43,284 nt of DNA from an uncultured Oscillospiraceae bacterium (lineage in GTDB: Bacteria > Bacillota > Clostridia > Oscillospirales > Oscillospiraceae), in assembly GCA_947588955.1 (NCBI GenBank), contig CANPYX010000020.1:1-43284 (forward strand), written 5' to 3'. Position 1 is the first letter of the stretch. Each line of letters starts with the position of its first letter. Both the position numbers and the translations under genes were made by a program. The notes beneath the pieces were generated by a model, which was not told the DNA's origin, made no database searches, and worked only from the letters and a program-made list of their open reading frames with translations. Shown piece by piece: positions 1 to 43,284 of this stretch.

Positions 1-73
1 GTGGATTCGAACCACCGAAGGCATCGCCAGCAGATTTACAGTCTGTCCCCTTTGGCCACTCGGGAACTCCTCC
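1..73 (-). tRNA. tRNA-Tyr (GTA), 3' end cut by window edge
   Basis: On the minus strand the RNA starts GGAGGAG at 73 and reads through a D-arm, an anticodon arm with GTA in the loop, a long variable arm and a T-arm containing GTTCGAATCCAC. The long variable arm together with GTA is what bacterial tRNA-Tyr shows. The 3' acceptor strand and CCA lie outside the window. It sits 12 bases downstream of tRNA-Thr on the same strand, so the two are probably parts of one tRNA transcript. Confidence 0.93.
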
Positions 74-85
74 GTATTCAGTTTC

Positions 86-161
86 TGGAGCTGGTGGACG
101 GATTCGAACCCCCGACCTGCTGATTACAAATCAGCTGCTCTACCGGCTGAGCTACACCAGC
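86..161 (-). tRNA. tRNA-Thr (TGT)
   Basis: The minus-strand sequence folds as a standard 76-nt tRNA. The acceptor stem pairs GCTGGTG (from 161) with CACCAGC (90-96). The D-arm holds AGCTCAG, the anticodon loop holds TGT, the T-arm holds GGTTCGAATCC, and CCA is encoded at 86-88. It lies upstream of tRNA-Tyr in the same direction. Confidence 0.95.
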
Positions 162-256
162 GTTCCGTTTCATCAGCAAGAGATATGATAACAAAAAGAG
201 CGCCGTTTGTCAACAACTATTTTTTGATTTTTTCAACAAACTTTATATAAAACCGC

Positions 257-286
257 TTGACAGCATGAGGAATGGCGTAATAAAAT
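257..286 (+). promoter_or_regulatory. sigma-A-type promoter for the ABC exporter operon
   Basis: TTGACA at 257-262 and TAAAAT at 281-286 are separated by 18 bases. Transcription would start near 293, leaving a leader of about 175 nt before the ATG at 469. It lies downstream of an AT-rich gap that separates it from the divergent tRNA genes. Confidence 0.6.
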
Positions 287-292
287 AAAAAT

Positions 293-468
293 CCTTTTCG
301 CCCTGTACGGGCGGGAAGAGGGTATTCCATCCGGCGTGGGAGGGGCACGTTGCCGCCTGCGCCATCCCCGATGAAATATTACCCGCAAGCCTTAACGTCA
401 CGAAGGTTCCCAATGATCTTCCTCTGGCATGACCGCGGCGGGGCGATTTCTGAAAAGGAGCGGATACT
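293..468 (+). other. long GC-rich 5' leader of the ABC operon, several hairpins
   Basis: Between the promoter and the first gene there is no convincing ORF on the plus strand. Local hairpins are visible: CGCCC/GGGCG around 300-314, GGAA/TTCC around 313-328, and a larger imperfect one pairing CGGC with GCCG around 331-355. No U-tract terminator is seen. I could not match it to a riboswitch class. A passing resemblance to S-box blocks (CCGATGAA, later GAAGGTTCC) does not hold over the whole consensus. It may be an unassigned regulatory leader or a degraded gene. Confidence 0.4.
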
Positions 469-1266
469 ATGATCGAAATGAAGGGTGTGAACAAAACATA
501 CCGGGTCCGCCGGCGGGAGGCGGGTCTGGGAAACGCTGTAAGGAGCCTCTTTTCCCGCGAATATGAGGAGATATCCGCCTTGCGGGATCTGAGCTTCACC
601 GTTCCCGACGGACAGATCGTGGGATACATCGGTCCCAACGGGGCGGGAAAGAGCACGACCATCAAGATTCTGAGCGGAATCCTGCGCCCCGACAGCGGGG
701 AGTGCAGGGTGAACGGGCTTGTCCCCTGGGAGGACAGGAAAAGGCACGTGGCGCGGCTCGGCGTGGTATTCGGACAGCGCAGCCAGCTTTGGTGGGACGT
801 GCCGGTCATCGACTCGATGGAGCTTTTGCGGGACATCTACCGCGTCCCGGAGCCGCGCTTTCGTGAAAACCTGGAGCGGCTGACGGAGCTTTTGGACCTA
901 GGGGAGCTTTTGAAGACCCCGGCGCGTATGCTCTCACTGGGTCAGCGGATGCGGTGCGAGATAGCGGCGGCGCTGCTCCACTCGCCACAGGTGCTGTTCC
1001 TGGACGAGCCGACCATCGGGCTGGATGCCGTGAGCAAGCTGAAGGTACGGGAGTTCATTCTTGAGCAGAACCGGCTGTGCGGGACAACTGTGATACTCAC
1101 CACCCACGATATGCAGGACGTGGACGCCCTCTGCTCCCGCGTGCTCCTCATCGGCAAGGGGCGGCTGCTGCTGGACGGGACCACCGCCGAGATCCGGGCC
1201 ATGGCGGGCGAGAATCTTTCCACAGAGGAGTCCGTGGCGGACCTTTACCGGCGCTTTGGGATATGA
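469..1266 (+). CDS. ABC-2 type exporter, ATP-binding subunit
   Basis: This 265-aa protein is the ATPase of an ABC exporter. Seen in the sequence: Walker A GPNGAGKST near residue 57, a degenerate signature LSLGQRMR near 155, Walker B VLFLDEP near 170 and the H-loop TTHD near 214. The N-terminal extension before Walker A (KTYRVRRREAGLG) and the overall form fit the COG4586 group (family knowledge). This group pairs with two six-helix permeases, which follow here with tight spacing (the next ATG is 10 bases past this stop). The start has GGAGCGG upstream at good spacing. The substrate is unknown; related systems are annotated only as uncharacterised exporters. Confidence 0.93.
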   Translation: MIEMKGVNKTYRVRRREAGLGNAVRSLFSREYEEISALRDLSFTVPDGQIVGYIGPNGAGKSTTIKILSGILRPDSGECRVNGLVPWEDRKRHVARLGVVFGQRSQLWWDVPVIDSMELLRDIYRVPEPRFRENLERLTELLDLGELLKTPARMLSLGQRMRCEIAAALLHSPQVLFLDEPTIGLDAVSKLKVREFILEQNRLCGTTVILTTHDMQDVDALCSRVLLIGKGRLLLDGTTAEIRAMAGENLSTEESVADLYRRFGI

Positions 1267-1276
1267 GGCGGTCGTG

Positions 1277-2080
1277 ATGAAAAAATATTTTGCCTTCTTC
1301 AAAATGCGCCTTATGGCGGGCTTACAGTACCGCGCGGCGGCGCTGTCCGGGCTCTCCACCCAGTTCTTCTGGGGCGGAATGGAGGTGCTCATCTACCGGG
1401 CGCTCTGGAACGCCGACCCGGAGCGGTTCCCCATGGGCGTCGAGGCGCTGGCGTCCTACATATGGCTCCAGCAGGCTTTTTTGACCTTTTTCGCCCTATG
1501 GCAATGGGAGCGGGAGCTTGCCGAGGCAGTGAGGGACGGGACGGTGGCATACGAACTGACGCGTCCGACGGACCTTTACGTAATGTGGTTTGCCCGGTCC
1601 CTGGCTCTTCGGCTCAGCCGGGGGCTTCTGCGCTCGGCGCCGGTTATTTTACTGGGCGCGCTTATTCCCGCGCCCTGGGGCCTGCGGATACGGGTCTCCC
1701 CGGCGGTGCTGGGACTGTTTCTTGTCTCATCAGCTTTGATGCTGGCGGTGGTGTGCGCGTTTATCATGCTCATTTACGCGCTGACCTTCTTCCTTGAGGA
1801 CTCCCGCGGCGTCATGACGCTGGTCACGCCCCTTGCAGAACTCCTTGGCGGCGCCATCGTGCCGCTGCCGTTTTTGCCGGAGGGCCTTCGAAAAATCGCG
1901 GAGCTCTCCCCCTTCGGCGCCATGCAGAACGTACCGCTGCGAATATTCGGCGGCGACATAGCGGGAGCCGGGATAGCCCGCGCCATGGGCCTTCAGGTAT
2001 TCTGGGCGGCGGTGCTGACAGCGTCGGGGTACGCCCTCATGCGTGCCGGGCTCCGGCGAGTGTGCTTTGCGGGAGGTTGA
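1277..2080 (+). CDS. ABC-2 type exporter permease (first subunit)
   Basis: A 267-aa membrane protein with about six hydrophobic segments and the COG4587-like pattern of exporter permeases (FFWGGMEVLIYRALW near the N-terminus, PLPFLPEGLRKIAELSPF in the C-terminal half). I prefer the ATG at 1277 (MKKYFAFF) over one at 1256. AGGCGG sits six bases before it, and the longer form would run back into the ATPase gene. It should form a heteromeric pore with the next gene and use the preceding ATPase. The substrate cannot be told from sequence. Confidence 0.88.
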   Translation: MKKYFAFFKMRLMAGLQYRAAALSGLSTQFFWGGMEVLIYRALWNADPERFPMGVEALASYIWLQQAFLTFFALWQWERELAEAVRDGTVAYELTRPTDLYVMWFARSLALRLSRGLLRSAPVILLGALIPAPWGLRIRVSPAVLGLFLVSSALMLAVVCAFIMLIYALTFFLEDSRGVMTLVTPLAELLGGAIVPLPFLPEGLRKIAELSPFGAMQNVPLRIFGGDIAGAGIARAMGLQVFWAAVLTASGYALMRAGLRRVCFAGG

Positions 2081-2084
2081 CGGG

Positions 2085-2852
2085 ATGAGGCTTTATTTTC
2101 ACTATATGTCCCTGCATTTCAAGAGCCGCATGGCATATCGTTGGTCCTTTTTCATCGAATGTCTGGGACAGCTGCTTATTGGTCTGAACCTTTTCCTTGG
2201 GCTCATCTTCATAACCGGCAGGTTCGGCTCGGTGGGCGGCTATACGGCGCGGGAGTGCGCCCTGTGCTGTGGGACGGTGCTGATGGCGTCAAGCCTGGCT
2301 GAGTGCTTTGGCCGCGGTTTTGACAACTTCGCCCATGTGCTCTCCACGGCGCGGTTTGACCGTCTCCTGGTCCAGCCAAGGCCGCTTGTGCTCCAGATCT
2401 TGTGCACGGAGCTGCGCCTGAACCTGCTCCCTCGCATCGCCGAGGCCGCTGTCATGATGGCATGGGGCGCCGGAGCTGTCAACTGGACGGCGGGCAAGGC
2501 GGCTACAATGGCGCTGATGATTTTCTGCGGCGCCGGCGTCTTCCTGGGGCTGTTCCTCTTATATGCCGCCCTGTGCTTCTTTACTATGGAGGGGCTGGAG
2601 GTGATGAACATCTTCACCGACGGGGCGCGGGAGTACGGAAAGTACCCCTTCGGCGTCTACGGCAAGGGGATCTTGTGGACCATGACGCTGCTGGTACCAC
2701 TGGCGCTGTGCCAGCACTGGCCGCTCATGTACCTTCTGGACCGGGGACCCGGATGGTACGGTCTTCTGCCCGCGCTGTCACTGCTCTTTCTTATCCCCTG
2801 CTCCCTCGCCTGGAGCTATGGCGTCCGCCGCTATCGCTCCACCGGCTCATAA
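2085..2852 (+). CDS. ABC-2 type exporter permease (second subunit)
   Basis: A 255-aa protein with six predicted membrane segments, of the COG3694-like permease type. The ATG at 2085 follows GGGAGG and starts four bases after the previous stop. A longer in-frame start at 2043 would lie within the preceding gene and lacks a better ribosome site. It completes the ATPase-permease-permease operon, which ends at the terminator at 2899-2935. Confidence 0.87.
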   Translation: MRLYFHYMSLHFKSRMAYRWSFFIECLGQLLIGLNLFLGLIFITGRFGSVGGYTARECALCCGTVLMASSLAECFGRGFDNFAHVLSTARFDRLLVQPRPLVLQILCTELRLNLLPRIAEAAVMMAWGAGAVNWTAGKAATMALMIFCGAGVFLGLFLLYAALCFFTMEGLEVMNIFTDGAREYGKYPFGVYGKGILWTMTLLVPLALCQHWPLMYLLDRGPGWYGLLPALSLLFLIPCSLAWSYGVRRYRSTGS

Positions 2853-2898
2853 GAAGGCGGTCCGGAGGACAAATATTCAAAACGATTTAAAAATTATG

Positions 2899-2935
2899 AA
2901 GGACGGTAAGCATGAGCTGTACCGTCCTTCTTTTT
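2899..2935 (+). terminator. intrinsic terminator of the ABC operon
   Basis: AAGGACGGTA (2899-2908) pairs perfectly with TACCGTCCTT (2920-2929) and is followed by CTTTTT. It lies 46 bases after the last exporter gene. The convergent kinase gene ends 62 bases further on. Confidence 0.9.
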
Positions 2936-2997
2936 AATCAATGGGTCTGATGCTGATTGTTTTGTCATTTCATTCAGCAAAACCGCCGCGGCAAAAA

Positions 2998-4203
2998 TTA
3001 TGCGGCTGTTGGCAGTTCCACGAAGAAAGTATTCACTCCCTCACCGCTCTCCGCCCAAATCTTCCCCCTGTGGCGGGAGACTATCTCATACGCTATGGCA
3101 AGTCCAAGCCCGTAGCTCTCGTTCATCCGACGCGCCTTGTCGGCGCGGTAGAATCGCTTGAAAATATCCTGGAGCTCCTGCTTTGTCATCTCCTCCCCGG
3201 GCGTTGCCACGGAGAAAAGGCACCTGCGTCCCTGACGGCGCAGCTCCACGGTCACGGTCCCCGGCGCGGCGGAATATTTCAGCGCGTTGTCCAGAAGGAC
3301 GTCCGCCAGGTGCATCAGCTCCCGCTTATCGCCCATGACGTTTATCCCCCGCTCCAGGTCTGTCGCCGCCGTCAGCTCCCGCTCAAAAAACAGCGGCTCA
3401 AAGGACAGCATTGCGTCCTCCAAAAGCTCCGAGATGTCCACCCTCTGCGTGGGTTTGCGGTCCTCGTCGTTTTCCACGCTTGCCAGGTCCAGAAGGCTCC
3501 CCACCAGTCCGCGCATCTGCTGTGCCATGGTCAGTATGTTCCCGGCGCACTGCTCCCTGTCGCCCTCCTGCGCTCCGGCGGACCGCAGGAGCTCGGCATT
3601 TGTGGTTATCACCGTCAGCGGCGTTTTGAGCTCATGGGACGCGTCGGCGACGAACTGCCTCTGCTGCTCCCAGGCCCGCTCCACCGGCGCCACCGCCCAG
3701 CGGCTCAAAAAGACGCTGATGGCGAAGAACGCGACGGTGCTTGCTCCGCCGATTATGAACCAGGTGCGGACAAAATACCATACGACCGCCCCCTCGCTGG
3801 ACATATCCATAAACGCCACGCATTTGCCCGACTCGTTTTCTCCGAAGTAAAACCTCAGCCTGTATTCCTTCAGCTTTCCCTTTTCCTTGCCGCTCTCCAT
3901 GGCGGCGGAGACTATTTCATTCAGGTACTCCTTGTCCGTCAGGTCGTAATAGCCCACGGCGGAGACGGGCTCGCCCTCTTCGTTTATCTGGACCACGAAA
4001 TACGGTGAGCTGGCGCTCACCCGCTCCTCGCCCGGGCGCAGGAACCTGAAGGGCTCAGCCGCCGCCGCTCGCATGGCGCGGGCGGACTCCCTTTCTATGT
4101 CCTGAAAGGTGATGAACAGGGCGATGAAGAACATGACGAACAGCACCGTCAGTACCACCGCCATGATTATCGCCACAAATTTAAATCTCAGGCGTCTGAG
4201 CAT
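2998..4203 (-). CDS. two-component sensor histidine kinase
   Basis: A 401-aa membrane kinase. Membrane segments fall at about residues 9-32 and 141-167 and bracket an extracellular sensor region of about 110 residues. The H-box SHELKTPL has phospho-acceptor His190. The N-box LLDNALKYS and the G-box GLGLAIAYEIVSRHRG follow. There is no clear full HAMP domain between the second membrane segment and the H-box. Its start overlaps the end of the response regulator gene by 23 bases, so the two are translationally coupled. The signal is unknown; the convergent ABC exporter is a possible but unproven target. Confidence 0.93.
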   Translation of the reverse strand: MLRRLRFKFVAIIMAVVLTVLFVMFFIALFITFQDIERESARAMRAAAAEPFRFLRPGEERVSASSPYFVVQINEEGEPVSAVGYYDLTDKEYLNEIVSAAMESGKEKGKLKEYRLRFYFGENESGKCVAFMDMSSEGAVVWYFVRTWFIIGGASTVAFFAISVFLSRWAVAPVERAWEQQRQFVADASHELKTPLTVITTNAELLRSAGAQEGDREQCAGNILTMAQQMRGLVGSLLDLASVENDEDRKPTQRVDISELLEDAMLSFEPLFFERELTAATDLERGINVMGDKRELMHLADVLLDNALKYSAAPGTVTVELRRQGRRCLFSVATPGEEMTKQELQDIFKRFYRADKARRMNESYGLGLAIAYEIVSRHRGKIWAESGEGVNTFFVELPTAA

Positions 4204-4873
4204 CAGGCCTCACCTCCAGATGGTATCCCTGCCTCCTTGCCGAGGCTATCTCCACATGGGAGCCGATGGCGGTCAGCTTCTTGCGCAGGAAGCCCACATA
4301 TACCTCCACATGGTTCTCCACCGCGTTGGAGTCCTGCCCCCAGACGCGGGCGAGGATCGCCTCCTTTGTCAGATTCCGCTCCCCCGACTGCATGAGAAGC
4401 TTCATCACCTCAAACTCCCGCGCCGAGAGACGCATGCTCCGCTCGCCGCATATAAGGGTCGAGGATAAGAGGTCCAGCACTGTATCCCCCCATCGGAGCT
4501 CCTCCACATCCTTGCCCTGCCGGCGCAGGAGGGCGTTGACGCACGCCAGCAGTTCCCTGGAGTCAAAGGGCTTTGTGAGGTAGTAGTCCGCGCCGGCGTT
4601 GAGTCCCGTCACCCTGTCCTCGATGCCGCCGCGGGCGGTGAGCATGAGTATCGGCGTGGGCGTAAGCCTTGCCCTCACCGCCCTTGCCACCTCAAAGCCG
4701 TCCCTTCCGGGCAGCATCACGTCGAGTATGATGAGGTCGTATTCGCCGCTCAGGGCGCGCTCCGTTCCGGTCTCCCCGTCATATACCGCCAAGGCGTCAA
4801 AGCCCTTGTCCCTTAAAAGCGCCGCTATGGAGTTTGCCAGAAGCACCTCGTCCTCAATGATCAAAATTTTCAT
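4181..4873 (-). CDS. OmpR/PhoB-family response regulator
   Basis: A 230-aa regulator. The receiver domain shows acidic residues IIEDE, phospho-acceptor Asp51 in LILDVMLPGRDG, and the switch Lys in YYLTKPF. The C-terminal half is a winged helix (LSAREFEVMKLLM, then NHVEVYVGFLRKKL). I chose the ATG at 4873 because AGGAGGGG precedes it; the ORF extends further upstream without a ribosome site. It is the cognate partner of the overlapping kinase. No separate promoter is obvious upstream, so expression may partly come from the lipid operon behind it. Confidence 0.94.
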   Translation of the reverse strand: MKILIIEDEVLLANSIAALLRDKGFDALAVYDGETGTERALSGEYDLIILDVMLPGRDGFEVARAVRARLTPTPILMLTARGGIEDRVTGLNAGADYYLTKPFDSRELLACVNALLRRQGKDVEELRWGDTVLDLLSSTLICGERSMRLSAREFEVMKLLMQSGERNLTKEAILARVWGQDSNAVENHVEVYVGFLRKKLTAIGSHVEIASARRQGYHLEVRPDAQTPEI

Positions 4874-4922
4874 TTCATTCCCCTCCTGTCGGGACCCACG
4901 CCTCCCGGTAAAAAGCGCAAGA

Positions 4923-4942
4923 GGCACGGAAAAATCCGTGCC
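4923..4942 (-). terminator. probable terminator after the lipid glycosyltransferase gene
   Basis: GGCACGGA (4923-4930) and TCCGTGCC (4935-4942) form a perfect 8-bp stem with a 4-base loop, 17 bases past the glycosyltransferase stop. The T-run on the minus strand (CTTTTT) is about 10 bases beyond the stem, so termination may be incomplete and allow read-through into the two-component genes. Confidence 0.55.
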
Positions 4943-4958
4943 CCACAGCTTTTCCCTG

Positions 4959-6068
4959 TTATTTCACACCCGCAAACCTTGCCTCCATGAGCTCGCAGAG
5001 GGCCTCGGCGGCGTTTTGCGGCAGGTTTCTGCGCTGGTTTTCGCGCATTTTTGCCCGTTCGCCGGCGTTCATCAGCCTGTCACAGGCGGCAAGAAGCTCC
5101 CTCCTCGGTCGCTTCACCGGTATGCACATGCCGTTTGCGGCGAAGAAATCCATGTTTCGCGTCTCACAGCCCGGAATGGGCGTGACGTGTATCAGCGCCG
5201 TCCCCACGGCCGCCGCCTCGGTGGAGGAGAGGCCGCCCGGCTTTGACACGAATATGTCGCAGGCCGCCATCAGATCCGCCATCTTTGAGGTGTATTCAAG
5301 CGCCGTTATCCGTCCCCCGTGGACGCGCCGGAGCTTCTCATAGAGGGCGGCATTGTTGCCGCAGATGACCGTAAGCTGTGCCTTTGGAAGGTGCTCATAC
5401 AGCGTCCCTACCGTCTCGCTCATGTTCCCCGCGCCTATGCTCCCTCCGGCGACAAAAATAAAGAGCCTGTTGGGGTCAAGCCCCAGACGGGCGCGGGCAC
5501 CCTTCCTGTCGCATTGGGTAAATCCGCGCCCGACGGGTATCCCCAGCGGCAGTATACGCTCTGCCGGTATGCCTCTGCCCGTGAACTCCTCCGCGAGGGG
5601 TTCCGCGGGTATCACGTAGAAGTCGCAGTCCGTCTCCTCGGTGAAGGGTATGCAGGTGTAGTCCGTCGCGATAAAGTACGTCGCCGGCACTCTCATGCCA
5701 CGCCTTTTCATATCCGTAATGATCTCCGCCGGGAAAAGGTGCGTCATAACTATGGCGTCACAGGGGTGGGTGTCCAGGTACCGCTCCAGCACCGGCGCCA
5801 TGGTCCTGTTGGCGTGGTACACCGGCGACTTCCCAGGAAGCTTTCTGTACGCGTTTCCCAGTGCGTAGACGGCGCCGAACGCCGCCGGAGCCTTCTGCGC
5901 CATTGAAATATATGTCTTGTTGATCGCCGAGGAGGTACGCGGGCCCCTCAGCGTGTACGGGTCAAGGAAGCTGACGTTGTGCCCCCTTGCCCGAAGCTCC
6001 TGCTCCACCGCGCGCCCCGCCGAATTGTGACCGCCGCCGGTGCCGCAGGAAAGGATCAGCGCTTCCAT
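4959..6068 (-). CDS. diacylglycerol glycosyltransferase, MGDG-synthase/UgtP-like
   Basis: A 369-aa GT-B enzyme, likely transferring a sugar from a UDP-sugar to diacylglycerol at the inner membrane face. The N-terminal block SCGTGGGHNSAGRAV near residue 7 matches the MGDG-synthase N-domain. The C-terminal donor-binding block KPGGLSSTEAAAVGTALI, followed by PIPGCETRN, is the GT28 signature. The product could be mono- or processive diglycosyl-diacylglycerol; this cannot be decided by eye. It overlaps the PlsY-like gene by 13 bases, so acyl acceptor synthesis and glycolipid synthesis are coupled. GAGGT precedes the ATG. Confidence 0.87.
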   Translation of the reverse strand: MEALILSCGTGGGHNSAGRAVEQELRARGHNVSFLDPYTLRGPRTSSAINKTYISMAQKAPAAFGAVYALGNAYRKLPGKSPVYHANRTMAPVLERYLDTHPCDAIVMTHLFPAEIITDMKRRGMRVPATYFIATDYTCIPFTEETDCDFYVIPAEPLAEEFTGRGIPAERILPLGIPVGRGFTQCDRKGARARLGLDPNRLFIFVAGGSIGAGNMSETVGTLYEHLPKAQLTVICGNNAALYEKLRRVHGGRITALEYTSKMADLMAACDIFVSKPGGLSSTEAAAVGTALIHVTPIPGCETRNMDFFAANGMCIPVKRPRRELLAACDRLMNAGERAKMRENQRRNLPQNAAEALCELMEARFAGVK

Positions 6069-6664
6069 AAAAGCTTTACCTCAAATCTCTCTTTCTCCTC
6101 ATGCCCCAGATAAAGCCGCAGGCACACAAGCCCCGTGATGAGCAAAAAGCTCACGCACACCCCGGAGCTTATATGCGTGGTGAGCATCATCGCCGCCGTT
6201 GTGAGATACGAGGCGACTGTCCTGTAATAATGTGGGAAGATGCGCACGCACACGGAAAAGAATATAAATGCCGCCGCCAGAAGCAAAAGCGGCCTGAAAT
6301 ACGGCAAGAGCCCCGCAAGACAGCCGAAGGTCACGGCTATGCCCTTTCCCCCGTGAAAACCGTAAAACACCGGCAGAATGTGCCCCACCACCGGGGCCGC
6401 CACAAGGAGCGGGAAGCCCCAGCTCAGAAATCCCGGCACGTTCCTCAAAAACAGCACCGGCAACGCGCCCTTGGCGACCTCAAAAATCAGCGTCAGAGTG
6501 CCGCACCAAAAGCCGCCGTATGTATAGGCGTTTGAAACGCCGGGATTTTTGTCCGCGCTCTCGGCGTATCTTTCCCTGACCCCGAAAAGGTCGCCGAAGA
6601 TGTTGGCATAGAGAACACTCCCGGAAATGTAGGCAATCAAAATACAAAGCGCCGTCTTTCCCAT
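6056..6664 (-). CDS. PlsY-like glycerol-3-phosphate acyltransferase
   Basis: A 202-aa integral membrane protein related to PlsY, which uses acyl phosphate to acylate glycerol 3-phosphate in the first step of phospholipid synthesis. Family-type blocks are present: SGSVLYA near the start, NPGVSNAY (usually NPGATN), EVAKGALPV (usually DxxKG) and GHILPVFYGFHGGKGIA. The substitutions mark it as a divergent member, possibly not the housekeeping copy. The ATG at 6664 is preferred because GGGGG sits seven bases before it; ATGs at 6670 and 6697 are alternatives with poor ribosome sites. Confidence 0.83.
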   Translation of the reverse strand: MGKTALCILIAYISGSVLYANIFGDLFGVRERYAESADKNPGVSNAYTYGGFWCGTLTLIFEVAKGALPVLFLRNVPGFLSWGFPLLVAAPVVGHILPVFYGFHGGKGIAVTFGCLAGLLPYFRPLLLLAAAFIFFSVCVRIFPHYYRTVASYLTTAAMMLTTHISSGVCVSFLLITGLVCLRLYLGHEEKERFEVKLLWKR

Positions 6665-6721
6665 GTCCATTCCCCCATCGTGAAAGACATATGACATATT
6701 TTTATATAAACGCTTTATAAA

Positions 6722-6750
6722 GTTATACCACTATTTCGACCTTATTTCAA
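6722..6750 (-). promoter_or_regulatory. promoter for the PlsY/glycosyltransferase operon
   Basis: On the minus strand TTGAAA (6745-6750) and TATAAC (6722-6727) are exactly 17 bases apart. This places a start near 6715, about 50 bases before the preferred ATG. It lies in the AT-rich gap after the preceding gene. Confidence 0.68.
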
Positions 6751-6769
6751 GATGTAAAGGAGCCAATTT

Positions 6770-7453
6770 TCAGGCTTTCAGGAGCTTCATTATCTCCCTC
6801 TCTCCAGCCCCCGGCAGCTTTGCTCCCAGGTGCTCCGCCATCAGCTTCAGGGACTCCCGCGGCTCGCGGGCGTATGCCGAGGTCACACTGTCATATCCGA
6901 AAACCGTCTCCGGAGTTGAATACTCCGCCACTCCCCAGCCGTAGGGTCTGCCCTTTTTGTCCCGCATATATATAAAGTCCGAGATGATTATGTAGGTCCC
7001 GCTTTGCAGGCGGGTTATCACGGTGTCGAAGCCCTTGTTCCCGCCCCGGCGGTAATTGAGCTCATCCTTCAGGTCCACAGAGAGCACCCGCCCGCGCTCA
7101 GCCACGGCGTCGTACACGTTCTTGTCCTTGGTAGCGGCAAGTCCGTCCTCATAGCGGGCATCAAAGTCGTACCCGTCCCGCCGCCAGTTGCACAGCTCCG
7201 GCAGCCACTCGCGGCTTACAAAGCCCGCCTTTCCCCCGTAAAGCTTTCCGTAGGCGCACTCCCCTGTCCTGACGGCAGGTCCCTTCCACTCCCAGGGGCC
7301 CTCGGCGGTGTCGGAAAACCACAGCTCCCGCGGACAGCACTCCTCAACGGAAAAGCCCTCCACCGCCCCCTTGAAAAACGGAAGGAAGCCGTATTCCCTT
7401 ACAAGCTCGACCATGTCCTCCGCGGAACGTATTTTCGGCAGCTCAACAGCCAT
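6770..7453 (-). CDS. conserved protein of unknown function, AlkZ-related type
   Basis: A 227-aa soluble protein rich in aromatic residues, with blocks GFLPFFKGAVEGFSVEE, GPWEWKGPA, GKAGFVS, RRDGYDFDARYEDGLA and RPYGWGVAEYSTPE. I recognise this layout from Firmicutes proteins sometimes labelled AlkZ-related, but no catalytic role is established and I assign none. It lacks a signal peptide or membrane segment. It starts 16 bases after the hydrolase stop with GGGAAGCGGGAG upstream, so it is probably the second gene of that operon. Confidence 0.75.
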   Translation of the reverse strand: MAVELPKIRSAEDMVELVREYGFLPFFKGAVEGFSVEECCPRELWFSDTAEGPWEWKGPAVRTGECAYGKLYGGKAGFVSREWLPELCNWRRDGYDFDARYEDGLAATKDKNVYDAVAERGRVLSVDLKDELNYRRGGNKGFDTVITRLQSGTYIIISDFIYMRDKKGRPYGWGVAEYSTPETVFGYDSVTSAYAREPRESLKLMAEHLGAKLPGAGEREIMKLLKA

Positions 7454-7469
7454 ATTCTCCCGCTTCCCT

Positions 7470-8351
7470 TCAGGTGTTCCTCTCCAAAAATTCCAGCACC
7501 GTGTTCCATTTGAGCTCCCGTTCCTCCTTCTCGTTCAGGAACTCGTGCCTGCCGTTTTCAAAAAGCACCATTGTCACGTCCCTCATGCCCGCCTTGCCGG
7601 TATAGAAATCCCTCAGCTTCATAACGCCTTTGCCCATGGCGCCCACAGGGTCGCGGGCGCCGGAGACCAGCAGCACCGGCAGGTCGCGGCGAAGCCCGGA
7701 AATGTATTTTGTGGTGTAGAGCCCTATAAGCCCGGAAAAGAAGTCGCGGTAAAATCTCGCGGAGCACGTGAAGCCGCAAAAGCGGTCCGCGTCATAGGCG
7801 GCGTTGTTTTCCGGGTCGTTTGACACCCATTTTCCGTCGGGAAACGCCTTGGAATAGGCCCCGAAGGAGAGCTTTTCAATGAATTTCGCCGGTTTTTTCG
7901 CCGGGATCAGGTGCGCCGCGAGCCAGCCGAAGTACACCTCGTAGTCCTTTTTATAGCTACTCCCGCCAATCACAGCGCCGGTCACCTTATCCCCGTACCT
8001 GCTTATGTAGCACTGAGTCAGGAACGAGCCGAAGGAGAAGCCGAAGATAAAATAGGGTAAACCGGGGTATTTTGCCCTGTAACGATCCGTTATCTCCGCC
8101 TCATCACGCACCACGTCGTTGAACATATCCCCGTCGCAGTAGCCGAGCGTCGCCTCATCGGTGAGCCCGTGGCCCCTGTGGTCGTCGGCGACTACCACGT
8201 AGCCGTGTTCGTTGAGAAAAGCGGCGTATGCCCCGTACCTGGCGCCGTGCTCCGCCATTCCGTGGACTATTTGCACCACGCCGCAGGGATTTTTTACATC
8301 CGTCCACTCATGGACATATATTTCCTTCCCGTCAAAGCTCTTGAATTTCAC
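7470..8351 (-). CDS. alpha/beta hydrolase, monoacylglycerol-lipase-like
   Basis: A 293-aa serine hydrolase of the lysophospholipase/monoglyceride lipase type. The oxyanion-region block VHGMAEHGARY, the DHRGHGLTD block, nucleophile Ser106 in GFSFGS, a likely Asp in SGARDPVG and a His in NGRHEFLNE are all visible. No signal peptide is seen, so it acts in the cytosol. The start is GTG at 8351, preceded by AGGAGGGG. It shares its upstream region with the divergent esterase gene at 8492, including the tandem repeat at 8388-8427. Confidence 0.88.
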   Translation of the reverse strand: MKFKSFDGKEIYVHEWTDVKNPCGVVQIVHGMAEHGARYGAYAAFLNEHGYVVVADDHRGHGLTDEATLGYCDGDMFNDVVRDEAEITDRYRAKYPGLPYFIFGFSFGSFLTQCYISRYGDKVTGAVIGGSSYKKDYEVYFGWLAAHLIPAKKPAKFIEKLSFGAYSKAFPDGKWVSNDPENNAAYDADRFCGFTCSARFYRDFFSGLIGLYTTKYISGLRRDLPVLLVSGARDPVGAMGKGVMKLRDFYTGKAGMRDVTMVLFENGRHEFLNEKEERELKWNTVLEFLERNT

Positions 8352-8376
8352 CTTTACCCCTCCTGTCTTTTTTTAT

Positions 8377-8405
8377 ATTTTACCCGTCTTATCCCGATTT
8401 TGCAA
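8377..8405 (-). promoter_or_regulatory. promoter for the minus-strand hydrolase operon
   Basis: On the minus strand TTGCAA (8400-8405) and TAAAAT (8377-8382) are 17 bases apart, upstream of the GTG at 8351. The -35 hexamer lies inside the tandem repeat described separately. Confidence 0.58.
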
Positions 8406-8427
8406 GTCTTATTCCTATTTTGTAAAT
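8388..8427. repeat. two abutting 20-bp direct repeats between divergent promoters
   Basis: CTTATCCCGATTTTGCAAGT (8388-8407) is followed without a gap by CTTATTCCTATTTTGTAAAT (8408-8427), 16 of 20 identical. A weaker third copy may precede it at 8368-8387. The repeats cover the minus-strand -35 box and end just before the plus-strand -35 box. That is where an activator or shared regulator of the two divergent hydrolase operons would bind. The binder is unknown. Confidence 0.6.
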
Positions 8428-8431
8428 CCGA

Positions 8432-8461
8432 TTGACATTCTTTCCGTCTCTTTGTTATAAT
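8432..8461 (+). promoter_or_regulatory. consensus sigma-A promoter for the esterase operon
   Basis: TTGACA (8432-8437) and TATAAT (8456-8461) are both perfect hexamers, with an 18-base spacer. The start would be near 8468 and the ATG is at 8492. Confidence 0.85.
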
Positions 8462-8491
8462 GGGTGCAATGTTTTTTATGGAGGGGACCGT

Positions 8492-9262
8492 ATGAAAAGA
8501 GAATATATCGGCCATTACAGCCGCTATCTGGGCCGTGAGATGCACATGATAATCCACGGTCACACCGGCGTGCCGCTTGTGGCGTTTCCCTGCCAGGACG
8601 GGATGTGCGACAATTGGGAGAGCTTCGGTATGCAGGACACCCTCGCTCCCTTCATCGAGAGCGGCGCGGTGCAGCTCTTCTCCGTGGATACCGTGGACCG
8701 TGAAAGCTGGTCTGACGTATACGGCGACAAGGGTCACAGGGCGTGGATGCAGGAGTGCTACTACAATTACATCGTGGAGGAGGCGCTGCCCGTAATAGCC
8801 CAGATAAACTCCACCGGCAAAGCCCCCGTCCTCACCGGATTCAGCCTGGGCGCCACCCATGCCGCCATAGATTTCCTCCGCCGCCCGGAGCTTTTCACCG
8901 GCATGGTCGCCCTCTCCGGCTGCTATGACGCCTTTCATTTCTGGGACGGCTGGTCCAACGACATACTTTACAATAACTCCCCCGTCCACTTCCTTGAAAA
9001 TATGCCCGCAGACCACCCGTACATCGGGCTTTACAACAGCCGGCGCTTCGCCATATGTGTGGGCCAGGGCGCCTGGGAGGACGAGGGACGCCGCACCTCC
9101 GGGCTTTTGAATGACATCTTCCTCAGGAAAAACATCCACGGCTGGGTGGACTTCTGGGGCTATGACGTGAACCACGACTGGCCATGGTGGAGGAAGCAGA
9201 TATGGTACTACCTGCCCTGGGTCCTGGGCGGGGAGCCCGGCGACGCCGCCGCGTTCATCTGA
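8492..9262 (+). CDS. alpha/beta-fold esterase, COG4947-like
   Basis: A 256-aa hydrolase with nucleophile Ser118 in TGFSLGATHA and a probable C-terminal His in VNHDWPWW. The tryptophan-rich end and blocks such as FPCQDGMCDNWE fit the uncharacterised esterase/PHB-depolymerase-like family (COG4947). There is no signal peptide. The ATG at 8492 has GGAGGGG six bases before it; an in-frame extension to 8432 runs through the promoter and is wrong. It is followed 11 bases later by the DUF3842 gene. The substrate is unknown. Confidence 0.87.
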   Translation: MKREYIGHYSRYLGREMHMIIHGHTGVPLVAFPCQDGMCDNWESFGMQDTLAPFIESGAVQLFSVDTVDRESWSDVYGDKGHRAWMQECYYNYIVEEALPVIAQINSTGKAPVLTGFSLGATHAAIDFLRRPELFTGMVALSGCYDAFHFWDGWSNDILYNNSPVHFLENMPADHPYIGLYNSRRFAICVGQGAWEDEGRRTSGLLNDIFLRKNIHGWVDFWGYDVNHDWPWWRKQIWYYLPWVLGGEPGDAAAFI

Positions 9263-9273
9263 CGGAGGCATAA

Positions 9274-9681
9274 ATGAACATACTTGTAATTGACGGGCAG
9301 GGCGGCAAGCTCGGCAGGACGCTGGTGGAAAACATAAAGTCCCGCTGGCCGGAGACAATTGTCACGGCGGTGGGCACCAACTCCATCGCCTCCTCCGCCA
9401 TGCTCAAGGGCGGTGCCGACAGGGTAGCCACCGGGGATAATCCCGTGATAGCCGCCTGCCGCACGGCGGATATAATCGTGGGACCCATAGGCATAGCTAT
9501 GGCGGACGCGCTGGTCGGCGAGATCTCTCCGGCTATGGCAAACGCCGTCGCCTCCGCCTGCGCCGCGCGGGTGCTGATACCCATGAACCTGTGCGACACA
9601 TATGTAGCCGGAGTAACCGCCGGCTCCGCCGGTATAATGGACGACGCCATGCGGCGTATATCTCTTCTTCTAAAGGACTAA
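9274..9681 (+). CDS. DUF3842 family protein
   Basis: A 135-aa protein with an N-terminal nucleotide-binding-like strand-loop (MNILVIDGQGGKLGR) and alternating hydrophobic strands and helices, suggesting a small Rossmann-like fold. I recognise the DUF3842 family; no activity is established for it. It is translated from GACGGAGG upstream and lies 11 bases after the esterase in the same operon, which ends at the terminator just downstream. Confidence 0.82.
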   Translation: MNILVIDGQGGKLGRTLVENIKSRWPETIVTAVGTNSIASSAMLKGGADRVATGDNPVIAACRTADIIVGPIGIAMADALVGEISPAMANAVASACAARVLIPMNLCDTYVAGVTAGSAGIMDDAMRRISLLLKD

Positions 9682-9691
9682 GCAAAAAAGG

Positions 9692-9735
9692 GCTGTAAAG
9701 CGCGAGTCTGAATGGCTCGGATTTACAGCTCCTTT
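9692..9735. terminator. terminator between convergent genes
   Basis: GCTGTAAA (9692-9699) pairs with TTTACAGC (9722-9729), with an inner CGAG/CTCG pairing. A weak T-rich tail (CTCCTTTATTT) follows on the plus strand, and TTTTTTGC lies on the minus-strand side. It can serve both the DUF3842 gene and the convergent CBS gene. Confidence 0.7.
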
Positions 9736-9771
9736 ATTTCACTCAGTCCATTCGGCAAAGGGCGGGATCGG

Positions 9772-10203
9772 TCATTCCTCGAAAAAGTCGCCGTCTGCCG
9801 GTGGGAGGTCGCGGCCGGCGAGCTCGGCTATGAGCATCCTGCGGGTGACGATCCCGCAAAGGGCGCCGCGGTCGTCCACTACCGGCACGAAATTTTGCTG
9901 GAGGGCGGCGTCGATAAGCTTATCCTCGCTGTCGGTTATCGCCACGGGCGGGCAGAAGTCCCGGCGCATTATCTCCCGCACCGTATGCGTCTCATGCTCG
10001 CCGGGGTCCACATGGCCCTGGGTGAGTATGAACCTGAGGAAGTCCCTGTCGTTGACGCACCCTAAGAATTTCCCGTTCATGTCAAGCACGGGTATGGCGG
10101 TGTACCCGTGGCGGCGCATGACCTCCACCCCCTCGCGGACAGTGTCGTTGGCGCTCAAGCACACGGTAAGAGCCTTCGGGACCATTATTTTCGCGATGTT
10201 CAT
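9772..10203 (-). CDS. CBS-domain-pair protein
   Basis: A 143-aa protein made of two CBS domains (about residues 8-60 and 78-130), ending in an acidic tail. The typical IPVLDMNGKFLGCVNDRDFLR and VPVVDDRGALCGIVTRRML blocks are clear. CBS pairs bind adenosyl nucleotides and usually regulate a partner; no partner domain is attached here, so it may act alone as a sensor. GGGGG precedes the ATG. It is divergent from mnmG. Confidence 0.88.
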   Translation of the reverse strand: MNIAKIMVPKALTVCLSANDTVREGVEVMRRHGYTAIPVLDMNGKFLGCVNDRDFLRFILTQGHVDPGEHETHTVREIMRRDFCPPVAITDSEDKLIDAALQQNFVPVVDDRGALCGIVTRRMLIAELAGRDLPPADGDFFEE

Positions 10204-10320
10204 GTGAAACCCCCAAAAATATATTCCATGCTTTTATTAAAACACATAATTGTTACAAGCCGGTTAAAATTTCACCGAATTTACAAATTGTTCAAAACCG
10301 CGTTACAGCCGCGATTTCAG

Positions 10321-10349
10321 TTGCGAAACGCGGCGAGTTGGTTTAAAAT
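10321..10349 (+). promoter_or_regulatory. probable mnmG promoter
   Basis: TTGCGA (10321-10326) and TAAAAT (10344-10349) are 17 bases apart, about 26 bases before the mnmG ATG. The -35 box is weak. Confidence 0.5.
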
Positions 10350-10375
10350 AGACCCATGGAAACGGAGGCGAGCCC

Positions 10376-12238
10376 ATGGAATACACAGCGGGAAAATGTG
10401 ATATAGCCGTGATCGGCGCGGGCCACGCCGGGATCGAGGCGGGGCTTGCCGCGGCGCGTCTGGGCTGTGAGACGGTGGTGTTCACCATCAACCTTGACGC
10501 CGTGGGGAATATGCCCTGCAACCCCGCCATAGGCGGCACCGCCAAGGGGCACCTGGTGAGGGAGCTTTCGTGCCTGGGGGGAGAAATGCCCCGGGCGGCG
10601 GACAGGGCGTGCATACAGTACCGTATGCTGAACCTGGGAAAGGGTCCGGCGGTCCACTCCCTCAGGGCCCAGGCGGACCGGCGGGAATACCAGAAGGTGA
10701 TGAAGGGCGTCCTTGAGGGGCAGGAGCGGCTGCGGCTGGTCCAGGCGGAAATATCGGAAATACGCACGGAAAACGGCGCCGTTTCCGCCGTGGTGACACG
10801 CTCCGGCGCGGTCTGGGAATGTAAAGCCGCCGTTGTTTGCACGGGCACGTACCTCAAGGGGCGCACCATCGTCGGCGACGTTACCGAGGAGAGCGGGCCG
10901 GACGGTATGCACGCCGCCGGAGCCCTCACCGACTGCCTCAAATCCCTGGGGCTCTCCCTGCGCCGCTTTAAAACAGGGACCCCGCCGAGGGTAAACGCCC
11001 GCTCCATCGACTTTTCAAAAATGGAGCTCCAACCCGGAGACGAGAACCCTGAGCCCTTCACCTTTGACGGCGAAGCCCCGCCGGAAAATCGGGCGGTGTG
11101 CTGGCTCACCTACACAAACGAGCGCACCCACGAGATAATCCGGGCAAACCTCCACCGCTCGCCGCTGTATTCCGGTGTCATTGACGGCGTGGGGCCCCGC
11201 TACTGCCCCTCCATCGAGACGAAGATCGTCACCTTCCCCGACAAGCCCCGCCACCAGCTGTTCATCGAGCCCATGGGTCTTGGCACGGAGGAGATGTACA
11301 TCCAGGGGCTCTCCTCCTCCCTGCCAGAGGACGTTCAGGTGGAGATGCTCCACACCATACCGGGTCTTGAAAGGGCGGAGATACAGCGGTACGCCTACGC
11401 CATTGAATACGACTGCGTCGACCCTACGGAGCTTCGGTTTACGCTGGAGTCCAAAAAGGTGCCGGGGCTTTACGGCGCGGGGCAGTTCAACGGAAGCTCC
11501 GGCTACGAGGAGGCGGCTGTACAGGGCTTCGCGGCGGGCGTAAATGCCGCGCTGAAAATACAGGGGCGCGAGCCCATGATACTCGACCGCGCCGGGAGCT
11601 ACATCGGCACGCTCATTGACGACCTGGTGACCCGCGGCACCAACGAGCCCTACCGCATGATGACCTCCCGCTCCGAGTATCGGCTCTACCTGCGCCAGGA
11701 CAACGCGGACATACGCCTTTGCGCCACAGGCCACGCTCTCGGGCTCATTTCCGATGCGCGGTACGAACGTGTTCTTGAAAAGTACCAGAAGGTCAGGCGC
11801 GAGATCTCCCGGCTCGAGTCCGCCTACGCCCCGCCCTCGGAGGAGCTGAACGCCTTTCTCCGCGACCGTGGGCAGCCGCCTGTCTCCACGGGCGTAAGCA
11901 TAGCGGGGCTCATACGCCGCCCGCAGCTCGACTACTCCTCCACCGCCCCCTTTGACCCGGCAAGGCCGGAGCTTGCGCGCGACGTGATAAAAGAGGTGGA
12001 GATAGAGCTGAAATACGCCGGCTACATCGAAAAGCAGCTGCGGCAGATTAGAGAATTTCGCCGCCTGGAGGCTAAAAAGCTCCCTCCGGACATAGATTAT
12101 AACTCCATTCAGGGGCTCCGGCTTGAGGCGCGGCAGAAGCTCTCCGCCATACGCCCGGAAAATCTGGGTCAGGCGGGGCGCATATCCGGCGTCTCCCCCG
12201 CCGACGCCGCCGCGCTCATGATATATCTTGGCAAATAA
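10376..12238 (+). CDS. mnmG: tRNA uridine-5-carboxymethylaminomethyl synthesis enzyme MnmG (GidA)
   Basis: A 620-aa FAD enzyme that, with MnmE, installs the carboxymethylaminomethyl group on U34 of certain tRNAs, using tetrahydrofolate carbon. The FAD site [19 protein letters not shown] is at residues 8-26. Family blocks [39 protein letters not shown] and the C-terminal [15 protein letters not shown] are intact, and the length is normal. MnmE and RsmG, the common neighbours, are not next to it here. GGAGG precedes the ATG. Confidence 0.97.
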
Positions 12239-12270
12239 AAACGCTGTCAAAAGGAGGCATTAATGTAAAT

Positions 12271-13035
12271 ATGTGGAACTCATTTAAAACCGACGCCTAC
12301 TCCGGTATTTTGGCAGAGACGGTGGTCCTCCCCGGCCGCCGGAACGTACCGATCCACGCCTACCTGTCCCGCCCGCTAGGGACGCAATCCGCGCCATCTC
12401 TGGTGCTGATCCCCCACATGCCCGGCTGGGACGAGTGGTGCCGGGAGACGGCGCGGCGCTTTTCGGAGCACGGCTACGCCGTCCTCTGCCCCAACATCTA
12501 CGAGGAGGTGGGCCACGGCACGCCCTCGGAGGTTGCTCAAAGGTCAATGGACCGGGGCGGCGTGCCCGACGGCGACGTGATGGGCGACGTGGCGGCGTCC
12601 CTGGGCTTTTTGAGAGCACAGCCCGCGTCCAACGGGAAGGTGGGCGTCATCGGCATGTGCTCCGGCGGACGGCACACCTTCCTTGCCGCCTGCACCGTCC
12701 CCGGCATTGACGCGGCGGTGGACTGCTGGGGCGGCGGCGTGGTCTGCCCGCCGGAGAAGCTGACCCCCGCCCGGCCCGTGGCGCCCATCGACTACGCGGA
12801 GGGTCTTCAGTGCCCGCTTCTCGGAATCTTCGGCAACGAGGACTGGAACCCCACCAGGGAGGACGTGGACGTGCTGGAGGCGCGCCTGAAGGAGCTTGGC
12901 AAGGAGTACGAATTCCACCGCTACGACGGGGCGAGCCACGGCATCTGGTACTACCACCGGCCCATGTACCGGTGGGACGCCGCCATGGACTCCTTTGACA
13001 AGACGCTGGAATTTCTGGACAGGCATTTGAAATGA
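12271..13035 (+). CDS. dienelactone-hydrolase family protein
   Basis: A 254-aa alpha/beta hydrolase with a cysteine nucleophile: Cys130 in GMCSGG, Asp191 in GNEDWNP and His223 in GASHGIW form the expected triad. The product of dienelactone hydrolases is a ring-opened acid, but family members act on varied esters, so the substrate is open. The start codon is 13 bases from AGGAGG. An ATG-TAA pair lies at the ideal distance (12263-12268), an odd arrangement reported in the findings. Its last bases overlap the radical SAM gene (ATGA). Confidence 0.87.
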   Translation: MWNSFKTDAYSGILAETVVLPGRRNVPIHAYLSRPLGTQSAPSLVLIPHMPGWDEWCRETARRFSEHGYAVLCPNIYEEVGHGTPSEVAQRSMDRGGVPDGDVMGDVAASLGFLRAQPASNGKVGVIGMCSGGRHTFLAACTVPGIDAAVDCWGGGVVCPPEKLTPARPVAPIDYAEGLQCPLLGIFGNEDWNPTREDVDVLEARLKELGKEYEFHRYDGASHGIWYYHRPMYRWDAAMDSFDKTLEFLDRHLK

Positions 13036-14216
13036 GCGAAAAGCTGCCCTTTGCGGTGATGGCGAAGCCCGTGGGCTCCCGGTGCAATATGCGCTGCCGC
13101 TACTGCTACTACCTGGATAAGGGAAAATATTCCTCCCACGTCCGCCAGACGCGTATGAGCTTTGACCTCCTGGAGCGGCTCATTCGCCAGACGGTGGAGG
13201 CATCACCGGGGCCGGTGGTATCCTTCACCTGGCACGGCGGTGAGCCCACGCTGGCGGGTCTTGACTTCTACAAAAAGGCCGTGGAGCTGGAGCGGAGGGC
13301 CCTCCCCGCCGGGTGGACGGCTCTCAACAACCTCCAGACCAACGGGCTTCTCATAAACGACGTCTGGTGCGCGTTTCTGAGGGAGAACAGCTTTGATGTG
13401 GGGCTGTCCGTGGACGGCTCCGAAGCGGTCCACGACGCCAACCGCCGGGATATGGGCGGCAAGCCCACCTTCACCCGTGTCCGGGAGGCGGCGCGGCGAC
13501 TCATAAGGCACGGCATCGAGCCGGATATTCTCTGCACAGTCAACGCGGAGAGCGAAAAGAAGCCACTGGAGGTCTATCGAGCGCTCCGGGAGCTGGGGAG
13601 CGGCTGGATACAGTTCATCCCCATTGTGTCGAGACGGCCTGACGGCTCAATGGCTCCGGAGTCCGTGTCGCCGGAGGGGTACGGGGACTTCCTCATCGCC
13701 TGCTTCGACGAGTGGACGGCCCGCGACCTGGGGCGGCTGGATGTCCAGCTCTTTGCGGAGATCTCCCGCGTCTGGGTGGGCGGAGAGGCGTCGGTTTGTA
13801 CGATGCGCCCTGAGTGCGGACGGGTGATGGTTGCGGAGGAGGACGGGGCTGTGTACGCCTGCGACCACTTCGTGGACCCGGAGCACCGGCTGGGGAATTT
13901 GATGGGCGGAAAACTGGAGGCAATGGCTAATTCCCAGGTCCAGCTGCGCTTCGGCGAGGCTAAGAGGGCGTCTCTCACCGCCCGGTGCCGCGGCTGCCCG
14001 TGGCTGTCCGTGTGCAACGGAGGTTGTCCCAAGGACCGTTTTGCCCTGTCCCCTGACGGGGAACCGGGTCAGCACTATCTGTGCCCCGGCATGGAAAAAT
14101 TCTTTGCCCACGCAAAGCCGGCGGTGGAGCGGATGATGGAGCTGAGCCGCGGCGGGATGGGTCCGGAGGATATAATGAATACGATTCGGGAGGAAAATAC
14201 ATGCTCAAATCCATAG
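13032..14216 (+). CDS. radical SAM/SPASM enzyme, anaerobic sulfatase-maturase type
   Basis: A 394-aa enzyme. The CX3CX2C cluster motif CNMRCRYC is at residues 18-25 and TWHGGEP follows near residue 65. A C-terminal SPASM region carries the cysteines of two further clusters (CTMRPEC, CDHF, CRGCPWLSVCNGGC, CPGM) and the CPKDRF block typical of anaerobic sulfatase maturases. Those enzymes convert an active-site Cys or Ser into formylglycine. No sulfatase is encoded in the window. The gene overlaps the hydrolase stop by four bases and the next start by 16, so all three are translationally linked. Confidence 0.88.
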   Translation: MSEKLPFAVMAKPVGSRCNMRCRYCYYLDKGKYSSHVRQTRMSFDLLERLIRQTVEASPGPVVSFTWHGGEPTLAGLDFYKKAVELERRALPAGWTALNNLQTNGLLINDVWCAFLRENSFDVGLSVDGSEAVHDANRRDMGGKPTFTRVREAARRLIRHGIEPDILCTVNAESEKKPLEVYRALRELGSGWIQFIPIVSRRPDGSMAPESVSPEGYGDFLIACFDEWTARDLGRLDVQLFAEISRVWVGGEASVCTMRPECGRVMVAEEDGAVYACDHFVDPEHRLGNLMGGKLEAMANSQVQLRFGEAKRASLTARCRGCPWLSVCNGGCPKDRFALSPDGEPGQHYLCPGMEKFFAHAKPAVERMMELSRGGMGPEDIMNTIREENTCSNP

Positions 14217-14935
14217 TTCTTGCCGCCGGCAAGGGCACGCGCCTTGCCCAGGAGGGTATCGACCTGCCCAAGGCCATGCGCCTCGCCCTGAATAAGCCCC
14301 TGCTGGGGTGGGTGCTTGACGCCCTTCCCACGGGTAAAGAGGACACCGTTATAGTTGTGGGCTACAAGAAGGAATACATTCTCGCCGCTTTCCCTGAATA
14401 TGTCCACGCCGAGCAGACGGAGCAGCTGGGCACCGGACACGCCGTCATGTGCGCCGTCCCCGCGCTGGGGGATCACAACGGCGACGTGCTCATATGCTGC
14501 GGCGATATGCCGCTGGTGCGCCCGGAGACCTACGCGGCGCTGGTGGAGGAGCACAAAAGGAGCGGCGCCGCCTGCACCGTCCTGTCCGGCGTTTCCGACG
14601 AGCCGCTCCCCTTCGGGCGCGTCCTGCGGGACGAAAACGGCGGCTTTGACCGGATAGTTGAGGACCGGGACTGCACCGCCGAGCAGAAAAGGGTGCGGGA
14701 GCTCAACTCCGGCATACTTGTGGTCAACGCCCAAAAAATGGCGTCCGCCCTGGGCGAGCTCAGGACCGACAACGCCCAGGGGGAATACTACCTCACCGAC
14801 CTGCCACTCATACTCAAGTCCCGCGGCGAAAGTGTCGGCGTATGTGTGCGCAACATGGGCGACGAGCTCATAGGCGTCAACACCCCCGCCCAGCTTGCGC
14901 AGGTGGAGGAGATACTGTCAAAGCGCCAAAGTTGA
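14201..14935 (+). CDS. sugar-1-phosphate nucleotidyltransferase, GlmU N-terminal type
   Basis: A 244-aa protein equal to the pyrophosphorylase half of GlmU, which makes UDP-GlcNAc from UTP and GlcNAc-1-phosphate. The signature VLAAGKGTRLA is at the N-terminus with DLPKAM slightly altered from LPKxL. QLGTGHAV, CGDMPLV, ELNSGILVV and GEYYLTDLP match GlmU. The left-handed beta-helix acetyltransferase half (about 200 residues) is absent and the gene ends normally, so this is a stand-alone form, not a truncation by frameshift. GGGAGG precedes the ATG at 14201; longer in-frame starts lie inside the upstream gene. Confidence 0.85.
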   Translation: MLKSIVLAAGKGTRLAQEGIDLPKAMRLALNKPLLGWVLDALPTGKEDTVIVVGYKKEYILAAFPEYVHAEQTEQLGTGHAVMCAVPALGDHNGDVLICCGDMPLVRPETYAALVEEHKRSGAACTVLSGVSDEPLPFGRVLRDENGGFDRIVEDRDCTAEQKRVRELNSGILVVNAQKMASALGELRTDNAQGEYYLTDLPLILKSRGESVGVCVRNMGDELIGVNTPAQLAQVEEILSKRQS

Positions 14936-14962
14936 CCTTCGCGGCAAACCGTCAAGAAAAGC

Positions 14963-14991
14963 TTGACAGCGGGGATTTTATCTGCTACAAT
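14963..14991 (+). promoter_or_regulatory. thiT promoter
   Basis: TTGACA (14963-14968) and TACAAT (14986-14991) are 17 bases apart, so transcription starts just before the TPP aptamer. The -35 box is one arm of a small inverted repeat GTCAAG-aaaag-CTTGAC (14951-14967). Confidence 0.85.
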
Positions 14992-15002
14992 TCGTCTTGC
15001 AT

Positions 15003-15088
<86 letters not shown>

Positions 15089-15115
15089 ATCGGGGGTATT
15101 TTTGCGCCCGTTTTC

Positions 15116-15149
15116 TTTCCGTCCGGCATTGTCCGGGCGGAAATTTTTT
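15116..15149 (+). terminator. riboswitch-controlled intrinsic terminator
   Basis: TTTCCGTCCGG (15116-15126) pairs with CCGGGCGGAAA (15133-15143) as an 11-bp stem with one G-U pair and a 6-base loop, followed by TTTTTT (15144-15149). The ribosome site of thiT (GGAGG) begins directly after it. Confidence 0.92.
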
Positions 15150-15163
15150 CGGAGGTAACAAAA

Positions 15164-15775
15164 ATGGACGACAAAAAAGAAAAACAGGCAAAAACGGCGG
15201 CAAGCTCCCACAGCCGCGTCATGCACATCGTTGAGGGCGCCATGATGGTGGCGCTGGCGGTGCTTCTGGACTATCTGGTCCTCTACAAGCTCCCCGACGG
15301 CGGCTCCATCACCCTGAAGCTCATACCCATCGTCTTCTTCGCCGTTCGCTACGGCTGCGGCTGGGGCTTCCTGGCGGGGCTTGTATTCGGCGGGCTCAAC
15401 TACATAAGCGGCAACGGCGTCGCCATCGACTGGACAAGCATCGTCTGCGACTACTTCCTCGCCTTCGGGCTCCTGGGCTTCGGCGCGGGACTTTTCAAGG
15501 GCAAAAAGCTCTCCGCGATATGGGGCTCCGTCGTGGGCGGACTTCTGATGTTCGCCTCCAGCTACCTGGTGGGCGTGTTCGTCTGGGCAAGGAACCTGTC
15601 GGCGGCCGATCCCTGGGACTTCCTGGGCATAACCTTCACCAACCCCTGGTTCTACTCCCTGGTGTACAACGGCACCTGGGCGCTCCCCTGCATTATCCTT
15701 GCCGTTGTTGTCTTCGCGCTTCTCTATCAGGTCAAGCCCGTCAGACGTCTCCTCGACCGGACGGACCTCAAATAA
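15164..15775 (+). CDS. thiT: thiamine ECF transporter, substrate-binding subunit ThiT
   Basis: A 203-aa membrane protein with about six hydrophobic segments, matching ThiT, the thiamine-specific S component that docks on the shared EcfAAT module. Typical blocks are VRYGCGWGFLAGLVFGGLNY in the middle and NGTWALPC near the end, with the family's aromatic thiamine-site residues nearby. Control by a TPP riboswitch directly upstream strongly supports thiamine as substrate. The EcfA and EcfT genes are elsewhere, as is normal for this class. Confidence 0.94.
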   Translation: MDDKKEKQAKTAASSHSRVMHIVEGAMMVALAVLLDYLVLYKLPDGGSITLKLIPIVFFAVRYGCGWGFLAGLVFGGLNYISGNGVAIDWTSIVCDYFLAFGLLGFGAGLFKGKKLSAIWGSVVGGLLMFASSYLVGVFVWARNLSAADPWDFLGITFTNPWFYSLVYNGTWALPCIILAVVVFALLYQVKPVRRLLDRTDLK

Positions 15776-15788
15776 AAATCTGCTGAAA

Positions 15789-15827
15789 AAGCCCGGCGCC
15801 CTCCGGTTTGGGAGAGGCGCCGGGCTT
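15789..15827. terminator. bidirectional terminator between thiT and the MATE gene
   Basis: AAGCCCGGCGCC (15789-15800) pairs with GGCGCCGGGCTT (15816-15827). The minus-strand product is followed by TTTTT and the plus-strand product by ATTTTA, so it can end both convergent genes. Confidence 0.85.
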
Positions 15828-15830
15828 ATT

Positions 15831-17165
15831 TTACTTTATAAGTCCCTTCTTCTTTCTGATAAAGTACACCCCGAACTCGAATACCAGCATACAAAGCCAC
15901 CCCGCAAAGCAGGCGTAGGCCTCGCCCACTATGCCCATTTTCGGGACCCAGGCGATGACGCAGACGGTTCGGATAGAGATTTGTATTATAGTGGAGACGA
16001 GCACCACGGTCATGGAGCCCAGCCCCCGGAAAAAGCCCTGTATGGCGTTGGTGAGCCCCGGCATTATGAAAAACCACGCCTTCACCGCAAGGTACGCCAC
16101 CCCCGCCTCCACGATCGCCGTGCTCCCGTCCGGGGAAAGGAGGCGCATGGCTGGCCCCTTCAAAAGCTGGACGATGACAAATATTATCGGGTAGTAGCAA
16201 AGGGCGATGACGAGCCCCCGCCGCAGGGTCTTGCGGACGCGCTCCGTCTCGCCCGCGCCCCGGTTCTGGGCGGTGCAGGTCATTATGGCGCTTCCCAAGC
16301 TCTGGGTGGGTATGCGGGCGTAGTCGTCAATCCGGCAGGCCCCGTTGAAGGCGTCTATGGCGACAACGCCCTGCAGGTTTATGGTGCCCTGAATAAGAAC
16401 CTTTCCCACCGGCTGCGCCGCCTGCTGGAGGGCCGTCAAAGCGCCGTTCTTCACCGTCTCCCGCAGAAGCTCCCTGTCCACACCGATGTCACCCCGGCGC
16501 AGGGAGAGGTCCGGCACCCGCCGCTCTATCCACAAAATGCACAGCGCCACGGATACCGCCTCGGCGATGACCGTGGCAAGCCCCGCGCCCGCCACTCCCA
16601 TGTGGAGGGCGGCGACAAACAGCAGGTCAAGGCATATGTTTATCCCGCAGGAAATGCCCAAAAACCACACCGAGGTGCGGGAGTCGCCTATCGCCCTGAG
16701 CGCGGAGGAGAGTATGTTGTACTGGAACGTAAAGAGAAATCCCACGAAGATGATGCGCAGATATGTAAGCGCCATTTGAAACGACTCCTCCGGCGCTTTT
16801 ATCCACCGTAGCAGCCGCGGCGCCAGCAGGAGCCCCGCCAGGAAAACGGCAAGGGAGAAAAACAGCCCGAAAATCAGGGTGGTGGAAAACTCCCGCCGCA
16901 GTCTTTCCCTGTCCCGCGCCCCGTAGAAGCGGCTCATGAGCACCGACGCGCCGATGCCCATGCCCGACGCCCCAAGGACCATGACCGTCATTATAGGCTC
17001 CGACACGCTCACCGCCGCCAGCGCGTCCTGCCCCAGGTTCTTGCTTATGATGATGGAATCCGCCGCGTTGTACGTCAGCTGCATGATGTTCCCCAGCACC
17101 ATTGGGACGGTATATTTGAGAAGATGCCGCGTGATCGACCCGTGGGTCATATCCGTCTTAGCCAA
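15831..17165 (-). CDS. MATE family efflux transporter
   Basis: A 444-aa transporter with about 12 membrane segments in two homologous halves. MATE proteins export cationic drugs or metabolites using Na+ or H+ gradients. The N-terminal block TRHLLKYTVPMVLGNIMQLTYNAAD is typical. I prefer a TTG start at 17165 (giving MAKTDMTHGS) because GGGAGG lies seven bases before it. The ATG at 17150 lacks a ribosome site, and longer ORF starts would run through the promoter at 17194-17222. The substrate is unknown. Confidence 0.88.
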   Translation of the reverse strand: MAKTDMTHGSITRHLLKYTVPMVLGNIMQLTYNAADSIIISKNLGQDALAAVSVSEPIMTVMVLGASGMGIGASVLMSRFYGARDRERLRREFSTTLIFGLFFSLAVFLAGLLLAPRLLRWIKAPEESFQMALTYLRIIFVGFLFTFQYNILSSALRAIGDSRTSVWFLGISCGINICLDLLFVAALHMGVAGAGLATVIAEAVSVALCILWIERRVPDLSLRRGDIGVDRELLRETVKNGALTALQQAAQPVGKVLIQGTINLQGVVAIDAFNGACRIDDYARIPTQSLGSAIMTCTAQNRGAGETERVRKTLRRGLVIALCYYPIIFVIVQLLKGPAMRLLSPDGSTAIVEAGVAYLAVKAWFFIMPGLTNAIQGFFRGLGSMTVVLVSTIIQISIRTVCVIAWVPKMGIVGEAYACFAGWLCMLVFEFGVYFIRKKKGLIK

Positions 17166-17193
17166 GCGCTCGCCTCCCGGAGGGTTTTTGGCT

Positions 17194-17222
17194 ATTATAC
17201 AACCGAAACGGGCGAATGTAAA
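17194..17222 (-). promoter_or_regulatory. promoter of the MATE gene
   Basis: On the minus strand TTTACA (17217-17222) and TATAAT (17194-17199) are 17 bases apart. Its position inside the longest open frame rules out the upstream starts of the MATE gene. Confidence 0.75.
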
Positions 17223-17305
17223 TTCCCCAAAAGGAGAAAAACCTTTTGTCGCAGTTCCCCGCCGTAGGGACCGATGGTCCAATTGACCAGAGCGTGAATT
17301 TTTCC

Positions 17306-17581
17306 CTATTTTCTCAAATCTTCGGCGATAAGCTGAAGATGTGTGATTTGTAAATTTGTTAGTCCATCCACATTGAGCGTCCGCCCCTCCTCGCGGCCAA
17401 GGAGATAATCTGTCGAAACCCCAAAGACGTCGGCAAGCCGGATAAGCAAGTCTATTGAAGGCATAATATTCCCGTTCTCCCAGTTGGAAACGCTCTGTTT
17501 GCTGACACCCACCGCGTTGCCCAGCTCCTTTTGATTTATGCCGCGCTCCAGCCGCAGCTGCCGTATCCTTTTGTCAAGCAT
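17306..17581 (-). CDS. XRE-family transcriptional regulator
   Basis: A 91-aa protein with a helix-turn-helix of the Cro/CI type covering about residues 4-60 (RQLRLERGINQKELGNAVGV, then SKQSVSNWENG and a YLLGRE end). The short C-terminal tail (about 25 residues) has no recognisable ligand domain. It is divergent from a pair of small membrane-protein genes and probably represses them and itself through the operators between the genes. Confidence 0.92.
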   Translation of the reverse strand: MLDKRIRQLRLERGINQKELGNAVGVSKQSVSNWENGNIMPSIDLLIRLADVFGVSTDYLLGREEGRTLNVDGLTNLQITHLQLIAEDLRK

Positions 17582-17596
17582 AAACCGTCCCTCCGC

Positions 17597-17682
17597 GTCA
17601 AATATTTCAATACATCTTTACGCTAATTCTTGACAAACAAAAAATATTATAGTATTGTAATATTTGACCAAAGGTCAAAATA
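17597..17682. promoter_or_regulatory. divergent promoters and XRE operator candidates
   Basis: The plus promoter is TTGACA (17630-17635), 17 bases, TATTGT (17653-17658). A minus promoter for XRE may use the overlapping TTGTCA with TATTGA 18 bases on. Three half-sites of one motif surround them: GTCAAATATT (17597-17606), AATATTTGAC (17659-17668, its exact reverse complement) and GGTCAAA (17673-17679). The last two make a palindrome TTTGACC-AAA-GGTCAAA right after the plus -10 box, a classic repressor position. Confidence 0.65.
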
Positions 17683-17701
17683 CATAAAAGGAGATCTTCA
17701 T

Positions 17702-18046
17702 ATGTTCAGGAAATTATTTGGCGAAACGGATGAGGAACAGTTGGCGTATCTGCAAAAGAAAGTAATCATAACTGCTGTATGTGCTGTTTTGGATATAGCT
17801 GTACACATTTTTGCACAAGGTATATTGTTTTTGCCTTTATGTTGTTATTATTGGGGGTGGGGGGTCATAAGAACATACTTTGGTATAACCACCTTTGGCG
17901 CTATATTCAGTAGAAACGTCGTAGTTGGCGCCTTAATCATAGGTGTCTTTCTTGTTTTGGGCGGGATTGTTGGCGCTGTTATTATGACCCTCGGTGTCGG
18001 AAGATATATCTTTTTGAAGGTCAAGTACGCAAAGGCGGCGCAGTGA
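17702..18046 (+). CDS. small membrane protein of unknown function
   Basis: A 114-aa protein with a charged N-terminus (MFRKLFGETDEEQLAYLQKK) and three hydrophobic segments at about 21-39, 41-60 and 73-100, ending in a basic tail. I do not recognise a characterised family. The ATG at 17702 has AGGAG nine bases before it; an in-frame extension to 17630 passes through the promoter and is rejected. Codon use is more AT-rich than that of neighbouring genes, which hints at acquisition by transfer. Confidence 0.78.
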   Translation: MFRKLFGETDEEQLAYLQKKVIITAVCAVLDIAVHIFAQGILFLPLCCYYWGWGVIRTYFGITTFGAIFSRNVVVGALIIGVFLVLGGIVGAVIMTLGVGRYIFLKVKYAKAAQ

Positions 18047-18047
18047 C

Positions 18048-18608
18048 ATGAGAGATTATGACGATCCCGGCAACGACAGCGGCTGGACGTGGTCTCACGG
18101 CATTATAATTTTCAGCGGGGAGTGGACATGGCTTGCGATGCTTCTGCTCATGGCCGTTCCTTTCGCGCTGTTTCTCTTTTTTATGGAAAAAGCCGCGCTC
18201 TTTTTCGCGCGGCATGTAATCATTATTGGTGTTGTCTATCTTCTCGCGTCCTTGGCTCTTGCCGCCGCAATATATCTTCCTAAAGGGAAACGGTGGCGAG
18301 CCCCCGGTTTTGCGGCGGTACTTTTGACGACTGTGCCGACATTCTTGGCATTAACATTTTACCTTGTTCCTTTCGAGGTACTGGACCCCGGTTTTGACGC
18401 GGTTTTTGACTTTTTCCTAATTATGCTGCCTTTTCTTGGCGGGGCCATACTGCTCATCTCCATATCCAGATATCTCAATAACAGCCTTACGCACCTTGCA
18501 ATCGCGGCGGTCTATTTTGTCCTGTGTCTTTTGCTCCTGCGTGCTGCTGTTTCGACAGAGAGTGACATCATATCTTCAGAGTCGCTCAAAGCTCTATACG
18601 GTCTATAA
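18048..18608 (+). CDS. polytopic membrane protein of unknown function
   Basis: A 186-aa protein with an acidic, aromatic N-terminus (MRDYDDPGNDSGWTW) and about five hydrophobic segments. No family is recognised. Its ATG follows the previous stop by one base, so the two genes are translationally coupled and their products may form a complex. Both sit under the XRE-linked promoter. Confidence 0.75.
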   Translation: MRDYDDPGNDSGWTWSHGIIIFSGEWTWLAMLLLMAVPFALFLFFMEKAALFFARHVIIIGVVYLLASLALAAAIYLPKGKRWRAPGFAAVLLTTVPTFLALTFYLVPFEVLDPGFDAVFDFFLIMLPFLGGAILLISISRYLNNSLTHLAIAAVYFVLCLLLLRAAVSTESDIISSESLKALYGL

Positions 18609-18636
18609 AAAATCCCCCGGAGCATTCGCTCCGGGG
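18607..18636 (-). terminator. terminator of the polysaccharide deacetylase gene
   Basis: CCCCGGAGC (18615-18623) and GCTCCGGGG (18628-18636) form a perfect 9-bp stem with a 4-base loop. The T-run lies on the minus strand (from 18612 down), so it ends the minus-strand deacetylase transcript, although it overlaps the last bases of the convergent gene. Confidence 0.85.
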
Positions 18637-18676
18637 CACTCAGTTTGTGAAAGAACTGATTCAATCATCCTCTTTT

Positions 18677-19708
18677 TCAGCTTATCGACCGGTAGTTGAA
18701 CATCACGGGCTTTGTGTCGGGGGTCAGGGCGGCGAAGGTGTAGCCCTTCTCCCGAAGCTTTTCTATGAGATGGGGCAGGGCGCGGGCGGTGGTGGTGCGG
18801 GCGGAGGAGTCGTGCATAAGCACCACGCCCCGGGCCACATTCCCGGCGCTCAGCACGTTGGAGATTATGTCCTCCACCGGCAGAGGCGTCTTTGTGGCGT
18901 CCTGGGCCGACATGTTCCAGTCGCAGGGCACAAAGCCCCGGCGGAGCATTTCGCTTATGATGTCCTGATATATGCCGTAGTCGTAGCTGTTCAGACTGCC
19001 GCCGGGGAAGCGGAAGTAGGTGGGGGCGGTGCCGGTCTCGTCCCTTATGAGCGTGAAGACCTTGTACATATCGTCAAGAAACGCCTCCACGCTGGTGTAT
19101 ATTTTCTTATAGTCATGGGACCATGAGTGCATACCCACCGTATGCCCCGCGTCCGCGATCGCCTTCAACCGGCTTTTGTTCGCCTCGCCTGCGCGACCGA
19201 CAATAAAGAATGTGGCCTTTATCCCCTCGCTCTCCAGCGTCTTGAGTATCTCGTCCGTCCTGGCTGAGGGGCCGTCGTCGAAGGTGAGGTATACCGTCTT
19301 GTCCGGCGCCTGAGAGGCGTCAAGGGGCTGAGGGGCGTAAAAATCCGGGTAGAGCGTCTGGTATTCCGGTCCGTCCGGGTCAAAACGGAAGGGCTGGCTC
19401 AGCTCCCGGATTTTCGCCTGTGCCTCCTCAAGGGCGTTCTCCGCCTCCTCAAGCCTCCCCTCAAGCCCGTCTCTCTCCGCGCCCAGAGCGTCAAGCCGCG
19501 TCTTGAGCTCATCACACTCCTCCCGGTACGACGCCTTTGAGCTTTCAAGCTCGGCGGTGAGATCCTTCATCGCCTCGTCGGTCCGGGCAAGAGCCCTTTG
19601 CGCCTCTTTCAGCTCATTGTCCCTCGCCACGGCAAAATATGTGGGCACGGAGGCAAGCATCACGGCGGCAAGCACCGCGGCGGCGACCTTCAAAATGTTC
19701 TTCCTCAT
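18677..19708 (-). CDS. membrane-anchored polysaccharide (peptidoglycan) deacetylase
   Basis: A 343-aa protein with an N-terminal membrane anchor (about residues 6-27), a coiled coil rich in Leu, Glu and Arg (about 32-92) and a NodB domain (about 127-330). Catalytic motifs are complete: TFDDGPS (metal and base Asp), HSWSHDY (metal His pair), RFPGGS and MHDSS. Such enzymes remove N-acetyl groups from cell-wall glycans outside the cell, often giving lysozyme resistance; the exact glycan is inferred. Its upstream region is taken up by the IS110 element, which may have displaced its native promoter. Confidence 0.92.
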   Translation of the reverse strand: MRKNILKVAAAVLAAVMLASVPTYFAVARDNELKEAQRALARTDEAMKDLTAELESSKASYREECDELKTRLDALGAERDGLEGRLEEAENALEEAQAKIRELSQPFRFDPDGPEYQTLYPDFYAPQPLDASQAPDKTVYLTFDDGPSARTDEILKTLESEGIKATFFIVGRAGEANKSRLKAIADAGHTVGMHSWSHDYKKIYTSVEAFLDDMYKVFTLIRDETGTAPTYFRFPGGSLNSYDYGIYQDIISEMLRRGFVPCDWNMSAQDATKTPLPVEDIISNVLSAGNVARGVVLMHDSSARTTTARALPHLIEKLREKGYTFAALTPDTKPVMFNYRSIS

Positions 19709-19790
19709 TTTCGCTTCTCTCTGTTACAATAAATTTACCCCAACTTCGTGGCAGGCGACCACGGGCGAGGGGCATCTCGTTGCCCAAGCT

Positions 19791-19970
19791 GTTAGAATGG
19801 AGAGGCAATGGTCTGACACTCACCTCCAAGAGCTGTGCGCTCGACAGAAAGTCAGTCAGCCATCCCTCCCATTCGCGGCGTTCGATTTGTGCAGGTAGAG
19901 TGCCCACACGGTACACTCGCGTCAGCAAACAGATGGAATCGGCAATTGGGAAAGATGGATCGCCATTGTA
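19791..19970 (+). ncRNA. putative bridge RNA of the IS110 element
   Basis: This non-coding stretch upstream of the recombinase folds well. A long interrupted helix pairs AATGG (19796), GAGG (19802), ATGG (19808) and CTGAC (19813-19817) in order with GTCAG (19855), CCAT (19860), CCTC (19865) and CCATT (19869-19873), bulging only on the 5' side. The enclosed loop carries a CTGT/ACAG hairpin. A second hairpin pairs GAGTG (19898-19902) with CACTC (19914-19918), and a third pairs ATGG with CCAT near 19954-19965. IS110-group elements are known to encode a bridge RNA of about 180 nt at this place. The guide loops cannot be assigned without the element ends. Confidence 0.6.
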
Positions 19971-19994
19971 ATTCTTGTTTCGGGAGGATCCCAA

Positions 19995-21224
19995 ATGTAC
20001 GCTGTAGGAGTCGATGTTTCCAATGGGAAAAGCACAGTCACCGTGCTCAAGTCAAAGCGCGAGGCCGTCATCCCCGCCTTTGACGTGACACACACCACCG
20101 AGGGGTTAGCCGCTCTGGTCGAGAAGCTGAGCGCCCTGGACGGCGAGGTCAGGATAGTCATGGAGCACACGGGCCGCTACTACGAGTCCATCGCCGCCGC
20201 CCTGCATAACGCCGGGTTCTACGTCAGCGCCGTCAACCCCCTGCTCATCAAGGGGTATAACGGCAATACGCTGACCGACAAGGCTGACGCGAAGAAGATC
20301 GCGCGCTATGCCCTTGACAATTGGGACGAATTGCGTCAATATACTCCTATGGACAACATTCGTTATGAGCTCAAAACGCTCAACCGCCAGTTCCAACTGG
20401 CCAGCAAGAACCGTACGGCCTGCTCCAACAATCTGGTCGCCCTCATGGAGCAGTCCTATCCGGGCGTGCGTTCCCTGTTCGACAGCCCCGTCAGGGCGGA
20501 CGGCAGCCAAAAATGGGTGGACTTCGCGGATACCTTTTGGCATGTGGACTGCGTGGCGAAGCTGAGCCTGAAGGTGTTCACGGAGCGTTACCGCAAGTGG
20601 TGCAAGCGACACGGCTATAATTTCAGCGAGGGAAAGGCCGCTGAGATTCACGGGAAAGCCAAGACCTTGTTTCCGCTGGTCCCAAAGACTGACGTCGCTA
20701 AGCTGATGGTCAGGGAGGCCGTGATCCAGCTCAATACTGTCTCTCGCGCTGTCGAGGTCTTTCGCGCCCAGATGAACAGCCTGGCTTCCCAGCTCCCGGA
20801 GTATGAGGCGGTCATGGGCATGACCGGCGTCGGCCCGTCTGTGGGGCCTCAGCTCATGGCTGAGATCGGGGATCTGCGCCGGTTCGAGCACCAGAAGCCT
20901 CTGGTGGCCTTCGCGGGTACGGACCCCGGCAGGAACGATTCGGGCGTCAAAGAATCCAACTCCGGCAGATCCAGCAAGCGCGGTTCTCCGTATCTGCGTA
21001 AGACCCTGTTCGTCATCATGTCGGTCCTGATTCAGCTCCGGCCCGCCGACGATCCCGTCTACCAGTTCCTCGACAAGAAGCGCTCCGAGGGCAAGCCGTA
21101 CTACGTCTACATGACCGCCGGCGGCACAAAGTTCCTCCGCATCTACTACGGCAGGGTCCGCGACTGCCTCAAGGAAAAAGGCCCCTGGGACAAGCCCGCC
21201 GAGGATACGGCCAACTCCGACTGA
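19995..21224 (+). CDS. IS110-family recombinase (transposase)
   Basis: A 409-aa DEDD recombinase. The RuvC-like N-domain shows Asp7 (AVGVDVS), Glu57 (VMEHTGRYY), Asp95 and Asp98 (TDKADAKKIARY). The C-terminal Transposase_20 domain has GMTGVGPSVGPQLMAEIGDL near residue 275 and the serine-bearing SGRSSKRGSPYLRK near 323-336, where the nucleophilic Ser of the family lies. GGGAGGA precedes the ATG. Length and motifs are complete. It would act with the bridge RNA encoded upstream to choose target and donor DNA. Confidence 0.95.
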   Translation: MYAVGVDVSNGKSTVTVLKSKREAVIPAFDVTHTTEGLAALVEKLSALDGEVRIVMEHTGRYYESIAAALHNAGFYVSAVNPLLIKGYNGNTLTDKADAKKIARYALDNWDELRQYTPMDNIRYELKTLNRQFQLASKNRTACSNNLVALMEQSYPGVRSLFDSPVRADGSQKWVDFADTFWHVDCVAKLSLKVFTERYRKWCKRHGYNFSEGKAAEIHGKAKTLFPLVPKTDVAKLMVREAVIQLNTVSRAVEVFRAQMNSLASQLPEYEAVMGMTGVGPSVGPQLMAEIGDLRRFEHQKPLVAFAGTDPGRNDSGVKESNSGRSSKRGSPYLRKTLFVIMSVLIQLRPADDPVYQFLDKKRSEGKPYYVYMTAGGTKFLRIYYGRVRDCLKEKGPWDKPAEDTANSD

Positions 21225-21475
21225 CAGCGCTCCTACATACTTCCCGTTTTTGGCTGCCCCTTCAAGACAGCCTATTTGTGTTGCCTATTTTTACCGCTGC
21301 TCTTTATTCAAGTTTTTTCACGCTGGGGGTTGACTTTTTATTTGCAGGCTTTCTGTGGGGTTTTCTTTATGATAGCTCACTTATGTATCACATATGTATA
21401 AAATCCCCGTGGATTTCGCTCCGTGGGTCAGCCCGTCCCGATTTTCCCCGGCGAATACCGGTACTGCCAATATTC
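21225..21475. other. non-coding gap holding the IS110 right end and a degenerate hairpin
   Basis: No credible gene is seen. A small hairpin GGCTG/CAGCC (21252-21272) follows the recombinase stop. An isolated TTGACT lies near 21330; if the right end is close by, it could supply a -35 box in a circularised element, but this is speculative. An imperfect hairpin at about 21403-21426 with A residues on its left may end the minus-strand anti-sigma transcript. Confidence 0.4.
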
Positions 21476-22522
21476 TCAATACTCCTCCGTCATGTTTATC
21501 TCGCCGGAGGACAAAATATGCTCGCTGTCAAAGGTCACCAGAAACTCCACATGGGCCATGGTGATGTCCTCGAATGTCTCCACTGGGAAAACCACGGCGT
21601 TCTCGGCTGTGTTCACTACCTTCGTGGCAAGAAGCTCGGTGTACTCCGCCATCTCGGTGCCTGTGGGAGTGGCGAAGGCCTGGACCTTCCAGGGCTCCCT
21701 CCCCTCCCAGCTGACGCGGACGGAACCCACGCGGTCGATAAAGTACCACCCGGCCTCGGTCTCAAGGACCTGCCCGTTCTTATCCAGGACGGTCACCTCC
21801 ACGGAGGCGTCGCTGTAAATGTCCTCCCTGCTCCTTGTGACGGCGTCGGGGCGGTTTACGAAATCGTCCGCCTCCCCGATCTCGTAGTCGTCAAAGACCG
21901 CGAAAAAGGAGCCGTCGTCTCGAAGCTCAACGGTCACCGCCTTGACGGTCTTCGCGCCGTTTTGGAATGTTATCTCCATGACGATAATATCCCGCCTAAG
22001 CTCCTCCGGGATGTCTCTTATCGAGCCGTAGTCCCCGTCCCGAAGTCTGGAGATGATGTGTTTGGGCATCCAGTCGATGACGAGAAAGCTGTACTCGCTC
22101 TCCCGCTCCCCGTATGGCACGGTAATATTCCGCGCAAAGCCGAACTCATCCCGCTGTTCGGTGAGGTCAACGAAGTTGATAAACTCGTTTTTATCCGAAA
22201 ACCTCACCGTGTCGATGTTCTCCCCCGTGAGGTAGAACATCAGTGGGTGGCCTGTGAGCTCCCCACTGTCGCTGATCTCGCCGGTGGTGAAGCTCTCGCC
22301 CGCCCCGGTCAGCTCCGTGTCCGTCCCGGCGGCATAGGCTGAGACGGTCACACCCTTTGGCGTCAGGAGGAACCACATTCCCCCGACCAGCACCGCTATC
22401 GCCAGCACAGCCGCCAGAGGACGCCAAAGCCACTGTCTCCCGCGGCGCTGTCTTGTGTATCCCGCACTCACGTGCCTGTCGGCTATGCCGCCGACGGCGT
22501 CCGATATGTATTCCCTGTTCAT
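21476..22522 (-). CDS. membrane-anchored anti-sigma-factor-like protein
   Basis: A 348-aa protein with a short cytosolic N-terminus (MNREYISDAVGGIADRHV), one membrane helix at about residues 34-52 and a large extracellular beta-rich domain. This is the layout of the anti-sigma partners of clostridial ECF sigma factors. It overlaps the sigma gene by four bases (ATGA), as expected for a regulatory pair. The extracytoplasmic domain has no family I recognise; the signal it senses is unknown. Confidence 0.8.
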   Translation of the reverse strand: MNREYISDAVGGIADRHVSAGYTRQRRGRQWLWRPLAAVLAIAVLVGGMWFLLTPKGVTVSAYAAGTDTELTGAGESFTTGEISDSGELTGHPLMFYLTGENIDTVRFSDKNEFINFVDLTEQRDEFGFARNITVPYGERESEYSFLVIDWMPKHIISRLRDGDYGSIRDIPEELRRDIIVMEITFQNGAKTVKAVTVELRDDGSFFAVFDDYEIGEADDFVNRPDAVTRSREDIYSDASVEVTVLDKNGQVLETEAGWYFIDRVGSVRVSWEGREPWKVQAFATPTGTEMAEYTELLATKVVNTAENAVVFPVETFEDITMAHVEFLVTFDSEHILSSGEINMTEEY

Positions 22523-23076
22523 ATTTCAATTCCCTCCGAAATAAGGTATTTTCGCAGCTTCTCCCGGATGCGGTGAAGCCTTACGTACAGGCTGTTGGGC
22601 GTGGCGTGAGACTCCTTTGCCAGATCCTCCACCGGGTCCGAGTACCAGTAGCGCCGCACAAAGAGGTATCTGTCACTGTCGGACAGGGAGTCCAGGAAGC
22701 TGTCCAGGAGCCCGCTCAGCTCCCGCGCGCTCAGCTGGTCCTCCAGAGAGGCGGACCCGGACATGCACTCCTCGAGCTCGTCCAGCGCCGCGTCGTATTG
22801 GGTCCTGCGCTTTTGAGCCGTGTTCCTGCGGAGGCGTTTGACAGCCAGATTCCGGGCTATCCGGTAGATATACGCCTGAAGCGGGTCCGGCTTCTTAGGC
22901 GGGATGGAGCTCCAAACGCCGAGGTACGTGTCGTTGACGCACTCCTCTATGTCCCGGAAATCTCCCAGTATGTTTCCGGCGATCCGCCGGCACCCGGCGC
23001 CGTACTTCCTCTCAAGTTCCCCAATTGCCCTCTCGGAGCGCCGGAAAAGGAGCTCGATTATCCCGGCATCCTCCAT
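22519..23076 (-). CDS. ECF-type RNA polymerase sigma factor
   Basis: A 185-aa sigma-70 family protein. Region 2 spans about residues 15-85 (IAGNILGDFRDIEECVNDTYLGVW then AYIYRIARNLAVKRLRR). Region 4 spans about 120-175 (LSDSDRYLFVRRYWY, PVEDLAKESHATPNSLYVRLHRIREKLR). It would direct RNA polymerase to a small regulon when released by the anti-sigma protein encoded next. Region 1.1 and region 3 are absent, as in all ECF factors. Confidence 0.93.
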   Translation of the reverse strand: MEDAGIIELLFRRSERAIGELERKYGAGCRRIAGNILGDFRDIEECVNDTYLGVWSSIPPKKPDPLQAYIYRIARNLAVKRLRRNTAQKRRTQYDAALDELEECMSGSASLEDQLSARELSGLLDSFLDSLSDSDRYLFVRRYWYSDPVEDLAKESHATPNSLYVRLHRIREKLRKYLISEGIEI

Positions 23077-23237
23077 GTCCCCGCACCCCTTTCCTTGTGC
23101 TTTATGAGAACATCCTCACCTTATAAATACCTTTTTCGGTTGAAATTCTTACATAGACCTATTATTTTTTATGAAAAAGTCCTTTTTTTCGTTGGAGGCC
23201 GGGAAGGCGACGTAACGCCCTCCGGTATCTTCCGCGC

Positions 23238-23274
23238 GAAAAAATGTGGGGTCCGGCGCCGCCGGAACCCACAT
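23238..23274 (-). terminator. intrinsic terminator downstream of gapA
   Basis: A 14-nt arm (23244-23257) pairs with 23261-23274 around a 3-base loop, with one mismatch. The minus-strand product ends in TTTTTT. A second, weaker stem GGGCTG/CAGCCC lies nearer the gapA stop (about 23295-23318). Confidence 0.85.
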
Positions 23275-23329
23275 TTCTTGCAGGATTTAATTTGGGCTGA
23301 AAGGCGTTTTACAGCCCCTTCAATCAGGC

Positions 23330-24466
<1,137 letters not shown>

Positions 24467-24632
24467 TCAGCCATAATTTTTTGAAACTGACAATTTTTCG
24501 TTGATTAAAAGCGAAAATTCTGTTATCATGGCGAGTGCAGGTCAAATTTGGCTGTGTTTCGTTGGCGTGTGAACCGATTAACCGGCGCGTCAACGGCATA
24601 TACATATATGTAAGGTGACGGGAGACGAACCT

Positions 24633-25739
24633 GTGTCATCTCAAATAAACAGGGAGGAGCCCAAAAGGGCGCGGGGTAAATTGGAGAGCGGTTTAGATAT
24701 TTTTGAGTGTCTTCCGGAGCCTGTTATGGCGGTCCGGGACGGCAGGGTCATTTTTGCGAACAGCTCCGCGAGGAGGCTTTTTGTGGAGCTTGCGCCCGGA
24801 ACAGATGTGTGGGGGTACTTTGACGACAGGCTTCTTGCCCACGGGACGCCCTCGGTCACCGGGGCATATTCCTCAAAGTACGGCGTATGCTCCGTATGCG
24901 CCGTGGACATGGGGCAGCTGAGGGTCCTTACCTTCAGCACATGCGGCGGCAACACCGAGCCCGCCCTGCGCAGCCTTACTGAAAGCGTCCGCTCAGGGCT
25001 TGGCACGCTCTTTGCCTCCATGTCACTGATGAACGAGCATATCCCCAATGAGTACGGTCAGGTGCTTCGATATTATATGTCAAAAAGCGATAAATCCGCC
25101 TGCATACTCGGCAGGGCGGCGGACAATTTCGCCAGGGTCTTCTGCGGCTTCGATATGGAGGCCGACCCCGCGCCGCTGGATATGGAAATGCTTGTTTCCG
25201 AGCTTGTGGACACCGTCAGGTCCCTGGTCCCCGCCTCCGCGCCCAAGATCGTCTTCACCGGCATGCGGGAGACCGTCCCCTACATGGGCGACGGGCGGCT
25301 CATTGAAATCATGCTCATGCAGCTTCTCTCAAACGGCATCAAATACTCCAGGGCGTCCTGCATAACCGTGAGTCTGCGGAGGGGGCGCGACAAGCTCACG
25401 CTCACCGTCTCCGACGACGGGCAGGGCGTGCGTCCTGAGCTTTTGCCGGATGTGTTTTCCGCCTACTCCTCCTCCGTCCGGTTCTCCGAGCCCCGCGCCG
25501 GCTCCGGACTGGGGCTGGGTATAGCCCAGATGATAGCGTCCCTCCACGGTGGAAGCGCCATAATGGAGAGCGTCTACGGTCAAGGCGCCGCCGTCACCGT
25601 AAGCCTTCCCCGCCGCGACCCCGAAAGGCCCAGGAAGGTACACCTTCAAACCGCATACCGAAACGACATATCCGTCTTCCTCATCCAGCTTTCAGATGTT
25701 ATTGACTCGGAGATCTACGAAAAACGCTGGAAAATGTAG
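24633..25739 (+). CDS. PAS-domain histidine-kinase-like ATPase without a phospho-acceptor His
   Basis: A 368-aa soluble protein: a PAS-like N-domain (about residues 20-100), a helical dimerisation-like segment (about 110-180) and a HATPase domain with N-box LLSNGIKYS, G1 SDDGQGV and G2 GSGLGLGIAQMIASLHGG. The place of the H-box (TESVRSGLGTLFASMSLMNEH) has no HE/N-LR-P motif, so it may bind ATP without autophosphorylating in the usual way. GTG at 24633 is preferred (GGGAG upstream); GTG at 24615 is an alternative. There is no adjacent response regulator. Confidence 0.78.
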   Translation: MSSQINREEPKRARGKLESGLDIFECLPEPVMAVRDGRVIFANSSARRLFVELAPGTDVWGYFDDRLLAHGTPSVTGAYSSKYGVCSVCAVDMGQLRVLTFSTCGGNTEPALRSLTESVRSGLGTLFASMSLMNEHIPNEYGQVLRYYMSKSDKSACILGRAADNFARVFCGFDMEADPAPLDMEMLVSELVDTVRSLVPASAPKIVFTGMRETVPYMGDGRLIEIMLMQLLSNGIKYSRASCITVSLRRGRDKLTLTVSDDGQGVRPELLPDVFSAYSSSVRFSEPRAGSGLGLGIAQMIASLHGGSAIMESVYGQGAAVTVSLPRRDPERPRKVHLQTAYRNDISVFLIQLSDVIDSEIYEKRWKM

Positions 25740-25750
25740 CTTCCAATTTT

Positions 25751-26050
25751 GCAAAAATCTCAAAATTCCATATTTTTCCGGCGGCATGTACGTCGGAAAA
25801 ATCACCTTTTGTTTTGCAAGTGTGCCGCCTTATGGGGTCCCCACGCAATCATGATTGCGTGGGGAGAGGAGGAGCGAAGTCCGCGCCTGAGCCCTGCCGC
25901 TTGTGGCGGGGCGAGGTTAAGCGACTTCAGCGACAACGAGCGCGCAGCGCGACAGCAGGAAGACCTCCGAGAAATGCCCGCAGGCATTTCTCGGAGGTCT
26001 TCCGCACGTTCCCCCTTCCCAAAAAGGGCAACGCCCTTTTTGGGAAAGTT
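25751..26050. repeat. modular hairpin repeat, copy 1
   Basis: A 300-bp non-coding element whose conserved blocks recur at 38324-38515. In order: a constant hairpin ATTTTTCCG/CGGAAAAAT (25772-25802); the block GCAAGTGTGCCGCC; a 26-bp perfect palindrome (25839-25864) found only in this copy; a GC-rich stretch ending GCGCGACAGCAG; a perfect 21-bp hairpin (25958-25978 with 25983-26003) with loop CGCA; CCGCACG then CCCCCTT; and a perfect 14-bp hairpin (26016-26029 with 26033-26046). It abuts the stop of the minus-strand htrA gene. The last hairpin followed by AAAGTTTTTA could also terminate plus-strand transcription. Confidence 0.85.
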
Positions 26051-26051
26051 T

Positions 26052-27602
26052 TTACCAGTTCCACCCAAACGGCCAGTTGAAGTCGAAGCCGCCCTGGGAC
26101 TGCTGCTGTTGCTGCTGGTCGTTAGTGGTTTCCTCCTCCTGGAGCTCGCCGAAGGTAACTGTCAGGTCCATGGACTGGCCGCTCAGGTCGGAATTCATGC
26201 GGTAAACTGTCAAGGTCTCCGTGTCGCCGGGTGCGTAGCGGCGCAGAGCCATTTTCAGCTCGTCAATGCTGGACACCGCCTTGCCGCCCACCGCGGTGAT
26301 GATGTCGTGGACCTGGACGCCCGCCTTATCCGCGGCCTCGCCCTCGTTAACCTCCACCACATAGCAGCCGGATGGAATGTTGTAATACTCGATGGCGTAG
26401 GGCTTGTAAAACTCCTCCACGTTGGTACCCTTGATACCCAGTCCCGCGCCGGTCACATACCCGTGCTCGATGAGCTGCGTGGCGATGGACACGGCGTCGT
26501 TGATGGGGATGGCGAAGCCCAGGCTCTCAATGCCCTCGTCGGCGTCGGAGTATTTCGCGGTGACTATACCGATGACCTCGCCGCGGGAGTTATAGACGGG
26601 TCCGCCGGAGTTGCCGTGGTTGACGGCGGCGTCTATCTGGAACATGTTGATGGAGGTGGTGGCGCCGGAGATGTCATCGGTGGTGGTGATCACCCGGTCC
26701 TGGGCGCTGATGTTGCCGAAGGTCGCGGTGTACTCCAGCTCGCCCAGAGGATTGCCGATTGCGCATACCCACTCGCCCACAAGCATCTTGTCGGAGTCGC
26801 CAAGCGTGACGGGCGTAAGCCCTTTGGCGTCGATCTTGATGACTGCCACGTCATTTGACTCCACGTAGCCTACGATCTGAGCGGGATAGGAGGTGCCGTC
26901 CTCCATGAGCACCGTCAGGTCCCCGCCGTATACCACGGCGTAGCTTATCACGTGGTAATTTGTGAGGATATAGCCGTCCTCGCTGATGATAAAGCCGGAG
27001 CCGGACACCGCGCGGGTGGTGGTTTGACCAAAGATGTTGTAGTTGTTAAGGGCGGTATTGACGCCCACCACCTGCTTGAGGCCCAGGTTGTATATCTGGT
27101 TTGCCGTCAGCGTTCCGGACTCGTCCGGCGCGGCCATCTGGTCATTGGCGACGGTGCTGGCCTGATTTATCACGACCTGCCTGCCGTCGCTTTCCGCGGC
27201 GTTGTGTTCAAGCATATAGTCGCACACGGCCCAGCTCGCGAGCCCCGCCACCAGCGCGCAAACCACCACAAGGCAGGCGGCCTTCAAAAATCCGTGGCTC
27301 TTCTTTTTCTTCGGCTTTTCCGGGACCTGCTGCGGCTGGTAGTTTTGCGCGCCGTAGGCGTAGCGTCCAGGGGTGTAAGCGCCCTCGCCGCTTCCCGCCG
27401 CCTCGTAGGTGGGCTCGCGCCAGGTCTCCCGCTCCTCATTGTAGGGCTGGACCGGCTGGGGGCGGCTGAAGCTGTTATTTACCGGCTCCGGCGCTTTTGG
27501 CGCCTCCGGCTCAGCTCCGGGGTCCTGCCCATATGTCTGTGGCTCCTCCGGAGATTCGGGGGTGTTCATTCCGTCTATCCTGTCGTTTTCGTCAAACAGC
27601 AT
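26052..27602 (-). CDS. htrA: HtrA/DegP-like membrane-anchored serine protease
   Basis: A 516-aa protein: a proline-rich cytosolic region (1-100), KPKKKK before a membrane helix (about 105-128), an extracellular trypsin-like domain with catalytic His217 (LTNYHV), Asp251 (SNDVAV) and Ser332 (GNSGGPV), one PDZ domain (about 390-490) and a Gln/Trp-rich tail. It degrades or refolds damaged proteins at the outer face of the membrane. AAGGAGAG precedes the ATG. It is monocistronic, with direct repeats in the promoter region that may bind a stress regulator. Confidence 0.95.
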   Translation of the reverse strand: MLFDENDRIDGMNTPESPEEPQTYGQDPGAEPEAPKAPEPVNNSFSRPQPVQPYNEERETWREPTYEAAGSGEGAYTPGRYAYGAQNYQPQQVPEKPKKKKSHGFLKAACLVVVCALVAGLASWAVCDYMLEHNAAESDGRQVVINQASTVANDQMAAPDESGTLTANQIYNLGLKQVVGVNTALNNYNIFGQTTTRAVSGSGFIISEDGYILTNYHVISYAVVYGGDLTVLMEDGTSYPAQIVGYVESNDVAVIKIDAKGLTPVTLGDSDKMLVGEWVCAIGNPLGELEYTATFGNISAQDRVITTTDDISGATTSINMFQIDAAVNHGNSGGPVYNSRGEVIGIVTAKYSDADEGIESLGFAIPINDAVSIATQLIEHGYVTGAGLGIKGTNVEEFYKPYAIEYYNIPSGCYVVEVNEGEAADKAGVQVHDIITAVGGKAVSSIDELKMALRRYAPGDTETLTVYRMNSDLSGQSMDLTVTFGELQEEETTNDQQQQQQSQGGFDFNWPFGWNW

Positions 27603-27639
27603 TTCGATTCTCTCCTTTTCGGGGACTTCCTCCCCTTGA

Positions 27640-27680
27640 ATGACCTAATAGTACCCCCATTTTATGACTATTTCATGACC
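27640..27680 (-). promoter_or_regulatory. htrA promoter region with three GGTCAT-type repeats
   Basis: On the minus strand GGTCAT (27675-27680), AGTCAT (27664-27669) and GGTCAT (27640-27645) share one orientation, 11 and 24 bases apart, so roughly on one face of the helix. A TACTAT (27648-27653) is a possible -10 box. The pattern resembles sites of stress or two-component regulators but fits CtsR poorly because spacing and bases differ. Confidence 0.45.
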
Positions 27681-27782
27681 AAACTAAAAATATTATTAAA
27701 ATTGGGGATTTAATTTTTGTGAATTGGGTGATACAATAGAATTTACTGTTCTGAAATAATTTTTATCTTCAAGGAGCAAATT

Positions 27783-30635
27783 ATGCGCGACAGCATTTTT
27801 ATAAAGGGCGCCAGAGAGAACAACCTGAAAAATATCGACCTGGAGCTGCCACGGGACAAGCTGGTGGTGCTGACCGGCCTCTCAGGCTCCGGCAAATCCT
27901 CCCTGGCCTTTGACACCATCTACGCCGAGGGACAGCGGCGGTACGTGGAATCCCTCTCTGCCTACGCCAGGCAGTTTTTAGGGCAGAAGGAAAAGCCCGA
28001 CGTGGACGCCATCGACGGGCTCTCCCCCGCCATATCCATCGACCAGAAGACCACCAACAACAACCCGCGCTCCACCGTTGGCACCGTCACGGAAATATAT
28101 GACTACCTGCGCCTACTCTATGCCAACATCGGCATACCCCACTGTCCCAAGTGCGGCAAGGAGATATGTCAGCAGACGGTGGACCAGATGGTGGACCAGG
28201 TGATGGCGATGCCTGAGGGCACACGCGTTATGGTCATGGCGCCGGTCATTCGCGGGCGCAAGGGCGAGCACCTGAAGGTGTTTGAGGACGCCAAAAGGTC
28301 CGGCTACGTCCGTGTCAGGGTGGACGGCGAGATGCACGACCTGGAGGACGAGATAAAGCTTGACAAGAACAAAAAGCACCGCATCGACGTGATAATCGAC
28401 CGCCTTGTGGTGCGGGAGAGCATACAGCAGCGGCTCACCGATTCCATTGAGACCGCCTGCAACCTCTCCGGCGGCATAGTCATGGTAGGTATCCCCGACG
28501 AAGAGCGGGAGGTGACCTTCTCCCAGAATTACGCCTGCGAGGACTGCGGCATATCCATTGAGGAGATGTCCCCCAGATTCTTCTCCTTCAACGCGCCCCT
28601 GGGAGCCTGCCCTGAGTGCTCCGGTCTTGGCGTCCAGCGGCAGGTGGACCCGGCGCTGATCATGCCCAACATGACCCTCTCCATTCTTGACGGGGGCATA
28701 CAGGCCTCCGGCTGGGGGAACATCAAGAACGACTCCATCGCCCTCATGTACTTCAACGCCCTCTCAAAGCGTTACCACTTCCGACTGGACACCCCCCTGC
28801 GGGACCTTCCCGACGAGGTCATAGACGTGCTTCTCTACGGCACAAAGGGCGAGGCGCTGACCCTCAACTACACCACCGACCGGGGTCACACCACCATGAC
28901 CCGCCCCTTCGAGGGCATAATCTCAAACCTGGAGCGGCGCTACCGGGAGTCCAACTCCATCTACGCCAAGTGGGACCTGGAGCAGTACATGACCGACCAC
29001 GACTGCCCCGCCTGCCATGGGAAAAGGCTCCGGCCCGAGGTCCTTGCCGTCACCGTGGGCGGGAAGAATATCGCGGAATTTTGCGAAATGTCCGTCACCG
29101 ACGCGCTGGCGTTCATAAACGGCGTCCAACCCACCCTCACCGAAAAGGAGCACATGATAGCCGACCGCATCTTCAAGGAGATACGCGACCGTCTGGGCTT
29201 TTTGGAGTCCGTTGGGCTCCAGTACCTCTCCATGTCCCGCTCCGCCGGCACTCTCTCCGGCGGCGAGAGCCAGCGTATACGCCTTGCGACGCAGATAGGC
29301 TCGTCACTCATGGGCGTTTTGTATATCCTTGACGAGCCCTCCATCGGGCTCCACCAGCGGGACAACGCCAAGCTCATCGCCACCCTTGAGCGTCTGCGTG
29401 ACCTGGGCAACACCCTTTTGGTTGTGGAGCACGACGAGGACACCATGCTTGCCGCCGACTACATTGTGGACATTGGCCCCGGCGCCGGTATCCACGGCGG
29501 CGAGGTGGTCTTTGCCGGCACGCCGGAGGAGATAAAAAAGAGCGAAAACTCCATCACCGGTCAGTACCTCTCCGGCAGGAAATTCATACCCATCCCCAAA
29601 AATCACCGCAAGGGCACGGGTAAATTCCTGAGGATAACGGGCGCCGCTGAAAACAACCTCAAGGGCATAGACGTGGAGATACCCCTGGGCACCATGACCT
29701 GCGTCACCGGAGTCTCCGGCTCCGGCAAGTCCAGCCTTGTAACCGAGGTGCTCTATAAGACCCTGGCGGCGGAGCTGAACCGGGCGCGCATCCGTCCGGG
29801 CAAGCACACGGGCATCTTCGGTCTTGAACAGCTTGACAAGGTCATCGACATCGACCAATCCCCCATCGGCAGGTCCCCCAGGTCAAACCCCGCCACCTAC
29901 ACCGGCGTATTCAACGACATCCGCGCCCTTTTCGCCCAGACCTCCGACGCCCGCGCCAGGGGCTACGGCGCCGGCAGATTCAGCTTCAACGTCAAGGGCG
30001 GCAGGTGCGAGGCGTGCCAGGGCGACGGGCTCATAAAGATAGAGATGCACTTCCTGCCGGACATCTACGTCCCCTGTGAGGTGTGCAAGGGCAAGCGCTA
30101 CAACCGGGAGACGCTGGAGGTGCGCTACAAGGACAGGAACATCAGCGAGGTCCTGGACATGACCGTGGACGAGGCAGTGGAGTTTTTCGAGAACGTCCCA
30201 AAAATCGCCGACCGTCTCCGAACCCTCCAGGATGTGGGACTGGGGTATATAAAGCTCGGTCAGCCCAGCACCACCCTCTCCGGCGGCGAGGCGCAGCGTG
30301 TAAAGCTGGCGACGGAGCTTTCAAAGCGTTCCACCGGCGCCACCTTCTACGTGCTGGACGAGCCCACCACGGGCCTCCACACCGACGACGTGCGCAAGCT
30401 GGTGGACGTGCTCAACCGCCTTGTGGACGCGGGCAACACCGTGGTCGTCATCGAGCACAACCTGGACGTCATCAAGGTCGCGGACCACATCATTGACCTT
30501 GGTCCCGAAGGCGGCGACGGCGGCGGCGAGGTCGTCTTCACCGGCACCCCGGAGGAGTGCTCCCGCTGTGAGAAGAGCTACACCGGGCAGGTTTTGCAAA
30601 CCTACTACGACACCCATCCGGGTCAAAGGATATAA
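27783..30635 (+). CDS. uvrA: excinuclease ABC subunit A
   Basis: The 950-aa damage-recognition ATPase of nucleotide excision repair. Two ABC modules are seen: Walker [14 protein letters not shown] near residue 31 and [10 protein letters not shown] near 645, signatures [12 protein letters not shown] near 494 and [12 protein letters not shown] near 833. Zinc sites are CEDC/CPEC and CEAC/CEVC. The length is normal. AAGGAG precedes the ATG. No clear LexA box is visible upstream, and uvrB and uvrC are not adjacent. Confidence 0.98.
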
Positions 30636-30645
30636 AATCATCACA

Positions 30646-30711
30646 CCGCGGCGCGGGGACTTGAAAGCACCCGCGCCGCGGCTTGACATTTCCCTCATTT
30701 CGGGATACACT
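30646..30711 (+). promoter_or_regulatory. uvrA 3' hairpin abutting the promoter of the next gene
   Basis: A perfect 12-bp stem CCGCGGCGCGGG (30646-30657) and CCCGCGCCGCGG (30670-30681) follows uvrA but lacks a T-run. One base later TTGACA (30683-30688), 17 bases and TACACT (30706-30711) form a promoter for the MATE gene at 30742. Termination here may be factor-dependent or partial. Confidence 0.6.
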
Positions 30712-30741
30712 GTCTCCCGAATCTTATGTTTGAGGCGTTTT

Positions 30742-32073
30742 ATGCGAATAAGGCTCTCCGACCACTTCACATATTCCGGGCTTCTTCGGTTCACCCTGCC
30801 CAGTATGGCGATGATGCTGTTCACCTCCGTATACGTGGTGGTGGACGGATTTTTTGTGTCCAATTTCGTGGGTAAGGAGGCGCTGGCGGGAGTCAATTTC
30901 ATCTATCCCTTTTTGATGATCCTCGGCACCGTCGGCTTCCTCTTCGGCACCGGCGGCGGTGCGCTGGTTGCGATAACCCTGGGCGAGGGGGACCCGAAAA
31001 GGGCAAACGAGCTGTTCTCCCTCTTTGTGTACGTTTCCCTGGCGCTGGGCGCAGCGTTCACCGTTCTTGGCTTCATAATGCTCCGCCCCGTGGCGGTTTG
31101 GATGGGCGCCGAGGGAAAAATGCTGGAGGATGCCCTCACCTACGGCCGCTGGTTTTTGATGTCCATGCCGCTATTTATAGTCGAGCACGAGTTTGAAAGC
31201 TTCACCGTCACCGCGGAAAAGCCCAGGCTTGGACTTATTTTCAATCTTGCCGCCGGCATGACAAACATTGTCCTTGACTCTGTGCTCGTGGGCATCCTCC
31301 GCATGGGTATCGACGGAGCGGCGGTGGCGACGGCACTGTGCCAAATGGTGGGCGGTGCGGGACCGCTAATATATTTCTCCCGCAAAAACTCAAGCCTTCT
31401 GCGCCTCGGACGCACACACTGGGACGGCAAAGCTCTTATCAGGTGCGTCGGCAACGGCTCCAGTGAGCTTATGAGCAACATCTCCATGTCCCTGGTGGGT
31501 ATTCTTTACAACATACAACTTCTGCGCATAGCCGGTGAGGACGGCGTGGCGGCATACGGGACGATCATGTATGTGAACATGGTGTTCATCGCCGTATTCA
31601 TCGGCTACTCCATAGGCTCCGCGCCGGTCATAGGCTACCACCACGGGGCCGGCGACAGAGTGGAGCTTAAGTCGCTTCTGAAAAAGAGCCTGGTAATACT
31701 CGGCGTCATGTCAGTGGCGATGCTTGTGTTCGGCGAAACCATGTCCGTGCCCGTGGCGAGGATATTTGTCGGCTACGATAACACGCTCATGGAGATGACG
31801 CGGGACGGCTTCCGCCTGTACTCCACCATGTTCCTCTTTTCCGGCTATGCCATATTCGGCTCGTCCCTCTTTACCGCCCTGGGCGACGGCGTGACCTCCG
31901 CTGTCATATCCGGGCTTCGCACGATGGTGTTTGAAACCGCTTCGGTTCTGCTACTCCCGTTGGCGCTGGGTCTTTCCGGCATATGGCTCTCCGCGCCCCT
32001 CGCCGAGGCGATGAGTGTGGTCCTGTCCGTGTTCTTCCTGGTCAAAAAAAGGGATAAATACGGATATTTCTGA
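30742..32073 (+). CDS. MATE family efflux transporter
   Basis: A 443-aa protein with about 12 membrane segments of the MATE/NorM-DinF type, starting LLRFTLPSMAMMLFTSVYVVVDGFFVS. The ATG at 30742 lies about 30 bases after the promoter; a longer ORF start lies inside uvrA. It is only distantly like the MATE protein at 15831-17165, so the two are not recent duplicates. The substrate is unknown. No terminator is evident in the 86 bases before the convergent gene. Confidence 0.87.
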   Translation: MRIRLSDHFTYSGLLRFTLPSMAMMLFTSVYVVVDGFFVSNFVGKEALAGVNFIYPFLMILGTVGFLFGTGGGALVAITLGEGDPKRANELFSLFVYVSLALGAAFTVLGFIMLRPVAVWMGAEGKMLEDALTYGRWFLMSMPLFIVEHEFESFTVTAEKPRLGLIFNLAAGMTNIVLDSVLVGILRMGIDGAAVATALCQMVGGAGPLIYFSRKNSSLLRLGRTHWDGKALIRCVGNGSSELMSNISMSLVGILYNIQLLRIAGEDGVAAYGTIMYVNMVFIAVFIGYSIGSAPVIGYHHGAGDRVELKSLLKKSLVILGVMSVAMLVFGETMSVPVARIFVGYDNTLMEMTRDGFRLYSTMFLFSGYAIFGSSLFTALGDGVTSAVISGLRTMVFETASVLLLPLALGLSGIWLSAPLAEAMSVVLSVFFLVKKRDKYGYF

Positions 32074-32159
32074 CGCTCACGCCTGCCGGTCGGAGTCTTA
32101 GGAGACAATACATTATTGCGCCGAGTTTTCGCGCCTATCAAAGCATTTGTCCACTTCGG

Positions 32160-33266
32160 TCATACTAACACCGTCAGCAAAAGCAGAGCTGCCAGGAATA
32201 ATACGTTCCACAGTGTAAATACGCCCAGGTATTTCCCCTTGAGCTCCGGGGAGCGGCGGGCTACCTGTTTGTAGGATATGAGGCTCGCCATTGACGCTAT
32301 GAGCGTCCCAAGCCCGCCGATATTCACGCCAACGAGCAGGTCCCTCCAGTCGGTGGTGAAGCCCCCCAACAAAAGCGCCGCGGGGACGTTGCTGATGACC
32401 TGCGAAAGCCCCGCCGACACCCCCAGTACATGCCCGTCGAGCACAGAAAGCACGGCGTTTTTGAAGGGCTCAAAGCGTCCCATGTTGCCGATGAACACGA
32501 AAAACGCCAGGAACGTGGCAAGGAGGCTGTAATCCACCCGCAGGAGCAGCCTCCAATTTTTCACCGCCACGGCTATGACCACCGCCGGCAGGAGCACCCA
32601 GATGCTCACAAGCTTTGCCACGGCCAGGACGCAGAGGACAAAAAGCGCCCCGAAATACGCAAGGTCAAAGCGCTTTATCTCAGGCCCTCTACCCTCAAGC
32701 TCCACCCTTACCGGCAAATTCCTCACCGTCAGCGTGGACAGCGCCAAGAGGACGGCGGACAAGGCGGCGTAGGGCGCGACGGTGGCAACAAACTCCCCAA
32801 GTCCCATTCCGGATACTGAGTAGATATATAGGTTCTGCGGGTTGCCTATGGGCGTGAGCATACTGCCCAGATTTGCGGCGACGGTCATTAAGGTCACTGT
32901 GAGGCACATGGAGTCCGTTCGCCCCTCCATGTCGAATATCATTATCGCCAGCGGCACAAAGGTTATCAGCGCCACGTCGTTTGTGATGAGCATGGAGCTC
33001 ATAAAGCACAGGGCAATGAGCGTCAGCGTCAGTCCCCGCCGGTTTTTCAGCCTGCGGAGCAGTCCCTCGGCGAGCCGTCGGAAAAGCCCCAGCTCCCGCA
33101 GTCCTGCCATAACCGCCATAAGGCAGAAAAGCACAACGAGGGTGTCCCAGTTTATGTAGTCAAAATAGCCCCTGTCCGGCGGCACGAGGAAGCACGACGC
33201 TATGGCAAGCAGCGCCGCGGCGCAAAGCACCGTCTCGTCCGCGAAAAGCTTGAGAATTTTCTTCAT
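32160..33266 (-). CDS. ArsB/CitMHS-type anion permease
   Basis: A 368-aa membrane protein with about 10 hydrophobic segments and the two ion-transporter-superfamily hairpin motifs: SMLITNDVALITFVPL with GSMLTPIGNPQNLYIY in the first half, and VISNVPAALLLGGF in the second. Such proteins move carboxylates, sulfate, arsenite or act as Na+/H+ antiporters; the substrate is not resolvable by eye. It starts three bases after the hydrolase-DUF3237 gene, the last of a three-gene operon. Confidence 0.85.
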   Translation of the reverse strand: MKKILKLFADETVLCAAALLAIASCFLVPPDRGYFDYINWDTLVVLFCLMAVMAGLRELGLFRRLAEGLLRRLKNRRGLTLTLIALCFMSSMLITNDVALITFVPLAIMIFDMEGRTDSMCLTVTLMTVAANLGSMLTPIGNPQNLYIYSVSGMGLGEFVATVAPYAALSAVLLALSTLTVRNLPVRVELEGRGPEIKRFDLAYFGALFVLCVLAVAKLVSIWVLLPAVVIAVAVKNWRLLLRVDYSLLATFLAFFVFIGNMGRFEPFKNAVLSVLDGHVLGVSAGLSQVISNVPAALLLGGFTTDWRDLLVGVNIGGLGTLIASMASLISYKQVARRSPELKGKYLGVFTLWNVLFLAALLLLTVLV

Positions 33267-33269
33267 TAT

Positions 33270-34439
33270 TTACTCCGTTTTAACGAATATACGCACCATG
33301 AGACCCTTTTTCCGAGGCTCCACCGCCGTGGCGGCGTCTGCGGTATTGAGGAAATTAAGCGCGGCGCTGTCGGTGAGGAGCGTAGGCTCCCACCCCCCGC
33401 CGGTGTCCTCGTTTACCACGTGTATCCTGCACGCTTCTCCCGTGTAGTCTGTGCCGGAGATGCCGTACTCCGCTCTGAAATAATGCCCACGGCACACGCG
33501 TCGGGTCTGCACGTCCTTCGCCCCCGGAAGCACCGCGCCCCTGAACCAGGGGGTTTCGGTCTTCCCGGTGAAAGGCAATATCCTCGTCCTCTCCACGGGC
33601 GTCCAGCTAAAGCCCTGCCTTTCCGAAAGCTCCACGTCCACCTCCAGAACCATGCCGAAGCCCTCAAGAAACAGCCGCACGGCGTCAAGGGCTATCCCGT
33701 CGGCGCGCCTGTCAAAGCCGTGCGCGGCGCCCTCTATCATCACAAGCTGGCACCTGCGCGGCGCCGTGGAGTTGTAGGCCTCCACAGCGTCCACGGCATA
33801 GCGCGGCGCCACGATGCCGTCGCTGTCGCCGTGAACTATCAGCACAGGTCCGGTGTATCTGCTTATCTCCTTCATCACGTCCATATCCCGCACCGTGAGC
33901 GGGTAAAGGCGCCCCAGCGTAATTGGTCCGCCGGTTATCCTCTCCGGCGGGTCCGAGGGGTCGAACCTATAAAACATCATCTTCCCCGCTCTGGCGTCGT
34001 CTGGTATGCACAGCGCCGGATAAAAGAGCACCAGCCGCTCCACCTCTCTCCCCAGCTTTGCCGCGGCAAGGGCGCTCACAAGTCCGCCCTGGCTGCAGCC
34101 CATCAGCGTGACTCTGCCGGGGTCGTTCCCCTGCACGTTCCTTGCGAAGCCGATGACCGCAAGCAGGTCCTCCACCTCAGTGAGGACGGTCATGTCCTCC
34201 GTCCTCCCGTCGCTGTGTCCCGCCACGCACCCGCCGCAGAAGTCAAAGCAGTAAGCGGCATAGCCCCACTCCGCAAGCCTCGCGGCATAGCCTCTGGTGG
34301 TAAAATAGTTGGCGAGAAAGCCGTGGCTCACAACGGCGATTGGCAGTCTCTCCCCCTCGCCCCGGTATTCAATGCCGCGTATTGTGAGCTCCCCGCGGCG
34401 GCACTCAAATTCCCTCGCTGTCACATTTACGTTCTTCAT
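33270..34439 (-). CDS. alpha/beta hydrolase fused to a DUF3237-like domain
   Basis: A 389-aa two-domain protein. Residues 1-250 are an alpha/beta hydrolase with nucleophile Ser116 (LMGCSQGGL), Asp in HGDSDGIV and His in EGAAHGFDRR. Residues about 262-389 form a beta-rich domain like DUF3237 (TPWFRGAVLPGAKDVQ, YGISGTDYTGEACRIHVVNE, DSAALNFLNTA). The reading frame is continuous, so this is a real fusion. It sits four bases after the cysteine desulfidase gene and three before the permease. The substrate is unknown. Confidence 0.83.
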   Translation of the reverse strand: MKNVNVTAREFECRRGELTIRGIEYRGEGERLPIAVVSHGFLANYFTTRGYAARLAEWGYAAYCFDFCGGCVAGHSDGRTEDMTVLTEVEDLLAVIGFARNVQGNDPGRVTLMGCSQGGLVSALAAAKLGREVERLVLFYPALCIPDDARAGKMMFYRFDPSDPPERITGGPITLGRLYPLTVRDMDVMKEISRYTGPVLIVHGDSDGIVAPRYAVDAVEAYNSTAPRRCQLVMIEGAAHGFDRRADGIALDAVRLFLEGFGMVLEVDVELSERQGFSWTPVERTRILPFTGKTETPWFRGAVLPGAKDVQTRRVCRGHYFRAEYGISGTDYTGEACRIHVVNEDTGGGWEPTLLTDSAALNFLNTADAATAVEPRKKGLMVRIFVKTE

Positions 34440-34443
34440 ACGA

Positions 34444-35721
34444 TTACTCCCCGCCCATCATAAGGCGAAAAATCTCATTGTCCGTCTCCCGCATACCCTC
34501 GCGGGCAAGGCGGCTCACGGCGTCGATGGTGTTCTCCACGCCCTTTATGACGATCCCGTCGCCGCCCACGAACTCGCTCCCCTGCCGGTTCATGCTCCAG
34601 CCCAGGAGCCCCGCCTCCACAGCGGAGGCGATCTTCGCGGCGCAGCTCGCCTTTGCCCCGTCGCAGATCATGCCGGAGTTTATGGCGAGAGCGTTCACCA
34701 CCGTGTGGGCTATCTCCTCGTATCCGCCGCCGTAGAGGAAGCATATCCCCGCCCCGGCCCCCGCTCCGGCGCTGGTGGCGCCGCAGTAGGCGGAAAGGGC
34801 GCCGATGCCGTCCTTCAGGTGTACCGTCACAAGGTTGGAAACCAAAAGCGCCCGCAGGAGCGTGTCCTGGGACACGCCCAGGTCATTTGCGTAGACTATC
34901 ACCGGCACGCTGGCGGTTATGCCCTGGTTGCCGGAGCCGGAGTTTATTATCACCGGCAGCTCACACCCGCTCATCCGCGCGTCCGACCCCGCGGCGGCGT
35001 AGGCCTTTGCCCGGTTCCAGACGGTAGAGCCGTAGGAGCTGAGCAGTATCCTCCCGATCTCCGCGCCCCAGCCGCCCCGCAGTCCCTCCCTGGCGATGGC
35101 CATGTTTAGCTCCATCTGCCTTGAAAGCACGGGCCGCACCTCCTCCAGGTCCACACCGTGGGCGTACTCCACAATGTCCCGAACGGTGAGAAGCTCCCGT
35201 CTCCCCGTAGGTCTTGCCGGCTCTCCGGAATATGGCGCGTCCACCAGAACCGCGCCGTTTTTCTCCACCCGCACCACGTTCGTGTGGTGCCCTGTTATCC
35301 GCACAAGCGCCGTATCCTCTCCGGCGGCAAGGCGTACCTGGATGTCAAATGGGCAGGGCGAATCGGACCTACTCACCGCGACGGGAACGCTCTCCAAAAA
35401 TCCGTCAAGCCTCGCAAGCTCCGCCTGCGTAACGCCCGACAGCACCTCCAGCTCCCGGTCCGGGTCCCCGCAGACGATCCCGGCGGCGACGGCGGCTCCC
35501 AGCCCCCTCCTGCCGCCGGTGTGTGGGACTATCACGCTTTTAACGTTCTTTATGATGTTGCCGGAGACGGCGAGCTCCACCCTCTCCGGCGCTCTCCCCA
35601 GCTCCCTCCGGGCTAACGCTCCCGCGTAAGCCACGGCGATAGGCTCGGTACACCCCATGGCGGGGACAAGCTGTTCCTTCAAAATCCGCGTGTACTCTCT
35701 CCAAAGCGCGCTTTTCTCCAC
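34444..35721 (-). CDS. L-cysteine desulfidase / UPF0597 family (CyuA-like)
   Basis: A 425-aa enzyme related to serine dehydratase alpha chains and to CyuA, which breaks L-cysteine into pyruvate, ammonia and sulfide with an iron-sulfur cluster. Conserved cysteines lie in VPAMGCTEP, MSGCELPV, SAYCGATSAG and GMICDGAKASCAAK, with the family block IINSGSGNQGITASVPV. The start is GTG at 35721. It lies only 27 bases past a strong terminator, leaving no room for a normal promoter, and heads an operon with the hydrolase fusion and the permease. Confidence 0.86.
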   Translation of the reverse strand: MEKSALWREYTRILKEQLVPAMGCTEPIAVAYAGALARRELGRAPERVELAVSGNIIKNVKSVIVPHTGGRRGLGAAVAAGIVCGDPDRELEVLSGVTQAELARLDGFLESVPVAVSRSDSPCPFDIQVRLAAGEDTALVRITGHHTNVVRVEKNGAVLVDAPYSGEPARPTGRRELLTVRDIVEYAHGVDLEEVRPVLSRQMELNMAIAREGLRGGWGAEIGRILLSSYGSTVWNRAKAYAAAGSDARMSGCELPVIINSGSGNQGITASVPVIVYANDLGVSQDTLLRALLVSNLVTVHLKDGIGALSAYCGATSAGAGAGAGICFLYGGGYEEIAHTVVNALAINSGMICDGAKASCAAKIASAVEAGLLGWSMNRQGSEFVGGDGIVIKGVENTIDAVSRLAREGMRETDNEIFRLMMGGE

Positions 35722-35748
35722 TTTCTCACCCGTTCCTCTCCGTCATGT

Positions 35749-35783
35749 CCAAAAAGTGCCCGGAGCGTCCGGGCACTTTTTGG
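35749..35783 (-). terminator. strong terminator after the transaldolase-like gene
   Basis: A perfect 16-bp stem (35749-35764 with 35768-35783) with loop CGC on the minus strand; the descending arm ends CACTTTTTGG, so the T-run is part of the stem. It closes the pentose operon six bases past the aldolase stop. Confidence 0.88.
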
Positions 35784-35789
35784 AATTTC

Positions 35790-36443
35790 TCACTCACCGA
35801 AAACGGCTATGTAGTCCTTCTTGAACTTCTCGATCCCGGCGTCGGTCAGGGGATGATGTATCATCTGCTCGATGACGGAATAGGGTATCGTGGCGATGTG
35901 CGCCCCCGCCAGCGCGCACTGGGTGACGTGGATGGGGTTGCGAATGGAGGCGCAGATGATCTCGGTGTCGAAGCCGTAGTTGTCAAAGATGGTGACGATG
36001 TCCTCGATGAGCGCCACGCCCTCGGTGGAGATGTCGTCAAGCCTTCCGAGGAACGGGCTTACGTAGGTCGCCCCCGCGCGGGCGGCGAGAAGCGCCTGGT
36101 TCGCGGTGAAGATCAACGTCACGTTGGTCTTTATCCCCTCGGAGTGCAGGACCTTTACGGCCTTGAGCCCCTCGGCGGTCATGGGTATCTTCACCACCAT
36201 GTTGGGGTGGATGGCGGCGATCTCCCGCCCCTCCTTTATCATACCCTCGGCGTCGGTGGTGGTCGCCTTGACCTCGCCGGAGATGGGTCCGTCAACGATG
36301 GAGGTGATCTCGCGTATTACCTCCTTGAAGTCCCTGCCCTCCTTGGCTATAAGGCTGGGGTTTGTGGTGACTCCGCAGATGACGCCCAGGTCATTTGCCT
36401 TTCGGATGTCCTCCACGTGAGCGGTGTCGATGAAAAGCTTCAT
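35790..36443 (-). CDS. transaldolase-like fructose-6-phosphate aldolase (TalC/FSA type)
   Basis: A 217-aa TIM-barrel aldolase of the short transaldolase family. N-terminal [29 protein letters not shown] and the Schiff-base Lys in [16 protein letters not shown] are complete. The enzyme either transfers dihydroxyacetone units (transaldolase) or cleaves fructose 6-phosphate; the two are hard to separate by sequence. Adjacent transketolase genes favour transaldolase in the pentose phosphate pathway. AGGAGG precedes the ATG. Confidence 0.93.
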
Positions 36444-36470
36444 GGTAATTTTCCTCCTATATGATTGGTA

Positions 36471-37409
36471 TTAAAGCTCTTTGGCAACTTTTGCGATGTT
36501 CTCCGCGCTGAGCCCGAACTGCTTCAAAAGCGGCACGGCGGGGCCGGAGTGACCGAACTCGTCGTTTACGCCCACGCGCTTCACACGGCAGGGTATGCCG
36601 GATTCGGCGACGGCGGCGCAGACCGCCTCGCCAAGGCCGCCGATTATGCTGTGCTCCTCAGCGGTAACTATCCTTCCACACTCCCTTGCCGCCTTCAGGA
36701 CAAGCTCGTCGTCCAGAGGCTTTACGGTGCACATATTGAGGACTCTGGCGTTTATCCCCTCGCCCTTGAGTTGCTCCGCCGCCTGAAGCGCCTCGTAGAC
36801 CATGAGCCCCGTGGCGATGATGGCCACGTCTCCGCCCTCACGGAGCGTCTCGCCCTTTCCTATCTCGAATTTGAAATCGTTCTCGTCATGGAAAACTGGT
36901 ATCGCCAGGCGCCCGAACCGCAGGTACACGGGACCCACGTGCTCATAGGCGGCGCGGACCGCGGCCTCCGCCTCCACCGCGTCGGAGGGGCAGAGCACCA
37001 CCATGCCGGGAATGGAGCGCATGAGGGCGAAATCCTCACAGCACTGGTGGGAGGCGCCGTCCTCGCCCACGGAAATACCGCCGTGAGTCGCGCCGATCTT
37101 CACGTTCAAATGGGGGTAGCCAATGGAGTTACGCACCTGCTCAAAGGCGCGCCCAGCGGCAAACATGGCAAAGGAGCTGGCAAAGGGCACAAGCCCCATG
37201 CTCGCCGCTCCAGCGGCGACTGCCATCATGTTCCCCTCGGCTATGCCGCACTCAAAGTGCCTGTCGGGGAAGGCCTTCCTGAATACGCCCGTCTTTGTGG
37301 CGGCGGCAAGGTCCGCCTCGAACACTACTAAATCCTCATGCTCCGCGCCAAGCTTTGCGAGGGCCGCGCCGTAGGCGTCGCGGGTCGCCATTTTTTTCAC
37401 ATCTGCCAT
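36471..37409 (-). CDS. transketolase, C-terminal (pyrimidine-binding) subunit
   Basis: A 312-aa half-transketolase carrying the pyrimidine-binding domain and the C-terminal domain. Blocks RHFECGIAEGNMMAVAAGAASMGLVPF (with the catalytic Glu), GATHGGISVGEDGASHQCCEDFAL and the HSIIGGLGEAV region are typical. Together with the N-terminal subunit encoded one base upstream it forms the full thiamine-diphosphate enzyme that moves two-carbon units between sugar phosphates. Split transketolases are common in Clostridia. Confidence 0.94.
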   Translation of the reverse strand: MADVKKMATRDAYGAALAKLGAEHEDLVVFEADLAAATKTGVFRKAFPDRHFECGIAEGNMMAVAAGAASMGLVPFASSFAMFAAGRAFEQVRNSIGYPHLNVKIGATHGGISVGEDGASHQCCEDFALMRSIPGMVVLCPSDAVEAEAAVRAAYEHVGPVYLRFGRLAIPVFHDENDFKFEIGKGETLREGGDVAIIATGLMVYEALQAAEQLKGEGINARVLNMCTVKPLDDELVLKAARECGRIVTAEEHSIIGGLGEAVCAAVAESGIPCRVKRVGVNDEFGHSGPAVPLLKQFGLSAENIAKVAKEL

Positions 37410-37410
37410 C

Positions 37411-38256
37411 TTATTCCGCCTCCAGTTCCGCCAATTTTGCGTTCAATTCGTTCATCGCGACCTCATATTCGGCGTCGTTTGGCGCCTTCCCGTGCCACTC
37501 CACGGAGTTTGTCATGTAGCTTACGCCGGTGCCCTTGACGGTGTGCATGACGATGCCAAAGGGCTTGCCCTTTGTCTCACGCGCCCTGTTGAAAGCCGCC
37601 TCAATCTCGTCAAAATCGTGCCCGTTTATCTCCACTGTCTCAAAGCCGAATGCCCGCATTTTCCCGGCGATGTCGCCGGAGTCCATAACGTCCTTTGTAG
37701 GCCCGTCGATCTGGAGCCCGTTCTTGTCGATGATCGCCACGAAGTTGTCAAGCTTGTAATTTGCGGCGAACATAAATGCCTCCCAGACCTGCCCCTCCTC
37801 AATCTCTCCGTCGCCCAGAAGCGTGTACACCCGGCAGGACTTGCCCATGTACTTTGCCGCCTTCGCCATTCCGGCGGCGCAGCTGACGCCCTGTCCCAGG
37901 GAGCCCGTGGACATATCCACTCCCGGCGTCATGTTCATGTTGGGGTGACCCTGAAGGTGGCTGCCGATCTGCCGCAGTGTCTTCAGATCCTCCCAGGGGA
38001 AGAAGCCCCTGAGTGCCAGCGCCGCGTAAAGCCCCGGCGCGGTGTGGCCCTTGGAGAGCACAAACCGGTCACGGTCGGGGTTTTTGGGGGCGGCGGGGTC
38101 AACGTTCAGCTCCTTGAAATAGAGGTAGGTGAACAGATCCGCGGCTGAGAGTGAGCCGCCCGGATGTCCCGCCTTTGCCGCGTGGGTCCCCTCAATAATC
38201 CCCATACGGACCTTTGTCGCCTTGATGGCAAGGTCTTTCTTTTCTTCCAGTGTCAT
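37411..38256 (-). CDS. transketolase, N-terminal (diphosphate-binding) subunit
   Basis: A 281-aa subunit holding the TPP diphosphate/metal site: GDGEIEEGQVWEAFMFAANYKLDNFVAIIDKNGLQIDG is the classic GDG-N motif stretch (given here by its position, about residues 148-184), and SKGHTAPGLYAALALRGFF and LGQGVSCAAGMAKA are conserved. CAGGAGG precedes the ATG. It is the first gene after repeat copy 2 and may have its own start point, since AT-rich sequence lies at 38260-38320. Confidence 0.94.
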   Translation of the reverse strand: MTLEEKKDLAIKATKVRMGIIEGTHAAKAGHPGGSLSAADLFTYLYFKELNVDPAAPKNPDRDRFVLSKGHTAPGLYAALALRGFFPWEDLKTLRQIGSHLQGHPNMNMTPGVDMSTGSLGQGVSCAAGMAKAAKYMGKSCRVYTLLGDGEIEEGQVWEAFMFAANYKLDNFVAIIDKNGLQIDGPTKDVMDSGDIAGKMRAFGFETVEINGHDFDEIEAAFNRARETKGKPFGIVMHTVKGTGVSYMTNSVEWHGKAPNDAEYEVAMNELNAKLAELEAE

Positions 38257-38323
38257 TTTGTCCTCCTGAATTAGAATAAATGAAAAATGATAAAAAATGA
38301 ATATTACCGCCTGAGCTAAGAAC

Positions 38324-38515
38324 GCAAAACCTCAAATCCAATATTTTTCCGGCGGCATGTACGTCGGAAAAATCACCTTTCGTCGCGCAAGTGTGCCGCC
38401 CCCGGCGGCGCGCGCCGCGCGACAGCAGGAACAAATTTTTGAATTCCGCAGAATTCAAAAATTTGTTCCGCACGCATCCCCCTTGGCATTGAAAGGTCAA
38501 AGACCTTTCAAGCCA
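38324..38515. repeat. modular hairpin repeat, copy 2
   Basis: A shorter version of the element at 25751-26050. The constant hairpin ATTTTTCCG/CGGAAAAAT (38343-38373) and GCAAGTGTGCCGCC are the same. The central insert with the 26-bp palindrome is missing, replaced by a short GC-rich run. CGCGACAGCA is followed by a perfect 19-bp hairpin, again based on GGAA/TTCC with loop CGCA but with different arms (38428-38446 with 38451-38469). CCGCACG, CCCCCTT and a 10-bp hairpin TTGAAAGGTC/GACCTTTCAA (38489-38511) follow, abutting the araD stop. It sits inside the pentose operon. Confidence 0.85.
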
Positions 38516-38518
38516 GTT

Positions 38519-39211
38519 TCATTGTCCGTAATACGCGTTTTCTCCGTGCTTGCGCAGATAGTGCTTGTCCAAAAGCTCCTGCTGCATTCTTGGAAGTCCC
38601 GGAGTGAGCGCCATGGCGTGGAACGCCATAAACGCCACCTCCTCCAAAACCACGGCGTTGTGTACGGCGTTCATGGGGTCGGTACCCCAGGCAAAGGGAC
38701 CGTGGGAGCACACCAGCACGGCCGGTATGTCCACGGGGCTTATGTCCCGCTTTACAAACGTCTCAATTATTACATTCCCCGTCTCAAGCTCATAGTCCCC
38801 GGCTATCTCCTCAGGCGTCATTTTGCGGGTGCAGGGTATCTCTCCGTAAAAATAGTCCCCCTGGGTGGTGCCGAATGGCGGTATCCCCCTGCCGGCCTGG
38901 GCGAAGCTTGTCGCCCATCGTGAGTGGGTGTGGACTATGCCTCCCAGCGCCGGGAACGCCTTATAAAGCGCCACGTGGGTGGGCGTGTCGGAGGAAGGCT
39001 TGTACCGCCCCTCCACACGTTTGCCGCTCATGTCCACCACCACCATGTCCTCCGCCTTCATTCCGTCATATTCCACGCCCGAAGGCTTGATGACCACCAA
39101 CCCCTTTTCCCGGTCGATTCCCGACACGTTTCCCCAGGTGAAGGTCACGAGCCCGTGCTTCGGCAGCATGAGGTTTGCCTCCAAAACCTGCCGCTTCAGT
39201 TCCTCCAGCAT
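38519..39211 (-). CDS. araD: L-ribulose-5-phosphate 4-epimerase
   Basis: A 230-aa class II aldolase-fold epimerase that turns L-ribulose 5-phosphate into D-xylulose 5-phosphate. [33 protein letters not shown], the metal-binding [14 protein letters not shown] and the third His in [10 protein letters not shown] are intact. The start at 39211 has AAGGAGGAG upstream; a longer ORF form adds nine residues. It follows the kinase and HAD genes by 13 bases. The repeat element lies immediately after its stop. Confidence 0.96.
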
Positions 39212-39224
39212 ATTTTCTCCTCCT

Positions 39225-40340
39225 TTATTCAGTATCAAAAAGCTCCGTCAAAAGGTCCGCTATGGCGTCGGAGTCGTTGTCCCCGATGACTGTGTCCGCG
39301 GCGCTCTTTGCCTCCGGCACGGCGTTGCCCATGGCGACGCCCAGCCCCGCGGCGCGGAGCATCTCCACATCCGCCAGATCGTCGCCAAAGGCGATGATGT
39401 TTTTGGGGCTCAACAGCAGCTCCCCGCAGAGGGCATCAAGCCCCGACGCCTTGGTTATTCCTTTTTTCGTCAGCTTGTACCAGTCGGAATTTACAAACCT
39501 CACCACGTCCGCGAAGGGCAGCGCCCTTCTGAGCTCCTCCGCTCCGGCGGCGTCATAAAGCTTTACGCAGAACATCAGCGGCTCCGGCGGCGGGCGGGAG
39601 AAGTCCGTCTCCACGCACTCCTCAAACCCGGCGGAAAACTTATGCTCGGTGACGGGGTAGTTGCGGTAGTGGGTATCGGGTGTGTCCGAATCCATCAGGA
39701 CCTCAGGTCCCGCCGTATCCCGCGCCGCCCGAATTATATCCTCCGCCTCCTCCGCCGTGAAGGGCGCGGAGAAGATCACCCGCTCCCCAACCCTCACATG
39801 CGCTCCGGCGCTGGTTATGAGCACATCGGGGCGGAGCTCTCCGGTGAAAACCTCCGCGTTTTTCTCGCTTCTGGAGGTGGAAATACCTATTCTCATATTC
39901 CCCGCCCGCCGAATATCGCGCAGCTTTTCCAGATTGCGGGTTGATATTGTCTTGTCGCTTCTCAAAAGCGTGTCGTCCAAGTCAAAAAGCAGGAGCTTGT
40001 ACTTATACCTCAAAAGGTCCCACCGGACGATACCCTGGGTCCTGTAAAGCTCCCGCGCCGCGGTAAGGCTCAGCCCTCTGTTTTCGTCGCTGGGCTCACC
40101 GTCGCTTTTGGTAAACACGTCGTTCTCCCAAAAGCACACCGGGCAGATATACGCTATTGCCTCCTCCCTCGGCACGGGGTAGGTGATCTCCCCGCAGCAG
40201 GGGCAGGGATATTTAAACGAGTACCCATGGGGAACGGGAGGCTCCGGCTCCGGTATCATGTCCCCCGGCAGGTCGTTGCGCGCCGTTGGGAGAAACAGGT
40301 ATTTCTTCTCCGCCCCGCCGATAACGTCATCGCCTGTCAT
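39225..40340 (-). CDS. CPCC zinc-ribbon-like domain fused to a Cof-type HAD phosphatase
   Basis: A 371-aa two-domain protein. Residues about 43-105 form a cysteine-rich CPCC domain (YPCPCCGE, then [13 protein letters not shown] and the [14 protein letters not shown] helix), a likely metal-binding unit. Residues about 112-371 are a HAD hydrolase: nucleophile Asp120 in [14 protein letters not shown], then a Cof-like cap and [11 protein letters not shown] near 330. No Met lies between the domains, so they are made as one chain. It overlaps the kinase stop by four bases, suggesting a sugar-phosphate-related role. Confidence 0.87.
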
Positions 40341-41908
40341 ATGAGCCGCGCCGCCAGCCGCTCAACCGGCATGGCGCTCACGTATTTTTCCAAAAATGCG
40401 TTGAAGCCGTCAATATCCGTCTTATCCGCCGTCAGAGTTGAGGATCTGGCGCTGCCGAAAACCCTGTTCTCCAGGTAATCCTCCAGCGTCTCGTCCTTGC
40501 CGCGCCGGAGCATGAACGCCGCCAAAAGCGCCATTCCGTATGGTCCGCCCTCCCCGGCAGTCTCCATAACGGAGACGGGCACGCCCACGGCGGCGGAGAG
40601 CATACGCTGTCCCACGCCGGGCGTCTTGAAAAATCCCCCGTGCCCGTAGAGCCTCTTTATCTCCACCTTCTCCTCTCCGGTGAGTATGTCAAGCCCTATT
40701 TTCAGCGTGGCGAGCGCCGAGAGCAGATGCGTCCGCATGAAGTTGGCAAGCGTCATTTTGGCGTCGGGTGCGCGGGTGAACAGCGGTCTGCCTTCGTCCA
40801 GGTCCGTGACGCCCTCGCCGGAGAAGTAGTTGTAGCTCATAAGCCCGCCGCAGTCCGGCTCGCCCTCCAGCGCCTTTTTGAAAAGCAGTGTGAAGAGCTC
40901 GCCCCTGTCGATTTTTATCCCCGCGGCGCCCGCGAATTCCCCAAAGAGGTTTACCCAGGCGTTTATATCCGAGGTGCAGTTGTTGCAGTGGACCATCGCC
41001 ACCGGCGCGCCGGCGGGAGTGGTCACCATGTCTATCTCCCTGTGTACACCCAGGGGCTTGTCCACCACCACCATGGCAAAGTCCGAGGTCCCGGCGGACA
41101 CGTTTCCGGTGCCCACGCGCACGGAGTTTGTCGCCGCCATGCCCGTGCCCGCGTCGCCCTCGCAGGGGGCCACGGGTATGCCGGGGAGCAGGTCGCCGTC
41201 CGGGTCAAGGAATTTTGCTCCCTCAGCCGTCAGCGTCCCACCGTTTTCACCGGCGGCAAGCACCTGCGGCAGCACGTCCCTGAGCTTCCAGGGAAAGCCC
41301 CTCTGGGCGATGAGTTCGTCAAACTCATCCGCCATGCGCCGGTCATAATCGCACTTTTCACTGTCTATGGGGAACATCCCCGCCGCCTCGCCCACGCCCA
41401 TGACGTGCCTGCCCGTCAGCTCATAGTGTATGTACCCCGCCAGCGTGGTCAGGTGCGCAAGGCGCGGCAGGTGCTCCTCGCCGTTCAAAATTGCCTGATA
41501 GAGGTGGGCTATGGACCACCTTTGTGGAATATTGAAGCCAAAAAGCTCCGTAAGCTCCGCCGCCGCCTGCCCCGTTATGGTGTTGCGCCAGGTGCGAAAC
41601 TCCGCAAGCTGCCTCATATCCCTGTCAAAGGGCAGGTAGCCGTGCATCATCGCCGAGACGCCAATGGCTCCCACGGCGGTGAGCCTCACGCCGAATTTTT
41701 CCCTCACGTCCCGCTTGAGGTCCGCGAAGCACGCCCGAAGCCCCGTGTGTATGTCCTCCATGGAGTAGGTCCACACGCCGTCCACAAGCCGGTTCTCCCA
41801 CTCGTGGTCGCCGGAGGCGATGGGGATGTGGTCCCCGTCGATGAGCACCGCCTTTATCCTGGTGGACCCCAGCTCAATTCCCAGTACCGTATTCTCAAGG
41901 TCGATCAT
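40337..41908 (-). CDS. FGGY carbohydrate kinase, probably L-ribulokinase/xylulokinase-like
   Basis: A 523-aa sugar kinase of the FGGY family. The N-terminal phosphate block [16 protein letters not shown], a catalytic Asp probably in [15 protein letters not shown], and the C-terminal [23 protein letters not shown] with [15 protein letters not shown] are present. It lies between a GH27 glycosidase and AraD, so L-ribulose is the best guess for substrate. It is not a close match to classical AraB, and D-xylulose is possible. AAGGAG precedes the ATG. Confidence 0.85.
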
Positions 41909-41921
41909 ATTTCCCAGCTCC

Positions 41922-43163
41922 TTATAATCTTATGAGCCTGCACCCGTGCGGCGGTATGACCTCCCCCGCCCTTTCACCGGTCCAAACATCTGTGCCCTTT
42001 TCCTCCGCCTTTGCCGGCTCGTCCGTCAGGTTGAAATCCGCCTTATAGCGGACCCCCTCACCCGTGACCAGCTCCCAGACCACCCTTTTACCGTCCCCGT
42101 ACAGCTCCCGCCGGACGTTCTCCGGGTCAAGGAGCGACAGGACCTCCCGGTTCGTAATAAGCGACAGCGTCCACCCGTCCATCATCGTAAGCTCCGCCCC
42201 CATCATCAGCGGCGAGCCGAATATACACCAGAGCGTCATCACCGTGCGCTGCTCATCACGGGTAAATCTTGTCTGCCTCTCGTCAAGGAACCCCTTCCCG
42301 ATGGTGCCCAAGGGGAGCATATCGCAGTCCGGGTAGCATCCGCGCCGCCCCACGCCGCTCCACTCACGGCACCTTTCAAACATAGTGAGCACATGGTCCC
42401 ACCTGTCCCACATGTCGTCGGTTATCCGCCACATGTTGGCGTAGGCGCTGTAAAAATCCGCCTTGTCCCGGAGCGCCGGTCCCGGCGAAAGCGACAGCAC
42501 TATCTGCCGCCCGCTTCTCTCTATCGCCCTGTGGAGCATGGCGATCTCATGCTTCCGCTCAAACGCCCTTGTACTGCCCGGAACCCAGTTGTCCGTGTTG
42601 CAGATGTCGTCGCACTTTATAAAATCCACGCCCCAGGAGGCGTAAAGGGCGACTACGCTGTCATAATACGCCTGACCCGCCTCGCTGTCCCTGACGCCGT
42701 ACATATCCGGGTTCCACCGGCAGGTGCTCAGGGGGTCCGCGACCGTGTCCGCCCCCGCGTCCGTGCCAAAAACGGGCATTCTCGCGTGGGCAGCGGCGCG
42801 GGGTATTCCGCGCATTATATGTATCCCAAATTTAAGGCCCAGGGAGTGTATAAAATCGGCCAGCGGCTTAAAGCCCGCCCCTCCGACGCAGCTTGGGAAC
42901 CTCTCCGGGTCCGGCAGGAGCCGAGAATATCCGTCCATAGCAAAGTGTCCGAAGGGGACGTACTGGAAGCTCTCCCTCATCGCCCCCGGCTCCGCGGCGT
43001 ACCACTGGGCGTCGATAACCACATATTCCCAGCCGTACTTCTTCAGGTTCGCCGCCATATACTCCGCGTTTGCCCTGACCCTGTCCTCCGTCACCCCGGA
43101 ATCGTAGTAGTCGTAGCTGTTCCACCCCATTGGCGGACGGAGCGCGAAATCATTTTTATCCAT
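41922..43163 (-). CDS. glycoside hydrolase family 27 (alpha-galactosidase / beta-L-arabinopyranosidase type)
   Basis: A 413-aa GH27 enzyme with [17 protein letters not shown] at the N-terminus, the nucleophile Asp185 in [10 protein letters not shown] and the acid/base Asp250 in [10 protein letters not shown]. The C-terminal part after about residue 330 is the small beta domain. No signal peptide is present, so it acts inside the cell on imported oligosaccharides. GH27 includes alpha-galactosidases and beta-L-arabinopyranosidases; the arabinose-type operon downstream favours the latter, as inference. Confidence 0.88.
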
Positions 43164-43222
43164 TTTACCACCACCCGGTCATTTTTGCAATACCGTAACC
43201 GCCCCTCGCCACGGCAACAGCA

Positions 43223-43251
43223 TTTACTTTTTCACCCCTTTGTGCTATTAT
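43223..43251 (+). promoter_or_regulatory. promoter for a divergent gene at the window edge
   Basis: TTTACT (43223-43228), 17 bases, TATTAT (43246-43251). Transcription would start near 43258 within the inverted repeat described next. Confidence 0.55.
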
Positions 43252-43275
43252 GTCAACTGAGGTGAAGGTTGACAT
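43250..43275. promoter_or_regulatory. perfect inverted repeat over start point and start codon
   Basis: ATGTCAAC (43250-43257) and GTTGACAT (43268-43275) are exact reverse complements, 10 bases apart. The left arm overlaps the -10 box and the right arm overlaps the ATG of the next gene. This is the place for autorepression. The same TTGACA could serve a minus-strand promoter towards the GH27 operon. Confidence 0.6.
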
Positions 43276-43284
43276 GGAAAAGAT
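43274..43284 (+). CDS. start of a divergent gene, cut by the window end
   Basis: ATGGAAAAGAT follows GAGGTG at nine bases' spacing and a plausible promoter. Only MEK and part of the next codon are visible, so no function can be read. A regulator of the pentose operon would be a natural guess from its divergent position and operator, but that is inference only. Confidence 0.5.

Follow-up and report, generated by a model that had tools for sequence, protein, structure and literature searches.

A probable IS1182-type MITE family in high copy number, with modular hairpins that probably trade alleles between sites

The stretch analysed here (the window; 43,284 nt of contig CANPYX010000020.1 from an uncultured Oscillospiraceae bacterium) carries two copies of a hairpin element, 12.5 kb apart. 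The last hairpin of copy 1 lies 5 nt from the stop codon of a minus-strand gene (26052–27602). Copy 2 lies between an araD-like and a transketolase gene (38256–38519), and its last hairpin adjoins the stop codon of a gene also on the minus strand (38519–39238). A first-pass annotation of the window had described common blocks and perfect stems in the two copies, and reading both loci confirmed all of them: in copy 1 a 21-bp stem (25958–25978/25983–26003) with a CGCA loop and a 14-bp stem (26016–26029/26033–26046) with a 3-nt loop, and in copy 2 a 19-bp stem (38428–38446/38451–38469), again with a CGCA loop, and a 10-bp stem, TTGAAAGGTC-AAA-GACCTTTCAA, at 38489–38511. The element nevertheless has more hairpin units than the two described, namely four. 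Hairpin 1 (ATTTTTCCGRCGGCATGTACGTCGGAAAAAT) is fixed; after it come a linker, stem 2, which encloses CAAGTGTG and hairpin 2a, the CAGCAGG frame, hairpin 3 (CGCA loop), the tail CCGCACGTTCCCCCTT and hairpin 4 (Table 1). Copies measure roughly 170–320 bp and hold no transposase gene. Copy 1 contains an extra nested module, and because the arms of its stem 2 form a mismatched chimera (GTTTTG against CGCGAC) this copy has the appearance of a recombinant in which one stem is broken. The predicted fold of copy 2 is much stronger than those of its shuffles (z −11.9 and −7.2 for the two strands; none of 200 shuffles was as good). Membership in a known Rfam structured RNA family was rejected: over the window, Rfam 15 placed nothing on the element and found only a tRNA and a TPP riboswitch elsewhere (the latter at 14995–15103, plus strand, 57.6 bits, above gathering), and at seven loci searched at E ≤ 1 tRNA alone attained its gathering score.

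Table 1. Parts of the two element copies in the window
Feature	Positions	Strand	Basis
Copy 1, leader rich in A and C; left end has decayed and its terminal repeat is unrecognisable	25751–25771	+	upstream base composition, 172 copies
Copy 1, hairpin 1, conserved sequence	25772–25802	+	pattern match
Copy 1, stem 2, 5' arm, allele GTTTTG, unmatched to its 3' arm	25811–25816	+	stem-2 alleles
Copy 1, nested structured module, ~107 nt, also solo elsewhere in the genome	25833–25939	+	
Copy 1, stem 2, 3' arm, allele CGCGAC	25948–25953	+	stem-2 alleles
Copy 1, hairpin 3, 21 bp, CGCA loop	25958–26003	+	
Copy 1, conserved tail GCACGTTCCCCC	26004–26015	+	
Copy 1, hairpin 4, terminator-like core AAAAAGGGC-AAC-GCCCTTTTT	26016–26046	+	
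Copy 2, hairpin 1	38343–38373	+	pattern match
Copy 2, stem 2, GTCGCG (38382–38387) / CGCGAC (38418–38423), around hairpin 2a	38382–38423	+	
Copy 2, hairpin 3, 19 bp, CGCA loop	38428–38469	+	
Copy 2, hairpin 4, 10 bp plus bulged outer GGC/GCC	38489–38511	+	

A search of the host genome and its relatives with the conserved blocks showed that the family is not confined to these two copies. With up to three mismatches allowed, the hairpin-1 pattern matches 109 places (61 + 48) in the own genome (G000; 2.56 Mb in 58 contigs), where the reversed pattern, used as a control, matches none; 103 element copies were read in the stretches around these matches. The sister genome G024 has 120 matches (56 + 64), from which 97 copies were read. 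The central claim of the first-pass annotation, a single family of scattered copies whose frame is constant and whose self-complementary arms vary, thus holds over the copies of both genomes. With copy 2 as a DNA query, 23 of 34 genomes of the genus match at E ≤ 0.001, the own genome included and G001 weakly. The exact hairpin-1 pattern is found in at least 99 stretches of GTDB contigs, mostly titled uncultured Oscillospiraceae, and among the matches listed 104 copies were read and hairpin 3 was parsed in 64. Copies in Pseudoflavonifractor gallinarum (L162, L170, L179, L200), Lawsonibacter (L165), Oscillibacter (L189) and Dysosmobacter (L199) have hairpin 1 in common and a hairpin at the end and are without hairpin 3; they are relatives of the design, not the full design. 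In the cultured strain P. gallinarum DSM 107456 these related copies have stem 2 in addition to hairpin 1 and the final hairpin. Several copies from other genera carry a stem of a different allele (CAGGCC...GGCCTG) around CAAGTGTG, and one has a module resembling the nested module of copy 1.

In the own genome hairpin 3 could be parsed in 85 of the 103 copies by a procedure that needed a CGCA loop and a minimum score and so favours good stems; the other 18 have another loop or a missing or degenerate interior, or are cut by a contig end or another repeat. The stems are not all perfect: 68 of the 85 are so outside the basal 3 bp, and 17 carry a mismatch there. As the 85 copies have 65 distinct 5' arms, an ordinary repeat with identical arms was rejected. 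Over a wider set of 298 de-duplicated copies hairpin 3 was parsed, again with a CGCA loop and a minimum score needed, in 235, 183 of them perfect over the inner 15 bp, with 126 distinct arms; hairpin 4, parsed in 174 copies from two genomes, was perfect in 147. Variability of the hairpin-3 arms is highest in the middle of the arm (1.4–1.8 bits per position); most columns of hairpin 1 stay below 0.4 bits. Stem 2 occurs as a series of compensated alleles (n = 205: CGCG/CGCG 72, TTTG/CAAA 56, CACG/CGTG 22, CGCC/GGCG 13), along with chimeras such as CGCG/CAAA (6) and TTTG/CGCG (4). When the loop criterion was relaxed, the hairpin-3 loop was CGCA in 207 of 220 copies and the inverted TGCG in two, and the one-step intermediates CGCG (4) and TGCA (1) were present.

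Younger copies begin with CAGACTGTTGACAAACCCC or CAGACTGTCAAAAAAC and have their right end inside hairpin 4, for example TTGTCGGCAAAGGCC...GGCCTTTGCCGACAGGCT. This left end was recognised in 33 of 200 copies (16 of the TTGACAAAC type and 17 of the CTGTCAAA type), or in 48 of 200 with a looser pattern, and in neither window copy. Closely similar ends, those of a multicopy IS, occur at contig breaks of the own genome, where they precede sequence that encodes MLTRNAQK on one side and ACMNLKKLARKRWSDKW on the other side: 12 IS-type ends lie within ~200 nt of a break, and one more has another interior (L365–L377). Full IS copies with those ends and peptides are present in G024 (L386) and G029 (L387), both above the cut-off of NF033551 (IS1182 transposase), and a second IS1182 group, with CTGTCAAAAAAC ends, is represented by L389–L391. 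The younger copies and autonomous IS1182-family elements thus have terminal repeats in common. NF033551 scores above its cut-off in 8 of the 34 genus genomes, the sister G024 among them. The profile has no match in the own genome, which holds IS ends at contig breaks alone and no assembled IS1182 transposase; this is as expected if the IS copies are broken at contig ends, without being proof of it. Furthermore, counting any NF033551 match (E ≤ 0.001, whatever the IS1182 group), 17 of the 23 element-bearing genomes have one, versus 3 of the 11 others (Fisher p = 0.023). The high copy number, palindromic units and mosaic arrangement would also suit a REP/BIME-like element mobilised by a RAYT (Y1 tyrosine transposase), yet PF01797, which matches 5 of 14 control genomes, has no match in the own genome, and the element ends match those of IS1182-family IS instead; a RAYT-driven origin is refuted as it stands, and we consider it highly improbable. 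A solo palindrome of ~50 nt (L378, ~1395–1450), consists solely of a pair of IS-type ends, CAGACTGTAGACAAACACCGCCCC and the inverse of it, and has a terminator-like hairpin next to it; it is perhaps the smallest derivative.

We then looked at what flanks these ends. A hairpin with a score of at least 8 lies directly beside the IS-type end in 11 of 13 cases and beside the MITE left end in 16 of the 48 copies where one was recognised, compared with 3 of 195 windows used as controls and 4 of 480 shuffled sequences. Three IS copies (L386, L387, L389) have the same hairpin on both flanks. Among the copies with a left hairpin (score ≥ 7), 10 of 16 have a copy of it on the right side within one third edits, L016 being doubtful and L084 and L309 being one orthologous site. 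Of 172 copies, 14 are flanked by direct repeats of at least 9 nt, where 20 control shuffles gave a mean of 1.95 and no more than 5; most of the 172 show no visible flanking repeat. Judged by these flanks, the target of the younger copies is a stem-loop that is replaced or duplicated; old copies retain no recognisable target trace. Filled and empty sites were found as well. In G024 an element (L289) sits between two copies of ATAACCTCAC(T), of which G000 has one, and no element, at L086; a plain terminator in G000 (L093) corresponds to an element at the matching site of G024 (L337); and the interior between hairpin 1 and the tail, present in G024 (L314), is missing in G000 (L060). The araD-transketolase junction is occupied by an element in G000, G024 and G032, each time with a different stem set; since 15 of the 17 relatives compared have none there, the element may uncouple an operon in this lineage.

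In most copies only a few bases separate hairpin 4 from a stop codon. A gene 3' end faces it in 71 of 86 copies in G000 and 81 of 89 in G024, at a median distance of 4 and 3 nt, respectively, as judged from codon-scored heuristic gene calls with distances cut at −10 nt and the context unclear in a further 17 of 103 and 8 of 97 copies; since each orthologous copy enters the tally of its own genome, the counts are not all independent. Copies between two gene starts number 0 of 86 and 2 of 89. At sites with a single 3' end, hairpin 4 faces that end in 59 of 80 (p = 2.5e-5, orthologous sites being counted in both genomes). Because gene 3' ends face it at a few nucleotides, hairpin 4 is well placed as a gene terminator, and it probably serves as the terminator of the adjoining gene.

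We compared the copies at orthologous sites of G000 and G024. Anchoring on the left flank gave 41 such sites, of which we kept the 36 where the flanks match over 200 nt or more and both copies have a hairpin 3 (34 of these also have hairpin 4). Flank identity is 94.9%. Retention is above chance for hairpin 3, whose arms are identical in 9 of 36 pairs (1.2% of random pairs) with a mean arm identity of 0.70 versus 0.50 at random, and for hairpin 4 (9 of 34; random 0.2%). It is hardly above random for the hairpin-1 sequence (the same in 17 of 36 pairs; random 46%) and the stem-2 allele (11 of 32; random 27%); in 23 of 32 pairs the two copies agree in having or lacking the nested module (random 67%). 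Half of the orthologous hairpin-3 stems (18 of 36) differ in more than a quarter of their base pairs, at a flank divergence of ~5%. Finally, 6 of the 34 sites have an identical hairpin 4 and a different hairpin 3, and 6 have the reverse. We read this as exchange of interiors in place, from a circulating pool of alleles. Resident exchange would be unneeded if the orthologous terminator were a hot spot, hit independently and repeatedly by different copies: the IS end of L368 and the MITE copy L069 flank the very same hairpin, and in G024 (L331) a second element begins directly after the first hairpin 1. Repeated insertion is nonetheless rather unlikely in our view, as sites with only one of the two hairpins replaced arise more easily by internal exchange and most copies are without a recognisable new left end.

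The changes in the stems are mostly matched between the arms. Among hairpins with no more than 25% of their base pairs changed, 19 changes are compensated and 3 are not in hairpin 4 (23 pairs), and the corresponding numbers for hairpin 3 (18 pairs) are 17 and 6. At 36:9 in total, these are not imperfect stems drifting without compensation, one of the outcomes that the first-pass annotation had set against its own proposal. In 41 orthologous chance hairpins outside the element the ratio is 1:17 (Fisher p = 4.5e-8), for a control picked as perfect in one genome only and without true terminators: of 173 hairpins of at least 7 bp outside the element, the 7 terminator-like ones have no ortholog in the compared stretches, and the 41 are those of the others that have one. 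Host hairpins of at least 10 bp were unusable as a control, because copies of the element and of another palindromic repeat family were mixed in with them. The compensation observed is not what independent double mutations would produce at 5% divergence.

Compensation of this kind is usually taken as a sign of selection on RNA structure, and the element could be a structured RNA or terminator (in a 3' UTR, for instance) whose stems drift by compensatory mutation as the transcript must fold. Its place beside stop codons, the terminator-like core of hairpin 4, the strong predicted folds and the constancy of the CGCA loop (207/220) all fit that account. The mismatches fit it less well. Hairpin 3 has 26 A·C, 23 G·T and 12 other mismatches (235 copies, 3525 cells) and hairpin 4 has 16, 17 and 2, so that G·T makes up 23 of 49 and 17 of 33 of the combined G·T and A·C mismatches, in tallies that count orthologous copies separately and are thus not all independent. 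This lack of a G·T preference argues against selection on one RNA strand, an argument that transcription of both strands would weaken, as selection on both transcripts could also give G·T/A·C symmetry. Furthermore, in the passages on Bacillus cereus terminators in PMC5381666, 89.5% of resolved AU-GC intermediates are GU and 79% of switches are AU-GC; here 34 of 72 compensated neighbours are of the transition type. Point mutation plus selection would also hardly change more than a quarter of the pairs in half of the orthologous stems at ~5% flank divergence. Altogether, selection on the transcript as the main cause seems unlikely to us.

Transitions and transversions among the compensated changes stand at 34:38, versus 767:490 in the flanks (p = 0.025); in the in-place set they stand at 17:19 (p = 0.12). 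With no preference for G·T over A·C and with compensated changes rich in transversions, the data lean toward a DNA-level process: the changes in the two arms probably occur together, on the DNA, and some process would keep the arms complementary. Simple copying of one point mutation to the other arm is not a clean fit, given the excess of transversions over the flanks, and replacement by a similar allele may account for some of the compensated changes in place. The first-pass annotation had offered strong selection on structure or a mechanism that writes new inverted repeats; either may apply, and the balance tips as just described, whereas its picture of arms written anew gives way in large part to ready-made alleles exchanged between sites. 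A bolder version, possible but doubtful, has the hairpin arms rewritten at the DNA level, IS1182-type stem-loop-directed exchange and arm-to-arm template switching replacing or repairing the resident stems and complementarity being kept by copying and not by RNA selection.

From the end match, the stem-loop targets of the younger copies, the filled and empty sites, the in-place turnover and the compensation without wobble preference, all read from the sequence, we infer as the best explanation, and a probable one, a MITE family moved in trans by IS1182-family transposases into stem-loop targets, with exchange of alleles after insertion and matching of the arms at the DNA level. The transposases would recognise terminal repeats like CAGACTGTTGACAAAC or CAGACTGTCAAAAAAC and insert the MITE at the foot of stem-loops, often intrinsic terminators, the target being duplicated or replaced. 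Such insertion at terminators would explain why copies adjoin gene 3' ends, with hairpin 4 probably acting as a terminator. Once a copy is in place, its interior (hairpin 1, stem 2, hairpin 3) would be swapped with those of other copies by ectopic recombination or gene conversion, so that a pool of alleles circulates over fixed sites. A change in one arm would be matched in the other on the DNA, by arm-to-arm copying during replication, by selection on a DNA hairpin or cruciform, or by both.

Several known systems resemble parts of this design. IS1182 members can have direct repeats of variable length (ISfinder), and the two-sided stem-loop seen here may therefore not be new. The high-copy intergenic element bcr1 of the Bacillus cereus group can also be likened to this one. 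IS1272 and TnSha1, of the IS1182 family, have as targets stem-loops without sequence consensus, often terminators, as does the element described here, and they replace the stem-loop, as at L337 in G024 compared with the plain terminator of L093 in G000 (PMC5678879, PMC4923244). Here, however, the whole stem-loop is often found on both sides, and target duplication is not reported in the passages on IS1272 and TnSha1 in these papers; for IS1272-type transposition, duplication of the stem-loop is modelled there as a possible pathway only (PMC5678879). The ISMac2 MITEs of Methanosarcina acetivorans are likewise short non-autonomous IS1182 derivatives (160 and 169 bp), but in far fewer copies (14 and 7) and in another domain of life, and the table passage on them does not mention variable hairpins in a constant frame (PMC3852290). 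BOX, RUP and SPRITE of Streptococcus pneumoniae are also high-copy intergenic elements inserted into one another in clusters, and MITEs in general have been proposed to form structured transcripts; the review passages on the three do not feature two things present here, series of compensated alleles in more than one hairpin unit and turnover in place at orthologous sites (PMC10969869). Template switching, as described in passages of PMC8794818, maintains perfect stems through DNA copying from the other arm and yields multi-base compensated changes like those here, but it is a mutational process and not an element family, and its loop-inversion footprint is rare in our copies. The first-pass annotation knew of no described family with this design. 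In the open-licence literature searched we found neither the family nor the pattern of hairpin turnover, but the kind is known from IS1182 MITEs (PMC3852290) and the stem-loop-targeted IS1272 (PMC5678879, PMC4923244), as far as the relevant passages of these papers describe them. The element is thus probably a new MITE family in high copy number, of the known kind that belongs with IS1182 and targets stem-loops; its modular hairpin interior is unusual, and the alleles of this interior probably pass from site to site.

With about a hundred copies in a gut bacterium, near-perfect pairing and sequences swapped between copies, the family offers a natural test case for the evolution of paired stems in DNA or RNA. 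Its 109 and 120 matches, filled and empty sites, ~95% identical sister genome and absence of wobble preference allow selection to be tested directly against DNA-level copying. The comparison also brings out IS1182-family copies that have the complete target stem-loop on each flank, as well as a mobile element sited at the 3' ends of many genes, which may gain terminators from it.

Other repeats were encountered alongside the element. The nested module of copy 1 (also in L103, L104, L106, L031 and L029) is a second dispersed structured module, GGGGTCCCC...GAGGAGGAGCGAAGCC...GCGACGACGA, which occurs solo in other contexts and is nested in 13 of 84 (G000) and 24 of 81 (G024) parsed element copies; a search of Rfam at E ≤ 1 gave no match over the module in L104 and L030. 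The arms of its first hairpin are self-complementary and differ between copies. A further palindromic repeat family (TTTCTTTCCTCTCTTTTGG...CCAAAAGAGAGGAAAGAAA) shows compensated differences between copies (L031, L059, L071, L082 and L093 versus L310). Another repeat, GGGGCTGTGAAAAAAGTCCCGTAAAAAAGGAAGAGAGTTACCAAGGGACCCTGGTAACTC, is found at contig ends in L054, L078 and L365 and also in L062, and in places cuts element copies.
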